Shown here in pieces: positions 1 through 64,000 of a DNA stretch of 64,000 nt. The notes beneath the pieces are model-generated. The model did no database searches and had not been told where the DNA came from. It was given only the letters and a program-made list of their open reading frames with translations. Source of the DNA: Marinilabilia rubra (GTDB lineage Bacteria; Bacteroidota; Bacteroidia; Bacteroidales; Marinilabiliaceae); NCBI RefSeq assembly GCF_003121985.1, contig NZ_QEWP01000011.1, forward strand, positions 62,001 through 126,000. Reading direction: 5' to 3'. Made by a program: the position numbers and the translations under genes. Numbering within the stretch: position 1 is the first letter of the stretch; every line of letters begins with the position of its first letter.

Positions 1-5
1 AGAAA

Positions 6-731
6 ATGCATTATAAAATAGAGAAAGAAGCCTCCGAATTCAGGGCAAAGTACGGATTTGCTAATTTCGACCCAATCAGGCTAAAAAGTCTTTTATTAAA
101 GCTTAATGTGATAACACTCTTTAAGCCTCTTTCAGAAAACTTCTCCGGAATGGCTGTAAAAGTAGAAAACGCTCGTTTTATGCTTATTAATTCCAACCAT
201 TCATTGGGAAGACAGCATTTTTCTATCAGTCATGAATTATACCATCTTTTTATTCAGGAAAACTTTACGCCACATCACTGTTCTGCCGGCTCTTTCAACA
301 GGAAAGATTCCACAGAATATCAGGCAGATTTATTTGCTGCACACCTGTTAATGCCCAAAGAAGGAATTATTAGCTTAATACCGGATCACGAATTGGGCAA
401 GGATAAAATCTCACTTGAAACTATCTTAAAAGTAGAGCACTATTTCAGCTGTTCAAGAAAAGCACTACTGATAAGGTTTAAAGAGCTGGGGTTAATTTCT
501 TCCAAAACTATCGATAACTTTAAATCAGATATTATTCTGTCTGCCAGAAAACATGGATATTACGATTCTCTTTACCGGCCAGGCAATAAAGATGTTGTTA
601 TCGGAGATTTTGGTTCTTTAGCAAAGAGACTTTTTGACAAAGAAAAAATCTCTGAGGGACATTATCTGGAATTAATGAATAGCATCGGCTTTGATGCCTT
701 AACGAACACCAATGCCGATGAAGTCAATTGA
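6..731 (+). CDS. ImmA/IrrE-family zinc metallopeptidase
   Basis: A 241-residue protein with the ImmA/IrrE layout. The zinc site HELYH is at residues 76-80, followed by the downstream glutamate in EYQADLFAAHLLMP (about 104), which is the usual third ligand. In this family the peptidase usually cleaves a partner repressor or acts as the antitoxin side of a toxin pair. The gene overlaps the following PIN-domain gene by 20 bases, so the two are probably co-translated. Any HTH repressor partner would lie left of the window. The C-terminal half (about 150-241) is not recognised. The fold call is strong; the target is unknown. Confidence 0.85.
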   Translation: MHYKIEKEASEFRAKYGFANFDPIRLKSLLLKLNVITLFKPLSENFSGMAVKVENARFMLINSNHSLGRQHFSISHELYHLFIQENFTPHHCSAGSFNRKDSTEYQADLFAAHLLMPKEGIISLIPDHELGKDKISLETILKVEHYFSCSRKALLIRFKELGLISSKTIDNFKSDIILSARKHGYYDSLYRPGNKDVVIGDFGSLAKRLFDKEKISEGHYLELMNSIGFDALTNTNADEVN

Positions 732-1233
732 TAGAAAGAAAAAAATAATTGTAGATGCGGATGTAATCATTCATTTTTCCAAAGGTGAACAGCTGTTTTT
801 ACTTACCCGGATATTTCCTAATCAACTGTACATAGTAAAGGACGTATTTCTGGAGGTTTTTAAGGGACCACTTAGAACTGAAATAGAAAGGCTGTTGAAT
901 ATGTCCTTACTAAAGGAATTAGATTTTTCATCAGATCTGGAAGTCATCATGGAGTATGCTCGTCTGAAGAAAAAATTTGGTCCCGGAGAGAGTGCTTGTA
1001 TGGCCTATTGCAAATTTCATCGAGATGTGTTAGCCAGCAGCAATTTAAAAGATATCAGGAAATACTGCGAAGAGAATGAAATCGCTTATCTGACCACTAT
1101 GGATTTCATTGAAGCTGCCTATGAGACTGGATTACTTTCTGAAAAAGAATGTGATACTTTCATCAATAATGTGATCACCAAAGGCAGTAAATTGCCAAAT
1201 AAAACTTTCGTTGAATACAGAAAGGCCCGCTAA
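712..1233 (+). CDS. PIN-domain (predicted ribonuclease) protein
   Basis: A 173-residue protein with a PIN-like arrangement of acidic residues: IIVDADVIIHF near the N-terminus, GPGESACMAY in the middle, and TTMDFIEAAYETG late. It resembles the DUF3368-type PIN group. PIN domains are usually metal-dependent RNases, often toxins. It overlaps the upstream ImmA/IrrE-like gene, which suggests a paired module in which the peptidase controls the nuclease or its regulator. An alternative start (MKSIDRKK) lies two codons downstream. The domain is likely; a toxin role is inference. Confidence 0.65.
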   Translation: MPMKSIDRKKKIIVDADVIIHFSKGEQLFLLTRIFPNQLYIVKDVFLEVFKGPLRTEIERLLNMSLLKELDFSSDLEVIMEYARLKKKFGPGESACMAYCKFHRDVLASSNLKDIRKYCEENEIAYLTTMDFIEAAYETGLLSEKECDTFINNVITKGSKLPNKTFVEYRKAR

Positions 1234-1545
1234 ATTTATGACAATCCCGGTTCTTTGATGTTAACCATTCGGCCTCCCATGTATTGTAAAACTAAAGAAT
1301 TGCGCACAGGATAAATCTTTTATATGCCAACACTTGTGATTTTCTATGTCTAACTGGAATCGGTTGAATTTTTCTACCCTTTATTGGATTGCTTCCTGTT
1401 TTGAGCCGGATATTAAGAAAAAAGAAAGGCCTGCCGGCATTCCGACAAGCCCTTCAACCTTAACTCTAACCCAATGCGAAAATAAGAATGACTGCAGAGG
1501 TGTACAAACCTATTTTATACTTTTTTTGGAAGTTTCTTTGTAAAT
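1234..1545. other. Convergent intergenic region
   Basis: About 310 bases between two converging transcription units. The only clear element is the hairpin at 1425-1454, described separately. A short rightward ORF inside has no recognisable features and is not called. Confidence 0.6.
1411..1454 (-). terminator. Intrinsic terminator of the LytTR/histidine kinase operon
   Basis: Read leftward, a 13-bp stem (1442-1454 with 1425-1437, three G-U pairs, 4-base loop) is followed by the T-rich run TCTTTTTTCTT. It lies about 90 bases past the kinase stop codon, on the correct strand. Confidence 0.75.
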
Positions 1546-3645
1546 TTAAAGAGATATCAAAACCCGTGTACCGAAGCCTTCTGAATAAGAACCATCTTCA
1601 ATTTTGAAATTGATATTCCTGTTTTTTTGTTTATTAAATAATTCAATATATTCCGTAATGGTTCTAATTCCTTTTCCGGTCGAATGAGTATTGTTTTGCT
1701 TTGCTTTAATTCTGCCGATTCCGTCGTCTTCAATTGTAATTAAAGGATTGTTGTTTTTTGGTGAAATGGATATTTTCACTGAGCCTCCTTCTAGTTTAGA
1801 AGAAATTCCATGTTTCAAAGAATTTTCAACAAATACCTGGATGATCATTTTGGGGACTTCGATTTTCATGTCAACTGATTCATCTAGCTCAATTGTGTAT
1901 TCTAATTTCTCTCCAAAACGGTTTTTTTCAATTGATAGATATTGCTCTACAAATTCAATTTCTTCTTTTAGCATTAGAGATTGTGCTTTAGCTTTGACCA
2001 GGATAAACCTGATAATATTGGAGAGCTTTATCAATTGATTATAGGCAATTTCTTTATTTTCCATTAGTATAGAAGCTCCTACCGAGTTTAAAACATTAAA
2101 AGTGAAGTGGGGATTTAGCTGACTGAAGACGGATCTTAGTTCAAGTTCTTTTAGTTTCTCTTTTTCTTGATACCTGGCTTCAACCTGTTTCCTTTGATAA
2201 TTTAGCAACAGGAAAACAAAAGAAAATAGTATGATGCATATAGCCGTGTAAAAAGGATATTGTGCCCAGGAATAGCCCGTGGGCGCAATCTTAATTAGAT
2301 GTTCTGTGCCGTCGTGATAAATAACGAGATCATTCCATTGTTGGTTTGGCCCATTTTCTTTGACTGAACACGAACTGGTATTAGCAATAAAAGGGGGGAT
2401 CTCAGGGATTTTATGAAATGCTTCATTGTATTCGAGATAATACTCTCCCTTACTGATATTAAAAAACAATGTGTTTAGTTTTCCTTTAGGATTAAGTTTT
2501 AGTTTGATTTTTGAAAAACGACCGCTAGTTGGTAGTTTAAATTTATCTATCTTCTTAAGGTTTACGGAGAATGAAATTTTTTCACCTGTCGCACGGTCAA
2601 AAACGTTTAATAAAGAATCTTTAATTGAAGCGAGAAGGTTATAACGAATAAGGTTTTTCTTTTCTTTGAAGCCTTTTTGGGCAATAATCTGACCTTTATT
2701 GTTGCAAATAAAAAGAGTTTGATTATCAATGTTTTTTAATCTTGAGTTATTCAGAAGGCCTATGAGATTCTGGTTTTTACGTTCAATGATTTGATGCTGT
2801 AGGGAGGAGTATATTCCCTTAAACCGTATTGGTTTAAAGAAGTGTTTTAATTTTGAATCAAAGGCCATCAGATAGGCATCCTTGTCATGGTAAAGGAATT
2901 TGGATGTATCGGAGATGTTCCATCTCGATGGCATAACCCCTATAGCTTCTTCTATTCCATCTTTGTCCAAGTCAGAGAATGTTAAATTCCAATGGCCACA
3001 TGCTCCGTCAGTGTTGGATCTGAATAATTTACCTTTTGTAATATCGAATTTGTATAAACGTCTCGGGAAAACAGAAAATCCAGCCAATAAAGAAACAAAA
3101 ACTTCATTATATCCATCTTTATCAGTATCCCTCAACTTGATATCTACCAAATAGTCATATTCTCCATATCTGTTTTCCCATATGGTGTCCAGAAAAACTT
3201 CATGCTGTTGATCTTTTATGTGATATCCAGTGGAATCAAGATTCATATCGACTAAAATCAGAAATAAAGAATCTTTTTCTCTTGTGACTACTGCAGCATC
3301 TTTGAAGGCATCCTTAAATAAATCCCCAACTAATAATGTATTATTAACTTCATCTATGGAACCTTTAAGATTTATTTGATCTTTGAATTGGTTAGTTGTT
3401 GATTGAATCAAAAGACAAGCTTTTTTAGAAAATGGATCCTTTCTAAACTCAACTTTCTCACTAAAGTAATCATTGTTAAGATCTTCATATATTACTCTTG
3501 GGAAATCGGCTTTGTCAGTAATGATTTTAGATTGTACATAAAACTTAAGTTCATCAAAATCTATTGGTTGAATGGCTATGATTATAAGAGAGATTGGAAT
3601 TGAAATTACCATAGCGAAAAGCCAGGTTGAATTAGTTCTTTTCAT
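1546..3645 (-). CDS. LytS-type sensor histidine kinase with large extracytoplasmic sensor
   Basis: 699 residues. A membrane segment at about 9-26 is followed by a roughly 450-residue extracytoplasmic region and a second membrane segment (about 465-485). The kinase core is of the His_kinase (PF06580) type: phospho-acceptor motif LNPHFTFNVLN at about 512, N-box ENSLKHG at about 608, G-box DDGIGRIKA at about 645. The sensor region has DxDxDG-like motifs (DTDKDGYNEVF, DLDKDGIEEAI) typical of FG-GAP/VCBS propeller blades that bind calcium. The gene overlaps the upstream response regulator by 14 bases, so the pair forms one operon. The ligand is unknown. Confidence 0.9.
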   Translation of the reverse strand: MKRTNSTWLFAMVISIPISLIIIAIQPIDFDELKFYVQSKIITDKADFPRVIYEDLNNDYFSEKVEFRKDPFSKKACLLIQSTTNQFKDQINLKGSIDEVNNTLLVGDLFKDAFKDAAVVTREKDSLFLILVDMNLDSTGYHIKDQQHEVFLDTIWENRYGEYDYLVDIKLRDTDKDGYNEVFVSLLAGFSVFPRRLYKFDITKGKLFRSNTDGACGHWNLTFSDLDKDGIEEAIGVMPSRWNISDTSKFLYHDKDAYLMAFDSKLKHFFKPIRFKGIYSSLQHQIIERKNQNLIGLLNNSRLKNIDNQTLFICNNKGQIIAQKGFKEKKNLIRYNLLASIKDSLLNVFDRATGEKISFSVNLKKIDKFKLPTSGRFSKIKLKLNPKGKLNTLFFNISKGEYYLEYNEAFHKIPEIPPFIANTSSCSVKENGPNQQWNDLVIYHDGTEHLIKIAPTGYSWAQYPFYTAICIILFSFVFLLLNYQRKQVEARYQEKEKLKELELRSVFSQLNPHFTFNVLNSVGASILMENKEIAYNQLIKLSNIIRFILVKAKAQSLMLKEEIEFVEQYLSIEKNRFGEKLEYTIELDESVDMKIEVPKMIIQVFVENSLKHGISSKLEGGSVKISISPKNNNPLITIEDDGIGRIKAKQNNTHSTGKGIRTITEYIELFNKQKNRNINFKIEDGSYSEGFGTRVLISL

Positions 3646-4387
3646 ACTTCTTTTCCATTGGGATAGGGAAGATATTATTTAATTTTTCAAAACCAGGTTT
3701 ACTCAAAGAAATATTGTACTCAAGGTTATTCCACCGGAGCAAACATACTTTCTTCTTTCTGGATATTTCAGAAACAAAAGTGGTATTGATAATTCCTGAT
3801 CTAGAAATCCTGAGAAAGTTGGAGGGAAGCAGCCCTTCCAACTTTCCAATGTTTTGAGAAATGTGTAATACTCTGTTGTCTCTGAGGCGAATGGAGGTGT
3901 ATTCTTTGTCGGCCTCAAGACAAATTATATCACTGGTTTTAGTTAATAAAAAGCCATCTAAAGTGTTAAATCTTAGAAGCTCTCTATCTTTTTTCTTCTG
4001 AGCGATATTGTTCTGTTTGCCAGCAATGAAGTGCTCTTTGAAATGGTCAAGAGCCTGAGACAGTCTGGAAAGGGATATTGGTTTTAATAGATAATCACAA
4101 GCCTGGCAATTGAACGCATCAATAGCAAACTCTGTATGTGCCGTGCAAAAAATTACTTGTGCATTTAAATGAGTGGCTAGTATTTCCTGATGAATATCTA
4201 CACCATTAAAACTGCCCATGTTTATATCCAGAAGAAGCAAATCTGGTTTTAATTCAATGGCTTTGGGAATGATATTAGCTGCATTGTCAATCTTTGCAAT
4301 GACTTCATATTCTTTGAAAGGTTTGAGTAACTCTTCAATTAGGTCGATGGCCCCTATTTCATCGTCAGCAATAATTACTTTATACAT
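3632..4387 (-). CDS. LytTR-family response regulator
   Basis: 251 residues. The receiver domain (1-120) has the acidic cluster ADDE at 7-10 and the phospho-acceptor D54 in LLLLDINMG, with conserved T and K positions (FCTAH, YLLKP). The LytTR DNA-binding domain occupies about 145-245 (VLHISQNIGKLEGLL, FLRISRSGIINTTFV). It is the first gene of a leftward operon with the sensor kinase. Regulators of this type usually act on a nearby gene; the divergent surface lipoprotein at 4622 is the obvious candidate, but that is inference. Confidence 0.92.
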   Translation of the reverse strand: MYKVIIADDEIGAIDLIEELLKPFKEYEVIAKIDNAANIIPKAIELKPDLLLLDINMGSFNGVDIHQEILATHLNAQVIFCTAHTEFAIDAFNCQACDYLLKPISLSRLSQALDHFKEHFIAGKQNNIAQKKKDRELLRFNTLDGFLLTKTSDIICLEADKEYTSIRLRDNRVLHISQNIGKLEGLLPSNFLRISRSGIINTTFVSEISRKKKVCLLRWNNLEYNISLSKPGFEKLNNIFPIPMEKKYEKN

Positions 4388-4621
4388 GTCTTAAAGAGGT
4401 TATCATATTAAGGATTAATCCAATATATCTAAAATATTTTTTCTCTGCAGATTTCTTTGGTTAACTAAGGTTGATTGTTGGTTAAAGGAAATTGCTGACA
4501 GGTTAAATGATTGCCTATTGTTGTTGGAAACTAAATAATTGTCTTGAAATTTACGATATAAAATATGATAGAAACGAAATAGTTGATATAGTTCATATTT
4601 ATAACTTCAAAAATTTGAAAG

Positions 4622-7384
4622 ATGAAAAAATCCTGGTTAGTAATTTTGTTATTGGTTTTATTACCAGTTGTAATGATTAATTGCGAAAAAGATGAGCAAA
4701 AAATTAATCAAAAACCAACATGCGATATTACTTCACCTGAGAATGGGTTTGTTGTAAAATATGGGAATGAATTTACAATAAGGGCAAATTGTAATGATAA
4801 GGATGGTACTGTTAGCAAGGTGGAATATTACATAAATGGACTCCTTTTTCAAACTTTTGAGGGGGAACCTTATACTACAAATGTAAAATCATCAGATTTT
4901 TCTTCTGGAGAAGTCGATATTACAGCAATTGCTTATGATGATGAATCTGAGACAGCCGAAGATAAAGTTAGTATAAGAATTGAAGCGGAATATGCTAATA
5001 TTCTTACATTAAGTATATCAGAAGTCACAGATAGTTCAGCGTTGGTTAATTGTGAATTAATTAATTTAGGGGATTCCGAGCTTACATCTTTAGGTGTTTG
5101 TTGGGACTCAATCAGAAATCCTACGGTCGAGAGTAATAAGCTAGAATCAGATAAAACTGCTGGAAAGTTTTCAGTGAAAATTAATGATATAGATCCTGGT
5201 GTTACTTATTATGCAAGGGCATTCGCAATTAATTCAAAAGGGGTATCCTACGGAGAAGAAAAATCATTTACTACCGATGCGCTGAAACCAACAATAACAA
5301 CTGCCCCTGTTTCTGGTATTACAGATTCTTCTGCTGTTTGCGGCGGGAATGCTATTGAAAATGGGGGTCTTGAAGTTACTGCTAAGGGTGTTTGCTGGAA
5401 TACAGCTGGAGAACCATCACTTTCTGATGAAAAATCCAATGATGGAACTGGGATTGATGAATTTGAATCGTCAATGGAAAATTTAGTACCGAATACAATT
5501 TATTTTGTCAGAGCTTATGCTACCAATTCACTAGGAACTTCATATGGAGAGATACAAGAGTTTAGAACAAAAAAATCAGTTGCATCAGTTGAAATAAGTG
5601 ATATTACAGACATCACTACCAATTCTGCAAATATTTATGGCGAAGTTATTAATGATTATGGGTCTTCTGTAACAGAAAAGGGTGTATGTTGGGCTTTGAC
5701 AGATAGTCCTTCAGTTTTGGATAACAAAATTATTTGTGGTGAAGGAAATGGAGCATTCAGTGCTCAAATGGAAGAATTAGATCCAGGAACTATCTACTAT
5801 TTAAAAGCATATGCCATTAATGAAGTTGGTGTTTCCTATGGCGCTTTATGGCAATTTGAAACCCAAACGGTTTTACCCGAACTAAAAACCTCAGTTATTA
5901 CTGGTATAACATCTTCAAGTGCAATCTCAGGGGGAGAAGTATTAAATAATGGAGGGGCTGAGATTACTTCAAGGGGAGTTTGCTGGAATACAACAGAAAA
6001 TCCTGTGATTACAAATTTTAAAACAAGTGATGGGACCGGAATTGGGTTATTTCAGAGTCAATTGAATTCTCTGTCGCCGGCAACCCGTTATTATGTAAGA
6101 GCTTATGCGGTTAATGAGGTTGGTACTGCTTATGGTGAACAGTTTGACTTTACAACATCGGCTGATAAACCAGAAGTGTCAACTTTATCTTTGACAGACA
6201 TTACTTCTTCAAGTGTGATTGTAAATTCAGAAGTTATTTCTAATAATGGAAGTGCGATTACTGAAAAAGGAGTTGTGTGGAATAGTGTTGGAAATCCGAC
6301 CTTGGATGATAATAAAATAGAAAACGGAAATAGCGAAGGGACTTATAGTACTAAGATCATGGACTTGACCCCTGGAGCAAAATATTATATGAGGGCTTAT
6401 GCAATGAATTCGTTGGGAGTTAGCTTTGGTGCTGTTTTGGAATGTACCATACTTCCACTTCTTCCAACTGTCGCGACGAAAAATGTGATAGGTATTAAGC
6501 ATAATGAGGCTACTTGTGGAGGAAATGTTACAAACGACGGTGGTGGAGTTATTACTTCCAGAGGAGTTTGCTGGAATAAATCAGGTAGTCCTACGATTAA
6601 TGATTCTAAGACAACTTCTGGTTCTGGACTTGGGGATTTTACTAGTACCCTATCCTATTTGCAATCCGAAACAAGGTATTATGTCAGGGCATGGGCTAAA
6701 AATTCTAAAGGAGTTGCTTATGGCAATCAGGTTTCATTTACAACCGATGAATATTTAAATCAACCTCGTTATCTTTATTATGATGATGGATCATTTGGAA
6801 GTAATGATTACGCATATTCTACAGCAAGTAATACATATTTTATTGTAAGATTTAAAGTGCCTTATGGTTGGGGCGATGTTCAACTCACTGCAGTTAGAAT
6901 TAGTTTCGCAAATAGTAGCTCTTATTCTAGATTTGATATTCTATATAATGGAGAGTCAAGAATAAATTCAAGTGATATAAAATTCCCATCAGGCACAACC
7001 TTTACTTTACTTTCAAATGCCATTCCAGGGTATAATGAATGGGAAGAATATAATGTTTCAAAGACTGTTACTACAAAAGAGTTTTATGTATCTATAAAGT
7101 CAAAAAATTCTTATAGGCTACCTATTTATATTGACGCTAAAGATAGTGATGTAGGGGATTACACAAGTCTTTTTATTGATAGTTATGGGAATGAGGCTTG
7201 GCTCAAAAAAGGACATATAGCAATTCGAGCTTATATTATCGACAAATCAGACCTGAAATCTGGCTGGGTTGAGGCCGATATTGTCCAAGTTGAGAATGAA
7301 TTTCCTGAAAATGAAGAAAAAGGAAAAGCTATCGAAGGCTTGCAATTTTTGAATCTTGATGGAATAGAAGCAGGAAACAATTAG
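4622..7384 (+). CDS. Surface lipoprotein with six fibronectin-like repeats
   Basis: 920 residues. The signal peptide MKKSWLVILLLVLLPVV ends in a lipobox MINC, followed by EKDE; acidic residues right after the Cys fit the Bacteroidota surface-export signal. Residues about 30-120 form an Ig-like domain (DGTVSKVEYYINGL). Then come six repeats of about 97 residues, each with a GVCWN-like motif (one GVVWN) and ending in YYxRAYAxNxxGxxYG. The C-terminal 200 residues (from YLYYDDGSFG) are a different, beta-rich domain. It probably binds a ligand or partner at the outer membrane. Divergent from the LytTR operon. No catalytic residues are recognised. Confidence 0.8.
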   Translation: MKKSWLVILLLVLLPVVMINCEKDEQKINQKPTCDITSPENGFVVKYGNEFTIRANCNDKDGTVSKVEYYINGLLFQTFEGEPYTTNVKSSDFSSGEVDITAIAYDDESETAEDKVSIRIEAEYANILTLSISEVTDSSALVNCELINLGDSELTSLGVCWDSIRNPTVESNKLESDKTAGKFSVKINDIDPGVTYYARAFAINSKGVSYGEEKSFTTDALKPTITTAPVSGITDSSAVCGGNAIENGGLEVTAKGVCWNTAGEPSLSDEKSNDGTGIDEFESSMENLVPNTIYFVRAYATNSLGTSYGEIQEFRTKKSVASVEISDITDITTNSANIYGEVINDYGSSVTEKGVCWALTDSPSVLDNKIICGEGNGAFSAQMEELDPGTIYYLKAYAINEVGVSYGALWQFETQTVLPELKTSVITGITSSSAISGGEVLNNGGAEITSRGVCWNTTENPVITNFKTSDGTGIGLFQSQLNSLSPATRYYVRAYAVNEVGTAYGEQFDFTTSADKPEVSTLSLTDITSSSVIVNSEVISNNGSAITEKGVVWNSVGNPTLDDNKIENGNSEGTYSTKIMDLTPGAKYYMRAYAMNSLGVSFGAVLECTILPLLPTVATKNVIGIKHNEATCGGNVTNDGGGVITSRGVCWNKSGSPTINDSKTTSGSGLGDFTSTLSYLQSETRYYVRAWAKNSKGVAYGNQVSFTTDEYLNQPRYLYYDDGSFGSNDYAYSTASNTYFIVRFKVPYGWGDVQLTAVRISFANSSSYSRFDILYNGESRINSSDIKFPSGTTFTLLSNAIPGYNEWEEYNVSKTVTTKEFYVSIKSKNSYRLPIYIDAKDSDVGDYTSLFIDSYGNEAWLKKGHIAIRAYIIDKSDLKSGWVEADIVQVENEFPENEEKGKAIEGLQFLNLDGIEAGNN

Positions 7385-7541
7385 CATGGTGCATGCTGAA
7401 AAAGAAATTTTTTTAGTCTGATAGAATGAATTTTATGTTGAAGTTTAAAGAAATAGGGCTTTATCATAGTTGAGGTAAAGTAGAAATAAATTTTTTGGTA
7501 AATCCGGATGTGAATTACGACTAAATAAATATTAGGCTTAT

Positions 7542-7575
7542 TAGTATAAGAGGCTTTGTTAAGTCTCTTATACTA
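7542..7575 (+). terminator. Terminator after the surface lipoprotein gene
   Basis: A perfect 11-bp stem, TAGTATAAGAG with CTCTTATACTA, and a 12-base loop. It lies about 160 bases after the stop codon; the downstream T-run is weak (TTTACT). Confidence 0.5.
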
Positions 7576-7595
7576 TTTACTAACCTGAACTTTAC

Positions 7596-7641
7596 CTGAC
7601 AGTTGAAATGCAAAAAAACTCTTTGAATTCTCAACTGTCAG
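7596..7641. repeat. 11-bp inverted repeat
   Basis: CTGACAGTTGA and TCAACTGTCAG are exact reverse complements separated by 24 bases. It could be a second terminator for leftward transcripts or a protein-binding site; no T-run decides it. Confidence 0.45.
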
Positions 7642-7722
7642 AGTAAGTCTTAGCTAGTACACTTTTTTAAAGTCCCTTTTGTAGTTTTTCAATATCATAA
7701 CTTTTGAAAAAACTCTAAAATC

Positions 7723-8742
7723 CTATTCCTTCTCTTGCATTTTTTGCCGATGGCGCTTTAAATAACCTTTCATGTTTTCGCTCACACCAAGCTTTAAATC
7801 ATGTGATATATTCAGAGCTTCATAATTGTGTTTTTGAATCTTATTGCTAATAACAATAGTTCCGTCGTCTTCAAAAGATATTAGATGTTTATCGAATAAC
7901 GCATCGATATGAGGCGCTAATAAAATACCATTCTCCGGGTCCAATCTTTCTTCGTCACTACTCTCATTCCAAGGCACAATATGCGACGCGATTAGGATTT
8001 CAAGAATATCGCACTTTGTAACCGGGCAAACACCTCCCCATTTTTCAATTATTTGTTGTCTGTAATATCCTTGACCTACCCTCGATGTAATTAACCCCTT
8101 ACGTGCAGTTTCATCAGGTTTGCTATAATTTCTTTTCCTCTCTTCAGATACAACTTTGCTTTTGTCAATTCTCGATTGTGTGCTTTTCCCTACTTTATTA
8201 GGCTTCCAAAGGTATATTTCTCTTAAATCCTCATTAAGTGTATTGTCTTCGTAGTCCAAGCTTCGGAAGACAATATGGACTGGATTAGATGTACCCTCCT
8301 CATATTGTTCATATTGTAATCTTCCACAATACACATAAGGTTGTGTTTTCCCTTTTATCTTTTCTTCGATACGAGTAAACAAATGAACTGTTCTCTCACC
8401 ATTTACTATCTCCTGTATTTTGGGTGAATTTATGTGTTGAGTTGTCTGTGAATCCCAATGAAAAAATTCTCCTTCAAAAAAATCATTATAATGTAACCGA
8501 TCCTCTTTTCCTTGTTTTTTTAGGGTCACGAAGAAAAGTGTTGAATTATCATTTTTGGAATGATATAAACCTTCTCTACTTGTTTTTAAACTCTCTTGGT
8601 CCAATTTGTTAGCAAGATCAGTTTTGGAGTACCTGTTGCCTAATTTTAGTTCTTCGTAAATATTCATACTTAATTTTTTATTATGATTAAATTCTAATTC
8701 ATTTCCGTAATTAAATTTACCCAAAGTCATAGTGGTCTGCAT
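7723..8742 (-). CDS. DUF3427 plus HNH endonuclease protein
   Basis: 339 residues. The middle part (about 50-190) has the DUF3427 pattern: LHYNDFF, then FFHWDSQ, then HLFTR and YVYCGRLQYEQYEEG. The C-terminal part has an HNH_2-type nuclease: CPVTKCD, then LIASHIVPW, then LDPENGILLAPHIDALFD (about 238-285). HNH enzymes of this type cut DNA, and DUF3427 often accompanies them in defence loci. It overlaps the upstream DUF2075 gene by 16 bases, and that gene overlaps a NUDIX gene, so the three form one leftward operon. A start at MTLGKFNYG, four codons on, is also possible. Confidence 0.8.
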   Translation of the reverse strand: MQTTMTLGKFNYGNELEFNHNKKLSMNIYEELKLGNRYSKTDLANKLDQESLKTSREGLYHSKNDNSTLFFVTLKKQGKEDRLHYNDFFEGEFFHWDSQTTQHINSPKIQEIVNGERTVHLFTRIEEKIKGKTQPYVYCGRLQYEQYEEGTSNPVHIVFRSLDYEDNTLNEDLREIYLWKPNKVGKSTQSRIDKSKVVSEERKRNYSKPDETARKGLITSRVGQGYYRQQIIEKWGGVCPVTKCDILEILIASHIVPWNESSDEERLDPENGILLAPHIDALFDKHLISFEDDGTIVISNKIQKHNYEALNISHDLKLGVSENMKGYLKRHRQKMQEKE

Positions 8743-10553
8743 CCAGAATTTATCAAGACTTGGTAAGTTTGATCTAATTCCTTATGCTCCGGTATGTATA
8801 TAACAATTCCATCCCGACCACGTGTTAACAATACTCGATAACTGTTCATACGCAATAAATCCGGATCTTTAGCACCTTTCATCGTAGTTTTATTCATCCA
8901 ATTATTTTTATAGATCCAATCTGTATCCCAGGCTAAGAGAGGCATGTCTAATTCTAACCCTTGACACGCAAATTCAGTCACGACGCCTTTGAATGTTCTG
9001 CAGTAGTAGGGATTAAATGCCTCTACGTAATATTGTTCTACACCAAATGACTTTGTTGAGCGGTAATCATTTGGAACACCATAATGATGAAGTATCTGAT
9101 TTTTTGATGAAGCGATTAATCCATACGTCTTATTGGGTTCATTTTCATAACGTTTTTGTAAGTAGTTTTTGGCCTCATCCAGATTGCGAGTAATATAGAG
9201 TGGATAGCCTTCCTCAAATAGTGATGAAGACATGTTTCTCGCCTGATCAATTTTATTTTCTAATAAGGCTTGCACCCACCCTTGAAGAGTCAAAGCTTGA
9301 TGAGTCCTTAAAGAAGTACTTAAGTTAAAGCTATCTACTATATTAACTTCATTATTTGGGAAAATATCTTTAATATGTTGTGGACAATGGATATGCCAGT
9401 TTAGGGAAGAATTGGATACAGCTTCTTGCCAGAGCTGCAAACCACCCTCTTCACCTAGGTATATCTCCTGACCTTCTCCAATGAGAGCGATCAACAAACA
9501 ATGGGTTTTCTTATTGCCTATATTAATGAAATCAGAAGGTTCTGAGTTATTCCCGTCCCGTCTTGAATTTGATACTTTTTCAGCATCCCATGCACGTTGT
9601 GCTTCATCATATATGATCACATCTTCTCGAGGAACTTGAGTTGAATGTGCATATTGCTTTAAGAAACCATGTACAGATTGCACGAAATTTCTATTTCTTA
9701 GCGAATTTTGAAGGACTCTCACCAAAGGACCGTTCCCTGAGAGAAATACCGCATCCTGACCTTCTTTATGTTGAGTTGTTTCAAAAACATACTGCAAACC
9801 AACTAAGGTTTTACCTGCCCCAGGGACCCCTGTGATAAGTGCGAGATGATGGTTTTGATCGTTCTTTGCCTGTTTCATCAGAGCGCCTAACCGATTTAAG
9901 GTCTCCGGGATTCCAGCACTTTTAGAGCGCTTTATTTGTGGGAAATGGCCTTTTTTAAATAATAGCTTAGCGGATTGAATTAGTGAAGGGAGAGGGGCAT
10001 ATTCACTTTTATACCAAGTTTCAATATTAGAAAAAGCTTCGGAAATATGAGGTTTTAAGACTTTGTGTAGATTTTCGCCGGAAACGATACCAACACCTTC
10101 TTTACTTCTTTGGATTGAGGACCCTCCAGCCAACACTAAAAACGGTATTACTCTTAATTTATGTGACTCCGCATGATAAGACTTTAAATCACGAGCATAA
10201 TGTTTTGCTTGATCAATTTGTGATTGATCCTCCGATCCATAACCTTTAAACTCTAATACTAATAGGTTAGTCCCACTTATAATAATTACATCAGGGCGAC
10301 GACCACGCTCACGAGGTAACTCATATTCAAAAATGATAAAGGAACCATCTAAAATATCATCGCTCAAATTGAGCAAAGTTATTTGCTCGCGTAATATATT
10401 GAAGCAATCAAACCACGCTTTTCGTTGTGAATAGCAAGCAACTTCGTGCATGCATTTTAAATGGTGTTGCTTTAACCGTTCACCCCATGTCGCTACATCC
10501 ACAGCCAAAAACTGGGTTAAGGAATATACAGTTGTCTCCATTTGGTTACTCAA
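8727..10553 (-). CDS. DUF2075 helicase-like ATPase with nuclease-like N-terminus
   Basis: 608 residues. The central region matches the DUF2075 (Schlafen group 3-like) SF1 helicase family: Walker A GVPGAGKT at about 244, Walker B IIYDEAQRAWD at about 316, and a C-terminal SYRVLLTRGRDGIVIYIP motif. The N-terminal 130 residues carry RRPDVIIISGTNLLVLEFKG (D...ExK), which fits a PD-(D/E)xK nuclease. It sits between a NUDIX hydrolase and an HNH nuclease, overlapping both by a few bases. Defence against invading nucleic acid is the likely role, by context. Confidence 0.82.
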   Translation of the reverse strand: MSNQMETTVYSLTQFLAVDVATWGERLKQHHLKCMHEVACYSQRKAWFDCFNILREQITLLNLSDDILDGSFIIFEYELPRERGRRPDVIIISGTNLLVLEFKGYGSEDQSQIDQAKHYARDLKSYHAESHKLRVIPFLVLAGGSSIQRSKEGVGIVSGENLHKVLKPHISEAFSNIETWYKSEYAPLPSLIQSAKLLFKKGHFPQIKRSKSAGIPETLNRLGALMKQAKNDQNHHLALITGVPGAGKTLVGLQYVFETTQHKEGQDAVFLSGNGPLVRVLQNSLRNRNFVQSVHGFLKQYAHSTQVPREDVIIYDEAQRAWDAEKVSNSRRDGNNSEPSDFINIGNKKTHCLLIALIGEGQEIYLGEEGGLQLWQEAVSNSSLNWHIHCPQHIKDIFPNNEVNIVDSFNLSTSLRTHQALTLQGWVQALLENKIDQARNMSSSLFEEGYPLYITRNLDEAKNYLQKRYENEPNKTYGLIASSKNQILHHYGVPNDYRSTKSFGVEQYYVEAFNPYYCRTFKGVVTEFACQGLELDMPLLAWDTDWIYKNNWMNKTTMKGAKDPDLLRMNSYRVLLTRGRDGIVIYIPEHKELDQTYQVLINSGCRPL

Positions 10554-10923
10554 GTAATGCTTTTACAATAGGGATGTCTGCTGGAGCAAATTCATAATTA
10601 GTCAATTCATTGTTATTTATCCAGGCCATTTTATCATGGTCTCGAAGTATAATATCCCCTGAAACAAGGGAGCATTTGAAGGCTTTAAGAAGGATTTGTT
10701 TATTTGCGTATTGGTGAATGTTTTCCCTGTAGAATTCATCAACCTGTATTGTAATATTTAATTCCTCTTGAATTTCCCTCGCCAGGCATTCTTGTTCTGT
10801 CTCATTTTGGTCAAGTTTGCCACCAGGAAACTCCCAATATCCTGCTAAATGCTTACCTGGAGCCCTACGTGTAATTAAGATTTTTGCTCCCTTTTGAATA
10901 ATTGCTGCTGTTACTGTTATCAT
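10546..10923 (-). CDS. NUDIX hydrolase, MutT-like
   Basis: 125 residues with a complete NUDIX box, beginning GGKLDQNETEQE and ending REIQEEL (about 34-56). The size and start (TVTAAIIQKGAKILITRR) match (d)CTP/8-oxo-dGTP pyrophosphatases. NUDIX enzymes hydrolyse nucleoside diphosphates linked to another group. It is the first gene of a three-gene operon and overlaps the helicase gene by 8 bases. That linkage suggests it modifies a nucleotide pool or signal used by the defence operon rather than acting in general housekeeping. Confidence 0.88.
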   Translation of the reverse strand: MITVTAAIIQKGAKILITRRAPGKHLAGYWEFPGGKLDQNETEQECLAREIQEELNITIQVDEFYRENIHQYANKQILLKAFKCSLVSGDIILRDHDKMAWINNNELTNYEFAPADIPIVKALLE

Positions 10924-11061
10924 TAATTATTGGGTAATGAATTCTATCTGTCTGTGTTTATGATAATTTGCGCATCCGAAACAGAAAATACCGACTCAAT
11001 TCCAATAGCCATAAAAGAGTTACCGGTGTACTATGCGATGCAAGTCGATTGAATGTTTTAT

Positions 11062-11532
11062 TTAAATCGACTCAGCAAATTCTCGGATTTTATCTTTTAA
11101 ATCCTCAATTTCTTTTCTTTTAGACTCATTTGTGTTTTGCTGTAATTTGACTGTTGTCCTCCTTAAACTACTGATCATTGTAGGACTAATGTTAAAGTAA
11201 GTATAGAGGGTTTCCGGATCCGCCTGAGGTGCCACCACTTTAACCATTGTGCTGGATGCAGAGGGTTTGAATTTTTTTTCATCGGGATCCCAAACCCCTC
11301 CTTTGGTGAAAATTTGATATCCCATTTCAATGAAATTATCTCGTACATGGTCTCTTGAAAGATTAAATCCAAAGTTTTGATAGAAAACACGATTTAAGGA
11401 GGAAGAGACATAGTCTAGTTCATTGCTTTTGTATTTTCTCTTGTTATTGGTTGGGGGAAGAAAAACGTTACAAAACTTTTGAAAAATAATCTTTTGGTCT
11501 GAATTTAAAGGTTGATTTTTCATAGCTCTCAT
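11062..11532 (-). CDS. Unknown protein at the end of the restriction operon
   Basis: 156 residues, charged, with no family recognised. A WDPDEKKFKPSASSTMVKVV segment lies mid-protein and the C-terminal third is helical (KLQQNTNESKRKEIEDLKDK). It starts 13 bases after the YgjP-like gene and is on the same strand, so it probably belongs to the type I restriction operon. A start three codons on (MKNQPLNSD) is possible. Just after the stop, AGTCGATT/AATCGACT arms could form a weak terminator hairpin without a T-run. Confidence 0.6.
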   Translation of the reverse strand: MRAMKNQPLNSDQKIIFQKFCNVFLPPTNNKRKYKSNELDYVSSSLNRVFYQNFGFNLSRDHVRDNFIEMGYQIFTKGGVWDPDEKKFKPSASSTMVKVVAPQADPETLYTYFNISPTMISSLRRTTVKLQQNTNESKRKEIEDLKDKIREFAESI

Positions 11533-11545
11533 AATTTTTCAATTA

Positions 11546-12220
11546 CTAAAAATCCACTTCCAATAAATACCCATTCTTCTTTAACCAATTTTTGGCTTTT
11601 TCATAATTGGGCACCTGAATTGAAAGAATATTCCAAAATTTCTGTGTGTGATTGCTTTCAATTAAATGAACCAATTCATGCGCAACCAAATAATTCACAA
11701 CATACATAGGAGCTTTTATAATTCTCCAGTTAAAAATAATATTATTGTTTGGAGTGCAAGAGGCCCAGCGGTATTTCATTTCTGAAACCTTACACTCATT
11801 GTATTTTACACCAAGACTATTTGCATGTTGATTAGCTAATGGTTTAATTTTCTTTTTAGCTTGCTCAAAATACCAACTCCTGAATAAAGAATTTGCCTTT
11901 GTTTGATTTGTTCTGGAAATCCTGAACCGTTGATTAAACTCAATCCCTTTAAATTCTTCATCAACAACTAAAAGTTGATAGTTTCTTCCTAAATACATTA
12001 AGGTCTCACCTGAAATGAATTCTTTTTGTTCAGGTATGACAGGATATTTTTGAGCATGACCTAATTTTTGTTTTATCCATTGCCGCTTTTTGTAAACAAT
12101 CTGATCTATTTTTTCAGAACTCAGGTTTTCAGGAGCCCGAACAATAATTTTCCTGTCACGTTCAACAGTGATATTTAATGTCTTTCTTTTGCTATATTTT
12201 ACTTCGTACTCGAAACGCAT
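11546..12220 (-). CDS. YgjP/DUF45-like metallopeptidase linked to type I restriction
   Basis: 224 residues with the YgjP layout: YKKRQWIKQKL near 55, then KYRWASCTPNNNIIFNWRIIKAP, then the zinc site HELVHLIESNHTQKFW. M48-like proteins of this family are repeatedly found next to type I restriction genes. The start codon overlaps the HsdR stop in TAATG, so translation is coupled. The substrate is unknown; turnover of the restriction complex is a plausible guess only. Confidence 0.88.
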   Translation of the reverse strand: MRFEYEVKYSKRKTLNITVERDRKIIVRAPENLSSEKIDQIVYKKRQWIKQKLGHAQKYPVIPEQKEFISGETLMYLGRNYQLLVVDEEFKGIEFNQRFRISRTNQTKANSLFRSWYFEQAKKKIKPLANQHANSLGVKYNECKVSEMKYRWASCTPNNNIIFNWRIIKAPMYVVNYLVAHELVHLIESNHTQKFWNILSIQVPNYEKAKNWLKKNGYLLEVDF

Positions 12221-15200
12221 TAATCTTGAATTATTTTAAAATGATTGGTCTTTGCCAATTCCATTATTCTTGAGATAATTTCATTTTTGCGTAAGATTAT
12301 ATTTGGCAACTTATTAAAGTCAGGAGAAAGAAGAAGTTTCTGCAAATCCCCTTTTAGTTTTGCTTGGGATGGTGTACTATCCCAAAACCCTGCTAATCGA
12401 ATCTCTCTTGATACCAAATTAAAAACATGTTGTGTTAGATTTACATTGTGTGCAATTTCATCTTCATTCAAATCCCTGTTTTCAAATAATTCCGATTTAA
12501 AAATCCTGAAAAAAGGCATTTGCTTTTTCCTGTCCAAACCAAATGTTTTTTCCTTTTCCCTGTTTTTTATCTTTTCTCGTAATTTTTCAAGTTCCTCGTA
12601 AATAACTTTCCAGTTTCCTTTGAAATTTTTTAGTATTTCGTCTAAAGCTTCAGAAAAAGAAGCAAATAATTCCGGGTCTTCATCTATATTGATGTCAATA
12701 TAATGCCTAATTGCATGTTCTACTTCTGCTGCTTTGGTTTTTTCTCTTTTTTTTGTTTTTACATGTTTTTGAAAATCATCTGCAATTATGGAAATAGGAG
12801 CAACCTTTTGCTCAATTCCCTTTGATAGAAGATACTCATCAGCGATATTTCTTAACTTTGGAGGAATGCCTTTCATGCTAAATCGATCATCTCTTAAATG
12901 TTTATTGGCTAAATCATTTATTTCTGTGAACGCCCTCCACTCATGCAAGAATTCCAGTGCCTCTTTTCTTGGCAATACAGTATTAAAGCATGATGTCAGT
13001 TTATTGTATAGTTCGATATATTCGAAACGAATATCTTCATCGTAAAAAATATCAAAGAATGCGTCAGAATCTGATAAGTCCTCCATTCCTTGTTTTTTTA
13101 AGAAATCCCAAATATCGTTATGGGCTTTTATCAATTCATTTAATTCAGCTTCATCATCAGAAATGCAATCAACTATTTCCTTTAATTCTTTTTCTGCATA
13201 AGTGTCTAATGCTCTTTTTAAATGATGCCCAACACCAACGAAATCTACTACGAATCCATTGTCTTTACCTTCCGGGCCAACACGGTTAACCCTTGCAATT
13301 GTTTGTAAAAGATTATGAGCAATAATTACTCTGTCGAGATATAACACTTGTTCAATTGGAGCATCAAAACCTGTAAGCAACATATTATTAACAACTACAA
13401 TACCTACATTACCGTTAATTGAATCATCTTCTTCATCTTTTTCACCAAACGGTAATTTAAATCGTTTGATACTTCGGTTATGATATTTTCTATTTGTATA
13501 TGCTTTGATCTCAATTGAATCGTTATGACTACCTGAAATTACAACCGCTGCTTCCATTTGCTTCAGTATTTCAATTTGTTCAGGTCTCAGATTCATTATG
13601 TTTTTTTCATTAAGCTCTGCAATCTTCTTTTTCATAGCCTCATCAATTGCTGCTTTGTATCGTACGGCAGCAATTCTTGAATTGGCAACAATCTGTGCCT
13701 TGAACCCCCCTGGAAATATTTGTTCCACGTAGTGGTCAATCATTTTTCTAGCTTTCTCCCGAATGGTATTTATACTATCTAGATAAGCGTCACGAGAACC
13801 AAAACCGAGTATTTTAAGCCGTTCTGTTAAATTATACTCACTGAAAACGTCTTCAAACTCTTTATCCATCCCTTTTTTGTCTCTTACCTCAGCGTTATGA
13901 GTAAATCCTTCATAAACAATTTCAAGGGTAACACCATCATCAATAGATTGGCGCATGGTGTATTTGTCAATATAATCTTTGTATTTTTTCTCTGCCTTAT
14001 CTGTTGGAGTTCCTGTGAAACCAATATGTGTGGCATTAGGTAAAGCATGATCTAAATTAGCTGCTAGAATTGAATATTGAGATCGGTGGGCTTCGTCAGT
14101 CATAATCAACACATTTGAACTAGTGTTTAATTCAGGAAATATGGATAGATTATTTGTAGAAGCCTTTAGGTCATCGGTTTTCGGCAATTCTCCATTTTCT
14201 TGAAATTTGTGGATCATTGCCATGACTAAATCCGAGTTATCATTTGATAAAAGTTCTTTTAAACTATTACCTTTGGGATTGGGTTGGTCAGGATTTATTC
14301 TTTTTGCCTCTTTAATAGTAAACCCAATACTTTGACCTGTCTCCGAAAGCTGTTCTTCCAATTGGGTGCGATCTGTAACAAAAATGATTTTCCAAGGCAT
14401 CAAATGATTATGTAATTTCATTTCCCGCACCATAAACATCATGGTAAGTGATTTCCCCGAACCTTGGGTATGCCATATAATACCACCTCTTTCGATTGGA
14501 GTCTTACCTTCAATTAACCTTTTTGTGGCTAGTTTTACGGCACGAAATTGTTGATATCGACCGACAATTTTTATTTTTTTGCCTTTGTCATCTGTTTTAA
14601 AGACAGTGAAGACTTGTAAAATATCCAGAAGATTTTTTGGTTCTAGCATACCTGCGACCAAACGTTGTTGATCATTAGGCGATGATTTTCCATGCTTTAA
14701 ATCGTTTACATCTTTGGGGTAAGGGTCAGTCCAACGGTAAAAATATTTTTCTATTTGGGTGGTAATGGTTCCAAATTTTGCTTCTGTACGGCATGTAGTA
14801 ATTAGAAATTGATTGTAAAAAAACAATTCTTTATTTCCTTCCCCGGTGTCGCCTCGCTGTTCAGAGTAACGCATTAATTGGTCAATTGCCTCAGGGATAG
14901 GCTCCTTAACCTTTGAAGATTTAGCTTCGACAACAACCAAAGGCAAACCATTTACAAATAAAACAATATCAGGAATAATATGATGGTCGGTACCTGTAAC
15001 GCTAACCTTAAATTGGGAAATAGCGGTAAAAATATTGTTTTCAATATTTTCAAAGTCAATATATCGAACAGTAGGGCTTAGCTCTCCTGTTTCTTCGTTT
15101 TTTGAAACTCTAGTATTTTCAAGTAACTTAGAAAGTACGTATTGATTATTTTCAATCAGACTATTTTTGTCGAATGTGCTTATTTTACGGACTGTTTCAT

Positions 15201-15462
15201 CTATTTGTGGTTCAGTAAGGAATGGATTTATCTTTTTGAGTGCATTGCGAAGTCTAGGCTGCAATATAACATCTGAAAAAGAAGAGCGAAAACTATCTGC
15301 GGGGCTTTGTTGCATTTTTAGTTCCAATACCTGGTTTTCACCCTTATCCCAGCCCAAATCTATGAGCTGTTCCATAAAAGGTTTTTCCACATGATTGTAT
15401 TCGTCTAGTGTTAGGGTAGTACCTAAATTGCCCCGGTATTTATTATCGTTACTTAGTATCAT
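12220..15462 (-). CDS. hsdR: Type I restriction enzyme R subunit
   Basis: 1080 residues, the usual HsdR length. The N-terminal nuclease has DIVLFVNGLPLVVVEAKSS (D...ExK, about 170). SF2 translocase motifs follow: WHTQGSGKSLT (Walker A, about 330), IMTDEAHRSQY (DEAH box, about 457), HIGFTGTP, and the late LLTGFDAP and QTIARVNRV. The C-terminal region would contact the methylase core. It translocates DNA and cuts it away from the recognition site when that site is unmethylated. It starts 3 bases after the RecD-like gene, inside one leftward operon, and looks intact. Confidence 0.95.
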   Translation of the reverse strand: MILSNDNKYRGNLGTTLTLDEYNHVEKPFMEQLIDLGWDKGENQVLELKMQQSPADSFRSSFSDVILQPRLRNALKKINPFLTEPQIDETVRKISTFDKNSLIENNQYVLSKLLENTRVSKNEETGELSPTVRYIDFENIENNIFTAISQFKVSVTGTDHHIIPDIVLFVNGLPLVVVEAKSSKVKEPIPEAIDQLMRYSEQRGDTGEGNKELFFYNQFLITTCRTEAKFGTITTQIEKYFYRWTDPYPKDVNDLKHGKSSPNDQQRLVAGMLEPKNLLDILQVFTVFKTDDKGKKIKIVGRYQQFRAVKLATKRLIEGKTPIERGGIIWHTQGSGKSLTMMFMVREMKLHNHLMPWKIIFVTDRTQLEEQLSETGQSIGFTIKEAKRINPDQPNPKGNSLKELLSNDNSDLVMAMIHKFQENGELPKTDDLKASTNNLSIFPELNTSSNVLIMTDEAHRSQYSILAANLDHALPNATHIGFTGTPTDKAEKKYKDYIDKYTMRQSIDDGVTLEIVYEGFTHNAEVRDKKGMDKEFEDVFSEYNLTERLKILGFGSRDAYLDSINTIREKARKMIDHYVEQIFPGGFKAQIVANSRIAAVRYKAAIDEAMKKKIAELNEKNIMNLRPEQIEILKQMEAAVVISGSHNDSIEIKAYTNRKYHNRSIKRFKLPFGEKDEEDDSINGNVGIVVVNNMLLTGFDAPIEQVLYLDRVIIAHNLLQTIARVNRVGPEGKDNGFVVDFVGVGHHLKRALDTYAEKELKEIVDCISDDEAELNELIKAHNDIWDFLKKQGMEDLSDSDAFFDIFYDEDIRFEYIELYNKLTSCFNTVLPRKEALEFLHEWRAFTEINDLANKHLRDDRFSMKGIPPKLRNIADEYLLSKGIEQKVAPISIIADDFQKHVKTKKREKTKAAEVEHAIRHYIDINIDEDPELFASFSEALDEILKNFKGNWKVIYEELEKLREKIKNREKEKTFGLDRKKQMPFFRIFKSELFENRDLNEDEIAHNVNLTQHVFNLVSREIRLAGFWDSTPSQAKLKGDLQKLLLSPDFNKLPNIILRKNEIISRIMELAKTNHFKIIQD

Positions 15463-15465
15463 ATG

Positions 15466-18400
15466 CTATTTCTTAAAAACTTTCTCTATTATTTCATCAA
15501 TTTCTTTAACCGAAATCGCACCTCGTAAGCTTCCATCTTCCATTCTTGACGCTTTATCTTCTGTTATTATTAAAATGCCATTTTCTCCACCACCTTCTTC
15601 AAATGGAAGAATATTATTTTCTATGTACCATTGATATTTTTCTTCCCAACGATTTTTGTATTCTTCGTCAAACAGCATTCCACAATGTTCCCAAAAATAG
15701 ACTTCACCAGAATCCTCATTTTCAATGGTGAAATCAGGGAGTTTTTCAACCTCTTTTATTGTTAATTTCTTTTCATACAACGGATTAAGATTTTTATCCA
15801 ACAACCTTTGATATATTAATAATTCACTTTTCGAACGAAGCATTTTACCATCGCTTGCCTGATGAATTAGGTTCTTTTCTAAATAATTCCCTTCAACCTC
15901 CACTAATTCTGGTTTTACAAACAAATTTGTTATCCTGCTAAGTGTGTCTGATTTTAAAGGGGATGCTAATCCTTTAATATCAAAAGCATTTCCTTGAAAC
16001 AGTATAATCACCTTATCTTTTTGACGTGTGAGAGATGTATAAAGCATTTCTCTTGAAAGCAAAAAACATGGATTTGGAACTACGAGAAATACTTTTCCAA
16101 ACTCACTGCCTTGTGCTTTATGCACCGTTAGTGCATAAGCTAGTTCAATTGGCACATCACTTTCTTCTTTAAAATCCTTTGAAGTAAAGGAATAAGTAAA
16201 TCCTTTTTGAGAAGAAAACTCTATCTCCACAAATTGAGGTTGTCCCTTAAATTTGGCCTTCTTACGTTTAAACTGCCCAGTAACGATACCTATTTCACCA
16301 TTAGCCAAATATGCTAGTGAATCCTCTTTGGGCTTTACAAAATCCCGATGGTGATTCCCGAGGTTTAATACTTTGTCACCATATACAATTTGTTCTAATC
16401 CAACTGGTTTTGGGAGTTTCTTTTCTTGGTATTCTATTAATTTCCCATCCTTATAAAAGCTTTTCTTCGCGCCTTTTATTGCATATTCCACTTTTTTAAC
16501 ACGGAAAAGCTTATGAATCTTCCTATTAATTGCTTTTACCCCAAATAATTTTTCTTTTATGGGTGAGAGTATTTGCCATGATTCAATTTTATTTACAGAG
16601 GGTTCAATTTTAAAATAATTCGCATCATAACTATTATTAAAATAACGACCATCTGTTGAGCCAAGTGATTGATTGAAGGATTGTATGTCTTCAATTGAAT
16701 CCAAATCAAGTTCTTCAACTAAAACTTTTTCAAATATTGTCTCGAAATCAGCTTCAGTTTCCCAGTGCTCTAGCCGTAAGTATTTTGAATTGGGTTGCGT
16801 TAACATTTGATTTATGATGCTATCTGCACCTGGTTCCAATGCTTCGCCACTAAACCACTCGGCCAGTTGTAAGTCTTCTCTTTTTGAGCCCCCCTGACGT
16901 CGTTTAATAGTGAGTTCTGCATATCCTTTCCCCACCCTTGGAAAGGCATTTGCAATGTTTTCAGGTTTTAAGTGTTGGATAATGTCAACAAAGGGTCTAC
17001 CTGCACCAATGGGTGGAAGTTGACGGTGGTCGCCAACTAAAATGAAGCGTTTTACCCCTTTTATGCAATCCAAGGTGGTTGCAAGCATTTCCTCAGTAAG
17101 CATTGAGGCTTCATCTAAAATGACAGTATCATATTTTTCATCACAATATCTTTGGGAAAATACATACTGCTGAATTTCAGCATTGTATCTATCATAGGCA
17201 GATAAGAATTGGGCCAATGTTTTTGCGGTAACTTGTATGTTTTTGGCAATATCCTCCATTCTAACCCTTGCTTTTCCTGTTGGAGCCAATAATAATACAC
17301 CATTGTTTTCAACTTCTTCATGGGTAGCAAGGATTGTTAAAAGTGTTGTTTTACCTGTTCCTGCCGGGCCTATGAGAACAGAAAATCGACTTTCAGCTAT
17401 TTCTTTTAAAGACGCACCTTTTTCTTTCCTGGCTTTCAGTTCCTGCTCGTCTGGCTGTCCTTCAGTAAATGGTTTTAATGCATTGTCGATTAAATTTCTC
17501 CAATCAGCATCTAACGACAATCTTTTGCCGTTAACTCTATCTGTAATTTTTTGATTTATAATGTTCCTTGCGTGAGACAATCGTTTTAGCTGATATGCCG
17601 AATCTCCATTTTTCATTTCTTCAAAAACGATGCTACCTTCGAAACATTCCTCGGCTAATTCAAAATAATCACTATTAATGGCACATTCAGGACTGAGAGA
17701 TAAGGCTCGTATCTGTTTTATTAATTCTTTACGAGGTAACAATGTATGTCCTTGGAGCGCTGACAATTCTAGTTGTTGAATTGTTAATGCTCTAATTCGA
17801 TTAATTTCAAAAGGGTCATCAAGCAGTAAATTATTTGGGAGAAGATTGTCGGGGGCATTCTTGATGTACATCCCTAAATCAATTGTACTTAATGCAACAG
17901 GCATTAAGGTATGGCGTAAATCTTCAAATATTAAATAGGGATTTTCAAGGTACTCGTCATCATTTCTTTTTACGCCAATTGCTTCTCTTTCTTCCTCAAT
18001 ATATAATGCTATGGCTTGTTCAATACTTAAATCAAAACGACTAATTAAATGTAAAAATTGAATGCGTGTAGGAGTTGATTTAGCGTTTAACCGCTTATAC
18101 AGTTTTTTTGTGTTAAATGGAATTAGTGCATGTATGGTTTCTGATAATATCCCCTCAGGGTTGTCCAATGCTTTTTCAAAAAGGGCCCAGGGATTTTCAT
18201 TCTCATCTTGTAATTGATTGATGATATTGGCAGCTACAAAATGACCTTTTTCAATACCAAAAGCACAAAGCGCTGAACCCATTCCCGGATAAACCCCTCT
18301 TAATTTTTCTAATTGGGCAATTTCATTATGAATCCATTGGATGCTTTGTTTATGATTTTCTCCAATACCCAATTCTTCTGCTTTTTCCAGAGACTTAATG

Positions 18401-19284
18401 CATTCCAGTAATACCCGTATTGCACTATCGTTACTCACATGCTCTGTGCCATAAGAAAATTCAAACCTTTTGTCATTTGGAACTACTACAGCTAAATCCG
18501 CTATGTTAAAATCAGGATGTTGGCTCTGATAATCTATTGCATCATGATAGGGAAGTGTAAAACCATGGTTACCTTTAGGGCGGACTGTATGTAAAACCAT
18601 ATGTTCCCAATAGGCTGCACCGAAACGATTGTTACTTCCCTTATATGCTTCGGAAGGAATAATCTTCTTTATTTTTCCTACCCCGGCTAAAACCCTTCCG
18701 GAATCTTCAACAAATGGAACCTGCTTGGCATAAAAGAAAATTAATGATGCTTCGGGCTGAAGATGTTCAAAAAAGCAGTTTAGCAAAGCCTTTTGGTTAT
18801 TTATTTCCTGCACCCAGTTATCGTTTCCATTAGAAGCCCAATCTAGAGTAGGTTCTCTGGATTCATCGTAATTTAAATCAAATGTTTGTGCTTTATCCTT
18901 AGCATTCTCTTTAAGCATCCAATGGTAGGGTACTGCTGATGCGGAAAAAGAAGGTTGTGTAACCCTCGTGTCTTTTAAATGCCCATGGGTTGAGGGCGAG
19001 CTCTCAACATAAGGATGATGTAATGTTCTTTGAATAGAAAAAGGGGCCATAAATGTTGCTCTTTCTCCGATACATACAGGATAATCTTTCTCATCAAGCT
19101 CATTTAATGATTTGCCGGCTAGTTTTTCTTCTTTCTCATCATCCCGGTTTAATGCGCAGTTCTTTAGTATGAGACATGCTCCATTGTTTTTGGGATTGTT
19201 ACAAATACTTCCATCCCAAGCATTATCGTGCCAGGGAACACGAACTGATAAATGTTTTAGTATGTAACATGGATTGTGTTTCAT
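15466..19284 (-). CDS. RecD-like SF1 helicase with C-terminal nuclease-like domain
   Basis: 1272 residues. An N-terminal domain carries RVPWHDNAWDGSICNNP (about 16-32) and CLILKNC, a His/Cys-rich pattern I cannot name. The helicase core has Walker A IGPAGTGKTT (about 637), Walker B VILDEAS (about 725), LVGDHRQLPPIGAGRP (about 750) and the late motif ALTVHKAQGSEF (about 1058), as in RecD/TraA-type enzymes. The last 100 residues contain LPDFTI...VYFWEHCGM (D...E), consistent with a restriction-endonuclease-like fold. It sits between the GHKL-helicase and HsdR genes with gaps of 3-4 bases, so it is an integral part of this restriction locus. Its exact role is unknown. Confidence 0.85.
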   Translation of the reverse strand: MKHNPCYILKHLSVRVPWHDNAWDGSICNNPKNNGACLILKNCALNRDDEKEEKLAGKSLNELDEKDYPVCIGERATFMAPFSIQRTLHHPYVESSPSTHGHLKDTRVTQPSFSASAVPYHWMLKENAKDKAQTFDLNYDESREPTLDWASNGNDNWVQEINNQKALLNCFFEHLQPEASLIFFYAKQVPFVEDSGRVLAGVGKIKKIIPSEAYKGSNNRFGAAYWEHMVLHTVRPKGNHGFTLPYHDAIDYQSQHPDFNIADLAVVVPNDKRFEFSYGTEHVSNDSAIRVLLECIKSLEKAEELGIGENHKQSIQWIHNEIAQLEKLRGVYPGMGSALCAFGIEKGHFVAANIINQLQDENENPWALFEKALDNPEGILSETIHALIPFNTKKLYKRLNAKSTPTRIQFLHLISRFDLSIEQAIALYIEEEREAIGVKRNDDEYLENPYLIFEDLRHTLMPVALSTIDLGMYIKNAPDNLLPNNLLLDDPFEINRIRALTIQQLELSALQGHTLLPRKELIKQIRALSLSPECAINSDYFELAEECFEGSIVFEEMKNGDSAYQLKRLSHARNIINQKITDRVNGKRLSLDADWRNLIDNALKPFTEGQPDEQELKARKEKGASLKEIAESRFSVLIGPAGTGKTTLLTILATHEEVENNGVLLLAPTGKARVRMEDIAKNIQVTAKTLAQFLSAYDRYNAEIQQYVFSQRYCDEKYDTVILDEASMLTEEMLATTLDCIKGVKRFILVGDHRQLPPIGAGRPFVDIIQHLKPENIANAFPRVGKGYAELTIKRRQGGSKREDLQLAEWFSGEALEPGADSIINQMLTQPNSKYLRLEHWETEADFETIFEKVLVEELDLDSIEDIQSFNQSLGSTDGRYFNNSYDANYFKIEPSVNKIESWQILSPIKEKLFGVKAINRKIHKLFRVKKVEYAIKGAKKSFYKDGKLIEYQEKKLPKPVGLEQIVYGDKVLNLGNHHRDFVKPKEDSLAYLANGEIGIVTGQFKRKKAKFKGQPQFVEIEFSSQKGFTYSFTSKDFKEESDVPIELAYALTVHKAQGSEFGKVFLVVPNPCFLLSREMLYTSLTRQKDKVIILFQGNAFDIKGLASPLKSDTLSRITNLFVKPELVEVEGNYLEKNLIHQASDGKMLRSKSELLIYQRLLDKNLNPLYEKKLTIKEVEKLPDFTIENEDSGEVYFWEHCGMLFDEEYKNRWEEKYQWYIENNILPFEEGGGENGILIITEDKASRMEDGSLRGAISVKEIDEIIEKVFKK

Positions 19285-19288
19285 AATA

Positions 19289-22200
19289 TTATTTTCTCAA
19301 TTGTATATCAATTGCAGTATTCCCTGCCTTAATAAAATATTTCATATCTACCTGGCCGAATACATTGATGTTGTCGTGACCTGTCAGGTAACTATTTTGT
19401 ACAATAAAATCAGAATCACCGAATAATATTTTTTCAATGTATTTGCTGCTAATTATAGAAGCATTATTTCCTAATATTTCCTGCATATTTTGCATATGCG
19501 GGTTGTTTTTAATTTGATGAAAGGGGTTAAGAATCCACAGGTAATCTCTTGCTCGGCTTATTGCAACATTGTATACATATTCCTTGCTTAACAATGAGTT
19601 TTTATGACCAGTATAGTAGTGATTATTCGGATTTATTACTAAAATTATTATGTCGCATTGGTCACCCTGAAATCCATGAACTGTATCACATTTAATTTGT
19701 AAATTTTTTGATATTCCAGAAGCAACAATTAGTTTATTCATTAGAAGTGCCTGAGCTTTATATGGGCTAATAACACCAATTGAATAATTGGTATTTTCAG
19801 TATTACAATTATTCAGGAACTTGACTATTTCTGATGCCAGAATTCCTGCATACACGTGATAAGAACTGTACAGAAGTTTACGGGGTTGCAGGACAGAGGT
19901 GTCATGATCAATTGAGAAATTAATTAAAGAAACAGGATTGTTCAATGTATCAATAAAATTTTCTGGCAATGTTTTACGAGGTTCTTTTGATAAATTACGT
20001 CCGTGATATAAAAGATCTTCGTAAGAAAACTCACTAAATAATTTCCCAATAGCCTCAATGCTGCGAAACTGGGTGTTAAGATTTTCAATAATGTCATTTT
20101 TTCTTTTTGTTTTCTCCTGCTCTTCTTTGTCAAAACTGTGAATATTTAGCATCTTGTATATGCTTTCGTCGTCCAGATTTAGGCTTTCCAGATTTTTGTC
20201 ACTTGTATCCACAATGGCGGGTATTTGCTTGGGGTCTCCTGCTACTAAATAATTTGTATTGGAATTAACCTCCTTTAGACTTAGAAGTGCAAAAACAATA
20301 TAGGGTAAGCTAATCATAGATGATTCGTCAAAAATCACCAAATCCCACAATGCTTCTTTTTCAAAAAGTTTGAAATGTGCACCATGCTCTTTGCTTATCT
20401 TATAGTAAGGAAAGCGGTGAATTGTAGAAATTATAACGTTGGCACCATCAAAGACTAAATCATTCAGCGATACTTGATAGATATCCTCATCGAGCTGCTC
20501 TAACTCAGGGTCAGTAGCGCTTCCGATGCGAATAACAGATAACCCCACATTGTCGACAATTAATTTTTTTGCCAATACGTCGCCTGCTTTGTTTGTAGGA
20601 ACCAAAACCAATACTTTGAATATTGGGTTCTTTAAATATTCCTCTTTCAGTATTTTACAGATTTTTGTTGTCTTGCCAGTACCTGGAGGGCCATATATAA
20701 AATGCAGAGGTTGCATTGCCTCCTGAATATTTTCCCATGGTGTAATAATTTTTTCGTTGGTAAAAACATCGTATAAGCGCTGAACTAAATCGAGGTTAGG
20801 AGAGAAGTTTATCTTGATATTAACAACCTGGCTAAAATTTGATGAAAATTTTGATTCTATTCCTTTAGGAATGTACGTAAGTAAATCTTGTCCTTTTTTA
20901 GAGACACCTTCAACAATGATGTTTACTTTCAAGCCACTTCGGAAAACCAAATTAATGCTAAAATCCTCAAAGGCCTCAATATTCATTGGTATCATGCTGT
21001 TGGCCCCTCTCAGGATAAAGTATTTATCCGATTTTTTGCCATTTATTGAATAGGGTTCAATACTTTGGAAGGAGATTGATTTTTGATCTGTAGTATCCGC
21101 TATTTCTTCAAATGTAAGTAGGTAGTTAATGTATGATTTAAACCAGTTGTAAGAATACCTTTCATTGGTTTTTATGTCCTCGACTATCTCATTCCGTTGT
21201 TCATCTTTGTTTCTTTCCTTCAAACTTTCGAGTAATAGCTTTGTGTCTTCGTTATCAAACTCATCTTTACCACTTGCTGTAAGTGTATTGTAGAAAGCTG
21301 CCAGCATTTTATTGCGGTCATTGATTAATTCTTCTAACCAATCAGCAAGATCAGATTTTTCATCTTCAACCAAGCTGCTTTTTAATGCTTCCAGGGAAAT
21401 ATCTGAGCGATAGTATAATTTCTTATTGGTTTCATGCTCGTCGTCAAGATAGTAGTCAGCAAAAGAAACCTTGCCGATAAAAATTTCATCGTTGCGAGTT
21501 TTTGCAAAAGCTCCATACTCAATTTTCGGAATTCTAAACAACTGAATTCCGTATTTTTTCAACCACGATTTATAAAATGGTTCATCATGTTCAGTGAAAT
21601 CTTCCGGCTCGATGAAATAATAGTAAATTACCAACTGCTCATAACTTTCTCTTACAAATTCTAGGTATTCTTCATTATGAACAATGACCTGAAACGATTC
21701 GAACAGTTTTTCAGTGACTTCGGCATTAGCATTCTTAATTAATATTTCATAGTCAAACATTTCTAAAAAATAAGGCCAAACTCCCTGCTGGTTACCTAAT
21801 AATATCAATTCATTTGAATACCATACAGGTATTCTTAATTCTTTGTTTTCTCCGGCATTTAAAAGCGTTAAAATGATTTCATTTATTTGATGGTGTTTTT
21901 GAGAGTTTGCTTTAAAAGGCAGAGCTTTTTCTGTCTGCTCGAAGAATCCATCAGCAAGGCCAACCAGCGTATTTGAAAGAAAAACGGTTGGAATGCCTGC
22001 TATGCTAACGGGAATTATACTCTGATTCTCGGAATCCATAAACCATTTTCTCAGCCTGGCAATATCACTCCCGTTGGTTTGCACACCCAATGCTCTTAAA
22101 AATGAGATTCTATCTTGTTCATTCTCTTTTACCCAATCAAGTATTGAATTATTCAGTTTTTCACTTTCTAAAATAAAATCTGAGTAAATTGAGAGTCTTG

Positions 22201-25200
22201 GATTGAAAGAAAAAATTTCTTCCCACGGTTCTTTATCTTTATTTATTCTTTGTTCATGGGGTGTTAGGTGCCAGCGTCCAAAAAGGTATTTTAATTTTTT
22301 AATATCATGGATTTCTGTATTTAAGACCTTGGAAGAGGACCCACGCTGAAAAAGGAAAAATGGAATAATATATTCATCTGGTTCGTTTTCGAGACTTGCG
22401 TTGTTTTTTCCATAATAAAAGACTTCTTTTTCTTTTAACTTAAGCAGGGTTGCAAGGCTATTATAATCTTCCGCCAAAACGTATTCCTTATCATAAAACT
22501 CAATGGTTGGAATTCCTGGCAAAACCCAATTGTCCTTAAGTTTTTGCCACTTACCAGCGGCATCCCGTACTTTGAACTTATTTAGAGTATCGTGTCCAAA
22601 ATGTGAAGACAACAAAACAAGTATGAGTTGATGAGCATTTCGTAGTTGTCCATCAGATAGATTCTTTTCAAAATGTTTTATCAACTCCTCTGTAACGTCA
22701 CCAGATTCAATTCTGAAAATCCTAGTTGCTTCTTTCCGAGTAAGCAGTTCTCGGTTTGTTGCTTCATCAGCAAAAACCAATATTTTACGGATTGCCCCGT
22801 CATCCTCCAAACCAAGAATTAGGGTACGAGATAGTTTAATAACTGAAGTTCCGTTATGAACAATTACATCATCATTAGCCGAATCAATTGAATTTAGCAG
22901 GAATTGAGAATCTTTTTCTTTAAAAATAATTTTGGCCTGTAACTGTAATCTTTCAATTTTGTCACCGGACAAAAGTCTTTTAATTAACCCGAGTACAACT
23001 TCATTAATTTTTTCATCCTCCCAGGTCAAATCCAGAGGCAGTTCATCCAGCGCCTTGAATAATCGTGCCAATGTTTCTTCATCTTCTTGCAGTAAAGCCT
23101 CAATTAAATCTGTTTTTTGTTCTTCATTTTTACAATTGGATTTTTCAATTAAAAACTCAGCCAATGCCATTCCTTGTAGGGGAACCATTTTTGAATAGCC
23201 ATTAAGGGTTTCAGGTAACTGAAGCAATACTTCACCGAGGTATTTTTCGATGTACTTTTTTATTTTTTTGTTTTCGGTGAAATAGTTAGAAATGTCATTT
23301 CGGATGCAATGATATGACCTTTCTTCATTTTTGTAAACTGAATAATCGGCAAATAAATTGATGTTGCATACGCTGCAAAATCTGAGAAAAGAATGAATTT
23401 CATCTGGGTTAAAGATGTACTGATTTTTAGTAATGACCTTATTTGGAGAATTAATTAGAAATGGGATTTGGTTATGGACTGAAAGAAAAAACTCATCCGG
23501 AATTTGAAGTCCTAATTTATCATCAACTATATCCTGTATCTGGGAATATTTTTCAGAATCGATTTTTTGCAGGATCTCATTGAAATAGGGTGATTCTGTT
23601 TTTGAAAAGATCCCTTTGAAAAATATGCCTCCTTCATCCGTTAATTGTAATTCCTCATCTGCACTATATTTGCTTTCCTCGTAGTACTGTTTTATTTGGT
23701 CAAAGACAATGTATCTGTCTTCGGGGTCTTTTTGCATTAATTGCTGTGAAATTGTACTCCAAAACGCGTAAATGATATTCTCATAAATCAATGTTTTGTC
23801 GCGTAGAAGGTATCGGTCGACATCAACATGCTGCTCACTTTTATCCATCAAAAATGGCTTGAGCCAAGGAATTTCAGTACTTCTTAAGATGTTTTTTATC
23901 TTAACACAATTACCTAATTTGTTTTTAAACAACTTTAATTCACCAAGCCGTTCACTGCGTCTTCCTTCTTCTATCATGTTCCTGAATACCCAAAAAATAT
24001 TTAGCTTCTCCTGAGAGTTTAATTTTTGAGTATCAGAGTTGCTGACAATTTCAATCAGTTTAGCCTGACTCCTGAGTTGAGAATCGGGGCTTAAGTAAGG
24101 GGCATATTTGCTGAAGAACTGGTAGCTGTCTAAGCTTATTTTGGTTGTTTTAATACCAATTTTCTGCAACTCATTTTCTGTATCCTCCAGTTTGTTGTGT
24201 AATACAATATATCCGTCATCTTGTTTCTCAACCAACTCATTGTCGCTTAAGAGTGAACTATCCGAGAACTCAAAAATTTTCAGATTTTTCAGATTTTGTT
24301 TAAAATGCTCTGAGCGGACTTTTTCATGGCTTTCTTTATCGAGTTCTTTTAAAATGATTTCAATCCGACTTTTATCCTCCTCTATCCAGTTATTTACATA
24401 AATGCTAATTCCTTCTTTGGATAAAAGTTGGAAAATGTCGAAAACCAACGGGTGTAGTTTTTCAATGGCTTTATACCTTATTAGATCAGGGGCTTCGGCT
24501 CCCCAATAAAACCAGGTGAGGTGATGCATTCCATAAGCCTCAAGGGGGAGATTAACTGCAGTTGTTTTTATTCTTGGTTGAGTAGATGACAAGGTGAATT
24601 CATCTGTATTATTCTCTTTTACCGGGACTATTCTTTTTAAAACCCTGGTTATTTCATTGATAAAAGGTTCTTTTACCCATTGGCGTTCGTAATTGGAGCT
24701 TTCACTAGAAGTTAATAAGGAGGCATAAAGGTTCAGGAAGTTTTTCTTGTCTTTTGGATTATCTGACTTATACAATTTTAGTAGTTCGTCCTCAAGACGG
24801 TTTGCAATGGTTTTTAATAAGCGTTCATTAATACCATCTTCGCCTGTAGTCCCTTTATGCAGGAAAGTACGGGAACTAGCTTTATAAAAGGCATTGGAAT
24901 GTAGTACAAAATTAAAATTGTGTACCTCTTCGCTTAAAGGGAAGTAAAGATAGAAATTGGGAGCTCCCTTGAAATAGTCTTCCATGCTATCGTAATCCCG
25001 GAATCCAAATAAAACCTCAATATCCGATTCGCGTGAAAGTTTAGCTTTCTGTTCAGAGGTTAATTCAACCTCATTTCTTACGCCAAAACGAATGTATATG
25101 TATTCACTTAGATGCTCTGCTTTTGTAATCTCAAAATAAAGGTAATTAAGAGATGGTTTTTTAATAGGTGCCTCCCTGTTTAACTGAACGGTCTGGAGTG

Positions 25201-26158
25201 TATGTTTTTTCCGAATTTCTTCTTCAGCGGTTTCCTGAAGAATTGCCAACGAAAAACGTACTCCTTCCGCTAAGTTTTTATCGGCTAAATCATTTTCTTT
25301 ACCAGTGCCGAGCTTGATGAAAAAGAGTGCTCCTTGTTCGTAAATTTCATCATTCAGGTATTCTCGGTAATTGTTAACCCACCGGCATAATGTTTGGTAT
25401 TCTGATTGATTAAAAACAGGGGAGGTGATTTTTGTACCATCTGATAAGCGAATGTTTTCAGCAAAGGTGGTGTTTTCAGGTAGTGCTGGGAAGCAGGTGA
25501 TCAGAATTTTAAACAACCAAGGATTATTGTCAGTAATGAGGTAATTTTGATTTTCTTTTCTCTTAAATAGAACAGGCTGTGGTTCAGGGTTTGAACCTGA
25601 GGCGAGTGCACCCAGTTCACGGTTTTGCCAGCTAAAAAGAATTGGACCAGATGGTTGATTGTTATTGAGAAGTTCTTCCAATCCATTGTCTTTACCAACC
25701 AGGCGGTGCGCCAGTTTAAAACCGATACCGAATTTACCAATATTTTGACTGTCGGCAGTTTTTGTTGATGAACCTACATTGAGAATGGAACGAACACTAT
25801 CAAAATTGAACATATCGCCATTGTTGGCAATAAGCAGGTAATTGTTTCCGTCGATTTCGTCCTTTCCCCAGGCCATAGTAAAATGACTGGCTCCGGCATC
25901 AACTGCATTTTGAAGAAATTCGTAAACCGCCTGCCCATCTTTTGCCATATCCAGAAAACTGGATAAGAAGTTGCCAATTCCTTCTTCTGCATTTCCGTAT
26001 CCTTCTTTATCTCCATGGTAAAGTGCGAACCATCCATATTTTCGTTTTTCTTCTTTATCGTGAAAATTTCCGATAAAATGTTCATCTACTTGTGAGGCAT
26101 CAACAGGTCTGATTGATTTATAAAATTCTCGATATTGCCGGATGTTTTTTATTTTCAT
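19289..26158 (-). CDS. Giant GHKL-ATPase and SF1-helicase fusion
   Basis: 2289 residues. At the N-terminus is a GHKL (HSP90/MutL/sacsin-like) ATPase: EFLQNAVDAGAS (80-91), IANNGDMFNFD (110-120), STKTADSQNIGKFGIGFK (131-148). About 1600 residues of mostly helical, unassigned sequence follow. The C-terminus is an Upf1/Dna2-type SF1 helicase: YGPPGTGKTTK (about 1815), VIFDESSM (about 1943), LVAGDPKQIPAI, DTVHGFQGDQCD and NVAISRARDYLWIL (about 2200). GHKL ATPases with helicases in restriction loci are a known theme (MutL/MORC-like ATPases), but this long single-chain version between HsdS and HsdR is unusual. It is likely a DNA clamp or translocase working with the restriction complex. Confidence 0.88.
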   Translation of the reverse strand: MKIKNIRQYREFYKSIRPVDASQVDEHFIGNFHDKEEKRKYGWFALYHGDKEGYGNAEEGIGNFLSSFLDMAKDGQAVYEFLQNAVDAGASHFTMAWGKDEIDGNNYLLIANNGDMFNFDSVRSILNVGSSTKTADSQNIGKFGIGFKLAHRLVGKDNGLEELLNNNQPSGPILFSWQNRELGALASGSNPEPQPVLFKRKENQNYLITDNNPWLFKILITCFPALPENTTFAENIRLSDGTKITSPVFNQSEYQTLCRWVNNYREYLNDEIYEQGALFFIKLGTGKENDLADKNLAEGVRFSLAILQETAEEEIRKKHTLQTVQLNREAPIKKPSLNYLYFEITKAEHLSEYIYIRFGVRNEVELTSEQKAKLSRESDIEVLFGFRDYDSMEDYFKGAPNFYLYFPLSEEVHNFNFVLHSNAFYKASSRTFLHKGTTGEDGINERLLKTIANRLEDELLKLYKSDNPKDKKNFLNLYASLLTSSESSNYERQWVKEPFINEITRVLKRIVPVKENNTDEFTLSSTQPRIKTTAVNLPLEAYGMHHLTWFYWGAEAPDLIRYKAIEKLHPLVFDIFQLLSKEGISIYVNNWIEEDKSRIEIILKELDKESHEKVRSEHFKQNLKNLKIFEFSDSSLLSDNELVEKQDDGYIVLHNKLEDTENELQKIGIKTTKISLDSYQFFSKYAPYLSPDSQLRSQAKLIEIVSNSDTQKLNSQEKLNIFWVFRNMIEEGRRSERLGELKLFKNKLGNCVKIKNILRSTEIPWLKPFLMDKSEQHVDVDRYLLRDKTLIYENIIYAFWSTISQQLMQKDPEDRYIVFDQIKQYYEESKYSADEELQLTDEGGIFFKGIFSKTESPYFNEILQKIDSEKYSQIQDIVDDKLGLQIPDEFFLSVHNQIPFLINSPNKVITKNQYIFNPDEIHSFLRFCSVCNINLFADYSVYKNEERSYHCIRNDISNYFTENKKIKKYIEKYLGEVLLQLPETLNGYSKMVPLQGMALAEFLIEKSNCKNEEQKTDLIEALLQEDEETLARLFKALDELPLDLTWEDEKINEVVLGLIKRLLSGDKIERLQLQAKIIFKEKDSQFLLNSIDSANDDVIVHNGTSVIKLSRTLILGLEDDGAIRKILVFADEATNRELLTRKEATRIFRIESGDVTEELIKHFEKNLSDGQLRNAHQLILVLLSSHFGHDTLNKFKVRDAAGKWQKLKDNWVLPGIPTIEFYDKEYVLAEDYNSLATLLKLKEKEVFYYGKNNASLENEPDEYIIPFFLFQRGSSSKVLNTEIHDIKKLKYLFGRWHLTPHEQRINKDKEPWEEIFSFNPRLSIYSDFILESEKLNNSILDWVKENEQDRISFLRALGVQTNGSDIARLRKWFMDSENQSIIPVSIAGIPTVFLSNTLVGLADGFFEQTEKALPFKANSQKHHQINEIILTLLNAGENKELRIPVWYSNELILLGNQQGVWPYFLEMFDYEILIKNANAEVTEKLFESFQVIVHNEEYLEFVRESYEQLVIYYYFIEPEDFTEHDEPFYKSWLKKYGIQLFRIPKIEYGAFAKTRNDEIFIGKVSFADYYLDDEHETNKKLYYRSDISLEALKSSLVEDEKSDLADWLEELINDRNKMLAAFYNTLTASGKDEFDNEDTKLLLESLKERNKDEQRNEIVEDIKTNERYSYNWFKSYINYLLTFEEIADTTDQKSISFQSIEPYSINGKKSDKYFILRGANSMIPMNIEAFEDFSINLVFRSGLKVNIIVEGVSKKGQDLLTYIPKGIESKFSSNFSQVVNIKINFSPNLDLVQRLYDVFTNEKIITPWENIQEAMQPLHFIYGPPGTGKTTKICKILKEEYLKNPIFKVLVLVPTNKAGDVLAKKLIVDNVGLSVIRIGSATDPELEQLDEDIYQVSLNDLVFDGANVIISTIHRFPYYKISKEHGAHFKLFEKEALWDLVIFDESSMISLPYIVFALLSLKEVNSNTNYLVAGDPKQIPAIVDTSDKNLESLNLDDESIYKMLNIHSFDKEEQEKTKRKNDIIENLNTQFRSIEAIGKLFSEFSYEDLLYHGRNLSKEPRKTLPENFIDTLNNPVSLINFSIDHDTSVLQPRKLLYSSYHVYAGILASEIVKFLNNCNTENTNYSIGVISPYKAQALLMNKLIVASGISKNLQIKCDTVHGFQGDQCDIIILVINPNNHYYTGHKNSLLSKEYVYNVAISRARDYLWILNPFHQIKNNPHMQNMQEILGNNASIISSKYIEKILFGDSDFIVQNSYLTGHDNINVFGQVDMKYFIKAGNTAIDIQLRK

Positions 26159-26189
26159 TTCTCTATGAGTTTTTAATTTTTATTGGCAA

Positions 26190-26207
26190 TCCCGAGAGGT
26201 GTCGGGA
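26190..26207. repeat. Small perfect hairpin between hsdS and the GHKL-helicase gene
   Basis: TCCCGA and TCGGGA with a 6-base loop, in the only sizeable gap (99 bases) of the operon. There is no following T-run on the coding strand. It may reduce or tune read-through, or be an intergenic repeat. Confidence 0.4.
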
Positions 26208-26257
26208 GAACTCTTATATCATAGTTTATGGTTTATCCCTTAATCATGGGTTTTTCA

Positions 26258-27523
26258 TTATTTTGTATAGGTTTCTTTAATTAAATGATTTACCCGCACT
26301 TTGCCACTTAACAGATCTTGCATGAGGCCAGTCTTTAATAACTTTAACTTCATATTTTTAGCTTCAATTATAGACTTGTAATAATTGACGTTTTGTATTT
26401 TGTCAATTATAAATTCTTGTTCTTTAATATTTTTGGGTACAAGAATTGGAAGACTTTGTAAACTGGCTTTATTAAGTTTAAATCGGCCAGCTCCCTGGCG
26501 AGTCAAATAAAATGTTATATCACGATGATTAAAAAAATAATGAATCCATTTAGTTGAACAAGCATTGGTGCCTCTTAATATATGTGCGTGGTTACTTACA
26601 TTGAATTTGCCATTTACTAAAATTGTTTGTTCTTGAAAAGCCCATTTAAGATAATGGTCACCATCTTCTCCAATTAAAACAAATTCTCCATCAAGACGAT
26701 ATTCGTTGATTTTATCAATAATACCTGTTGCTCCGTAATAAGGATAATCACCGTTCATTGCCTCACGTACTTTTGCTGAAAGAGGCAAACGCTTATTATT
26801 ATGCAACTCCATTACAGAATCAAGAGTTTTACAATCCCACTCCACCGGAATTCTCCCCAAAGGACTATCTTTAAACTCATGGGTTTCTTGCCTGCGGATA
26901 TTGCCATTTTCGTCAATGCCTTTGGTGAGTAGGTCTTGCATTAAGCCGGTTTTAATACGTTGGTATTTGGCAATAAGCTGTTCAGTTTCGGTAATGGCTT
27001 CATCTACTTTGGAAAGTATGGTGGCGATTTGGTGTTGTTCGGTGGGGGATTTGGGGAGTAAAAAGCTTAAACTTTCAATTTGCTTTGGGCTTATATTTTT
27101 TTGTGCCCCGCCCGCAAAAAATGCTTCTAATTCTCTTTGAATTATACCTGAAGAAACAAGATAAAACAAATACTTATTATCAATGTTTTCTTGAACATGA
27201 AACCTTCCAACTCTTTGATTCAGAATATATGGTAAGTTGCCATGCTTAAGCATACATACTTTACCCAAATCACCCGTTAATCCAATTAAAACATCATTTT
27301 TATTTAATAAAAAGGGAGAATGAGTTTTTTTAAATATTGAAGATACATAAACTAAATCTTTAAATTGGAAGGTCCCATTCCCGACATTACCAATACGAAC
27401 AAGTAGAATACCTTCCTCTTTGTAATCACTGGATTTGAAAGCATACCCTCCTTGCACTTTAAAGATATTTTCACCCGATATAAACTTCCACCCTTCCGGT
27501 ATTTTCGCTTGATTTTCCTCCAT
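26258..27523 (-). CDS. hsdS: Type I restriction enzyme specificity subunit
   Basis: 421 residues with two target-recognition domains (about 1-160 and 215-370). Each is followed by a conserved helical spacer ending in the repeated sequence KTGLMQDLL (about 195 and 405). The first half opens IPEGWKFISGENIFKVQGG and the second IPVEWDCKTLDSV, the typical HsdS repeat structure. It recognises a bipartite DNA site for the methylase and nuclease. The start overlaps the HsdM stop in TAATG. It appears intact. Confidence 0.93.
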   Translation of the reverse strand: MEENQAKIPEGWKFISGENIFKVQGGYAFKSSDYKEEGILLVRIGNVGNGTFQFKDLVYVSSIFKKTHSPFLLNKNDVLIGLTGDLGKVCMLKHGNLPYILNQRVGRFHVQENIDNKYLFYLVSSGIIQRELEAFFAGGAQKNISPKQIESLSFLLPKSPTEQHQIATILSKVDEAITETEQLIAKYQRIKTGLMQDLLTKGIDENGNIRRQETHEFKDSPLGRIPVEWDCKTLDSVMELHNNKRLPLSAKVREAMNGDYPYYGATGIIDKINEYRLDGEFVLIGEDGDHYLKWAFQEQTILVNGKFNVSNHAHILRGTNACSTKWIHYFFNHRDITFYLTRQGAGRFKLNKASLQSLPILVPKNIKEQEFIIDKIQNVNYYKSIIEAKNMKLKLLKTGLMQDLLSGKVRVNHLIKETYTK

Positions 27524-30411
27524 TAGCTTAAATAGTTTAATTGGGTTAGAAAACCATTAAGTTCGTTCATGGTCTGGTTACGTTGTTTTTCAATGCTCTG
27601 TGCAGAAACATAGTATTTATCAAACAGGTTTTCGTAAGCTGCCACCAAAGCCCGTTTTTCGGCATTCAGGTAGCGTTGTAACTGGGTATTGATAATGTCG
27701 AAATGCTTTTTCAGGATTAGTTTTTTAGCTTCTTCCTTGGTTATGATGCCACCAATTTCTTTTAGTAAATTGTCTAAGCTGTCAATTTTTGCTTTTAAAA
27801 TACCTTTATCCTTTAAACGGGCATTATAGGCTTTTGTAATTTCCTTAAACTGTTTTTTGGCTTCTAAAACTGCATTGAGTTTATCGGGCTGGTCTTTACT
27901 CTTTTTCAAAGCTTTTTCCAATGCTGAGGTTGATTTTTTAATTTTATCGTAGTCGTCTGTATCTTTCAGGTCAGTTTTAAAATCGGTAATGAGGTTTTCA
28001 ATGTCAGTATCCAGCTTATCTATTTCTTCATTTGCTGCTTTCAACATCTTTTGGCTTTCTGCCTTTTCATCATCAGGGCCATGCCGTTTTAAAATCAGCT
28101 TCAGTTTTAATTCCTGCTGTTTCTCTTTAATTTGGGCTTTGTAGTCTTTTATTTCTTTTTCGAGGTCTTTAATTTTTTTCTCAGCTTCCTGAAATGGTTT
28201 CGCGTCTTCTGGTTTCTTTTTCTCGTTTAATAGATATTCAATTTGCGGCTTTAACTGCTCTTTTGCTAATTTGGGTGTTTGTTTTACTTCCCCTTCTTCT
28301 TCATCCTGCTCATATTCCACCAAATTCAATGCTTCTTCAACTGCTTCTTCCAGGTTGGTTTCTGCTTCTGCCTGCTTTATTTCAAGGTTTTCAATTTCTG
28401 TCTGCTCTTTTTTGAAAAACTCTTCAATCAGGTATTCGTCAGGTATTAGCCCGGCATCCCAACCATTTTGCATCATGGTTTTCAGGTCGTACTTTATATT
28501 GTCCCACCAGTTAACAAATACACCGGCTACCTGAAACTGGTCGAGCACACCAACAGGAACAAATTTGTCTTTTATGGATTGAAGTAATTGTTTACGGATA
28601 TCAGGAAATCTTTCATCCTTCAAGGAAATATAATCAGCTATTGGTTCTTGAACCTGGTTTTTTTCATCCTTTTCTTCTCCATTGGCAAGTAACGAAAAAT
28701 CATCTTTTGCCAATTGCCACCAGTCTGCAAGATGTACACCTAATTCAACAAGTTTGGTCTCAACTTTTTTATCGTCCTCAATGATTTGTTTAATTTCTTC
28801 CTTATCATCAAGTTTAAAAAGTTTGTAAGTATTATCCTTGTCTTTAAATAGTTGGTTGCCTTCAAAATCAAATTTTGGGCAAAGTGTTTTTTGAATTTTC
28901 TCTATTTCTGAAACAGGAATACCACCTACCAAATGAGCTTTTACATCTTCGGGTTCAGGTGGTGGAGTATTATCTACATATCTTCTGATGTTTAGCGTAT
29001 AATCATTTTTCTCAATAGTTTCTAAGTCAACCAACTTTGAATAGTTGGCTTCTTCAATTTTGTTTTGAAAAACGAAATCAATCTTTTCAATATCCTCCGG
29101 CCTGAGAGAGTTTTGATTTTTTCCCTCTGCATAGTCTTTATCTGCATTGATGATAAATACTTTGTTTCTCTGTTCATCAGGCTTGCTTTTATTGAAAAAC
29201 ATTATACAAGCAGGTATACCTGTTCCATAAAAGAGATGTGGGGGCAAGCTTATTACAGCTTCCAAAATATCAGCTTTTAACATGCCTTCCCGTATTTCTT
29301 TCTCTTTACCTCCTCGGAATAATACGCCATGAGGCATTACAACGGCCACTTTTCCGGTTTTTTTACAACTTGCCAACATATGTTGCACAAACATTAAATC
29401 GCCCTTCTTTCCAGTTTCAGGAGCAAAGCCATAAGAAAAACGGCTTTGATACTGCATGGTGGCTTTGTTGTAATTTTGAGAAAAAGGTGGGTTGGCAATA
29501 ACCCGGTCAAATTGAATTAATTGGCCATCTTTTTCGTTTAGTGGTTCCGCAATAGTGTCACCATATTCAATATTGTACTTTGAAATATTATGTAGTATAA
29601 TATTCATTTTACAAATTGCTACTACTGCGGGATCGTTTTCCTGGCCAAAGAGTTCAATATTCTCTGGATTCTGCCCTTGCTCTTCAATATATTGGTACGA
29701 TTGGATTAACATACCCCCCGAACCTGCTGTCGGGTCATAAATTGACATTCCTGCTTTTGGTTGCATGAGTTGAACCAGTAAACGCACAACCTGATGTGGG
29801 GTATAGAATTGTCCGCCTTTTTTTCCGCTTTCATCAGCGAAGTGTTTAAGGAGGTATTCATAAGCAGCACCAAGCAAATCAGGAAACTCAAAATTATCGT
29901 TGATTAAAGCAGGGAATTCATTGAAGTGGTCAATCATTTGCTTCAGGTCAACATTTTTTACAATCTGCTTTCCGTCCACTTCTTTGTTAAAGTTAATCCG
30001 TCCTTTGAAAATTCCCGATAAGGTGTCAGGGTTTGCTTCTTCTATTGCATCCAAAGCTTTGTTTAGCATTTGCCCTATGTTGTTTTGCAAATGCTTTATT
30101 GGTGGGTGTTTAACTCCATTTTCATCAGTAAATCCTTCATGCCATCTTGCTCTCTTTGGCACAAAGAAAGTTTCCCCATAAGTTATTTTTTCTTCAAGAA
30201 TTGTATTTAAAGTTTTTTCATCAAGATGTTTGTAATCCCCGGTTTTTAATTTCTCTCTTTTTTGGTCAAAAACATCTGACATTCGCTTCAGGAATAACAT
30301 TCCGAAAATGAATTCCTTATACTCCGCAGCATCCATCTTACCTCTCAGGATGTCAGCAGCTTTCATTAAAAAGTTCTCCAGTCTTGAGAGTTTAATCTTT
30401 TCTTTCTTCAT
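27523..30411 (-). CDS. hsdM: Type I restriction enzyme M subunit with long C-terminal extension
   Basis: 962 residues, much longer than the roughly 500 usual for HsdM. The N-terminal helical domain is followed by the N6-adenine methylase: [14 protein letters not shown] (about 203), PTAGSGGML (SAM motif, about 227) and [10 protein letters not shown] (catalytic NPPF, about 307). After about residue 510 comes an extension with a long Lys/Glu-rich coiled coil (about 640-880). It methylates the host site with HsdS and forms the core for HsdR. It is the first gene of the operon. A TAAATTTG box at 30427-30434 on this strand is a possible -7 element, without a well-spaced -33. Confidence 0.93.
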
Positions 30412-30646
30412 CTCTAAGTTCTAATCCAAATTTAAAATCACACAAGATACAAATTCTGTTTCTGTCACCATGATTGGGGAAGAAAAAATTGCACTGCTGA
30501 GCAAGACAAAATGCGGTCTAAGGAATCTTTAATTGTTATTCACTTGAAGGCCATATTTTAGAAAATCGTAAAGACATATTAATTTTCGAAATTGAATATG
30601 CTTTAATTCCTCTGCTGCTCCGTGGAGCTTGGTTTTGAAGCGATAA

Positions 30647-33600
30647 TTAATGAATTATTATCTTATCAAATAGTTTTCTTCCGTCTTTTGTCTTTAATAT
30701 TATTGTATGAATACCTTTTGTTGGAACTGTAATAAAAGTAGATTCCGTTGAGACATTTGCATTTAAATAAATCAACTTTCCTTCAATAGTGTAAACAGAG
30801 ATAGATTCTAAAATATCATCTTGTTGGACTGTAAAATATCCATTTGAAGGATTAGGGAACATTTTTATTCCATAATGTTCAAGAGAATTAATCGAACTAC
30901 TTACATTCACTGTAATAGATACCGTATTACTTTCATAAGTGTTTCCTCCAATTTTTGAAAAACAGGCAATATAGTATGTTCCTGCTGATGAAAAATTAGG
31001 AGTGTAGCTTTCTGATGTTTCTGCAACACTAAAGGAAGTCCATGGTCCACCCTCAGAAGTTTTGTACTTCCATTCTCTTGACGTTTGGGTCGGGAATTCT
31101 GTAACTGTTAAAGTTAGACCATCTTTGTTAATAGCAATAGATTGCTCATTCTCAGGTTCAATGCCATTTCCTGCTATAACAATATGGACTTCGTTACTTG
31201 TTGCAACAGTTGTTCCCCATGTAGATTTGCAAACAATAAAGTACTCTCCAAATCCTGAGAAATTAGGAGTATATGTTAAACCATCTTCTAAATAATTATC
31301 ATAACCACTTCCTGATGTGGTCGAATAATACCACCCTCTTGAATCAGCAGCAATACTTTCCGAAACTGTTAACTGAGAGCCATCTGTATCTGCACTTAGT
31401 ATTTGCTCATCAATTGGTGCAATGCTATTGCTTGCTACATTAATTATCACCTCATTACTTGCAAAAGTACTACCTTCAATTTCAGAGAAACAAGCAACAT
31501 AGTAATTACCCGAAATTGCAAAGTTTGGTGTGTAAATTTCGGCTGTTTCTAAAGTACTGAATGATGTCCAAGAACCAGAAGGTGAAGTTTTATACTTCCA
31601 TTCTCTTGATGATGCTGTTGGATATTCAGTAACAGTAATGGTTGAACCTTCCGAGTTTACAGCGATTGTTTGTTCCGTTGTTGGAGCAATATTATTCCCT
31701 GCAACAGCAACTTTAACTTCATTGCTTAACTTACTAGCATCTCCCCAATTAGACTTGCAAACTATGAAATACTCGCCAACTTCCGTGAAATTAGGAGTGT
31801 ATGTAGCGTCATTACCTAAATAACTATCATAATCTTTTCCTGATGTTATTGAATAATACCACCCTCTTGAATCAGAAGGTATTGTTGCAGATACAGACAA
31901 TTGTGTTCCATCCGTATTTACAGGAATTGTTTGTTGGTTAGCCGGAGATATGCTGTTATCAGCAACTGTCACCATAACTTCATTACTTGTATATGAACTT
32001 CCACCGATTACAGAAAAACATGCAATATAATAAGTCCCTGTGCTTGCAAAATTAGGAGTGTAATTAGCTGATGTTTGAGCCGTAGAAAATGAATTCCAAC
32101 TTCCTCCAGGAGATGTTTTATATTTCCATTCCCTTGAAGTAGCAGACGGGTATTCATTGACATTAAGAGTAGATCCATTTGTGCTTGGTGTAATTGTTTG
32201 GTCGTTTATTGGCGAAACGTTATTTCCAGAAACATTGACTTGAACCTCATTACTATACATGAATCCATTTGACCATGTAGATTTACATACAATGTAATAT
32301 ACACCAGCTTCTGAAATATTAGGTGTATATGTAGTACCATCTCCCAAATAATTAAAATACTCTTTTCCTGAAACCGTGGATGCAAACCACTCACGGTCAG
32401 ACGAAGTATAATCCTCGTTTACAGTTAGTGTATTGCCATCTACATTTGGATTAACATTTTGTGTTGTAGTTGGGGTAATGTTATTTCCCGAAACTCTTAT
32501 TATTACATCATTTGTCTCATATACCTTTCCTTCAATCGTTGAAAAACAGGCAATATAATATTCTCCGCTTTTCGCAAAATTTGGAGTGTAAATAGGAGTA
32601 GTTTCAGGAGTTGAAAAAGACTGCCATGTACCACCTGATGTCAATTTATATTTCCATTCTCTTGAAGTGGCAGCAGGGTACTCCTCAACAGACAAACCTT
32701 TTCCGTTATAACCAACAACTAAGCTTTGAGAAGATGTAGAAGAAATCTTATTACCATGTACAGATATTTTCACATAGTTACTTTCTTTGTATAAGGTGTC
32801 TAGTTTGGACTTACAAATTACGTAATGAACACCTAAAGAATTAAATCTTGGAGTATAAGTTTCGGTTGTTCTATATGTATTGCTTGTAAAATTACTAGGC
32901 TCATTTTTTGAATAATACCAGTATCTTGAATCAGCTACCGGTGATTCGGTAACAGTTAAGTCAGTTCCATTTGTATTAATGTCGATAATCTGTTCTGCAG
33001 TTGGAGCTATGCTATTTTCAAATGTTGCTGAACCATATCCATTAACAGTTATAACAACCTCATTGCTTGTTACAGTTGTATTATCCCATTTAGATTGACA
33101 TACAACATAGTAGGTCCCCGATTCTGAAAATTTAGGCTGATAAGTTTCAGCTGATTTATACGTGTTTGTTGTATAATTGTACTGACCAGATACTTTTGAA
33201 ACATGCCAATATCTTGAATCAGCAGCAGTATTCTCCGAAACTGTCAACAAATCCCCATCAGTATTAATATTGATAGTTTGAGTTCCTGATGGGGCAATAG
33301 TAGTTGCTTCAACAACCCTTACTCTAACCTCATTACTTGTATAATCTTTACCCTCTATAGTTGAAAAACACGCAATGTAATATGTTCCTATAGTTGTAAA
33401 TGATGGATTTAAGAACGTTGAATCTTCGATAGGACTAAATGACTGCCAACTTCCTGCTTCTGAGGTTTTGTATTTCCATTCTCGTGAACTTGCGATAATA
33501 TTCTCGTTCACTTTTAAGGTATTTCCAATGTTTCCTGTTACATAACATTGGTTTTCGTAAGGACTAATATCATTACCAATTACATTAACTTTAACTGGAT

Positions 33601-35557
33601 TACTTGTTAATTCAACACCATCATATTTTGATTTGCATACCACATAGAAGATGCCGGATTCGTCAAAATTAGGTGTGTAATTTAAAGTTCCAGTATTAGT
33701 GTTATTTGTAAAGTCATCTGTTGCACTTGAATAATACCAACTTCTTGAATCAGCAGTTGGGAATTCTGTAACAGTTAATTCTGAACCGTCTTGTAGTACA
33801 TCAATTGTCTGCTCTGTAACAGGGTCTATCTTGTTTTGCTCAACTACCCATACCTTAGCCATATCACTCATTTGAACATCGTTGCCATATTCAGAAAAGC
33901 AAGCAATATAGTATTCTCCTATAGTAGAAAAACTTGGAGTATAATTTGAAGTTGTAATTGCAGGGGTAAATGATTTCCAAATCCCCGTTTCTGATGTTTT
34001 ATATTTCCATTCTCGTGAATCTGATGTTGGATATTCGATAACAGAAATATCTTCGCCTGTTTCTCCAACTCTTAAAAGCTGCGTTTCAGTTGATGATAAT
34101 TTTGTTCCTGAAACATTTACAATTACTTCATTACTATTAACTGTGGTATTACCCCATTTAGATTGACAAATTACATAGTATGTGCCCGGTTCTGAAAATT
34201 CGGGATTATAATTCTCATCTCGTGCATTGTAACTTATTCTTTCATAAGGCCCACCCGAAGTTTTTGAATAATACCAATACCTACTGTCTGCCTCTGGACT
34301 TTCACTAACAGTAAGTGTTTTTCCTAGCTCATCAACATTAATATTTTGAGTAGCCGTAGGTGCAATACTGATGCCTATAACTTTCAGATTCGCATTATTA
34401 CTTGTGTATATCTGTCCGTTAATATTAGATTCACAAATTATTTCATAATCACCTGCTTCTGTAAATATTTTTGATAATGTAGAGTTAGTTTGTTTTGGTG
34501 AGAAACTTGAATAAGTCGATTCGCCACCTTTTTTATATTTCCATTCTCTTGATGTTGCAATTGGCTTTTCCAAAACGGGTATTTCAAATAATGTACCTAT
34601 ATTAATTCCAAAATTTGATGGCGAGATAGCATTAAATACCTGATCTGTATTTTTTGTAAAGAATGTTTGTCTGTTAGAGATAACCCAATCATTATTGTTC
34701 CAAAAGTAAGTTATAGTTTCTGTTTTAAAGTTATTTTTATCATATAAATGAACTTCCTTAGTTAGGCTAGGAGGTATATCATGCGTTAAATAATTTAACG
34801 TGGTAATTACCTCTGTAAGGTTATTATTTGCATCATACTCATTTTTATATATTTTTTCCGAATATTTATATAGTTGATGTTTTTCATCAGCTAAATAGTG
34901 ATCCTCCGTGAGTTTATTATTTTGAGCATCATAGGTGTATTCTTGTTTGTTCCAATTCTGCCATGTATTAGTAACCTTATCCCATTGAAACCATGTAAGA
35001 TTTTTTTGATTACCATTCTCAAAATAATCATATTCAATTTTCCATGAATTTATCCAGTCTTTTAGTTTTTCATTCCATTCAAAAGTTTGAGACAATGTTG
35101 CTTTGTTATCACTATTAGTCTCGTAGTATGATTTATACCGAAAGTCTGAATCTATAACCCAACCTGTAGCTTCCCAATTATATTGAGTTCCTGTAGTTAC
35201 ACCATTCTCAACTTCATATTCAATCTTCTGATAATGCTCTCCCCATGAATTCGATACGGAATTCCATTGATAGTATGTATAAGCGTATTCAGTTGCACCA
35301 TCGGTATAGGTACTTGTATGTTTCGATGTCCCAATCCATTTTCTTGATGATGTTTCAAAACGATACGATTCATAACCTATAGATTCACTATGTTCATTGT
35401 ATTGATGTATAATTTTGGAGGAAGCTGAAGTCCCAAATGAATTATCTGTATAGGTGGAATCTTGCAACACAATTTGGCCATGTGTTAAAGTGTTAATTCC
35501 AATTAATAAAACTGTTGCTAATAGTTTTAGGGTAAAATTTGGGTAATTTTTTTTCAT
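30647..35557 (-). CDS. Secreted repeat protein with type IX sorting domain
   Basis: 1636 residues from the preferred start MKKNYPNFTLKLL, which begins a signal peptide (LLATVLLIGINTLTHG); an upstream in-frame start gives no signal peptide. Residues about 30-300 contain W/Y-rich repeats (EYTYDAQNNKLT). Then come about 14 Ig-like repeats of about 85-95 residues. They alternate between an 'SREWKYKTS...YYIACFS' type and an 'SRxWYYSxxSG...YxVCKSxWG' type. The last 75 residues (MFPNPSNGYFTVQ to KTKDGRKLFDKIIIH) are a Por-type sorting domain, so the protein should leave through the type IX system and be cell-surface bound. It is probably an adhesin. Unrelated in function to the upstream hsd operon. 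Confidence 0.88.
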   Translation of the reverse strand: MKKNYPNFTLKLLATVLLIGINTLTHGQIVLQDSTYTDNSFGTSASSKIIHQYNEHSESIGYESYRFETSSRKWIGTSKHTSTYTDGATEYAYTYYQWNSVSNSWGEHYQKIEYEVENGVTTGTQYNWEATGWVIDSDFRYKSYYETNSDNKATLSQTFEWNEKLKDWINSWKIEYDYFENGNQKNLTWFQWDKVTNTWQNWNKQEYTYDAQNNKLTEDHYLADEKHQLYKYSEKIYKNEYDANNNLTEVITTLNYLTHDIPPSLTKEVHLYDKNNFKTETITYFWNNNDWVISNRQTFFTKNTDQVFNAISPSNFGINIGTLFEIPVLEKPIATSREWKYKKGGESTYSSFSPKQTNSTLSKIFTEAGDYEIICESNINGQIYTSNNANLKVIGISIAPTATQNINVDELGKTLTVSESPEADSRYWYYSKTSGGPYERISYNARDENYNPEFSEPGTYYVICQSKWGNTTVNSNEVIVNVSGTKLSSTETQLLRVGETGEDISVIEYPTSDSREWKYKTSETGIWKSFTPAITTSNYTPSFSTIGEYYIACFSEYGNDVQMSDMAKVWVVEQNKIDPVTEQTIDVLQDGSELTVTEFPTADSRSWYYSSATDDFTNNTNTGTLNYTPNFDESGIFYVVCKSKYDGVELTSNPVKVNVIGNDISPYENQCYVTGNIGNTLKVNENIIASSREWKYKTSEAGSWQSFSPIEDSTFLNPSFTTIGTYYIACFSTIEGKDYTSNEVRVRVVEATTIAPSGTQTININTDGDLLTVSENTAADSRYWHVSKVSGQYNYTTNTYKSAETYQPKFSESGTYYVVCQSKWDNTTVTSNEVVITVNGYGSATFENSIAPTAEQIIDINTNGTDLTVTESPVADSRYWYYSKNEPSNFTSNTYRTTETYTPRFNSLGVHYVICKSKLDTLYKESNYVKISVHGNKISSTSSQSLVVGYNGKGLSVEEYPAATSREWKYKLTSGGTWQSFSTPETTPIYTPNFAKSGEYYIACFSTIEGKVYETNDVIIRVSGNNITPTTTQNVNPNVDGNTLTVNEDYTSSDREWFASTVSGKEYFNYLGDGTTYTPNISEAGVYYIVCKSTWSNGFMYSNEVQVNVSGNNVSPINDQTITPSTNGSTLNVNEYPSATSREWKYKTSPGGSWNSFSTAQTSANYTPNFASTGTYYIACFSVIGGSSYTSNEVMVTVADNSISPANQQTIPVNTDGTQLSVSATIPSDSRGWYYSITSGKDYDSYLGNDATYTPNFTEVGEYFIVCKSNWGDASKLSNEVKVAVAGNNIAPTTEQTIAVNSEGSTITVTEYPTASSREWKYKTSPSGSWTSFSTLETAEIYTPNFAISGNYYVACFSEIEGSTFASNEVIINVASNSIAPIDEQILSADTDGSQLTVSESIAADSRGWYYSTTSGSGYDNYLEDGLTYTPNFSGFGEYFIVCKSTWGTTVATSNEVHIVIAGNGIEPENEQSIAINKDGLTLTVTEFPTQTSREWKYKTSEGGPWTSFSVAETSESYTPNFSSAGTYYIACFSKIGGNTYESNTVSITVNVSSSINSLEHYGIKMFPNPSNGYFTVQQDDILESISVYTIEGKLIYLNANVSTESTFITVPTKGIHTIILKTKDGRKLFDKIIIH

Positions 35558-35579
35558 TTTTCTTAATGTTTGATGTTCT

Positions 35580-35790
35580 CTTATCATGTGCGTTGGGAAG
35601 AAGGATGTGGGTGCTTTTTGTTTTTGCTTTATATGTCGCAACCTCCCGGCTATATGCGCCTGGCGGTGGCTTTAAGATCCGCTGTGACTTTATCAGCTTG
35701 AACACAGTGGAGAGGGTAAAACGAAAACCTCAATATGCTGTGAGTACCACGTCTGGCATGTGATAGCTTCATTGTGCCCACGTCCTATGT
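35580..35790. repeat. GC-rich intergenic block, possible multi-copy repeat
   Basis: About 200 bases distinctly richer in G+C than the AT-rich genes on both sides, containing the direct repeat CCACGTC twice (near 35747 and 35780). It holds no convincing gene. It resembles a genomic interspersed repeat or a remnant of a mobile element, but one copy in this window cannot prove that. Confidence 0.35.
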
Positions 35791-35800
35791 TTTTATTATT

Positions 35801-36460
35801 TTACTCCAATTCAATCCAATCAAAATATCCATCGTAATAACTATCAACAGGAAAAACAATATTGAATCTATTATCTATCATTTTATGAGAGACTGTAATA
35901 AACTTGCCCGAATATTTTAGGTCACTATTAACGGCCACAATGTAATATTCGCCTTCTGGTAAAAGAACAATATTTTCAGTTAGAACATCATTATATTGAT
36001 CTGAATTATTTACATCTAAGAGAAGTACAGCATAATCAGATTCTTCTTCTCTTGTTATAATTTCTCCAGGAGTGTTAGAGGAATAGTGGGTTTTAGTTTT
36101 TATAGTAATTGGATCTATTATTGATCCATTATCGAGCTTTAGTTTTCCATTCTCTTTTGTTAGAAGATCAAATGTTTCAGATTTTTTATCGTGAGGATAT
36201 ACTACATCATAATGGAATTCGTCTTTTTGTATTTCTGAAGTAATATCTTTAGCATCATAAAAATAAAATTTAGCAGCTGATTTCGAACATGAGAATATTC
36301 CACATGAAAAATTAGATGGATAAGGGTAACTTTGATCGAAGTAACCCTTATAAGCCCATAAAACAATTGAGGGATCTTCTTTTTCAATCGTATCATTATT
36401 CTTACTACATCCAATTAACAAAAATGTCATTGTAAGAGTCGATAAAAATAGATTTTTCAT
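35801..36460 (-). CDS. Lipoprotein of unknown function
   Basis: 219 residues. The signal peptide MKNLFLSTLTMTFLLIGC ends in a lipobox (LIGC) followed by SKNNDTIEKED. The mature part is beta-rich, with a Cys pair (CGIFSCSKS) that could form a disulphide. No family is recognised. It probably sits in the outer or inner membrane. It is read leftward toward the large secreted protein gene, about 240 bases upstream of it, and may or may not be co-transcribed. Confidence 0.75.
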   Translation of the reverse strand: MKNLFLSTLTMTFLLIGCSKNNDTIEKEDPSIVLWAYKGYFDQSYPYPSNFSCGIFSCSKSAAKFYFYDAKDITSEIQKDEFHYDVVYPHDKKSETFDLLTKENGKLKLDNGSIIDPITIKTKTHYSSNTPGEIITREEESDYAVLLLDVNNSDQYNDVLTENIVLLPEGEYYIVAVNSDLKYSGKFITVSHKMIDNRFNIVFPVDSYYDGYFDWIELE

Positions 36461-36617
36461 AATAATATGAAATTAATTAATTGCATTTTTTGTTTGTGTA
36501 ATCTTGTAAATATAAGGTGTTTATTATGTTGTGTGTGCTTGATTAATAAAGTTGTTGTTTCCATTCTTAAAATAAAATACATATGAAATTTTTAATTTTT
36601 TTTAGTCCAATAAAAAT

Positions 36618-36650
36618 AATGCGGATAGGAAATTTATTTCTATCCGCATT
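36618..36650 (-). terminator. Terminator after the small Gly-rich protein gene
   Basis: An 11-bp stem (AATGCGGATAG with CTATCCGCATT) and an 11-base loop. Read leftward it is followed by ATTTTTATT. It lies 15 bases past the stop of the small gene. Confidence 0.75.
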
Positions 36651-36665
36651 TTACAGTTAGTTTAT

Positions 36666-36818
36666 TCACTTTTTTCCACCGCCTTTAGATCCACCTGAAG
36701 ATTTACCACCTCCCGATGAATTATTGCTTCTTCCACCTCCTGATTTTCCACCTGTAGTCGAAGGCCATCCACCAGCATTTCCTTGTCCTTGTTGTCCTGT
36801 TTTTCCCATTGCATTCAT
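36666..36818 (-). CDS. Small Gly/Ser-rich protein
   Basis: 50 residues, starting MNAMGKTGQQGQ. It has a GGWPSTTGGKSGGGRSNN segment and a GGGKSSGGSKGGGKK tail. No signal peptide or membrane segment. Short Gly-rich proteins with a 'WPSTTG' core occur in Bacteroidota, with no role known to me. Its own hairpin terminator directly downstream supports a real gene, and an inverted repeat (36892-36934) lies in its leader. It is below the usual ORF-length cutoff, so it is easily missed. Confidence 0.6.
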   Translation of the reverse strand: MNAMGKTGQQGQGNAGGWPSTTGGKSGGGRSNNSSGGGKSSGGSKGGGKK

Positions 36819-37129
36819 CTTTTTAAGTTATTGCCTACTCCTGTTTTACGTCTTTTTTCGGTTTGTTCCGACAATCATTTAACAAAAACAAAAGGTGCAC
36901 AAAACATCCAAATCCGGAATGCCTCGTACACCTTTATATTTCTTATCAATCAATCCCCATCCAGTGGAGGAGAGGAATATCAAATTTCTTTTAAGCTTTA
37001 TGTGGGGTAGGGCCGTCAATTTGTTTTATTGTTTTAAAGTTTTTTAGTTTACTGTAAAACTAATTTTTTTGTTCTCATTTTCCAAAAATGGTTAACAGAT
37101 TTTTTCCTAATTGTCATTAGGGAAACGAA
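36819..37129. other. Intergenic junction between AT-rich host-like DNA and the GC-richer element
   Basis: About 310 bases without a supported gene. It contains a 9-bp inverted repeat (AAGGTGCAC 36892-36900 with GTACACCTT 36926-36934) and a small hairpin followed by seven Ts (37044-37070). The composition changes sharply just right of here, so the left end of the integrated element probably lies in this stretch. No duplicated att core could be identified because the right end is outside the window. Confidence 0.5.
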
Positions 37130-37157
37130 AAAAAGGCCACCCTTAGGCAGCCTTTTT
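37130..37157 (-). terminator. Terminator at the end of the element's leftward gene run
   Basis: A 12-bp stem (37146-37157 with 37130-37141, two G-U pairs, 4-base loop). Read leftward it is followed by TTCGTTTCC, the stem itself ending in a T-run. It lies about 25 bases after the last gene of the element. Confidence 0.8.
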
Positions 37158-37181
37158 CTAAATATAATCATTCCCAAACGC

Positions 37182-38855
37182 TCAAAACACGGTAATTTCA
37201 CCACTTCCTCCAAACCGGTTTTTCTCAGCCCTGGCGACAGCGCCTGTGACTACCACAGACGTATCGCAATCATGTTCCCATTCGGCACTGCCCCGGAAAT
37301 TTCCGGTTTTGGTGACCTTATGAATGGTAACCAGGTTCATGTTAGGGTATTTCAATGTGAGTTTGGTAGCAGCCTCTGGGTTGAGTCTAAGACTGTCTGC
37401 ACTATCCAGAAACACAACATCGTATTTACTCAGATCTGCCGGAATTTTATCCACTAGGAAGAGCTCCGGATGTACTGCCTTGAGCATTTTGATTTTTTTC
37501 TGGAGCGTCGCTCCAAAACCTTCCTCATTGGCCACAAAAAGAACGGTTTTGCCCATTTGGTCAGCCAGGTATTTGGCCAGGTCAAGAGCCAGGGTGGACT
37601 TACCACTTCCGCCTTTGCCGTAGATCATTAACCGGAATGGTTCGCTCATATCCCCCAGCAGTTTGTGCCACTTGCCGGTAAGTCCCATGGGATAAAAAGC
37701 CTTTCGTTCAAAATCTGTGGAGCGCATGGCCTTCCCTGATTTCACCGTGATTTTCAGTTCGGTCTTATTACATCCGTCAATACCGGCCAATCCCTCCAGA
37801 CCATTCAGCTCAGACTGACTAATGGAAGGCGTAATAGACCGACCAGCCAGGTAATCTTCCAGTGCTTTCCTGATCACCCGAAGCTTTTCATGAAGTGGCT
37901 TTGATGCATTGAGAGCTGCTTTCCCGGTTTCAATTCTCTCTAACAGTTTTTTAGCTTCTTCCTTAACACCGGGTTTACCCTGAATGCGTAAGAACCGCTT
38001 AATGACCAGAACAGCCGGCATGGTTGCCAGTCCGGTGGTAATGGCTTTAAGTTCTGCAAGCTTATCCCCGGAGAAATTCACGGTTATACTGCCGCCATCA
38101 TTGACCATTGAAATCAGTTTGTCTTGCATGTATTCAATCTGGTCAGCATATTCAGATGCCTTGCGAACCCTTCGTTCGACAATGGCCGTTTGCAATGATT
38201 TCAGCATGTTAAGTAGCTCTTCATGTGTTTTTGTTTTCCCGTTCATGGCCACAAACCGGCGCAGGAAAGAAACTTCCGCATCCACCTTTTCGGTGTGCTC
38301 CGGTAGCGGCTTATCCATCCGGGCAAGCTTCTGTTTGATAAGACCTTTCAGAATGGTTTCCGAAACCTCCTTTTTGGTGCCTTTATCGGTTCGATACACA
38401 TAAACGGGTTCTCCCGACACAGAGTGGGAAAGAGTTTCAATTTCTGACTTTTCCACATAGCCGTTTACATAGGCATAAAGAAATTGTCCGGCTTTGTATT
38501 TGTGCTTCTTCAGTTTTTTGCGTGACTGACGCGGCTTTTTTTGTTTTTGAGTTTCTTTGTTTTCCTGTTTCTTAGTTTTTGAGTTTTTCTGTTTGGAAGT
38601 TTCTTTGTTTTCCGGCTTGCTACTTCCCTTTTTCAGCGCCTCCGGGTTGGCTTTAATGTCCTTATCCAGATTCTCGAAATACTTACCAAGAATCCGGTGA
38701 ATGGTTGCCACATTCTCCGGGTTGGTTTCTTCATGAATGTTTTCAATGATCTTGATTACCTCCGGGTGTTTACGGGTAAAAAAGTCACCGTGTGCCAGTT
38801 TTGAGAAGTCAATCCCTTTTGCCTTCTCAATGTAGTTGTCGATAGTAAATGCCAT
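37182..38855 (-). CDS. RecA-fold ATPase with Lys-rich linker
   Basis: 557 residues from MAFTIDNYIEK. I chose this start because the conserved AAATTTCACAAAATG element ends exactly there and the 61 residues upstream read through the previous gene. Residues 78-117 are a low-complexity Lys/Gln/Asn/Glu linker. The motif GLEGLAGIDG is at 352-361. The C-terminal ATPase has Walker A GKGGSGKS (413-420) and Walker B YDVVFLDSAD (about 478-487), and resembles RadA/RepA-type RecA-fold ATPases. It is the last gene of the element. It might drive DNA replication or recombination; a packaging ATPase is less likely because the FtsK/HerA-type signature is not seen. Confidence 0.75.
   Translation of the reverse strand: MAFTIDNYIEKAKGIDFSKLAHGDFFTRKHPEVIKIIENIHEETNPENVATIHRILGKYFENLDKDIKANPEALKKGSSKPENKETSKQKNSKTKKQENKETQKQKKPRQSRKKLKKHKYKAGQFLYAYVNGYVEKSEIETLSHSVSGEPVYVYRTDKGTKKEVSETILKGLIKQKLARMDKPLPEHTEKVDAEVSFLRRFVAMNGKTKTHEELLNMLKSLQTAIVERRVRKASEYADQIEYMQDKLISMVNDGGSITVNFSGDKLAELKAITTGLATMPAVLVIKRFLRIQGKPGVKEEAKKLLERIETGKAALNASKPLHEKLRVIRKALEDYLAGRSITPSISQSELNGLEGLAGIDGCNKTELKITVKSGKAMRSTDFERKAFYPMGLTGKWHKLLGDMSEPFRLMIYGKGGSGKSTLALDLAKYLADQMGKTVLFVANEEGFGATLQKKIKMLKAVHPELFLVDKIPADLSKYDVVFLDSADSLRLNPEAATKLTLKYPNMNLVTIHKVTKTGNFRGSAEWEHDCDTSVVVTGAVARAEKNRFGGSGEITVF
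38550..38611. repeat. Two copies of AGTTTCTTTGTTTT inside a coding linker
   Basis: Exact copies at 38550-38563 and 38598-38611. On the coding strand they encode part of the Lys-rich linker of the ATPase. Further exact copies are at 38944-38957, 42829-42842 and 44396-44409. Confidence 0.7.
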
Positions 38856-38867
38856 TTTGTGAAATTT
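38853..38867 (-). promoter_or_regulatory. Start-site element AAATTTCACAAAATG, copy 1
   Basis: The last three bases are the start codon of the ATPase gene. Four other copies lie at 47892, 56958, 61714 and 62150. Such exact placement points to translation initiation or mRNA-level control. Confidence 0.65.
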
Positions 38868-38874
38868 TAGTTTT

Positions 38875-41800
38875 TCAGAATTCAAATTCCATCTCCATTT
38901 CCAGCTCCAGAGCTGTTGCCAGAGAGAGTGCTTTAAGTTTTTTAGTTTCTTTGTTTTGCCCCACACGCTGGCGGTATCGCTTCTTGTCAATGGCCAGCTG
39001 TTCTCGTGCATATGCTTCATCAGGATCCCGGCGGGCAATCACTTCGGAGACATCTTCATCTTCAAAGATGAGCTCGAACATGGTTCTGGACATCTGGGCT
39101 GACAGGGAATATTTGTCCTGCAAAATCCGTGTGACCTGGGTAAGCCTTGAAGGATCAAAACTGCCCACCATATTGCTGCTGCGCTTGTTGAATCCGTCAT
39201 TGCCCTCCATGAGCCTGAACAAATCGGGATCTGTGTAAATCTCCTTGTTGCGGGCCCCATAGGGAATAACCAGCTCGTAACCATCGTACCCTCTTGAAAG
39301 CACAATGCCGTTTGTCAGGGCCACCAGAGAATTCTTGTTTAAGGATTGCAGATAGGGCAATATCTTTATGACCGGTACCTGAACGCTGGCGGTGGCCTTT
39401 TCCTTTTCCCAGCCATCAGGCATCAGAATGCCTTTCTCTTTGCCACCGCCCTGAAGTGTAAAATCAATCAGCTTTCCCCGATAGTTGGCAATGCCCTGAA
39501 GAATGTTGTCCGTGATGATGTAACGGGTGATGCGATCTGCCTGGCGTTTTTTCATCATCTCATCCCATTGATTGAGAATTTCCACCTGACTGTAATTGTC
39601 CAGCGAACTGCTTAACCCGATGATGCGCTCCACCATGGCTCCCTGATCACCGGACAGTGCCAGTACCATGTATTTTCGCCCATCACCAACTGCAAACCGC
39701 ACCTTTATTTTGGAAAGCGTATAAGGATTCTCCTCTTTGTGATTGATGACAAACCCGAGAAATACAGCAGGGGAGGGATCGTTGGAAACCACATTGGGCA
39801 CATAAACTCCGCGACCGGGATAGAAAGTCCTGATCCGGTTTCTAATGGCCCGCCTGAGGCGATCTGACTTTTCCCGTTCCGCATTAATCAGAGATTCCCT
39901 GGAATTTTCAATTTCCTGCAGCCGCTTCTTGACGTAAGCTGCTTGCTCTGCCTGATTTTTTAATTTTTTGTAGTTCTTTTCCTTTCGAATGTATGACCGT
40001 GCCACTTCCAGCCGCTCATCAATGTGCGAAAGCATGTTCTGTAATCGTGCCTGCAGAGCCTGTTCCATATCCTGGATAATCTTCTCGGTATAAGACAGCG
40101 GATCCTGATTCCCAACAGTCTGTTTGATCAGCTCCTGAATCTGGCTTTTACGAAAAGGCTTGCGAAGATTGGCACAATCGCAGGTTTTCAGAATCGAATC
40201 TCTTCCAAACGCGCTCTTTCCGCCTTTCCCTGCTTTGATCACTTTCCGGTCGATGACCACCGCATCCAGGGCAACGGCTTCCACCTCCAGGTCGTATTCC
40301 TCAATTTGTTTGAGGTACTCCACATATTCTGTGTATCGAAGTGCCATGTCGGTATAAAACTTCTCCTGATCTGCCACAGATAGAATAGCTACACGACCCG
40401 ACACCTTCTGAATGCCACCTTCTCTGATCTCAGGTGCTTCCACACCCAGTGGCTTGCCTAACAATTCATCGATTTCCGGGTTTTCAATCAGATAATCCGC
40501 CACCAGCTTGTCACCGTATTTGTTCAGGAAATCCACCTGCTCACCAATCTGACTCTGGTTGGCTTTCTGGTTACTGGTGGTATTGGCATCCAGACTGCGG
40601 AGCTTGCGTTGCAGCATCATCTGTAAACGCTTCTCAGCCGGAATAGCTGATGAAATGTAACGGTAACGCGGTTTGAGTATTTGTCCGGTGCGGTTGATGC
40701 GCCCCCGTTTTTGCACCTCGGTGTTGATGTCCAGCTCAGGCTGAAGCACAATCATCTCCCGCTGTTTAACCTGTGCTTTGGATACTTTCCGGGTTACAAT
40801 GGCATGGGCAGAAGCACCTGTGGAACCACTCTGATTAATCAGCAGGCAATCCACCTCATTGTCGTTGAACTGTCGGAAAGCATCATTGGTGGCAATCCTT
40901 TTGCGACTGAGAATGGTGCCTGACTCTCTGCCTGAAAACTGCACCATGATTTTCCGTCCGGTCACCTCAGCCACTATGAAGCCGGCATTTTCAATGATCT
41001 CCACAATCCGGTCGATGGGAGAGATGGTGATCCCCGTTGCTACCCGGTCTATCTCATCGGTAATCCGGTTGTATTCTGCCAGGGCTTCCTCGCTGATCAT
41101 GGCCGGTTCCAGGAAATCATATTTCTTCTGTCCCCGGTAATCGGTAATGGTAATTTTCAAAACCGATTTGAGTCCTTTATAGAGAACATGCTTAAAATCC
41201 GTATTGATGACTTCACCCGGAGCCGATTCGGCAATCTCCTCCAGGAACGAGCCCATGGTGTTGGCAAAGGCAATGACCGGTTTGCGTCCCGCTTTCAGGG
41301 AACGGATGGCATCGCGTGCCACATCCTCCGCTTTCAGACTTAGCAGAAGCTGATTGATTACATTAAAAACCTTCGAGAAGTATGGCTGATTGTCCACCCC
41401 TGCAGAAGAAGTACCTTTTCTGGAGCTGGCCTCCCCGCCTTCAGCCTTCATGGCATCATCCAGGTTGTTGACAGCCTCTGCAACGTAATCTTTCTGGAAA
41501 GCAATGATGTCCCGGATGATCTCTGTTACCTTGTCGGCAATCCGGCGATGTTCCCGCTCATTTTCCGTGAGGGTCACATAATCCACCTCGATGCCTTCAA
41601 AAGAGCGCTCACGACGTATCATTTGGCCTTCCGACACCAGCTGCGCAGAAAGAATCTCCTGAAGTGCTACGCCACCTCGGGTAATGGAATCCACCAACTC
41701 ATCTTTGGTCATGTTCGCCTCCGATAGACAGGTTTTCAAAGCATAAATGGGCATATTGTCCGGTCGCTTGGCAAAAGTCGCCGACAGGAATACCACACCC

Positions 41801-42750
41801 GCAGCATTCTGAATCACATTCATCAGAAAAGTGCCTGTTTGTGAAGCCCCTGAAGCATTGTGAGCTTCATCCATAATAATGATGTTGCCTTCAGCCATTT
41901 TGGCCAGAAACATGGGTTTCAAAGGTTTCTTTTCCGGTTGGTTGAATTGGGTGTAAGTGGCCAGGATCACATCATATTTCTTTGGTAGTTGTTGTGATTT
42001 GAAAACAGACTCCTGAACCGCCCGGGCATCCGCCTGGTAAAGCAGATTTCCTTCCGAATCCTTGACTCTGGTTTTGGCATCATCGGCATTGACAATGAAG
42101 GGCACCAGGTGACCGGAACCAATATCCGCAAGATCCCGGTAGATATCCGAAAAGAGATTGGGCTTTTCACTTAAAAAGATGGGAATTTTCTTTTGCTGAT
42201 TGGCATACCGGATCATGGCCGCCGCAATGCGTCCCTTGCCGATACCTGTCTGGTCACCTACAATCAAAGACTGGTTGCGCTCCTCAATATTGTAAATGGC
42301 CAAAGCAACAGCATCGATCTGCTCGGCAGACAAAGCCTTTTCCAGTTCCTCTTTTGTTTTGTAGCCCAGCTTTTTGCGAACCAGATCAAACACATTTCCG
42401 CCCATGTGCTTTTTGATTTTCCGTGCAGCGATGTGCGTCTCATCAGCCATGGAGTCCGGCACCTGGGTTTCCAGAATAATACCCCCTTCCGATACCGGGA
42501 TGTATGGCTCCCCCAGTCCTTTGCCGGTTGGTTTGTATCCATGTGATTTTAGAAATAACCGCCAACGGTGAGGGGTGCGCTCGGACAAATCTTTTAGTCT
42601 GGCGGAGAATTTCTTAAAGCCGGTAGATACATCAAACCCCCAGAATAGAAGTTTCTCACTGATTTCCGGGGCCGGTCTTTTATCAAATGTAATGACGGTT
42701 TTAGTTAAGAGAACCTGTTGCTTTTTGTCAATCTGTATATGAAAGTTCAT
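38875..42750 (-). CDS. Strawberry-notch-like SF2 helicase, polyvalent type
   Basis: 1291 residues. The SF2 core has NQSLIVGDQTGIGKGRIAA (Walker A, about 170), NIIIMDEAHNASG (DEAH, about 290), GVVFLSATFAKRP, LLINQSGSTGASAHA (about 635) and VQKRGRINRTGQ (about 665), the arrangement of strawberry-notch helicases. A long helical region (about 900-1000) follows. The extreme C-terminus is LATALELEMEMEFEF, shared with two other proteins of this run. Helicases like this are typical parts of 'polyvalent' proteins of phages and plasmids, thought to enter the host with the DNA. It precedes the ATPase gene by 19 bases. A role in protecting or remodelling incoming DNA is inferred. Confidence 0.85.
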   Translation of the reverse strand: MNFHIQIDKKQQVLLTKTVITFDKRPAPEISEKLLFWGFDVSTGFKKFSARLKDLSERTPHRWRLFLKSHGYKPTGKGLGEPYIPVSEGGIILETQVPDSMADETHIAARKIKKHMGGNVFDLVRKKLGYKTKEELEKALSAEQIDAVALAIYNIEERNQSLIVGDQTGIGKGRIAAAMIRYANQQKKIPIFLSEKPNLFSDIYRDLADIGSGHLVPFIVNADDAKTRVKDSEGNLLYQADARAVQESVFKSQQLPKKYDVILATYTQFNQPEKKPLKPMFLAKMAEGNIIIMDEAHNASGASQTGTFLMNVIQNAAGVVFLSATFAKRPDNMPIYALKTCLSEANMTKDELVDSITRGGVALQEILSAQLVSEGQMIRRERSFEGIEVDYVTLTENEREHRRIADKVTEIIRDIIAFQKDYVAEAVNNLDDAMKAEGGEASSRKGTSSAGVDNQPYFSKVFNVINQLLLSLKAEDVARDAIRSLKAGRKPVIAFANTMGSFLEEIAESAPGEVINTDFKHVLYKGLKSVLKITITDYRGQKKYDFLEPAMISEEALAEYNRITDEIDRVATGITISPIDRIVEIIENAGFIVAEVTGRKIMVQFSGRESGTILSRKRIATNDAFRQFNDNEVDCLLINQSGSTGASAHAIVTRKVSKAQVKQREMIVLQPELDINTEVQKRGRINRTGQILKPRYRYISSAIPAEKRLQMMLQRKLRSLDANTTSNQKANQSQIGEQVDFLNKYGDKLVADYLIENPEIDELLGKPLGVEAPEIREGGIQKVSGRVAILSVADQEKFYTDMALRYTEYVEYLKQIEEYDLEVEAVALDAVVIDRKVIKAGKGGKSAFGRDSILKTCDCANLRKPFRKSQIQELIKQTVGNQDPLSYTEKIIQDMEQALQARLQNMLSHIDERLEVARSYIRKEKNYKKLKNQAEQAAYVKKRLQEIENSRESLINAEREKSDRLRRAIRNRIRTFYPGRGVYVPNVVSNDPSPAVFLGFVINHKEENPYTLSKIKVRFAVGDGRKYMVLALSGDQGAMVERIIGLSSSLDNYSQVEILNQWDEMMKKRQADRITRYIITDNILQGIANYRGKLIDFTLQGGGKEKGILMPDGWEKEKATASVQVPVIKILPYLQSLNKNSLVALTNGIVLSRGYDGYELVIPYGARNKEIYTDPDLFRLMEGNDGFNKRSSNMVGSFDPSRLTQVTRILQDKYSLSAQMSRTMFELIFEDEDVSEVIARRDPDEAYAREQLAIDKKRYRQRVGQNKETKKLKALSLATALELEMEMEFEF
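38878..38925 (-). repeat. Terminal tag copy 1 (C-terminus of helicase)
   Basis: Encodes LATALELEMEMEFEF followed by the stop codon. It is nearly identical in DNA and protein to the copy at 44303-44350. Confidence 0.85.
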
Positions 42751-42842
42751 GTTATTTGTTTTTAAGTTTTTCTCTTGCCTTGTTTTTTAGTTTTATTGTT
42801 TTTTTATTCCTCAGTTTTTCAGTTCCTGAGTTTCTTTGTTTT
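42751..42842. repeat. A/T-rich low-complexity spacer between helicase and methylase genes
   Basis: Read leftward it is made of AAAACT, AAACAAAGAAACT and AAAAAC words with stops in the methylase frame, so it is non-coding. It has the same composition as the coding Lys-rich linkers in the neighbouring genes and contains an exact AGTTTCTTTGTTTT copy on the + strand (42829-42842). Confidence 0.6.
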
Positions 42843-44294
42843 TCAATTTTGTTGTTTTAATCTTTCTTTAATGGCTGCAATGCGGGCCTCCCGGTTATTG
42901 AAAACCCGGCCAACGGTTATTTCCTTTCCGTCGATAAAACGGGCCGTCCAGGTGCGGTCGTGGTAAAACTGTACTTTGGAAAAAGCTTTGTAGCCTTTCT
43001 CGCGTTTGTCCGCCTTGCAGGCAAAAAGCTCGGGTACCACCTGTGATTCAGGGAGTACAACCGGCTCTTTTTCTCCTTTGATGGTGATCTCCACAATACC
43101 GGAACGTGGTAATCCGGTCACGATGCCATTAATGATGATGTTCCCTGATGTCAGAAAAGAAATGCGGTCTCCTATTTTACAGCGATGGTTCTCCTCCGGT
43201 TTTTGAGCTGCCAGATCCAGGAAATGACTCATGTCGGCATTCAGAACCCGGTCATAAAAACGATCAAAAGAAGAGACAACCTCCCGCAGATGTCTGTTTT
43301 TGGTGCTGTGTTCGGCGGCATATTCGGCAATTCCCCCGGGAGCTTCTTTGCGCCCCGCAATCAGAATGAGACGGGTGTTGAAAGCTGTTCCCTGACGGGA
43401 GTAAAGTTGATGCCCGTCAATGGGAATGATGTCCTCCACATGATAAAAATGATAGATAAAGTTCAGGAAATAGCGGTCACCCTTATTGGTAATTACTCCG
43501 GAATCCGGATTGTATTTGGTATGACCGCCAATAATGATAGCTGCCCGTCCGTCATCTTTCATGGTTTCGAGAGCACGGATGGCCATGATGTGTTCCAGTT
43601 TTTTGATGTGAAAACCTTCCACCTGTTCGATGGTTTCCAGATCGCCAAAAGGCGGGTTCGTGACAATGCCATCGTATATTTTGCCGAATCCGAAAGGAAG
43701 TGAAGCATCCAGACTGGTAATGGTTTTGTAAGGCTGACGGTTCAGATTTTGAAGACGTATCTTGTCCAGTTCGTTTACATGGAGGTGATTGTATGGGAGC
43801 GCATGACAAAGCAGTCCGTTACCCGCGCTGGGCTCAAAGTAAAGGGCTTCTCCTTTGACCTTTCTGACCCACAGCCCGGCCATGAAGGAGATGGGCGCGG
43901 GGGTGGAATACTGTTGCAAAAGCACACTCATGGAGGTGCGATGCGAAAGATTGACCTGTGAGCGGTAAAGCTCAACAACCCTCTCAAAGCGCTGGCGAAA
44001 GTTTCGTTTTTCACTAAAAGCAATGCGGCGGGCTTCCAGGGCAATGGCCAGCTCTGTCAGCTCTTTTACCTTGTTTTGGTTATCAATCCCAAAGCGCTGA
44101 CGGGCCAGTTTCTCAATGGTGGTTTTATTGTGAGAAGTTCGTTTGCCAAGTTCCTGCTGAACGGCTTTTACAAAATCCGTTTCCCGGCTTTTGGAGCTGT
44201 TGGAATTATCAGAAAAAGCGAATTCTATCTCTGTTTCCAGTTCCAGAGCCAGTGCAATGGCCAATATGGTGAGTTTTACTTTCGCGGTCTTCAT
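42843..44294 (-). CDS. N6-adenine methylase-like polyvalent protein
   Basis: 483 residues. The N-terminus (residues 10-27) carries ALALELETEIEFAF, a version of the tag found at the C-termini of its two neighbours. The methylase domain has FEPSAGNGLL (SAM motif, about 150) and GIVTNPPFGD (catalytic NPPF, about 210). The C-terminal part (about 370-480) is beta-rich with KVQFYHDRTWTARFIDGK. In polyvalent systems such methylases protect incoming DNA from restriction. It starts 5 bases after the metallopeptidase gene and is co-transcribed. The methylation target is unknown. Confidence 0.85.
   Translation of the reverse strand: MKTAKVKLTILAIALALELETEIEFAFSDNSNSSKSRETDFVKAVQQELGKRTSHNKTTIEKLARQRFGIDNQNKVKELTELAIALEARRIAFSEKRNFRQRFERVVELYRSQVNLSHRTSMSVLLQQYSTPAPISFMAGLWVRKVKGEALYFEPSAGNGLLCHALPYNHLHVNELDKIRLQNLNRQPYKTITSLDASLPFGFGKIYDGIVTNPPFGDLETIEQVEGFHIKKLEHIMAIRALETMKDDGRAAIIIGGHTKYNPDSGVITNKGDRYFLNFIYHFYHVEDIIPIDGHQLYSRQGTAFNTRLILIAGRKEAPGGIAEYAAEHSTKNRHLREVVSSFDRFYDRVLNADMSHFLDLAAQKPEENHRCKIGDRISFLTSGNIIINGIVTGLPRSGIVEITIKGEKEPVVLPESQVVPELFACKADKREKGYKAFSKVQFYHDRTWTARFIDGKEITVGRVFNNREARIAAIKERLKQQN
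44213..44267 (-). repeat. Terminal tag copy 2 (N-terminus of methylase)
   Basis: Encodes IALALELETEIEFAF near the N-terminus of the methylase; diverged but clearly related to the other two copies in DNA and protein. Confidence 0.75.
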
Positions 44295-44299
44295 AACAA

Positions 44300-46348
44300 T
44301 CAGAATTCAAAGGCCATTTCCATCTCCAGTTCCAGAGCTGTGGCCATGGTTACCGGGGTTTTTTGTTTTTTAGTTTCTTTCTTTTTTTGTTGGGAAGTTT
44401 CTTTGTTTTTCAGTTTCGGAGTTTTTTTATTTTTCTGTTTTTCAGTTTCCACAAAAACAACCCCGCTTTCAGCATCGCCCTGTTTGTCCAGTTCAATAAA
44501 TTCATCTACCCGCTGATCGGTAAAAGGCACAAACCGACCCAATCCGATCACTTTACGGGCCTCCCGGATGATGCTTTCGAACAACCGGTTAAGAAAAGCC
44601 CTTTCTTCCCCCTGAGGATAAACACCCACCCCGAAATGCGCCCCGCTGACCAGGTAGTTGTTTTCCATCCCTCTGGCGGTCAGTCGGTCAAAGACAAAAC
44701 ACTCAAAGGCCCTGGCAAACATCTCCACCGGAGAGGCCCAGTATTTGGAACCGTAAAACTTCGATTCTGCATAGAATTCGGAAATATTGTTCAGGGTTAG
44801 CGGAATGTCCAGAAACTCCAGTCCAAACTTTCGGGGAATACTGCTCAGAAGTGCCTTGGCATTGCTGTAATAAGAAGGATATTTCAGATAGCCGGGATAT
44901 CTCCGTTTCAGGAAATCGAGCGATTCTTCGGGAGAGGCTCCGTATTCAAGGCGGAAAGCGTATTTGGCATCTTTGGTGTAAAACCTTCGGGTAATGGATT
45001 TTCCTGCAGTTTGCTCATTATTGCCCCGATAGGTGAAACGAGCCAGATTGGTGACTTTGTCGTATAGGTTCAGGGCCTTTGGATTTTGAATGTACTGGTC
45101 GCTGTCAATTTCAATGTGTTTTTCCCGGAAGGCATAACAACCGGTGGCCATTTTACCCTTTCTGAGTCCGAGATTGATGCCTAAAAGATGGTCGAAGAAA
45201 TGACCCCACTCGTGAGCCACAGTTCCGTCACCGTGTTTTCGTGTCAGGTTTATGATCTGACGCATCGGTTCATAATGTGCCAGGGCTTTCCCTTTTCCCC
45301 TGGCCGCAAATGCAATCGCCAGATTCCCGATTTTATGGATCTGACAAATATCGATGTCCAGAGCTTCGCATAAATCGGTGATGGCACCAATGAAATAGCG
45401 GATGTGTTCTTTCAGCTCTTTGTCGGTAATGGAATGACCTATTTGAACGGCATTAAAACCGTATCTTTCGGTCAAAACCTTCTCGGAAATATCATTATCA
45501 GAGATGAAGAGGCCTCCTTTTCTTCTGATGTGTGAAAGCGGCAAGCCTGAATTGATCTCAATTTTATCGTTTGACTTTGTGCCTTTATTGTTTTTGGGGA
45601 AAGCCCAGTCCCAGGAAGGTTCTTTGTAGAGAGCATTGGCTGTTTCATGAACCTTACTGCTTTTGAGCATAACCATGTTGGAAAAGCGAGTTGAGAAGTT
45701 CTCTCTTAGCAGGCGTGTAAAGTAATAGCGCTTTTGGGTTTTAAAATAATGATCTAACCGGTCATAATGATCTTTAAGGAAAAGATCAACTTCAGTATAA
45801 TCCCGGCAATCCTTAAATTCAATGGAGTGCTTAATCATTGCTGAAAGCTCAAGAGTTATTTGAGCGGAAGTGCTGTAAGCCTTCGCTGCCTCCAGAGACC
45901 ACAATACATCCGGTAGAGTGTCCACCAGTGGCTTGATGGTATCGTAGTCATTCAATTTTTGTTGAAGGTATTCCGCCGTTCTGACATAAACCTTTCGCAT
46001 ATCTGGGGTATTGACAGAAGGCTTTGGCGGAAAAGATTTCCGAAATTCATTTCTCAGATAGCAAAGAGCCGGATCGGCATTGGATGCCTTGAGGATAGAG
46101 AAGTCATAAGCCGCCCAAACATTGTCTTTTACCACCATTTCAATGGCAGAAGCTTCATCCTGTTCCAGTTTGTCGAGGTCTTTGGAGTTGACCAGGGAAC
46201 GCATAGCGGCCCGTTCTTTGGCAGATCCGGGTACATACTCCCCGGCATCCCTGAACTTTCGCTTTTTCTGCTTTTCACGGAGGAACTCCACTACATCAGG
46301 CGATTGTCCTAATGTTCCGCTTAGAAAAATGTATTTCACCTTTCCCAT
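44300..46348 (-). CDS. Zincin metallopeptidase polyvalent protein
   Basis: 682 residues. A zinc motif HEWGHFFDHLLG lies at about 380, with the downstream SPVEMFARAFECFVFDRL region (about 545) supplying a possible third ligand. This matches the metallopeptidase domain of polyvalent proteins. A Lys/Thr/Gln-rich linker (about 630-665) leads to the C-terminal tag MATALELEMEMAFEF. The N-terminal half is helical and unassigned. It overlaps the previous small gene by 13 bases. A role in cleaving host proteins after DNA entry, or in maturation, is inferred from family context only. Confidence 0.8.
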   Translation of the reverse strand: MGKVKYIFLSGTLGQSPDVVEFLREKQKKRKFRDAGEYVPGSAKERAAMRSLVNSKDLDKLEQDEASAIEMVVKDNVWAAYDFSILKASNADPALCYLRNEFRKSFPPKPSVNTPDMRKVYVRTAEYLQQKLNDYDTIKPLVDTLPDVLWSLEAAKAYSTSAQITLELSAMIKHSIEFKDCRDYTEVDLFLKDHYDRLDHYFKTQKRYYFTRLLRENFSTRFSNMVMLKSSKVHETANALYKEPSWDWAFPKNNKGTKSNDKIEINSGLPLSHIRRKGGLFISDNDISEKVLTERYGFNAVQIGHSITDKELKEHIRYFIGAITDLCEALDIDICQIHKIGNLAIAFAARGKGKALAHYEPMRQIINLTRKHGDGTVAHEWGHFFDHLLGINLGLRKGKMATGCYAFREKHIEIDSDQYIQNPKALNLYDKVTNLARFTYRGNNEQTAGKSITRRFYTKDAKYAFRLEYGASPEESLDFLKRRYPGYLKYPSYYSNAKALLSSIPRKFGLEFLDIPLTLNNISEFYAESKFYGSKYWASPVEMFARAFECFVFDRLTARGMENNYLVSGAHFGVGVYPQGEERAFLNRLFESIIREARKVIGLGRFVPFTDQRVDEFIELDKQGDAESGVVFVETEKQKNKKTPKLKNKETSQQKKKETKKQKTPVTMATALELEMEMAFEF
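44303..44350 (-). repeat. Terminal tag copy 3 (C-terminus of metallopeptidase)
   Basis: Encodes MATALELEMEMAFEF before the stop; 13 of 15 residues match the helicase copy at 38878. Confidence 0.85.
44396..44409. repeat. AGTTTCTTTGTTTT copy in metallopeptidase linker
   Basis: An exact copy in the DNA for the Lys-rich linker just before the C-terminal tag; variants occur on both sides. Confidence 0.65.
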
Positions 46349-46560
46349 GGATCAAAGACATCAATGATTTCGTTTAGATTCACATCCAGCCACTGACCTT
46401 TGAGGCCGGTACTTTCAGGTGCCTCAGTTACTTTCCCGTGAGCACATGTTTTGTTAAAGGCATAAACCTCGATGGTAATCTCCGATTGATCGCGGATCAC
46501 CGATATGTGACTGCGGTCAAAAAGCTGAGAGAATAGTTCTTCTGATCTTGTCGTTGCCAT
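46336..46560 (-). CDS. Small unknown protein
   Basis: 74 residues from MATTRSEELFSQL. An upstream in-frame Met would add 14 residues but overlaps the preceding gene more. The C-terminus has WLDVNLNEIIDVFDPWE. No family is recognised. It overlaps the metallopeptidase start by 13 bases and the preceding small gene by 44 bases, a compaction typical of phage genomes. Confidence 0.6.
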   Translation of the reverse strand: MATTRSEELFSQLFDRSHISVIRDQSEITIEVYAFNKTCAHGKVTEAPESTGLKGQWLDVNLNEIIDVFDPWER

Positions 46561-46741
46561 ACTCAAGTATTGCGATGGATTTGACTTGTGTTTTGTGAAC
46601 AATGATTTCTGCCAGAGGCAGGCTGCGTTTGTTGTAACTTTTTATCAGCAGGTAATAGCCGTTCTTTTCGGTAATGCCTGTAAGAACCCCGCTGGTGTAA
46701 GAATTCCCGTTTCGGAAACTGACAACTGCACGCATCTTCAT
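46517..46741 (-). CDS. Small unknown beta-rich protein
   Basis: 74 residues (MKMRAVVSFRNGNSYTSG...), with alternating beta-type sequence GVLTGITEKNGYYLLIKSY. The start overlaps the holin-like stop in ATGA, so it is translationally coupled to the lysis genes. It might be a small regulator of lysis; function unknown. Confidence 0.65.
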   Translation of the reverse strand: MKMRAVVSFRNGNSYTSGVLTGITEKNGYYLLIKSYNKRSLPLAEIIVHKTQVKSIAILEYGNDKIRRTILSAF

Positions 46742-47316
46742 TTGTAGTCTTTTTGCCGGCTGCCCATTGAGCTGCCAAAGTGAAAACCAACCACCTGATT
46801 GCGCTCCTGCAGAAGCGATCCGATAACCGTTCCAATAGCCGCTCCGACGACCGATCCCAGGGAACTGCCTATGGTTACCGCAGTTTCTTTGTCTTCAATA
46901 AAGCCGGAAGCCAGGAAAACGGAACTGATAGTCACCAGCACCTGAACCAGAAGAAGAATGAAAATGTAAGTCAGATTGCGTCCGATGATCTGCCGACCAA
47001 TGGCATCTGCTGAAGCTTTGTCAGCATCCAGGTATTTTTGCCGTGCACTGGACCGGTCAGAGACTTCTGCTTTGTAAGCTTCAATGTCCAACTCGTACAT
47101 CTCTTTTTCCCATTCCATCCGGTGCTGCTCCAGTTCCTGCAGAGCCATCCGGGCCTTCTCGTCCTTTTCAGCTTTGCTTTTGAGTAGTTCACTTACCCTC
47201 CCAATGGCCGTAGCTGCCGGGTTGGGAGAGGTGACCACTTCAAAAATACCGGTTGCGATGGCAGGCACTTTTTGTACCACCTCCCCGCAGAACTGTTTAA
47301 ATGATTTCTTTGCCAT
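46738..47316 (-). CDS. Holin-like membrane protein (GTA holin 3TM type)
   Basis: 192 residues. A helical, charged N-terminal half (coiled coil about 45-100) is followed by two strong membrane segments, YIFILLLVQVLVTISSVFLA (about 116-135) and a Gly/Ser/Ala-rich one (about 146-168). The tail is short and polar. This matches the 3TM holin family of gene-transfer-agent-like phages. It lies 8 bases downstream of the lysozyme gene; together they form a lysis cassette. Holin activity is inferred. Confidence 0.75.
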   Translation of the reverse strand: MAKKSFKQFCGEVVQKVPAIATGIFEVVTSPNPAATAIGRVSELLKSKAEKDEKARMALQELEQHRMEWEKEMYELDIEAYKAEVSDRSSARQKYLDADKASADAIGRQIIGRNLTYIFILLLVQVLVTISSVFLASGFIEDKETAVTIGSSLGSVVGAAIGTVIGSLLQERNQVVGFHFGSSMGSRQKDYK

Positions 47317-47324
47317 GGGATGGG

Positions 47325-47894
47325 TTAGGTGTTAAGGGTGGTCGAGATTGAGAATTTGTCATCGAATGAGGTTTGATTAAATACCCGTTCTTTGAGCCAT
47401 CCGTAGATAAACTTTCGCTGCTCCGGTCGCGCCTGAGCAATCTTGACATAACGGGCACACTGCACCGCATTCATCAGCATGCGCAGCCTGTCGGGCATGG
47501 GGTAACGGTTGACAAACGCCAGCGTTTTATAGCCCAGACGGCCATCCACCTCCAGGTCATTTCCATACCGGTTGGCATGGTTTAGCAGGTTGCAGCTTTT
47601 TTGAAGCATCTCAACGGCCGTTTCAGGGCCCATATTGACAGCCGTGTCCAGCAGTTCAAAAGCCAACTGGTCATTGGTGATTTTATTAAATCCCGGTTTG
47701 AACCAATACTGCTGCAGATAAATATCCCGCGCGGTCTCTATGGTCAGATCTTTCATCGAACCGTTATAGCCATTGTCTCTGGCAGTCTTAAGCGTAATCC
47801 CGAATTTTGTTTCTCCACCCGCGTCTGATGGGTCATTCACATATCCGCCTTCGATCTGAATGATTTTGGAGATGAATAGATGTTCTCGTGCCAT
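47325..47894 (-). CDS. GH108 lysozyme (endolysin)
   Basis: 189 residues. The N-terminus has the GH108 motif EGGYVNDPSDAGGETKFGIT, with catalytic E15. The C-terminal half (about 90-185) is the PG_binding_3-like domain usual in this family (VDGRLGYKTLAFVNRYP). There is no signal peptide, so export would depend on the adjacent holin. The start codon is the end of an AAATTTCACAAAATG element, so lysis may share control with the other genes carrying it. Cuts peptidoglycan to release progeny. Confidence 0.92.
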   Translation of the reverse strand: MAREHLFISKIIQIEGGYVNDPSDAGGETKFGITLKTARDNGYNGSMKDLTIETARDIYLQQYWFKPGFNKITNDQLAFELLDTAVNMGPETAVEMLQKSCNLLNHANRYGNDLEVDGRLGYKTLAFVNRYPMPDRLRMLMNAVQCARYVKIAQARPEQRKFIYGWLKERVFNQTSFDDKFSISTTLNT

Positions 47895-47906
47895 TTTGTG
47901 AAATTT
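47892..47906 (-). promoter_or_regulatory. Start-site element AAATTTCACAAAATG, copy 2
   Basis: Ends in the start codon of the lysozyme gene, after a 183-base gap from the previous gene. Confidence 0.65.
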
Positions 47907-48077
47907 TTTCTGTTAAGAGTCGGACGATAAAACAGACCCTCCATTTTATAATTCCTGTGTTTGCCAATAAAGTACGTGTACAAGGCTTGCGAATATTCAA
48001 TGCCGGGAGTTTGCTTTTCGTAAATGACCGGTTTTGAATGTGAGCATAACGCCGTAAACGGGCTTTATTTGTGAACA

Positions 48078-48545
48078 CTATTTGGTAGCCAGTCCGGTGG
48101 GAAATATCTGCTCAAAAAGCAGCTTATCATTTTCCTTTTTGATCATCAGCATCCGTTTGATTTCTTCATTGCTGGAGCTGAGCAATATGAAATATTCATT
48201 CATCTTTTTCAGTTCCATTTTTACACTGGCATTGGTATGCGTTATGCGCCCGTCCATTTGTTCCAGGTTACCGGCCACCTGACGGAAACTGCCAGCCACC
48301 TCACTTCGAAACAGGAGCAGACTGTCAGAATTGGCATTCTTTTCATGTCTGAGCTCCGACAACTCTGCCTGGAGCGATGGAATGGCCTGCAGGTAAGCCA
48401 AGGTGTTGTCCACTTTCCGGCCAATGGTCCATATCTTGGTAATTACTGAAAACGAGAGAATGCAAACCACCAGCAGGTTCATTGTCCTGGCGGAAAAAAG
48501 TGTGCTGTTGGTTATCAGTCTGATGTGTTGAAAAAGTTCTTTCAT
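48078..48545 (-). CDS. Single-span membrane protein with coiled coil
   Basis: 155 residues from MKELFQHIRLI. This start is preferred because it lies 5 bases after the spike-gene stop and has AGGTAAAG upstream. A membrane segment (about 22-40, LLVVCILSFSVITKIW) is followed by a long amphipathic helix (QAELSELRHEKNANSD...MELKKMNEY). It resembles spanin or minor virion membrane proteins in layout, but no family is recognised. It sits between the spike candidate and the lysis cassette. Confidence 0.7.
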   Translation of the reverse strand: MKELFQHIRLITNSTLFSARTMNLLVVCILSFSVITKIWTIGRKVDNTLAYLQAIPSLQAELSELRHEKNANSDSLLLFRSEVAGSFRQVAGNLEQMDGRITHTNASVKMELKKMNEYFILLSSSNEEIKRMLMIKKENDKLLFEQIFPTGLATK

Positions 48546-48549
48546 GTCT

Positions 48550-50217
48550 TTACCTGTTAAATCCGTTGTAGTTGAGTTTGACCAGTGCCGCTTTGGATTC
48601 CCCGTTGCATTTGACGAATGATCCCCCAAAGAGGAAAGAGCCGTCGTTCATGGGTTTCAAGCAGTACCCGGTTCCTTTACTCCCGTTGGAAGTCGTAATC
48701 ACCGGTGGCTGAAAACTCCTGTCGAAAGAGCCATTATCATTCATCCTGAAAAGACTGTTAGTAAAATCTTCCCGATCATGAGTCAGAGGTGTCACCCCAT
48801 TGGTTGAAGCCAGAATTTTACCATCCGGCGTTGGGAAAAGTCTTCCGCCGTTGCTGTTGTGGACTGCAGAGCCAAGGCTGAAATCAGTGATAAAGGAATC
48901 ATCCACTGAGCCATCCTGGTTTAACCGCCAGATTTGAGACTGTCCGTTGGTGCCAATGTTGCTTCCACCTGCGACCAAAAATTTTCCGTCCGGTTGAATG
49001 GCCATGCCGTAATAGGCCAGATCCATTAGTCCTGCCGTGAAGGTCGGATCGGTGGTTCCGTCAGGGTTGAGCCTTATGCAATATCGGGAGACAGTATCAC
49101 CATTAATCCTGGTTTTGGAGAGGTAGTGCACAACCACTTTCAGATCTTCCTGAACCAATACGCCGATCGGGGCACTTTGAGAACTGGCCCCTAAAAAGGA
49201 AAATGTATTGTCTAAAGTGCCATCCGCATTCAATCTGGCCAGGAATCCGGTGAATGGCTGGCCTTCATAGCTGACCATGGAAGCTCCCCAGACATAGATT
49301 TTGCCATCGGGCGATAAGCGGAAATAATTGGGAAAGATTGAAGCCCCTGATGAACCGGCAAACCCGACAGTGCATTTCAGAAACCCGGGATCCAGGTTGC
49401 CCTGCCGGTCGATCTTACAAATGTGTTTGAACTCCGCGTTGTCAATGTTGCCAAGGACAATCAGACCAGAGTGATCGGGTGTCATTTCAACCTTTTTCAT
49501 GTATCCTGTGAAATATCCACCGAAGTCCGATCGTATCAGAGCCCCATCGTGATCCAGGAGTAGAAGCCGGTCGGTAATTTTTGTGCCCAGATAATCCACA
49601 GCCGAGCAAAGCAGCCATATGCGTGGATGATCGGGATCATCGGTGTAGTCAGCTTCAATGGCTGCCACACTGGGGTTAAAGGAGGAAGTGAGGTTAAAGC
49701 CTTTGGAGCCCTTGTTGAGATATCGACGTCCCAGGTTTTTCCTTGAAAACAGAGCTGTTCCTGCAGCGCCGACAATGGTCCCGCTGATCTTGTGCAATCC
49801 TTCGGGCACCATTAAAATGGATCCTGCCGCAAATGCGAAATTCGATAAAACGGGCTTTTCCTGTCCGAAAACATTGATCAGGGACAGATCTTTAATCCCC
49901 ATATTGTTTTCCGGGATGCTCAGCTCAATATCCTGATCCAGAGCCAGCAAGCGATCCTGGCTGTCAGGCAGACGCACCTCCAGAGGGGATACCAAAGCAT
50001 TCAGCTCATCCTCCAGTACCGGTTTCCAATGGTTGTTGGTTATACCACCTTCCAATACGTATTTGGTTTTAGTGGTTAGTACCCGTGTTTCCATGCCTTC
50101 GTAACGGACTGCCAGGTCAATGGCGTCCCGATCTTCCAGGGTGGCCACTACTGTTCTTTGGGTGTCTACAGGCACATTCTTGCTGACTTTAAAGCCGTCA
50201 ATAACTTCAATGGGCAT
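48550..50217 (-). CDS. Candidate spike/fibre protein with delta-60 repeats
   Basis: 555 residues from MPIEVIDGFK (the longer reading overlaps the preceding gene). The N-terminus has TVVATLEDRDAIDLAVRYEGM and LEGGITNNHW, a pattern common at the start of phage fibre or collar proteins. The C-terminal two-thirds has at least five delta-60-type repeats: IDRQGNLDPGF, LNADGTLDNTF, LNPDGTTDPTF, LNQDGSVDDSF, MNDNGSFDRSF, with period about 50, suggesting a beta-propeller. It probably binds the host surface. No membrane segment. Confidence 0.7.
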   Translation of the reverse strand: MPIEVIDGFKVSKNVPVDTQRTVVATLEDRDAIDLAVRYEGMETRVLTTKTKYVLEGGITNNHWKPVLEDELNALVSPLEVRLPDSQDRLLALDQDIELSIPENNMGIKDLSLINVFGQEKPVLSNFAFAAGSILMVPEGLHKISGTIVGAAGTALFSRKNLGRRYLNKGSKGFNLTSSFNPSVAAIEADYTDDPDHPRIWLLCSAVDYLGTKITDRLLLLDHDGALIRSDFGGYFTGYMKKVEMTPDHSGLIVLGNIDNAEFKHICKIDRQGNLDPGFLKCTVGFAGSSGASIFPNYFRLSPDGKIYVWGASMVSYEGQPFTGFLARLNADGTLDNTFSFLGASSQSAPIGVLVQEDLKVVVHYLSKTRINGDTVSRYCIRLNPDGTTDPTFTAGLMDLAYYGMAIQPDGKFLVAGGSNIGTNGQSQIWRLNQDGSVDDSFITDFSLGSAVHNSNGGRLFPTPDGKILASTNGVTPLTHDREDFTNSLFRMNDNGSFDRSFQPPVITTSNGSKGTGYCLKPMNDGSFLFGGSFVKCNGESKAALVKLNYNGFNR

Positions 50218-50228
50218 AGTCTGATGTT

Positions 50229-51170
50229 TTAAGGATAAGTGATGGTGAATGTTTTGTTGGCCACCGAAGTCGTAAAGCCGGTCTTCCACACGAAATAGCC
50301 ATACGTCCAGTTGGGGTATTGTTGACTGGTGGTGATGTTGATGTTCTGCAAAACAAAAGAGTCGGAAATGTCAAATCCGTTATGATCACGAAACACCGGT
50401 TTCAAAAGAGAAAAGGGTGTCGCAAACCAGATGTATTGATTGGTGCCGTTTAAAGCAATGGAGAACTGTTTGGTATTTTCACTAACCACCATTTTGGTCA
50501 GAGCATCATACATGGTAGCACCATTAAGATACCCCGCCATTCCGTAAAGCACCGGATAATAGAAATTGAATGTCCTCAGAGCTGATGCAATACTGGCCGG
50601 CGATCCGTTGCCACCCACATCAGCCAGTGCTTTAAACACCTGTTTCTTGTTGTGCAGCAAAACCGTTTCATCACCCTGCATGGTAGTCTCCACCGAGAAA
50701 TCATTGTCAGAACCCACAAAAAGCAGACTGTTTCCGTTGGTAACGTGAATGATGCGACGGTTGGCAATTTCGGTCTCATCATTGACCGTTATTTTGGCCC
50801 TTAGTGTTACATTCTGTCGTCGGCCAAACTCAAAGGTGGCATCACTGCCCGTGAAGGCTATCTCAGCCGGCACGAAAGGATAGAAATACTTTTCCAGAAA
50901 CCCTTTCACTGATAAAGCTGCCGGGTTGACTTGGGGGAGACCGGCCCGTTTAACCGTCCGGTTGCCGTCAAAGGGCAGATCGGTAACAGGAACCACCTCT
51001 GCAGGGGTGCCAGGGGTGCCAATGTCACTGATTCGGCGAATGGAAGCCGCAATGTAAGGTTCATTGTCAATAATGACGTATTCCCCCTCCACGTAACGCA
51101 CACGGCGGGTGGAAAAGATATAGTCCGGAAATCTGGCATCCACGCCATTGACAGATGTAATGAGTATCAT
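50229..51170 (-). CDS. Candidate structural protein, beta-rich
   Basis: 313 residues with no family recognised. Mostly beta-type sequence (EYVIIDNEPYIAASIRR, NVTLRAKITVNDETE, KQFSIALNGTNQYIWFATPF, GYFVWKTGFTTSVANKTFTITYP). It lies directly upstream of the spike candidate with an 11-base gap. It may be a spike base or a second adhesin. The aromatic-rich C-terminus resembles phage appendage proteins in style only. Confidence 0.6.
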   Translation of the reverse strand: MILITSVNGVDARFPDYIFSTRRVRYVEGEYVIIDNEPYIAASIRRISDIGTPGTPAEVVPVTDLPFDGNRTVKRAGLPQVNPAALSVKGFLEKYFYPFVPAEIAFTGSDATFEFGRRQNVTLRAKITVNDETEIANRRIIHVTNGNSLLFVGSDNDFSVETTMQGDETVLLHNKKQVFKALADVGGNGSPASIASALRTFNFYYPVLYGMAGYLNGATMYDALTKMVVSENTKQFSIALNGTNQYIWFATPFSLLKPVFRDHNGFDISDSFVLQNINITTSQQYPNWTYGYFVWKTGFTTSVANKTFTITYP

Positions 51171-51181
51171 GATAAAAAAGA

Positions 51182-51763
51182 TTAAAGCATACTGTAAGCC
51201 TGTTCAAATTGACGGTCGGACACCGGATAGGCCGGCCCGTTTTCCATCAAAGCCATGGCCCTGACAAGATTTTTTAAAAGAGCTTTGGTACTGATGAGTC
51301 CCGCATCTTTGTGAATGCCGGTTTGTCCTGACACAAAGGCAATGTACCCGGAAGTGTTGTTTTCTGACGAAGGAGCATACTTACCAATGAGTTTGGTCAG
51401 CGTATTATAACCCCGGTCAATGTCGTTTTTCAATTGACGGATCATTGCCCTGAGACCGTGTTCAAAAGAAACAAACTGTTCAAATGCCCCGTCCGAGTTC
51501 TTTTCCACCGGAATTTTTCCTTTCCAGGCAGATGTTGTAATTCTCAGGTTGCCCGGATTGTTGTTACGGATGCCCCGGGGGTGGGAGGCGTTGAGAAAGC
51601 CCGGCAGTCCAAAATAATTTCTGACCACCGGGTCACTCTCACGACTGACATATGGAAAAGATTTTCTTTTGTTGGCAGTTCTCACGGCCAGAATGGCCAG
51701 AATGATGCTCCCGGTAATCAATGAAGCCGCCACAATATGTTTAGATTTGGTTGTCATCATCAA
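51182..51763 (-). CDS. Membrane-anchored peptidoglycan hydrolase, virion type
   Basis: 193 residues. An N-terminal membrane segment (about 9-27, IVAASLITGSIILAILAV) is followed by RGIRNNNPGNLRI (about 61-73), the signature of phage structural lytic enzymes, and a QFVSFEHGLRAMIRQLK region. In membrane-containing phages a membrane-anchored hydrolase of this kind helps DNA entry. It overlaps the preceding gene by 4 bases (ATGA type). Distinct from the lysozyme at 47.3 kb, which is the exit enzyme. Confidence 0.78.
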   Translation of the reverse strand: MMMTTKSKHIVAASLITGSIILAILAVRTANKRKSFPYVSRESDPVVRNYFGLPGFLNASHPRGIRNNNPGNLRITTSAWKGKIPVEKNSDGAFEQFVSFEHGLRAMIRQLKNDIDRGYNTLTKLIGKYAPSSENNTSGYIAFVSGQTGIHKDAGLISTKALLKNLVRAMALMENGPAYPVSDRQFEQAYSML

Positions 51764-52242
51764 AAGGGCACATTAAGGTTGTTGAATATGGACCGAACTT
51801 TTGCTTTGTCACTGCTGCCGAGCTCCTCATTGAGCCAGCCCACCAGGTTTAGATCATTGCCAAACCAAAGACTGGTGACGATTCCGTAACGCCGTATCCC
51901 AAATGCTTTGATGAGCATTAAGAGGTCGTCGCGGTTGCGCATACTTTGGAGTATGGCAAATATGGTTTCTTCATCCGTACCCGGGCCGTCCATGGCCAGG
52001 TAAAGACTTTGGGCCATGATGCCGTATTCACTGTCACTGTACGACAGACCGGTCTTGCTGATCTGAAGCTTACTAAGATTGTTGCCCGGTGTCACTTTCG
52101 TATTGCCCTTGATCTTTTTGTAAATGAAGAATCCGCCACCGGCAGTAATGGCCGTTAGAAAGACCACCTTCATCAGCGAGAAAGACTTGTCAATGATTCC
52201 GGGAGCTGCCTGTACCGCAGCTGCAGCGACTAGAGGGTTCAT
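51760..52242 (-). CDS. Single-span membrane protein with annexin-like motif
   Basis: 160 residues. A membrane segment at about 23-41 (LMKVVFLTAITAGGGFFIYKK) is followed by a globular part with MDGPGTDEETIFAILQSM (about 93-110), close to the type-II calcium-loop sequence of annexin repeats (GxGTDE...I). Only one such repeat is present, against four in eukaryotic annexins. It may bind membrane or calcium, or be chance similarity. In a run of small membrane proteins it is likely a virion membrane component. Confidence 0.65.
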   Translation of the reverse strand: MNPLVAAAAVQAAPGIIDKSFSLMKVVFLTAITAGGGFFIYKKIKGNTKVTPGNNLSKLQISKTGLSYSDSEYGIMAQSLYLAMDGPGTDEETIFAILQSMRNRDDLLMLIKAFGIRRYGIVTSLWFGNDLNLVGWLNEELGSSDKAKVRSIFNNLNVPF

Positions 52243-52253
52243 AAAAAAAGGAT

Positions 52254-52436
52254 TTAAACAAGATGGATAAACTTCAAAGCCGTTTTGGCCACCGAAGGAT
52301 TGTCGTTGACCTTCTGCAGCAGCAAAAGGAAATCATCATGGTTGACCTTTTTGACCACGTTTTGAAGCAGGTTTTCCATGCGTTTGACTTTTAAAAGACT
52401 ATCGCATTGCACTTGTATGCTGATGGTAGTTTTCAT
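52254..52436 (-). CDS. Small unknown protein
   Basis: 60 residues from MKTTISIQVQCDSLLK; this start lies just after the stop of the coiled-coil gene (52438). Amphipathic helices (RMENLLQNVVKKVNHDDFLLLLQKV), no membrane span, no family recognised. Co-transcribed with its neighbours. Confidence 0.6.
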   Translation of the reverse strand: MKTTISIQVQCDSLLKVKRMENLLQNVVKKVNHDDFLLLLQKVNDNPSVAKTALKFIHLV

Positions 52437-52437
52437 A

Positions 52438-53439
52438 TTAAGCCTCCTGTTGCTGATTGGTTTTGTGACGTATGACTTCCAGTAGTTCAAGCTGACCCTC
52501 TACATTGTTTTCCATGTAAGCCATCACATGAATGAGGTGGTTGATGGCCTCCTCGGACCAGTTGTTCAGTGCCTGGGTGATTTCCCGAATGATATTGGTT
52601 TTGCCAGATGGCGCTTCCGTTCCCCCTTCCATGTTTGACGTTTGCTGAGCCTGTGCTGGAGAGGTTCCTGAGATCTCCCCGTCAATACCCAGCAGACCTT
52701 TTAGCATTGGACTTTTGTTGGCCAGTTGCATGGCAATGCTGGTAATGGCACCAATGCCCACATCCTTGATCAGGCGATTGGGTTTGTATTGCTCATTCTC
52801 CTCTTTGAGTTCTTCATTGGCGGATTCCAGACCTTCCAGTGCTTCGCGGGTATGGCTGAGTTCACTCTCCAGTTCCTGATTGGCCTCGGAGAGTTTTTCA
52901 AGCTTTTCTTCCAGGGCCGAGATGTGGTTTTTGAGTTCCATCTCGGTGAACTTCCGGTCATAGTTCAGCCGGTCAATCATCATGTCTTTGGTGTGACGCT
53001 CCCGTTCAAAAGCCAATAAAGCTCCCAGGCCGTTTTTCACTCCTTCAAAACCCTCAATGCCGTTTAGCCCTTCAAAAACATTATCAATGGCAGAGGGAGG
53101 CGCCATTGGTTGCATTACCGGAATGTTAATCGGGGCAGTTCCCGGAGCCGGTTCTTCGTTGACCCGGATGCGCAATGGATAATTGCTCAATGCATTGCCT
53201 TTGATGCCGGTGTATTCATCGATGATGATCACATCAGGGGTGAAATTATTCATCATCTTGTTGATGCACTCACGAAAAACCGTTCCACCCTTCATGCGTT
53301 TGGTGATGAATTTGTGGGCTATGCCCGGATTGGAGTCGTTTTCATAACTCACCAGGAAAGCATAAGGGCTTTTGGCTTCATCCCAATAATCGTATTTCTT
53401 GGCGATGGCTTCAATTTCTTTAAGATATTTCTTTTCCAT
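52438..53439 (-). CDS. Coiled-coil protein with two GLxGIDG-type motifs
   Basis: 333 residues. An N-terminal globular part (1-95) contains PDVIIIDEYTGIKG. A Pro-rich hinge (about 96-117) is followed by FEGLNGIEGFEG (122-133), then a strong coiled coil (about 150-225), a hydrophobic stretch (DVGIGAITSIAMQLA), GLLGIDGE (248-255), and a helical C-terminus. The two short motifs match those in four other proteins of this element, suggesting docking sites. No family is recognised; a scaffold or internal virion protein is plausible. Confidence 0.65.
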   Translation of the reverse strand: MEKKYLKEIEAIAKKYDYWDEAKSPYAFLVSYENDSNPGIAHKFITKRMKGGTVFRECINKMMNNFTPDVIIIDEYTGIKGNALSNYPLRIRVNEEPAPGTAPINIPVMQPMAPPSAIDNVFEGLNGIEGFEGVKNGLGALLAFERERHTKDMMIDRLNYDRKFTEMELKNHISALEEKLEKLSEANQELESELSHTREALEGLESANEELKEENEQYKPNRLIKDVGIGAITSIAMQLANKSPMLKGLLGIDGEISGTSPAQAQQTSNMEGGTEAPSGKTNIIREITQALNNWSEEAINHLIHVMAYMENNVEGQLELLEVIRHKTNQQQEA

Positions 53440-53451
53440 GTCGTAAAAGCA

Positions 53452-53814
53452 TTAATCGTGGTCGTGATAGATGGGTTGGACTTTCAGGAATTCCAGTTTG
53501 AAAGGCCGGAAAGAGAGATAATTCTCCAGAGTGATCTCCAGATAATCTCTGAATGCCGCGTATCGTGACAGTTCCAGATTACCATACTCAATGGGAGAGG
53601 TGGTAAAGGTGTTGTCGCTGCTGCGGAGGCGCAGTCTGGCTACCTGGTCAATGTCATTGAGGTTCTTTCCGGTCAGGAAATAGAACGCATTTCCGATGTC
53701 ATGAATCTCACGGGGAGAGTTGATCATCAGTACCATTGGCACTGTAACATGCGTCTTGATGTTTTCCAGCTCATAGACTTTCTCTTTGATGCGTTCCTGC
53801 AGAATTACATCCAT
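53452..53814 (-). CDS. Unknown protein, candidate minor structural
   Basis: 120 residues, mixed alpha/beta (MVLMINSPREIHDIGNAFYF, LEITLENYLSFRPFKLEFLKV). No family is recognised. It lies 12 bases downstream of the 383-residue gene, in the middle of the candidate virion-gene run. Confidence 0.6.
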   Translation of the reverse strand: MDVILQERIKEKVYELENIKTHVTVPMVLMINSPREIHDIGNAFYFLTGKNLNDIDQVARLRLRSSDNTFTTSPIEYGNLELSRYAAFRDYLEITLENYLSFRPFKLEFLKVQPIYHDHD

Positions 53815-53826
53815 TGGTTCAGGTTC

Positions 53827-54978
53827 TTAAATGGTTTCGTAGAAAAAATAAGTCTTCACATAAAAGGGATTAACCGCCCGGCCGTTGTTTTTGAATACCA
53901 GTCGTACAAACGAATTCACCTGCTCTTTCTGGGAAAGCCGGAGCAGGTCGTAATGCACACTCTTGGAGTTCATATTCAGGTCGATGGGCATATCCCTTAC
54001 AGCAATATCCCGCCCGCTGTTGAACAGCACGCTGAGTTCTCCCACATTGGATTTGTCCCAATTGATGTTTTGCCAGTAGCTGCCCGACTTCACCCAGGTG
54101 ATGTGATTCCAGTAATGGTTCAGTACAATTCGGGCTGTCTCGTAAGCATCAAAACTGTAGGTGTTGAATGTTTCCGGGACATAGCCAAACCACTGCGCAT
54201 CAGGATAACCGTAAAGATTGCCGAAGTAAGTGTAAGCATTGACCTCAGAAGTAGCCTCACGACCACCCGATGAGATGCTGACAAAAACCGTGGCCGCCTG
54301 ATAAGTTTCGCGGGCAAAGTTGGCCGGCTCATCAAAGAACGTATTGCGGTAGTTGGGGGTGGTGGCATCTGCCTTGTAGACCATGTCCTTGGCAAACATT
54401 GAATACCAGGCTTTGAGGTCTTCAGGATTCCATGCCTTTTGCTGCGAAATCAGTTTAAGCGGTTCCTGCGTCCCGTAAGTAACAGTCCCGTCAATGGCCG
54501 TTTTCCGGTTAACCCCCAGCTGAACATACCAACGGGGCCTGAGACCTGTGGCAAAGAACCCGGCATTCACCCGGTCTTTCAGTGAGAGCAGTTTGCTGCC
54601 AAGATATTCCGGTGTAAAAATGCCTTTCTTTTCAGCATTCTGTTCCCGGTCAATCAGTGCAGTCATGTATTCCCCTATCAGGGCATTGACAAAGTTGTCG
54701 CGTGCCGTTTCGGTCAGTGTTTCATCGCCTGCTCCTTCTTCCAAAACATTACGGCCAAGAAAAGCCGGCAATCCCTGGTTGTCACTGAGGAATGAATTCA
54801 CAGAATAGGAGGGTTGCAAATGATCATAACCCCAGGATACGGTTACACCCTTTTCACGGTCGTAGGCATTGACCAGCAATCCGGTCACCTCACGGGTGTT
54901 TAACGGAAGCTGAATGTCAGCCAGGAAATCTTCTCCCGGTTGCGCCTGACAGGTATGAATAAGCACTTTTTTAGCCAT
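53827..54978 (-). CDS. Candidate major capsid protein (size of a double jelly-roll)
   Basis: 383 residues, with no signal, membrane span or coiled coil. It is beta-rich at both ends (FLADIQLPLNTREVTGLLVNA; SFVRLVFKNNGRAVNPFY). The length fits double jelly-roll capsid proteins (about 270-400). The segment EVTGLLVNAYD matches RITGVFINVDQ in the adjacent 139-residue protein, which may mean a shared fold. There is no HK97-type capsid in the element, so this is one of two candidates for the main shell protein. Fold assignment is inference; only structure prediction or virion proteomics would settle it. Confidence 0.45.
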   Translation of the reverse strand: MAKKVLIHTCQAQPGEDFLADIQLPLNTREVTGLLVNAYDREKGVTVSWGYDHLQPSYSVNSFLSDNQGLPAFLGRNVLEEGAGDETLTETARDNFVNALIGEYMTALIDREQNAEKKGIFTPEYLGSKLLSLKDRVNAGFFATGLRPRWYVQLGVNRKTAIDGTVTYGTQEPLKLISQQKAWNPEDLKAWYSMFAKDMVYKADATTPNYRNTFFDEPANFARETYQAATVFVSISSGGREATSEVNAYTYFGNLYGYPDAQWFGYVPETFNTYSFDAYETARIVLNHYWNHITWVKSGSYWQNINWDKSNVGELSVLFNSGRDIAVRDMPIDLNMNSKSVHYDLLRLSQKEQVNSFVRLVFKNNGRAVNPFYVKTYFFYETI

Positions 54979-54995
54979 GCCGGAGTAGACTGAGA

Positions 54996-55415
54996 TTAAT
55001 AATCGATGGCCCTGAGGTACACACTCACGGTATAGGGATAGATAGCTCCTGGTGCAGCACCGTCTTTGTAATTGAGCTTTATCTTGCTGTTGCGGGCCCG
55101 GACTTCAAATTCATAAGGCATCTGGTTGATGCTCACACCCACCGTGCGATTGATCAAAACCGCCTCAAATCCTTCAGGGATGATCTCGGTATCGTCAATG
55201 CTCAGATCCAGCAATGAACCCACCAGTGCATTTTGCTGATCCACATTGATGAAAACACCCGTAATGCGATCGTGCTCCTGCTTGGTGTTGGTATTCAGAG
55301 TCTGAGTCTGGCCTGCTTCAGCAACCTGAAGGCGCAGGACCTGATACTTTTGGATGCCTTTAACTTCGGTGGTGCGGCCTTTTTTACGGATGGCCCCCAA
55401 TTCTTCATTTTCCAT
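54996..55415 (-). CDS. Candidate minor capsid or penton-like protein
   Basis: 139 residues from MENEELGAIRKK. The longer reading would start inside an A-rich, hairpin-containing leader and give an artificial membrane span, so it is rejected. Beta-rich throughout: QKYQVLRLQVAEAG, HDRITGVFINVDQQNA, FEVRARNSKIKLNY, YPYTVSVYLRAIDY. The size and beta content suit a single jelly-roll such as a penton protein. No family is recognised. It lies between the two larger capsid candidates. Confidence 0.5.
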   Translation of the reverse strand: MENEELGAIRKKGRTTEVKGIQKYQVLRLQVAEAGQTQTLNTNTKQEHDRITGVFINVDQQNALVGSLLDLSIDDTEIIPEGFEAVLINRTVGVSINQMPYEFEVRARNSKIKLNYKDGAAPGAIYPYTVSVYLRAIDY

Positions 55416-55449
55416 GACAGATAGTTTTTTAGTTTTTTTGTTTTTCAGA

Positions 55450-55474
55450 AAAGACGGCCTTTGATGCCGCCTTT
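55450..55474 (-). terminator. Hairpin in the leader of the 139-residue protein gene
   Basis: A 9-bp stem (AAAGACGGC 55450-55458 with GCCGCCTTT 55466-55474, one G-U pair on the coding strand) with a 7-base loop. The T-run is short. It may attenuate transcription between two virion genes, giving different protein amounts. Confidence 0.45.
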
Positions 55475-55522
55475 TCTTTAGAAAAATCCATAACAGGATC
55501 ATAACCATAAAGACTGTTCCTC

Positions 55523-56284
55523 TTACTTTTTGTGGACTTTACATCCGATAAGGGTCAGCTTCACGGCTTCAAGAGCCGAACCCGCCTTGGTCATGGTCAA
55601 TCTGGGTTTGATCTCCATCTGGGGCTTGATCCATTTGGGGTGATCCAGCTTGAAAATGTGGGGTTTACCACCATCGGAGCTTTCATTGTTGAAAATCTCA
55701 CACGATAGGTTCTCCGGCAACAAGCTTTCTGCACCTACCTTCAGTTCAAACTCCCCGTTCTTGATCTTGGCCGGCAAATCGCCCACAAAATCAGAATCCG
55801 TAGCAGCTCCGCCATCCGGGAAAGTGCCGAAGTCAAGACATACGGCTGTTACCAGGAAGTGCTCGTTCAAATCCAGCTTGGCACCGTTTAGGTTACTGCG
55901 GCCGGTTGCTTTATCATCACTGCTGGTCAGCAGGTCGATAACACTTTTGCCTTCGATGGCTTTTATTCCGTAAATATTGGCATCTACTACCTGGAGGGCG
56001 CGATTGGCCAGTCCTTTGACGATTTCAGGAGGCAGTTCACTTTTCTTCATCTCAAAGTAGCCCTTCGAGGTGATATCGCTGCGAAAAGCCGCGGCTGTCA
56101 TAACGCCGTTCTTACCTTTCTTTTGTCCGGCACTGTGCGCCTGACGTACAAATGGTTTGACCGCTCTTTGAGAGATTCTTCTGGCGGCCGGGCGACGGAC
56201 CTGAGCAGGTACACCTATTTCACCCAATACACCTTCGATTTCCTCTTCCATGGAAGAGCTGGCATACTCTAAACCTTCAATCAT
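55523..56284 (-). CDS. Candidate capsid or core protein with basic N-terminal arm
   Basis: 253 residues. It starts MIEGLEY, related to the element's GLEGL-type motif, with EEEIEGVLGEIG after it. A basic stretch (RRPAARRISQRAVKPFVRQ, about 29-47) follows, then a beta-rich domain (FLVTAVCLDFGTFPDGG, FELKVGAESLLPENL, LTMTKAGSALEAVKLTLIG). A basic arm plus beta domain fits a shell protein of a tailless phage (PM2-type P2 is about 269 residues). No family is recognised, so this competes with the 383-residue protein as main capsid. The hairpin after it suggests it is made in greater amount than the next gene. Confidence 0.45.
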   Translation of the reverse strand: MIEGLEYASSSMEEEIEGVLGEIGVPAQVRRPAARRISQRAVKPFVRQAHSAGQKKGKNGVMTAAAFRSDITSKGYFEMKKSELPPEIVKGLANRALQVVDANIYGIKAIEGKSVIDLLTSSDDKATGRSNLNGAKLDLNEHFLVTAVCLDFGTFPDGGAATDSDFVGDLPAKIKNGEFELKVGAESLLPENLSCEIFNNESSDGGKPHIFKLDHPKWIKPQMEIKPRLTMTKAGSALEAVKLTLIGCKVHKK

Positions 56285-56348
56285 GGCATCAATTAATTAG
56301 TTGTTAAAAAAATGGTTCTTTCGGAAATAAAGCAGATTTGATCGAGGG

Positions 56349-56960
56349 TTATGCTGTGATGGTCAGATCGTCTTCGTCACCATCGATCGAAGAGAGAGAG
56401 CCCTCTCCATCCAGACCGGCAGTGATGTCTTCTGCAGTGGCATTGGCCAAATCTCCAACTCCTTCTGTGCCCTGAGACTCCTCTTCAGAGGGAGTGGTGG
56501 TCACCTCTGGCTCATCATCAGGGCCCATCACCGGAATCTGATATTCGGGAAGTGCCAGATAAGCTGGAGGAACATCTCCCAGTCCGGGGCCGGCCAGCAT
56601 CTTTTGTCCGGTCAGTTTCTGGATTCCGTCCATCATACCGTAAGAAGCGACGCCAAGGCCGACTCTTTTGATTAGGGGATGACTGGCCATCTGGTTGGTT
56701 GCCAGTCCTACTCCGGTTGTGACTACCGGACGGATGAAAGGTCTTAACTCAGCGCCATCAATACCCATCATGCCACTGACGGTATTGGTGCCCTTGTCAA
56801 CCAGACCTGCGATGGTTTTTCCAAATACCAGGCCTGCGCCGATTGCTGCAACGACCTTAAGGTCTTCCATCATTTTATCACCCGATAAGCGGGAGGAAGT
56901 CCTGCGGGGAGTCCTGCTAACAGACCTCCTGCGTCTTCGTGTTGTTTTTCTTCTTGCCAT
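56349..56960 (-). CDS. Arg-rich protein with hydrophobic segment
   Basis: 203 residues. The first 24 are extremely basic (MARRKTTRRRRRSVSRTPRR). A hydrophobic stretch (VVAAIGAGLVFGKTIAGLV, about 36-54) follows, then GMMGIDGAELRPF (63-75), a copy of the recurrent motif. The C-terminus is acidic (SLSSIDGDEDDLTITA). It could bind DNA with its arm while held in a membrane, as in membrane phages whose membrane proteins contact the genome. The start codon is the end of an AAATTTCACAAAATG element. No family recognised. Confidence 0.65.
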   Translation of the reverse strand: MARRKTTRRRRRSVSRTPRRTSSRLSGDKMMEDLKVVAAIGAGLVFGKTIAGLVDKGTNTVSGMMGIDGAELRPFIRPVVTTGVGLATNQMASHPLIKRVGLGVASYGMMDGIQKLTGQKMLAGPGLGDVPPAYLALPEYQIPVMGPDDEPEVTTTPSEEESQGTEGVGDLANATAEDITAGLDGEGSLSSIDGDEDDLTITA

Positions 56961-56972
56961 TTTGTGAAATTT
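56958..56972 (-). promoter_or_regulatory. Start-site element AAATTTCACAAAATG, copy 3
   Basis: Ends in the start codon of the Arg-rich protein gene, 17 bases after the preceding stop. Confidence 0.65.
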
Positions 56973-56989
56973 TTAAGGGGTTTTGATTT

Positions 56990-59107
56990 TTACCGGAGCG
57001 TCACTCTTTTTACGCCCCGCCGTGTTTTCCTGCGTATGGCAGGTTTTCTTTTAACCGGTTTCCTTTTCTTCTTTTTCCGCTTAACGGCGGGAGGCCCGGC
57101 CAATGCTTTGGGACGAGGTGCCGCTTTTGGCAGTGCCCTTGGTTTGGGCTTTGGTTTGAACATGACATAAGCGGCGGTTCCTACCAGGAGGAGTCCTCCG
57201 CCAATGAGTAGTTTTTTCTTGTGCCTGGCTATAAAGCCCGGCTGCTGAACTGGTGCTGGTGTTGACATAGATGGTATGGTTTGCATTGAAGTAGCGTAAG
57301 GTTGAGAAACGGGCATCACCGGAGGGGTAAAGCTGGTTGTTGCCGGAGCTGCATAAACCCTTGGAGGGGCAACGGAAGTGCTGCTTTTTAACACAGGAGC
57401 TGTTTGCACAACGGTTTTCCCTTTGGAGCTGCCGGAAGGTTTTTTCACCAGGGAAGAGGTCAGTTTGCCTGCTGCCGGTGCCAAAGCCATGGTTAAGGGA
57501 TTGGAAGCCACCACAGCTGTCAGAACCGGAGCAATCAATGGTTTGGCAATTTTGGTAACGGTCTTAAATCCTTTTTTGGCTACTTTGGAAACGGCTTTAC
57601 CCGCCTTTTTGGCCAGCCTGCCAATCTTTTTAAAGAAACCGCCTTCCAGACCTCCGTCCAGTCCCTGAATGGTTGGTTTGAATACACCACTTTTCTCCAG
57701 AAGCTCTTCATAGCGCTCCAGCCGCTCCAGAACCTGATCCCGCATTGGGCTGTGCCAGTATTTGATGGCATCGTTGAGCATGTTGAGCAGACTGGGGATG
57801 TCGTTGGTGAAGCTTTTGATCAATTCAGGATTGGCCTGAATCGTATTGCGGGTTTGAACCAGGTATTTGTAAGTCTTTTCCAGAACATCCTCCTGTAAGA
57901 CATCCCCCAACCCTTCAAGCCCTTCCATGAGGGTTCGTCCCGTTATGATGTCTTCCAGTTCTGTACTGTCAATGCCGTGAAGCATTTCGATGGGCATTCC
58001 TGCCAATCCTTCTACCGAATAAAGTGAGGCCATATTAAAATCGTCTTTTTGTTCCGAGTAGGGCTTCTCATAGTTGAAGCTGTCCAGAACAGGGTCAATA
58101 ATAATTTCCGGGTTGTTTTCAGTCGCGGGAATGCACACGTATATGTGTTGGAAATAATCTCGTCCGTAATATTTGGTGATGCGGAACTTGAAAGGGATCT
58201 TCAGACAATGCAGGATAGATCCGCAAAAGATGGAATAACAGTCGCAGTCGATACCGGCACTGTCAATGCCCATCTGTTTGTGACGAACCTGACCATCGTA
58301 CCAGCTGCGGGCTGGAGTTCTAAGCTCTTCCACACCCGGGCGGTCACGCCGGTATTGCAGATAATTGTAAGCAAACTCGAAAATGTTGGCGGCCGTTTCC
58401 TGGATGGTTCTGCCTTTGAGTACCCGGGCAATGCCAGCTGCTTCCTGATGATGGTCTCTGACAATTTGTATGGCCAGATCCACCACTTCCTCCACCTCAC
58501 CGTTTCCGGTCAGGCGCTTGTTTTTATTTTCCGGTTTGGGAAAATACTTATTGAATCTGGAGCCGTCTTTAACTTTTCTGGGGCCGGCGGATAAGGCCAG
58601 GCCGGTGCCGTTGAGGGTTTTGTTAACAGTAGTGGTTACCCCGTTGACCGTTACAGTGATTAAAAATGCCAGGTTTTCCGCCAGTATCTGTTTCAGCTGT
58701 TCGGGATTGGCCATAATGTCACGGGTCACCCCGTTGCTGTTGAGACTGTGAACAGGCATTTCAATTTTCAGGGTCTTATCTCCTGCGGTGTTGGGCGGAA
58801 TTGTAAGAGTGGATCCATCGGGCGTTGAATAACCGATGGGTTGGCCATTATATAAAGCTTTAACACCGGGTATTTGCAAGCTGACCGTGCTGGAGGAGTG
58901 GTTGTAGATACGAATGCCGGCAGACAAAACCAGCCGGTAGGCAACCACATCCAATACATTGGAAGGTACAACGACATTATGCACCTTGAAGGATGAAACA
59001 ACAAAAGAAACCCGGTCGCTGATGTCCATCAACGACCAGAGTTTCTTTACTGCAACGCCTGTTCCAACGGCGAATAACCCAAACAAAACTGCTTTTTTCC
59101 GATTCAT
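56990..59107 (-). CDS. Transglutaminase-like protein with membrane spans and basic tail
   Basis: 705 residues. There is an N-terminal hydrophobic segment (about 5-25). A transglutaminase/protease-like core has IDCDCYSIFCGSIL (Cys about 287), YFQHIYVCIP and IIDPVLDSF (about 315-345), giving a possible Cys-His-Asp triad. EGLAGMPIEMLHGID and MEGLEGLGD (about 360-400) and GLDGGLEGGF (about 487) match the recurrent motif. A KKAGKAVSKVAKK region, a second hydrophobic segment (about 632-650) and a tail of mostly Lys, Arg and Pro complete it. A cross-linking or cleaving enzyme held in a virion membrane, with the tail on DNA, is plausible. Confidence 0.75.
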   Translation of the reverse strand: MNRKKAVLFGLFAVGTGVAVKKLWSLMDISDRVSFVVSSFKVHNVVVPSNVLDVVAYRLVLSAGIRIYNHSSSTVSLQIPGVKALYNGQPIGYSTPDGSTLTIPPNTAGDKTLKIEMPVHSLNSNGVTRDIMANPEQLKQILAENLAFLITVTVNGVTTTVNKTLNGTGLALSAGPRKVKDGSRFNKYFPKPENKNKRLTGNGEVEEVVDLAIQIVRDHHQEAAGIARVLKGRTIQETAANIFEFAYNYLQYRRDRPGVEELRTPARSWYDGQVRHKQMGIDSAGIDCDCYSIFCGSILHCLKIPFKFRITKYYGRDYFQHIYVCIPATENNPEIIIDPVLDSFNYEKPYSEQKDDFNMASLYSVEGLAGMPIEMLHGIDSTELEDIITGRTLMEGLEGLGDVLQEDVLEKTYKYLVQTRNTIQANPELIKSFTNDIPSLLNMLNDAIKYWHSPMRDQVLERLERYEELLEKSGVFKPTIQGLDGGLEGGFFKKIGRLAKKAGKAVSKVAKKGFKTVTKIAKPLIAPVLTAVVASNPLTMALAPAAGKLTSSLVKKPSGSSKGKTVVQTAPVLKSSTSVAPPRVYAAPATTSFTPPVMPVSQPYATSMQTIPSMSTPAPVQQPGFIARHKKKLLIGGGLLLVGTAAYVMFKPKPKPRALPKAAPRPKALAGPPAVKRKKKKRKPVKRKPAIRRKTRRGVKRVTLR

Positions 59108-59261
59108 GAAACGAAAATAGCACGACCTGTTTGAGGCATCCGGCGTTGATCAGGCCCGGACGGGTATTAGGTTGAATTTTAAAGGATCTTCATTATTAAA
59201 CGGGGGCATCCGGTTTTGTCCCTGTTTACGGGTCGTCAAAAGCGGCTGACCGTTTCTGACC

Positions 59262-59549
59262 TTAGTTGCGGCGTTCAAAGAGGGATTTGGAAATCTTTTC
59301 TTTCAACGACAGGACAGCATCGTCCAGTAGTTCAAATCCCAGATCCATGATTTTACGGGACATGTCTGGGGGCAGAAAATCCGAAAGGTGGAATTGCCCC
59401 TTGCCGGATAGCTCTTTTAATCGCTGGTTCATGGCCGTTTGAATTTTAATGAACGTTTCCGGATCTCCGCCCTTGTCGGGATGAGCTTCAAAAGCCAGGC
59501 GGCGGTATTCCGCCTTCAGCTCTTCGAGGGAGTGACAGTGGTCGAACAT
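59262..59549 (-). CDS. Small J-domain protein
   Basis: 95 residues. HSLEELKAEYRRLAFEAHPDKGGD contains the HPD motif (23-25) required to stimulate DnaK, and a complete J-domain of about 60 residues. The C-terminal 40 residues are helical. No DnaK or other DnaJ domain is encoded nearby, so it would recruit the host chaperone, as phage J-proteins do in replication. It overlaps the DUF4248-like gene by 34 bases. Confidence 0.85.
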   Translation of the reverse strand: MFDHCHSLEELKAEYRRLAFEAHPDKGGDPETFIKIQTAMNQRLKELSGKGQFHLSDFLPPDMSRKIMDLGFELLDDAVLSLKEKISKSLFERRN

Positions 59550-59800
59550 GAGAAATACTTTTTAGTTTCGGGACTATCAATATCGGGCAAACCGAAATGA
59601 TCAATGACGATCTGTGCCTGCTTTGGCGTGAGCGTCTTGTGCGTCGGGGCATAGCCGGCAGCCCGGAGTTTATCCATTACTTCACGGCTCTCTTTCAGCA
59701 TCCTGGTAAAGGCTTCCACCGGACGCGCGTAAACCCCTTCACGCATGTACATTCGCGCAAAGAGGGACTTGGGTACACACCCTTTGATTTTCACTTCCAT
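59516..59800 (-). CDS. DUF4248-like protein
   Basis: 94 residues. LRAAGYAPTHKTLTPKQAQIVIDHFGLP (about 45-72) matches the DUF4248 pattern found widely in Bacteroidota mobile elements. DUF4248 proteins have no firmly known role. It lies between the 103-residue unknown and the J-domain gene in the early part of the leftward run. Confidence 0.7.
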   Translation of the reverse strand: MEVKIKGCVPKSLFARMYMREGVYARPVEAFTRMLKESREVMDKLRAAGYAPTHKTLTPKQAQIVIDHFGLPDIDSPETKKYFSCSTTVTPSKS

Positions 59801-59816
59801 AAAAATGTATTTGAGA

Positions 59817-60128
59817 TTAATAAATCGGAGACGCCGGGGGCCGGGTTCCGTCTTTTGTCATTTGCTTTGGTGGATAATGGTCATTCCAGGAATCGGTAAA
59901 CGGGATCATCCGGTCGATCTCCTTTCGCGTCTTGTTGTCGAAGAGGATCACTTTCTGAATCTGCGACTCATTGAAACTTCGCATGATGTAGCGCTTCAGC
60001 TTCATGGCTCCGTATTGGAGGGAGTACCGGTCCCATTTGGTCACCGAGGCCCTGTTGGTGGAGGTGCCATCGCGAAAAACGATCCAGGCATAAGACAATG
60101 CTGTGTCAGGATCAAAGAATTTACCCAT
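59817..60128 (-). CDS. Unknown small protein
   Basis: 103 residues with no family recognised (YAWIVFRDGTSTNRASVTKW, then YGAMKLKRYIMRSF and a Pro-rich C-terminus). It follows the replication-like gene by 11 bases, so it is probably an early gene; it could be a replication accessory protein. Confidence 0.6.
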   Translation of the reverse strand: MGKFFDPDTALSYAWIVFRDGTSTNRASVTKWDRYSLQYGAMKLKRYIMRSFNESQIQKVILFDNKTRKEIDRMIPFTDSWNDHYPPKQMTKDGTRPPASPIY

Positions 60129-60139
60129 GATGTTCAGGT

Positions 60140-61660
60140 TTAAGCGTTAACGATGATAAAAGGCTGGTTGGTCTTGCGTAAAGTGTGTATCTCATCCAAC
60201 ATGGACAGAAAGCCTTGATTGCTTCCGCCCTTTTCAGAGGCTTCCCCCATGGGACGATTGGTGATACGCTGGATGAATTCCGCTTCCAGAAACGGTATGG
60301 AACGTCGCACCGAACTTAGCTGCCTGGAGTAATTTTCGATGGTGGGATTTTGAAGATAATTCTCCACACACTGAAGCAGTCTCTTTCGGCCATCTGCCAG
60401 GCGTTTCTTTCGCTCCTGCCACATGCGTTTTTGATTGACCCACTTGAAGGTACCACTCATGCCATTGGGATTGCTCTTGTCGAAAAACATGGACGGAGAG
60501 ACAAACCACTGTCCGTTCAGGTAATACTCCTTTCGACGCAGATACCCGGAAACCATGCGCAAGCGATGCTGCAGGTTCTCAATCTGCAGTTGCAAAGCCC
60601 CGGGAGAAGTGTCGTGACAGAAATAATTGGTTGCCAGATATTCGATGGTCTGTTGTTCCTCCGGGCGATGAATCTTGCGGTCGTTCCAGAGTTTTCCCCC
60701 ATAACGCGTCTTCAGGTGCTGCGGGAGGTGCTGGTTGTCCTTCTCAGGATTCCCCTGCCAAAGGAGCCAGACCGCGTATTTGTAGAGATATTCAGCTGCC
60801 AGAGTGGATCTTTTCCGGGCGTTGTCGGTTGTTTGATTAACATAATCGCGCCGCGCCCCCTGGTTGTCGAAATTTTGAGCCTCATCCCGCTGCGAAGAGT
60901 AGGAGGGAAGGTCAGCCGCCGCCGTCGGATCCACTTCCGGTGTCTCTAAAAGTGTCTTTTTCTCCGTCTTTGAATCAGGCATTTCATTGCCCGGTGTGGG
61001 ACGGTCCGAAGATGAGTTATCAACACCTTCGGAATTAACAGGTATTGTTTTTTTATTTTTTCTGAAAGAAACAGATACTTTAGATGGTTTGCAATTTGAT
61101 TTATCTTTCAGATAACGGGCTGTATTTCCGCCTTTTAAAAATTTCGAAGTCGGATGGTAGGCTGGATTCGCTGCATCCCACAGTAAAATGAGATCCGGAT
61201 TGATGTAAAGGTCGTAATTGGCCTGCACGCCGTGGTTGATTTTACTGAGTATTGCTCCACACTCTTTTAACCTTTCCAGTCGCCGGTAAATGGTTGAGGC
61301 AGCCCTGGGGGTACTGCGACTTAACCGGTAAGCCAGATCTTTGTTGTTGGTGTTGACCATTACCGGGTCACCTGCTTTTATGGGGAGGGGACTCAGCTCA
61401 GTGCTTTCAAAAAGGGAGAGCCTTAATTCAAACTGACTGACGGCTTCAAAATAGATCTGCTGAAGCAAAGAACGGTGAGCTTCGGTCAGTTTCTGACGTT
61501 TTCGACCGGGAAATTTTTGGTTGTGCTGCTCAATGGCTTTGTTGGTGGAGAAGATATAGTTATCCAGGATCTGCTGATGAACCTGAAAACTTTCACGTTT
61601 GATATATGGTCTGGCTATTGATATTTTAGCCAAAGGTTTGTACTTTTGATGCGGTTTCAT
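60140..61660 (-). CDS. Winged-helix replication-initiator-like protein
   Basis: 506 residues. The N-terminal half has a winged-helix segment, RAASTIYRRLERLKECGAIL (about 114-133), after a helical domain with LTEAHRSLLQQIYFEAVSQF, as in replication or partition initiators of Bacteroidota elements. The middle (about 210-290) is Ser/Thr/Asp-rich and probably disordered. The C-terminal half is Arg/Lys-rich and helical. It is downstream of the excisionase-like gene and of two 8-codon ORFs, which suggests translational control. Replication initiation is inferred. Confidence 0.6.
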   Translation of the reverse strand: MKPHQKYKPLAKISIARPYIKRESFQVHQQILDNYIFSTNKAIEQHNQKFPGRKRQKLTEAHRSLLQQIYFEAVSQFELRLSLFESTELSPLPIKAGDPVMVNTNNKDLAYRLSRSTPRAASTIYRRLERLKECGAILSKINHGVQANYDLYINPDLILLWDAANPAYHPTSKFLKGGNTARYLKDKSNCKPSKVSVSFRKNKKTIPVNSEGVDNSSSDRPTPGNEMPDSKTEKKTLLETPEVDPTAAADLPSYSSQRDEAQNFDNQGARRDYVNQTTDNARKRSTLAAEYLYKYAVWLLWQGNPEKDNQHLPQHLKTRYGGKLWNDRKIHRPEEQQTIEYLATNYFCHDTSPGALQLQIENLQHRLRMVSGYLRRKEYYLNGQWFVSPSMFFDKSNPNGMSGTFKWVNQKRMWQERKKRLADGRKRLLQCVENYLQNPTIENYSRQLSSVRRSIPFLEAEFIQRITNRPMGEASEKGGSNQGFLSMLDEIHTLRKTNQPFIIVNA

Positions 61661-61689
61661 TTTAATTGTTTAAAGTGGCCAGACATCCA

Positions 61690-61716
61690 TTAGGGGTGCC
61701 ACCCGATGGTTGTCAT
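61690..61716 (-). CDS. 8-codon leader ORF before the replication-like gene
   Basis: Encodes MTTIGWHP and stops in TAATGG, which overlaps another ATG. It starts at the ATG of an AAATTTCACAAAATG element and lies 29 bases upstream of the replication-like start. Possible leader peptide or re-initiation control. Confidence 0.35.
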   Translation of the reverse strand: MTTIGWHP

Positions 61717-61728
61717 TTTGTGAAATTT
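61714..61728 (-). promoter_or_regulatory. Start-site element AAATTTCACAAAATG, copy 4
   Basis: Same 15 bases as copies 1-3, here ending in the ATG of an 8-codon ORF. Confidence 0.55.
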
Positions 61729-61755
61729 GAGTGTTATCGCCAATAATGCTCATCT

Positions 61756-61779
61756 AAGGGGACTCCAAAAAGTCCCCTT
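61756..61779. terminator. Perfect 9-bp hairpin after the excisionase-like gene
   Basis: AAGGGGACT and AGTCCCCTT with a 6-base loop, directly after the stop at 61787. There is no T-run on the leftward strand, so it may be an attenuator or mRNA end stabiliser. Confidence 0.5.
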
Positions 61780-61786
61780 TCTCTAT

Positions 61787-62089
61787 TTAATACCCCTGCA
61801 TAAAGGGGCGTCTTCCGGTCGTTTTAGACTCCGCCAGAAATTCATCCAGAGCCTCACGGGTGATGATGTACTTCCTCCCTGAACGCTGGGCCTTAAGATC
61901 GCCGCGGCGAAGCATCTGCACCAAAGTATTGCGGTGTACGCCGATAATTTTGGCGGCCTGCTCTGTATCAAAAATTTCCTTATCTGAAATTGAAACAATC
62001 TGAGAGCTTAAAGAAGAAAGCTCCGATCTGAGAAGTCTGATTTCTGACATCAGCACTTCAAAAGGATTTTGAATTGTTTGGGTCTCCAT
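61787..62089 (-). CDS. Excisionase-family HTH protein
   Basis: 100 residues. The DNA-binding part FDTEQAAKIIGVHRNTLVQM, then RRGDLKAQRSGRKYIITREALDEFLAE (about 40-90), is the helix_turn_helix_17/MerR-like fold of excisionases. An N-terminal amphipathic helix (LMSEIRLLRSELSSL) may dimerise. It is the first leftward gene after the divergent repressor. It probably acts as a recombination directionality factor and early regulator. Confidence 0.85.
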   Translation of the reverse strand: METQTIQNPFEVLMSEIRLLRSELSSLSSQIVSISDKEIFDTEQAAKIIGVHRNTLVQMLRRGDLKAQRSGRKYIITREALDEFLAESKTTGRRPFMQGY

Positions 62090-62125
62090 AAAATAAATTG
62101 TTAAAAGTTAGAATTGGCAAGAGTT

Positions 62126-62152
62126 TTAGAGTGCCATACCCTTGCCCGCCAT
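62126..62152 (-). CDS. 8-codon leader ORF before the excisionase-like gene
   Basis: Encodes MAGKGMAL then TAA. It starts at the ATG of a start-site element variant (AAATTTCACAATATG). Same length as the other leader ORF at 61690-61716. Confidence 0.35.
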   Translation of the reverse strand: MAGKGMAL

Positions 62153-62164
62153 ATTGTGAAATTT
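62150..62164 (-). promoter_or_regulatory. Start-site element variant AAATTTCACAATATG, copy 5
   Basis: One base differs from the other four copies. It ends in the ATG of an 8-codon ORF upstream of the excisionase-like gene. Confidence 0.5.
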
Positions 62165-62294
62165 TCTATTAAATTTTTGATCCTAATAAATATTATTCTC
62201 AATCTTTATCTGCATCAACGATCTAACCCTGCAAAAATGTTGTTAACCCTGTTGTTCTAATTGTTTAGTAATCAAGTATTATTCTGTTGTTAAT

Positions 62295-62347
62295 ATGTTT
62301 ATGATTGTTAAACACAAACATAGAATAAAACTCAATTCGATTTCAAA
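62295..62347 (-). promoter_or_regulatory. Leftward early promoter overlapped by operator-like palindrome
   Basis: On the leftward strand, TTTG (62344-62347) and TATGTTTG (62315-62322) are spaced by 21 bases, fitting the Bacteroidota TTTG-N19-21-TAnnTTTG promoter. The -7 box lies in a palindrome, ATGTTTATG (62295-62303) and CACAAACAT (62313-62321), matching in 8 of 9 positions. The adjacent Cro/CI-type protein is the likely ligand. Confidence 0.6.
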
Positions 62348-62391
62348 ATTTAATAAAAAATTTTTCACTCAATCATCAAATTTTTTTCAAT

Positions 62392-62793
62392 ATGTCAGTA
62401 AAAGAAAGACTTAAGGAATTTGTCCGATACCGGGGCTTCAGCGAGCGGTACTTTTGCCGCAGCATCGGTGTGTCTGAGTCCTTTGTGAGCGCCATGCGCA
62501 AATCGCTTCAGCCCGACAAGATTCATAACATCTCCAGATTATACCCCGAGCTCAATATGACCTGGGTGCTTACGGGAGATGGCAACATGTTATTTGACCA
62601 TGAATCTTCCTTAACTCAAAAGGATCTTGTTCAGTTGAGTTACTGCAATGAGCTGGTAGAGGCCAAACAAAAGCAAATTGAGCTTTTGGAAAAAGACAAC
62701 CAAGCCCTGGAGCGTGAAATCGCCATTCTTCACGAACTGGTTACCTTTTACAAACAACGTCTCATTACACTTGAAAGGACTCAAAAAACCTGA
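62392..62793 (+). CDS. Cro/CI-type repressor with leucine-zipper-like tail
   Basis: 133 residues. The HTH covers about 1-45 (RLKEFVRYRGFSERYFCRSIGVSESFVSAM), followed by LNMTWVLTGDGNML (about 54-67), typical of Bacteroidota phage-type regulators. A coiled coil (about 78-125, KQIELLEKDNQALEREIAIL) should dimerise it. It is the only rightward gene of the element, divergent from the excisionase-like gene across the promoter-operator. It probably maintains the integrated state. Confidence 0.85.
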   Translation: MSVKERLKEFVRYRGFSERYFCRSIGVSESFVSAMRKSLQPDKIHNISRLYPELNMTWVLTGDGNMLFDHESSLTQKDLVQLSYCNELVEAKQKQIELLEKDNQALEREIAILHELVTFYKQRLITLERTQKT

Positions 62794-62893
62794 CCTTTCC
62801 TGACCTTTTTCGTCCTTTCCTTCACCTTTTGTCACCTTTCCGGCATGATTCTGCGTTCAAAACCATACCGGAAAGGCCAAATGCTTCCTCTTA

Positions 62894-64000
62894 CTAAGAC
62901 CATTTTACATTCCTGAGCTGTTTCCGTAATCGTTGCTCGCTTTGATGAATGTAAATCATACTGGTTTTGATGTCACTGTGGCCCATCAGCTCCATAATCA
63001 GGTATGGATTGGCCGTAATATCCGCCAGCAAGGTTCCGAAAGTATGCCTGGCCACATGAAAACTGATGGCTTTTCGTGTTTTGGCCATTACGGCAATGCT
63101 TTTTAAGTGACGGTTCACAACCTGGTTGGCAATTGGCTTGATAATTCCTGATGAACCGTTCCTTTTTTCCAGAAGCTTTTTGAGCATATCCTGTGGTTTT
63201 CCGTCAAACATGAGGTGTAATGGCAGCACCACATCGGTGGTTTTGGCATATTCAACCTTGGTTTGCTTGAAACGGATTGTGTAGCCTTCCGGGGATAACT
63301 CAATGTTCTTCTCTTTGAGGGCCATCAAATCTGAAAAACGAATTCCTGTATAGACCGAAAAGAGAAACAGGTCTCTGACATAACTGATCTGTTCAAATCC
63401 AATCTCCGGGAATTCCAGCTCTTCAATACGCTTGACTTCTTCCATCGAAATGTTTTCCCTGGTACCGGGAACTTTCTTGGAGGAAAATTCATTGTACGGA
63501 TTGTCTTCCGCTTTAAGGTATTTTCGCTTGATGGCAATGTTGATGAAGCGAAGCAGGTTTTTGTGATGCTTGTGGATAGTGTTTTGTTTAAGCCCTTTTC
63601 CACGCAACATTTTGTCAAAACCAACCACCTTGTCATAATTGAAGTCTGAGAACTCGCAACGATTTTCTCCGCAGAATTCCTTAAAAATGTTGATGGTGTA
63701 GTTCCATTCTTTTTTTGTGCCGTAAGCCATATGTTCGTTATTCTCAGCTTCGGTTTCCAAAAAGGTGATCAGGTCAAAGGGGGCATTCTTGTTGTTGATG
63801 AAATCCTCCAGGGCAGTCTTGGTGAATTTTCGACCGCTGTTGATTAGCGAAAATTCGAAGTTTTGAATGTCGCTAACCAAACTGTGGAGGTACTGGTTAA
63901 TGGAAAGATAATTGGGGTGGGAGGGCTTGACTTTGTCTTTGTACCTTCCGGTGATTCCCCACTGGTCTGCCTGAAGCATGACTTTTGTTGAAATGTACTT
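62894..64000 (-). CDS. int: Tyrosine recombinase (integrase), N-terminus outside the window
   Basis: The reading frame stays open to the right edge, with KYISTKV before the first Met in the window, a phrase typical of Bacteroidota integrase N-termini, so the gene continues beyond 64000. Catalytic residues are present: Arg in SVYTGIRFSDL, Lys in RFKQTKVEYAKT, HxxR in SFHVARHTFG, His in LMGHSDIK and the Tyr in SMIYIHQ. A SAM-like N-terminal core-binding domain precedes them. It integrates and excises the element. The att site probably lies just right of the window. Confidence 0.95.
   Translation of the reverse strand, partial: KYISTKVMLQADQWGITGRYKDKVKPSHPNYLSINQYLHSLVSDIQNFEFSLINSGRKFTKTALEDFINNKNAPFDLITFLETEAENNEHMAYGTKKEWNYTINIFKEFCGENRCEFSDFNYDKVVGFDKMLRGKGLKQNTIHKHHKNLLRFINIAIKRKYLKAEDNPYNEFSSKKVPGTRENISMEEVKRIEELEFPEIGFEQISYVRDLFLFSVYTGIRFSDLMALKEKNIELSPEGYTIRFKQTKVEYAKTTDVVLPLHLMFDGKPQDMLKKLLEKRNGSSGIIKPIANQVVNRHLKSIAVMAKTRKAISFHVARHTFGTLLADITANPYLIMELMGHSDIKTSMIYIHQSEQRLRKQLRNVKWS

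Follow-up and report, generated by a model that had tools for sequence, protein, structure and literature searches.

A short peptide common to unrelated anti-restriction-type enzymes of Bacteroidota phage-like elements is a candidate docking tag

Introduction

Packaging of the phage P1 protein DarB needs a signal of no more than 30 residues at the N-terminus, which is enough for a reporter to be packaged as well; among the six Dar proteins of P1, a common signal has not been found (PMC9024508). In phage T4, the capsid targeting sequence of the internal proteins is a short peptide that brings unrelated proteins into the capsid for delivery (PMC9024508). The polyvalent proteins of phages and conjugative elements are likewise thought to be delivered with the DNA (Iyer et al. 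2017, PMC5512222).

Here we describe a peptide of 12 to 15 residues that occurs on three unrelated anti-restriction-type enzymes of a Marinilabilia prophage; the window that was analyzed is a 64,000-nucleotide stretch of the Marinilabilia rubra genome. The system is like that of P1 in that a short peptide is carried by a methylase-helicase anti-restriction protein; the DarB peptide directs its carrier to the virion, a role that we infer for the peptide reported here. It is unlike that of P1 in that the six Dar proteins have no sequence in common, whereas here one sequence is common to all of the operon enzymes. We found no terminal consensus among the P1 Dar proteins; therefore, the P1 precedent is functional and not sequence based. 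The window methylase gave a weak BLASTP match to P1 DarB (E=3e-4), yet HMMs of the window families did not match the P1 Dar proteins, so the sequence homology to DarB is weak. The likeness to T4 lies in a short peptide on unrelated proteins, which in T4 suffices for capsid entry; however, the T4 signal is N-terminal, whereas the tag described here is C-terminal, N-terminal or internal and belongs to an element in which tail genes were not recognized. The repertoire of the polyvalent proteins (PMC5512222) is the same as that found here (metallopeptidase, LPD1, LPD11, adenine methylase-SF2 helicase dyad and MuF_C), but their domains lie in one giant chain, whereas here they are found on separate polypeptides that share a tag, or on a methylase-helicase fusion that has a single tag at its C-terminus. 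When the text of that paper was searched, no reference to a terminal tag turned up.

Results

The preliminary description had reported the same peptide on three large enzymes, and all three copies were located on the minus strand (Table 1). The consensus, ALELEMEM(E/A)FEF, forms the C-terminal end of the metallopeptidase and of the helicase, where the terminal position that had been claimed holds; in the methylase, which starts with MKTAKVKLTILAIALALELETEIEFAF, the motif occupies residues 14 to 27 of an N-terminal leader and does not begin at residue 1. Since homology to other methylases begins only at residue 38 to 41 or so, the methylase leader is an addition. The enzyme bodies are unrelated, and a comparison that excluded homologous bodies also ruled out whole-protein homology as the explanation, in agreement with the original argument. 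A 26-nt degenerate pattern had exactly three matches in the window (zero expected), and these same three tags were its only matches in the 5.38-Mb genome, where a reversed-pattern control had none. Two Marinilabilia salmonicolor genomes carry the element, with 91% helicase identity and the three tags at the same places.

Table 1. Tagged enzymes, tags and neighboring phage-like genes in the window
Feature	Position	Strand	Evidence or remark
RecA/Sak4-like ATPase, next gene of the module, never tagged	37182..38855	-	PF13479; phrog_6891, phrog_124
Strawberry-notch/AAA_34 superfamily II helicase, separate polypeptide	38875..42750	-	PF13872 and PF13871
Helicase C-terminal tag LATALELEMEMEFEF	38878..38922	-	Identical in two M. 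salmonicolor genomes
DarB-type adenine DNA methylase, separate polypeptide	42843..44294	-	phrog_6263 DNA methyltransferase, E=3e-4
Methylase N-terminal-region tag ALALELETEIEFAF, residues 14-27	44214..44255	-	Degenerate pattern
Metallopeptidase, LPD1 (large polyvalent protein-associated domain 1) and HEWGH motif	44300..46348	-	PF18796, E=1.5e-19
Metallopeptidase C-terminal tag MATALELEMEMAFEF	44303..44347	-	Read from sequence and degenerate pattern
K/Q/N/E/T-rich linker preceding peptidase tag	44348..44464	-	Encoded by 8-nt-periodic A-rich array
Phage endolysin (GH108)	47325..47894	-	PF05838, PF09374; phrog_315
Virion lytic-transglycosylase-like protein, N-terminal hydrophobic segment	51182..51760	-	phrog_873, E=7e-37; segment read from sequence
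Putative jelly-roll capsid protein	55523..56284	-	AlphaFold2 pLDDT 72.7; Foldseek top matches viral jelly-roll capsid proteins, E about 1e-3
Tyrosine integrase, far edge of window	62894..63979	-	PF00589

The suggestion that the tag marks polyvalent proteins was borne out for the carriers that were identified, which are polyvalent or DarB-type enzymes with LPD1, LPD11, MuF_C or an HsdM/TaqI-like methylase; the predicted model of a methylase relative matches type I HsdM and TaqI adenine methyltransferases. Metallopeptidase and LPD domains and a methylase-helicase dyad occur together in a mobile element, as in polyvalent proteins. In the window these activities are spread over three polypeptides, not gathered in one, and in many relatives the methylase and helicase are fused. 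Upstream of the tagged genes, and in the same orientation, are phage lysis genes and putative structural genes. The capsid candidate is a conserved structural protein whose model contains a beta-rich domain, with weak Foldseek matches. Among the proteins scanned, no portal, terminase or tail families were recognized, except for transglycosylase-type matches to tail or head proteins; the particle may therefore be tailless.

Related genera whose helicases are about 50% identical to that of the window have, in place of the acidic peptide, the basic C-terminal end LKLVKLRAKAILIKQKQ, and the same basic peptide is found in the methylases and peptidases of these elements. In this lineage (lineage B, the largest), exactly one tag was present in each of 32/32 complete helicases, 33/33 methylases and 18/18 metallopeptidases, and the RecA-like ATPase was tagged in 0/53 cases; these counts include near-identical elements from a few genera and are not independent events. 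Only 7 of 386 other ORFs were tagged, and all seven are extra proteins of the same operon: five of C5-methylase type (by Pfam on one) and two of unknown type with an N-terminal tag. Enzymes that joined the operon late are tagged as well. In methylases extended by a further C-terminal domain, the tag is located at the domain junction, as in the order methylase-tag-MuF_C of lineage L005; overall, tags are placed at protein termini or domain junctions.

At least 10 divergent Bacteroidota lineages have a split adenine methylase and Strawberry-notch helicase that share a tag peculiar to the lineage. Versions common to both enzymes are EIEKAKARLRLLKLKLKLAQL (L005), RKFAFKLKLQLQL (L145), RKLRLAKAKAKALLLYAYAQ (L239), RLRIAKAKAKAKLKML (L236) and LKLKLKLQKAKL (L155), and for seven lineages the native pairing of methylase and helicase tags was the best of 5040 permutations. 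Later searches added three split pairs, L368, L394 and L398, which follow the rule with still other tag versions. Across the phylum, where fusion to a methylase is usual, the C-terminal end of the helicases is LELEAEALALELELLAA or else a K-rich counterpart built on the same hydrophobic frame. The preliminary description predicted enrichment at protein ends, and the alternating pattern was present in the last 50 residues of 70/76 helicases, compared with 27/1244 other ORFs (tagged peptidases or a different tagged protein account for about ten of the highest of these) and with 2/61 giant untagged homologues. Its view of the tag as terminal must be widened, since the tag is enriched at ends but often internal at a domain junction. 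A generic trait of all such helicases was ruled out by homologues of 3,000 to 6,000 aa without a tag in other IMG/VR contigs, and a chance match was ruled out by the pattern counts, the end enrichment and the permutation test.

The search pattern first put forward, [AL]ALELE.E.[AE]FEF, fits one lineage and misses the acidic and basic versions of others, because the tag sequence is lineage specific. In 2.9 million IMG/VR contigs, an acidic pattern had few matches (L314/L315), at C-termini, a basic pattern matched two contigs (L317/L319, which is the contig of L244, and IMGVR_UViG_2917530833), and a lysine-variant pattern had no match. Together with the genome-wide search, these results agree with the expectation that the tag is restricted to phage-like elements. 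A tblastn search of phages with the bare tags also gave no match, probably due to masking as low complexity, and no tag strings were found in a literature search.

Fusions of methylase and helicase keep one C-terminal tag. A clear second, internal copy, scoring well above 20 shuffles, was present in 11/47 fusions (about a quarter), and most of these copies lie at the old junction, about 100 to 120 residues N-terminal to the Walker A motif; other fusions have weaker remnants. Taken over all fused proteins, internal copies gather at the junction only to a moderate degree (17/47, compared with 15% for shuffled tags). L395 has kept both copies, whereas only a weak one is seen in L396 and L397. Read from these sequences, the pattern fits the fusion of two tagged proteins, after which one copy would have become dispensable.

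Selection acts on the peptide. For tags within elements, pooled pS was 0.81 and pN was 0.16 over 19 pairs, one of which is poorly aligned (L161), raising pN, and all of which were picked by peptide similarity, lowering it. Silent sites are nearly saturated, which excludes recent DNA copying, and synonymous differences between tags outnumber nonsynonymous ones by 10 to 1 in L005 and 11 to 1 in L239. It could be argued that the tag is a DNA-level repeat, either a recombination seam or a regulatory element at gene ends, that is translated by happenstance, since the tags lie at the edges of genes and domains, A-rich 8-nt arrays adjoin them, and in the window lineage (lineage A) their synonymous sites are more conserved than those of the gene bodies. 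The last of these constraints arises probably because the window-lineage tags precede the start of the next gene. Against such a repeat, differences between the tags of one element fall mostly on synonymous positions and leave the peptide intact, the reading frame of the tags is always the same, and they also lie inside proteins, between domains; nucleotide identity is below peptide identity, and pS far above pN largely rules out a translated repeat, an explanation to which we give almost no weight. We consider it just as improbable that the peptide acts as a C-terminal degron. The last residues of many fused proteins are -AA (43 of about 60 helicases in a mostly fused set), usually as -LLAA, which resembles the ssrA -LAA end; however, the window tags end in FEF, and lineage B tags are internal or are followed by other residues.

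Discussion

There is good support for the view that the peptide is a docking module. It would act at the protein level, and it is present once on each DarB-like operon enzyme, joined through a flexible polar linker, in a set comprising an adenine methylase, a Strawberry-notch helicase, an LPD1 metallopeptidase and sometimes a C5-methylase or other enzyme; where methylase and helicase form one chain, one tag would be enough. All copies within an element would be read by the same receptor, which would most likely be part of the virion during assembly or else a factor that enters it. Charge sign (E or K) is uniform within an element and differs between lineages (in L199 and L201, each of the two copies is K-type), a finding that rules out simple DNA binding by the acidic tags; the best account of this pattern is a shared receptor that diverged between lineages. 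A comparison of E-tagged and K-tagged relatives for charge reversal singled out no receptor.

Homotypic assembly, in which the tags pair strand to strand or helix to helix and so hold methylase, helicase and peptidase together, would account for the match of tags within an element and for the single tag on each split piece, and the hydrophobic periodicity (near 160 to 180 degrees) suits an extended strand, although this was significant only for the window tags and one other (shuffle test, 180 degrees). We nevertheless regard it as improbable. The tags of one element have the same charge sign, which disfavors face-to-face self-pairing, and fused methylase-helicases need no glue yet retain a C-terminal tag, so holding these two enzymes together is not the sole role of the tag. 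The single beta strand that was first proposed is one possible structure: the periodicity is strand-like, but AlphaFold2 gave a helix for a basic-lineage tag at very low confidence (pLDDT 41-47).

The main rival is that the tagged enzymes dock on the neighboring RecA/Sak4-like ATPase to form an intracellular entry or replication machine whose presence in the virion is not required. We consider this unlikely but of real weight. A RecA-like gene, adjacent and itself never tagged, lies beside tagged helicases in lineages A (3/3), B (17/23) and C (3/3), in other split systems (4/4) and in fused ones (52/55), and beside untagged giant homologues in 0/70. This co-occurrence may reflect inheritance of a module, charge does not convincingly covary with the tag sign, and the metallopeptidase and MuF_C domains suggest delivered effectors, not a DNA machine. 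Nine neighborhoods found via the RecA-like protein alone (L353, L354, L356, L359-L362, L366 and L367) had no tagged set.

We think it rather probable, as far as sequence can tell, that the peptide is a shared docking signal, most likely one for virion loading. The leading reading is a shared capsid-targeting sequence by which the enzymes would be loaded together, because P1 DarB has a packaging signal and polyvalent proteins are thought to be delivered with the DNA; the enzymes would then enter with the phage DNA and shield it from restriction. The tags, at 12 to 21 residues, stay within about 30 and lie outside the homologous bodies, their carriers belong to the packaged (DarB-like) class (HsdM/TaqI-like fold, SF2 helicase and LPD1), and the lysis and putative capsid genes share their strand, which we count in favor of virion loading. 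Against it, the RecA-like ATPase, which has no tag, accompanies the tag no less strictly than virion genes do and could itself be the receptor, in which case packaging of the complex would not be required; the capsid assignment, too, is weak.

The T4 capsid targeting sequence is removed by the prohead protease. We saw no evidence of cleavage of the tag here, in contrast to the T4 signal, and obligatory removal by such a protease is unlikely, since the internal tags sit between conserved domains. Encapsulin cargo-loading peptides are short C-terminal peptides that bring different enzymes into a protein shell; this likeness is an analogy only, as an encapsulin was not identified here.

To our knowledge, little is understood of the rules by which phages select the enzymes that they carry and deliver. 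We tentatively envision a modular system of cargo addresses in a family of Bacteroidota phages without recognized tail genes, a scheme that is plausible if not yet probable, in which one lineage-specific peptide per polypeptide would load an exchangeable set of anti-restriction enzymes, acidic and basic tags would be separate address codes, and tailed phages, with their giant polyvalent proteins, would meet the same need through fusion instead. In these elements a common signal can be read in the sequence; it reappears, spelled differently, in many lineages, and new cargo enzymes gain it. With so short a peptide, cargo loading becomes directly testable; the tag offers a route to predicting which phage proteins are delivered, and it may serve as a small portable label for loading proteins into particles.

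A-rich arrays and ORFs

The motif AAACNNAR matched 42 times in the window, against 4.8 matches expected, and defined A-rich arrays with an 8-nt period. Some of these arrays were intergenic, lying 5' of the helicase start, and others encoded linkers rich in K, Q, N, E and T; since a period of 8 nt does not divide into whole codons, the coding copies recurred every 24 nt. Judged from their sequences, the two ORFs of 421 and 962 aa look like the HsdS and HsdM components of a type I restriction-modification system; they lie fairly near the prophage, which carries enzymes resembling the P1 phage DarB methylase-helicase.

Features on the minus strand of the window
Feature	Position	Strand	Remark
A-rich arrays	42751-42842; 38532-38642; 44354-44464; 38932-38957; 37020-37050	minus	8-nt period, AAACNNAR
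Small Gly/Ser/Lys-rich ORF	36666-36818	minus	downstream of RecA-like gene
Short DnaJ-domain protein	59262-59549	minus	adjoins prophage structural genes
ORFs, 421 and 962 aa	26258-30411	minus	putative HsdS and HsdM

Tagged helicases and silent sites

Some genomes carried at least four helicase copies of related elements (L054, L133, L134 and L135 in the single genome G020; L136-L139 in G044), and these copies all shared one type of basic tag. Most helicases fused to the methylase in the set L176-L232 ended in -AA, mostly as -LLAA, and these ends resemble that of the ssrA degradation tag.

Between Marinilabilia species, pS was 0.14 in the helicase tag (38878-38922) and 0.34 in the methylase tag (44214-44255), compared with about 0.5 in the gene bodies. 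This unusual conservation of synonymous sites suggests an additional, nucleotide-level constraint near gene starts.
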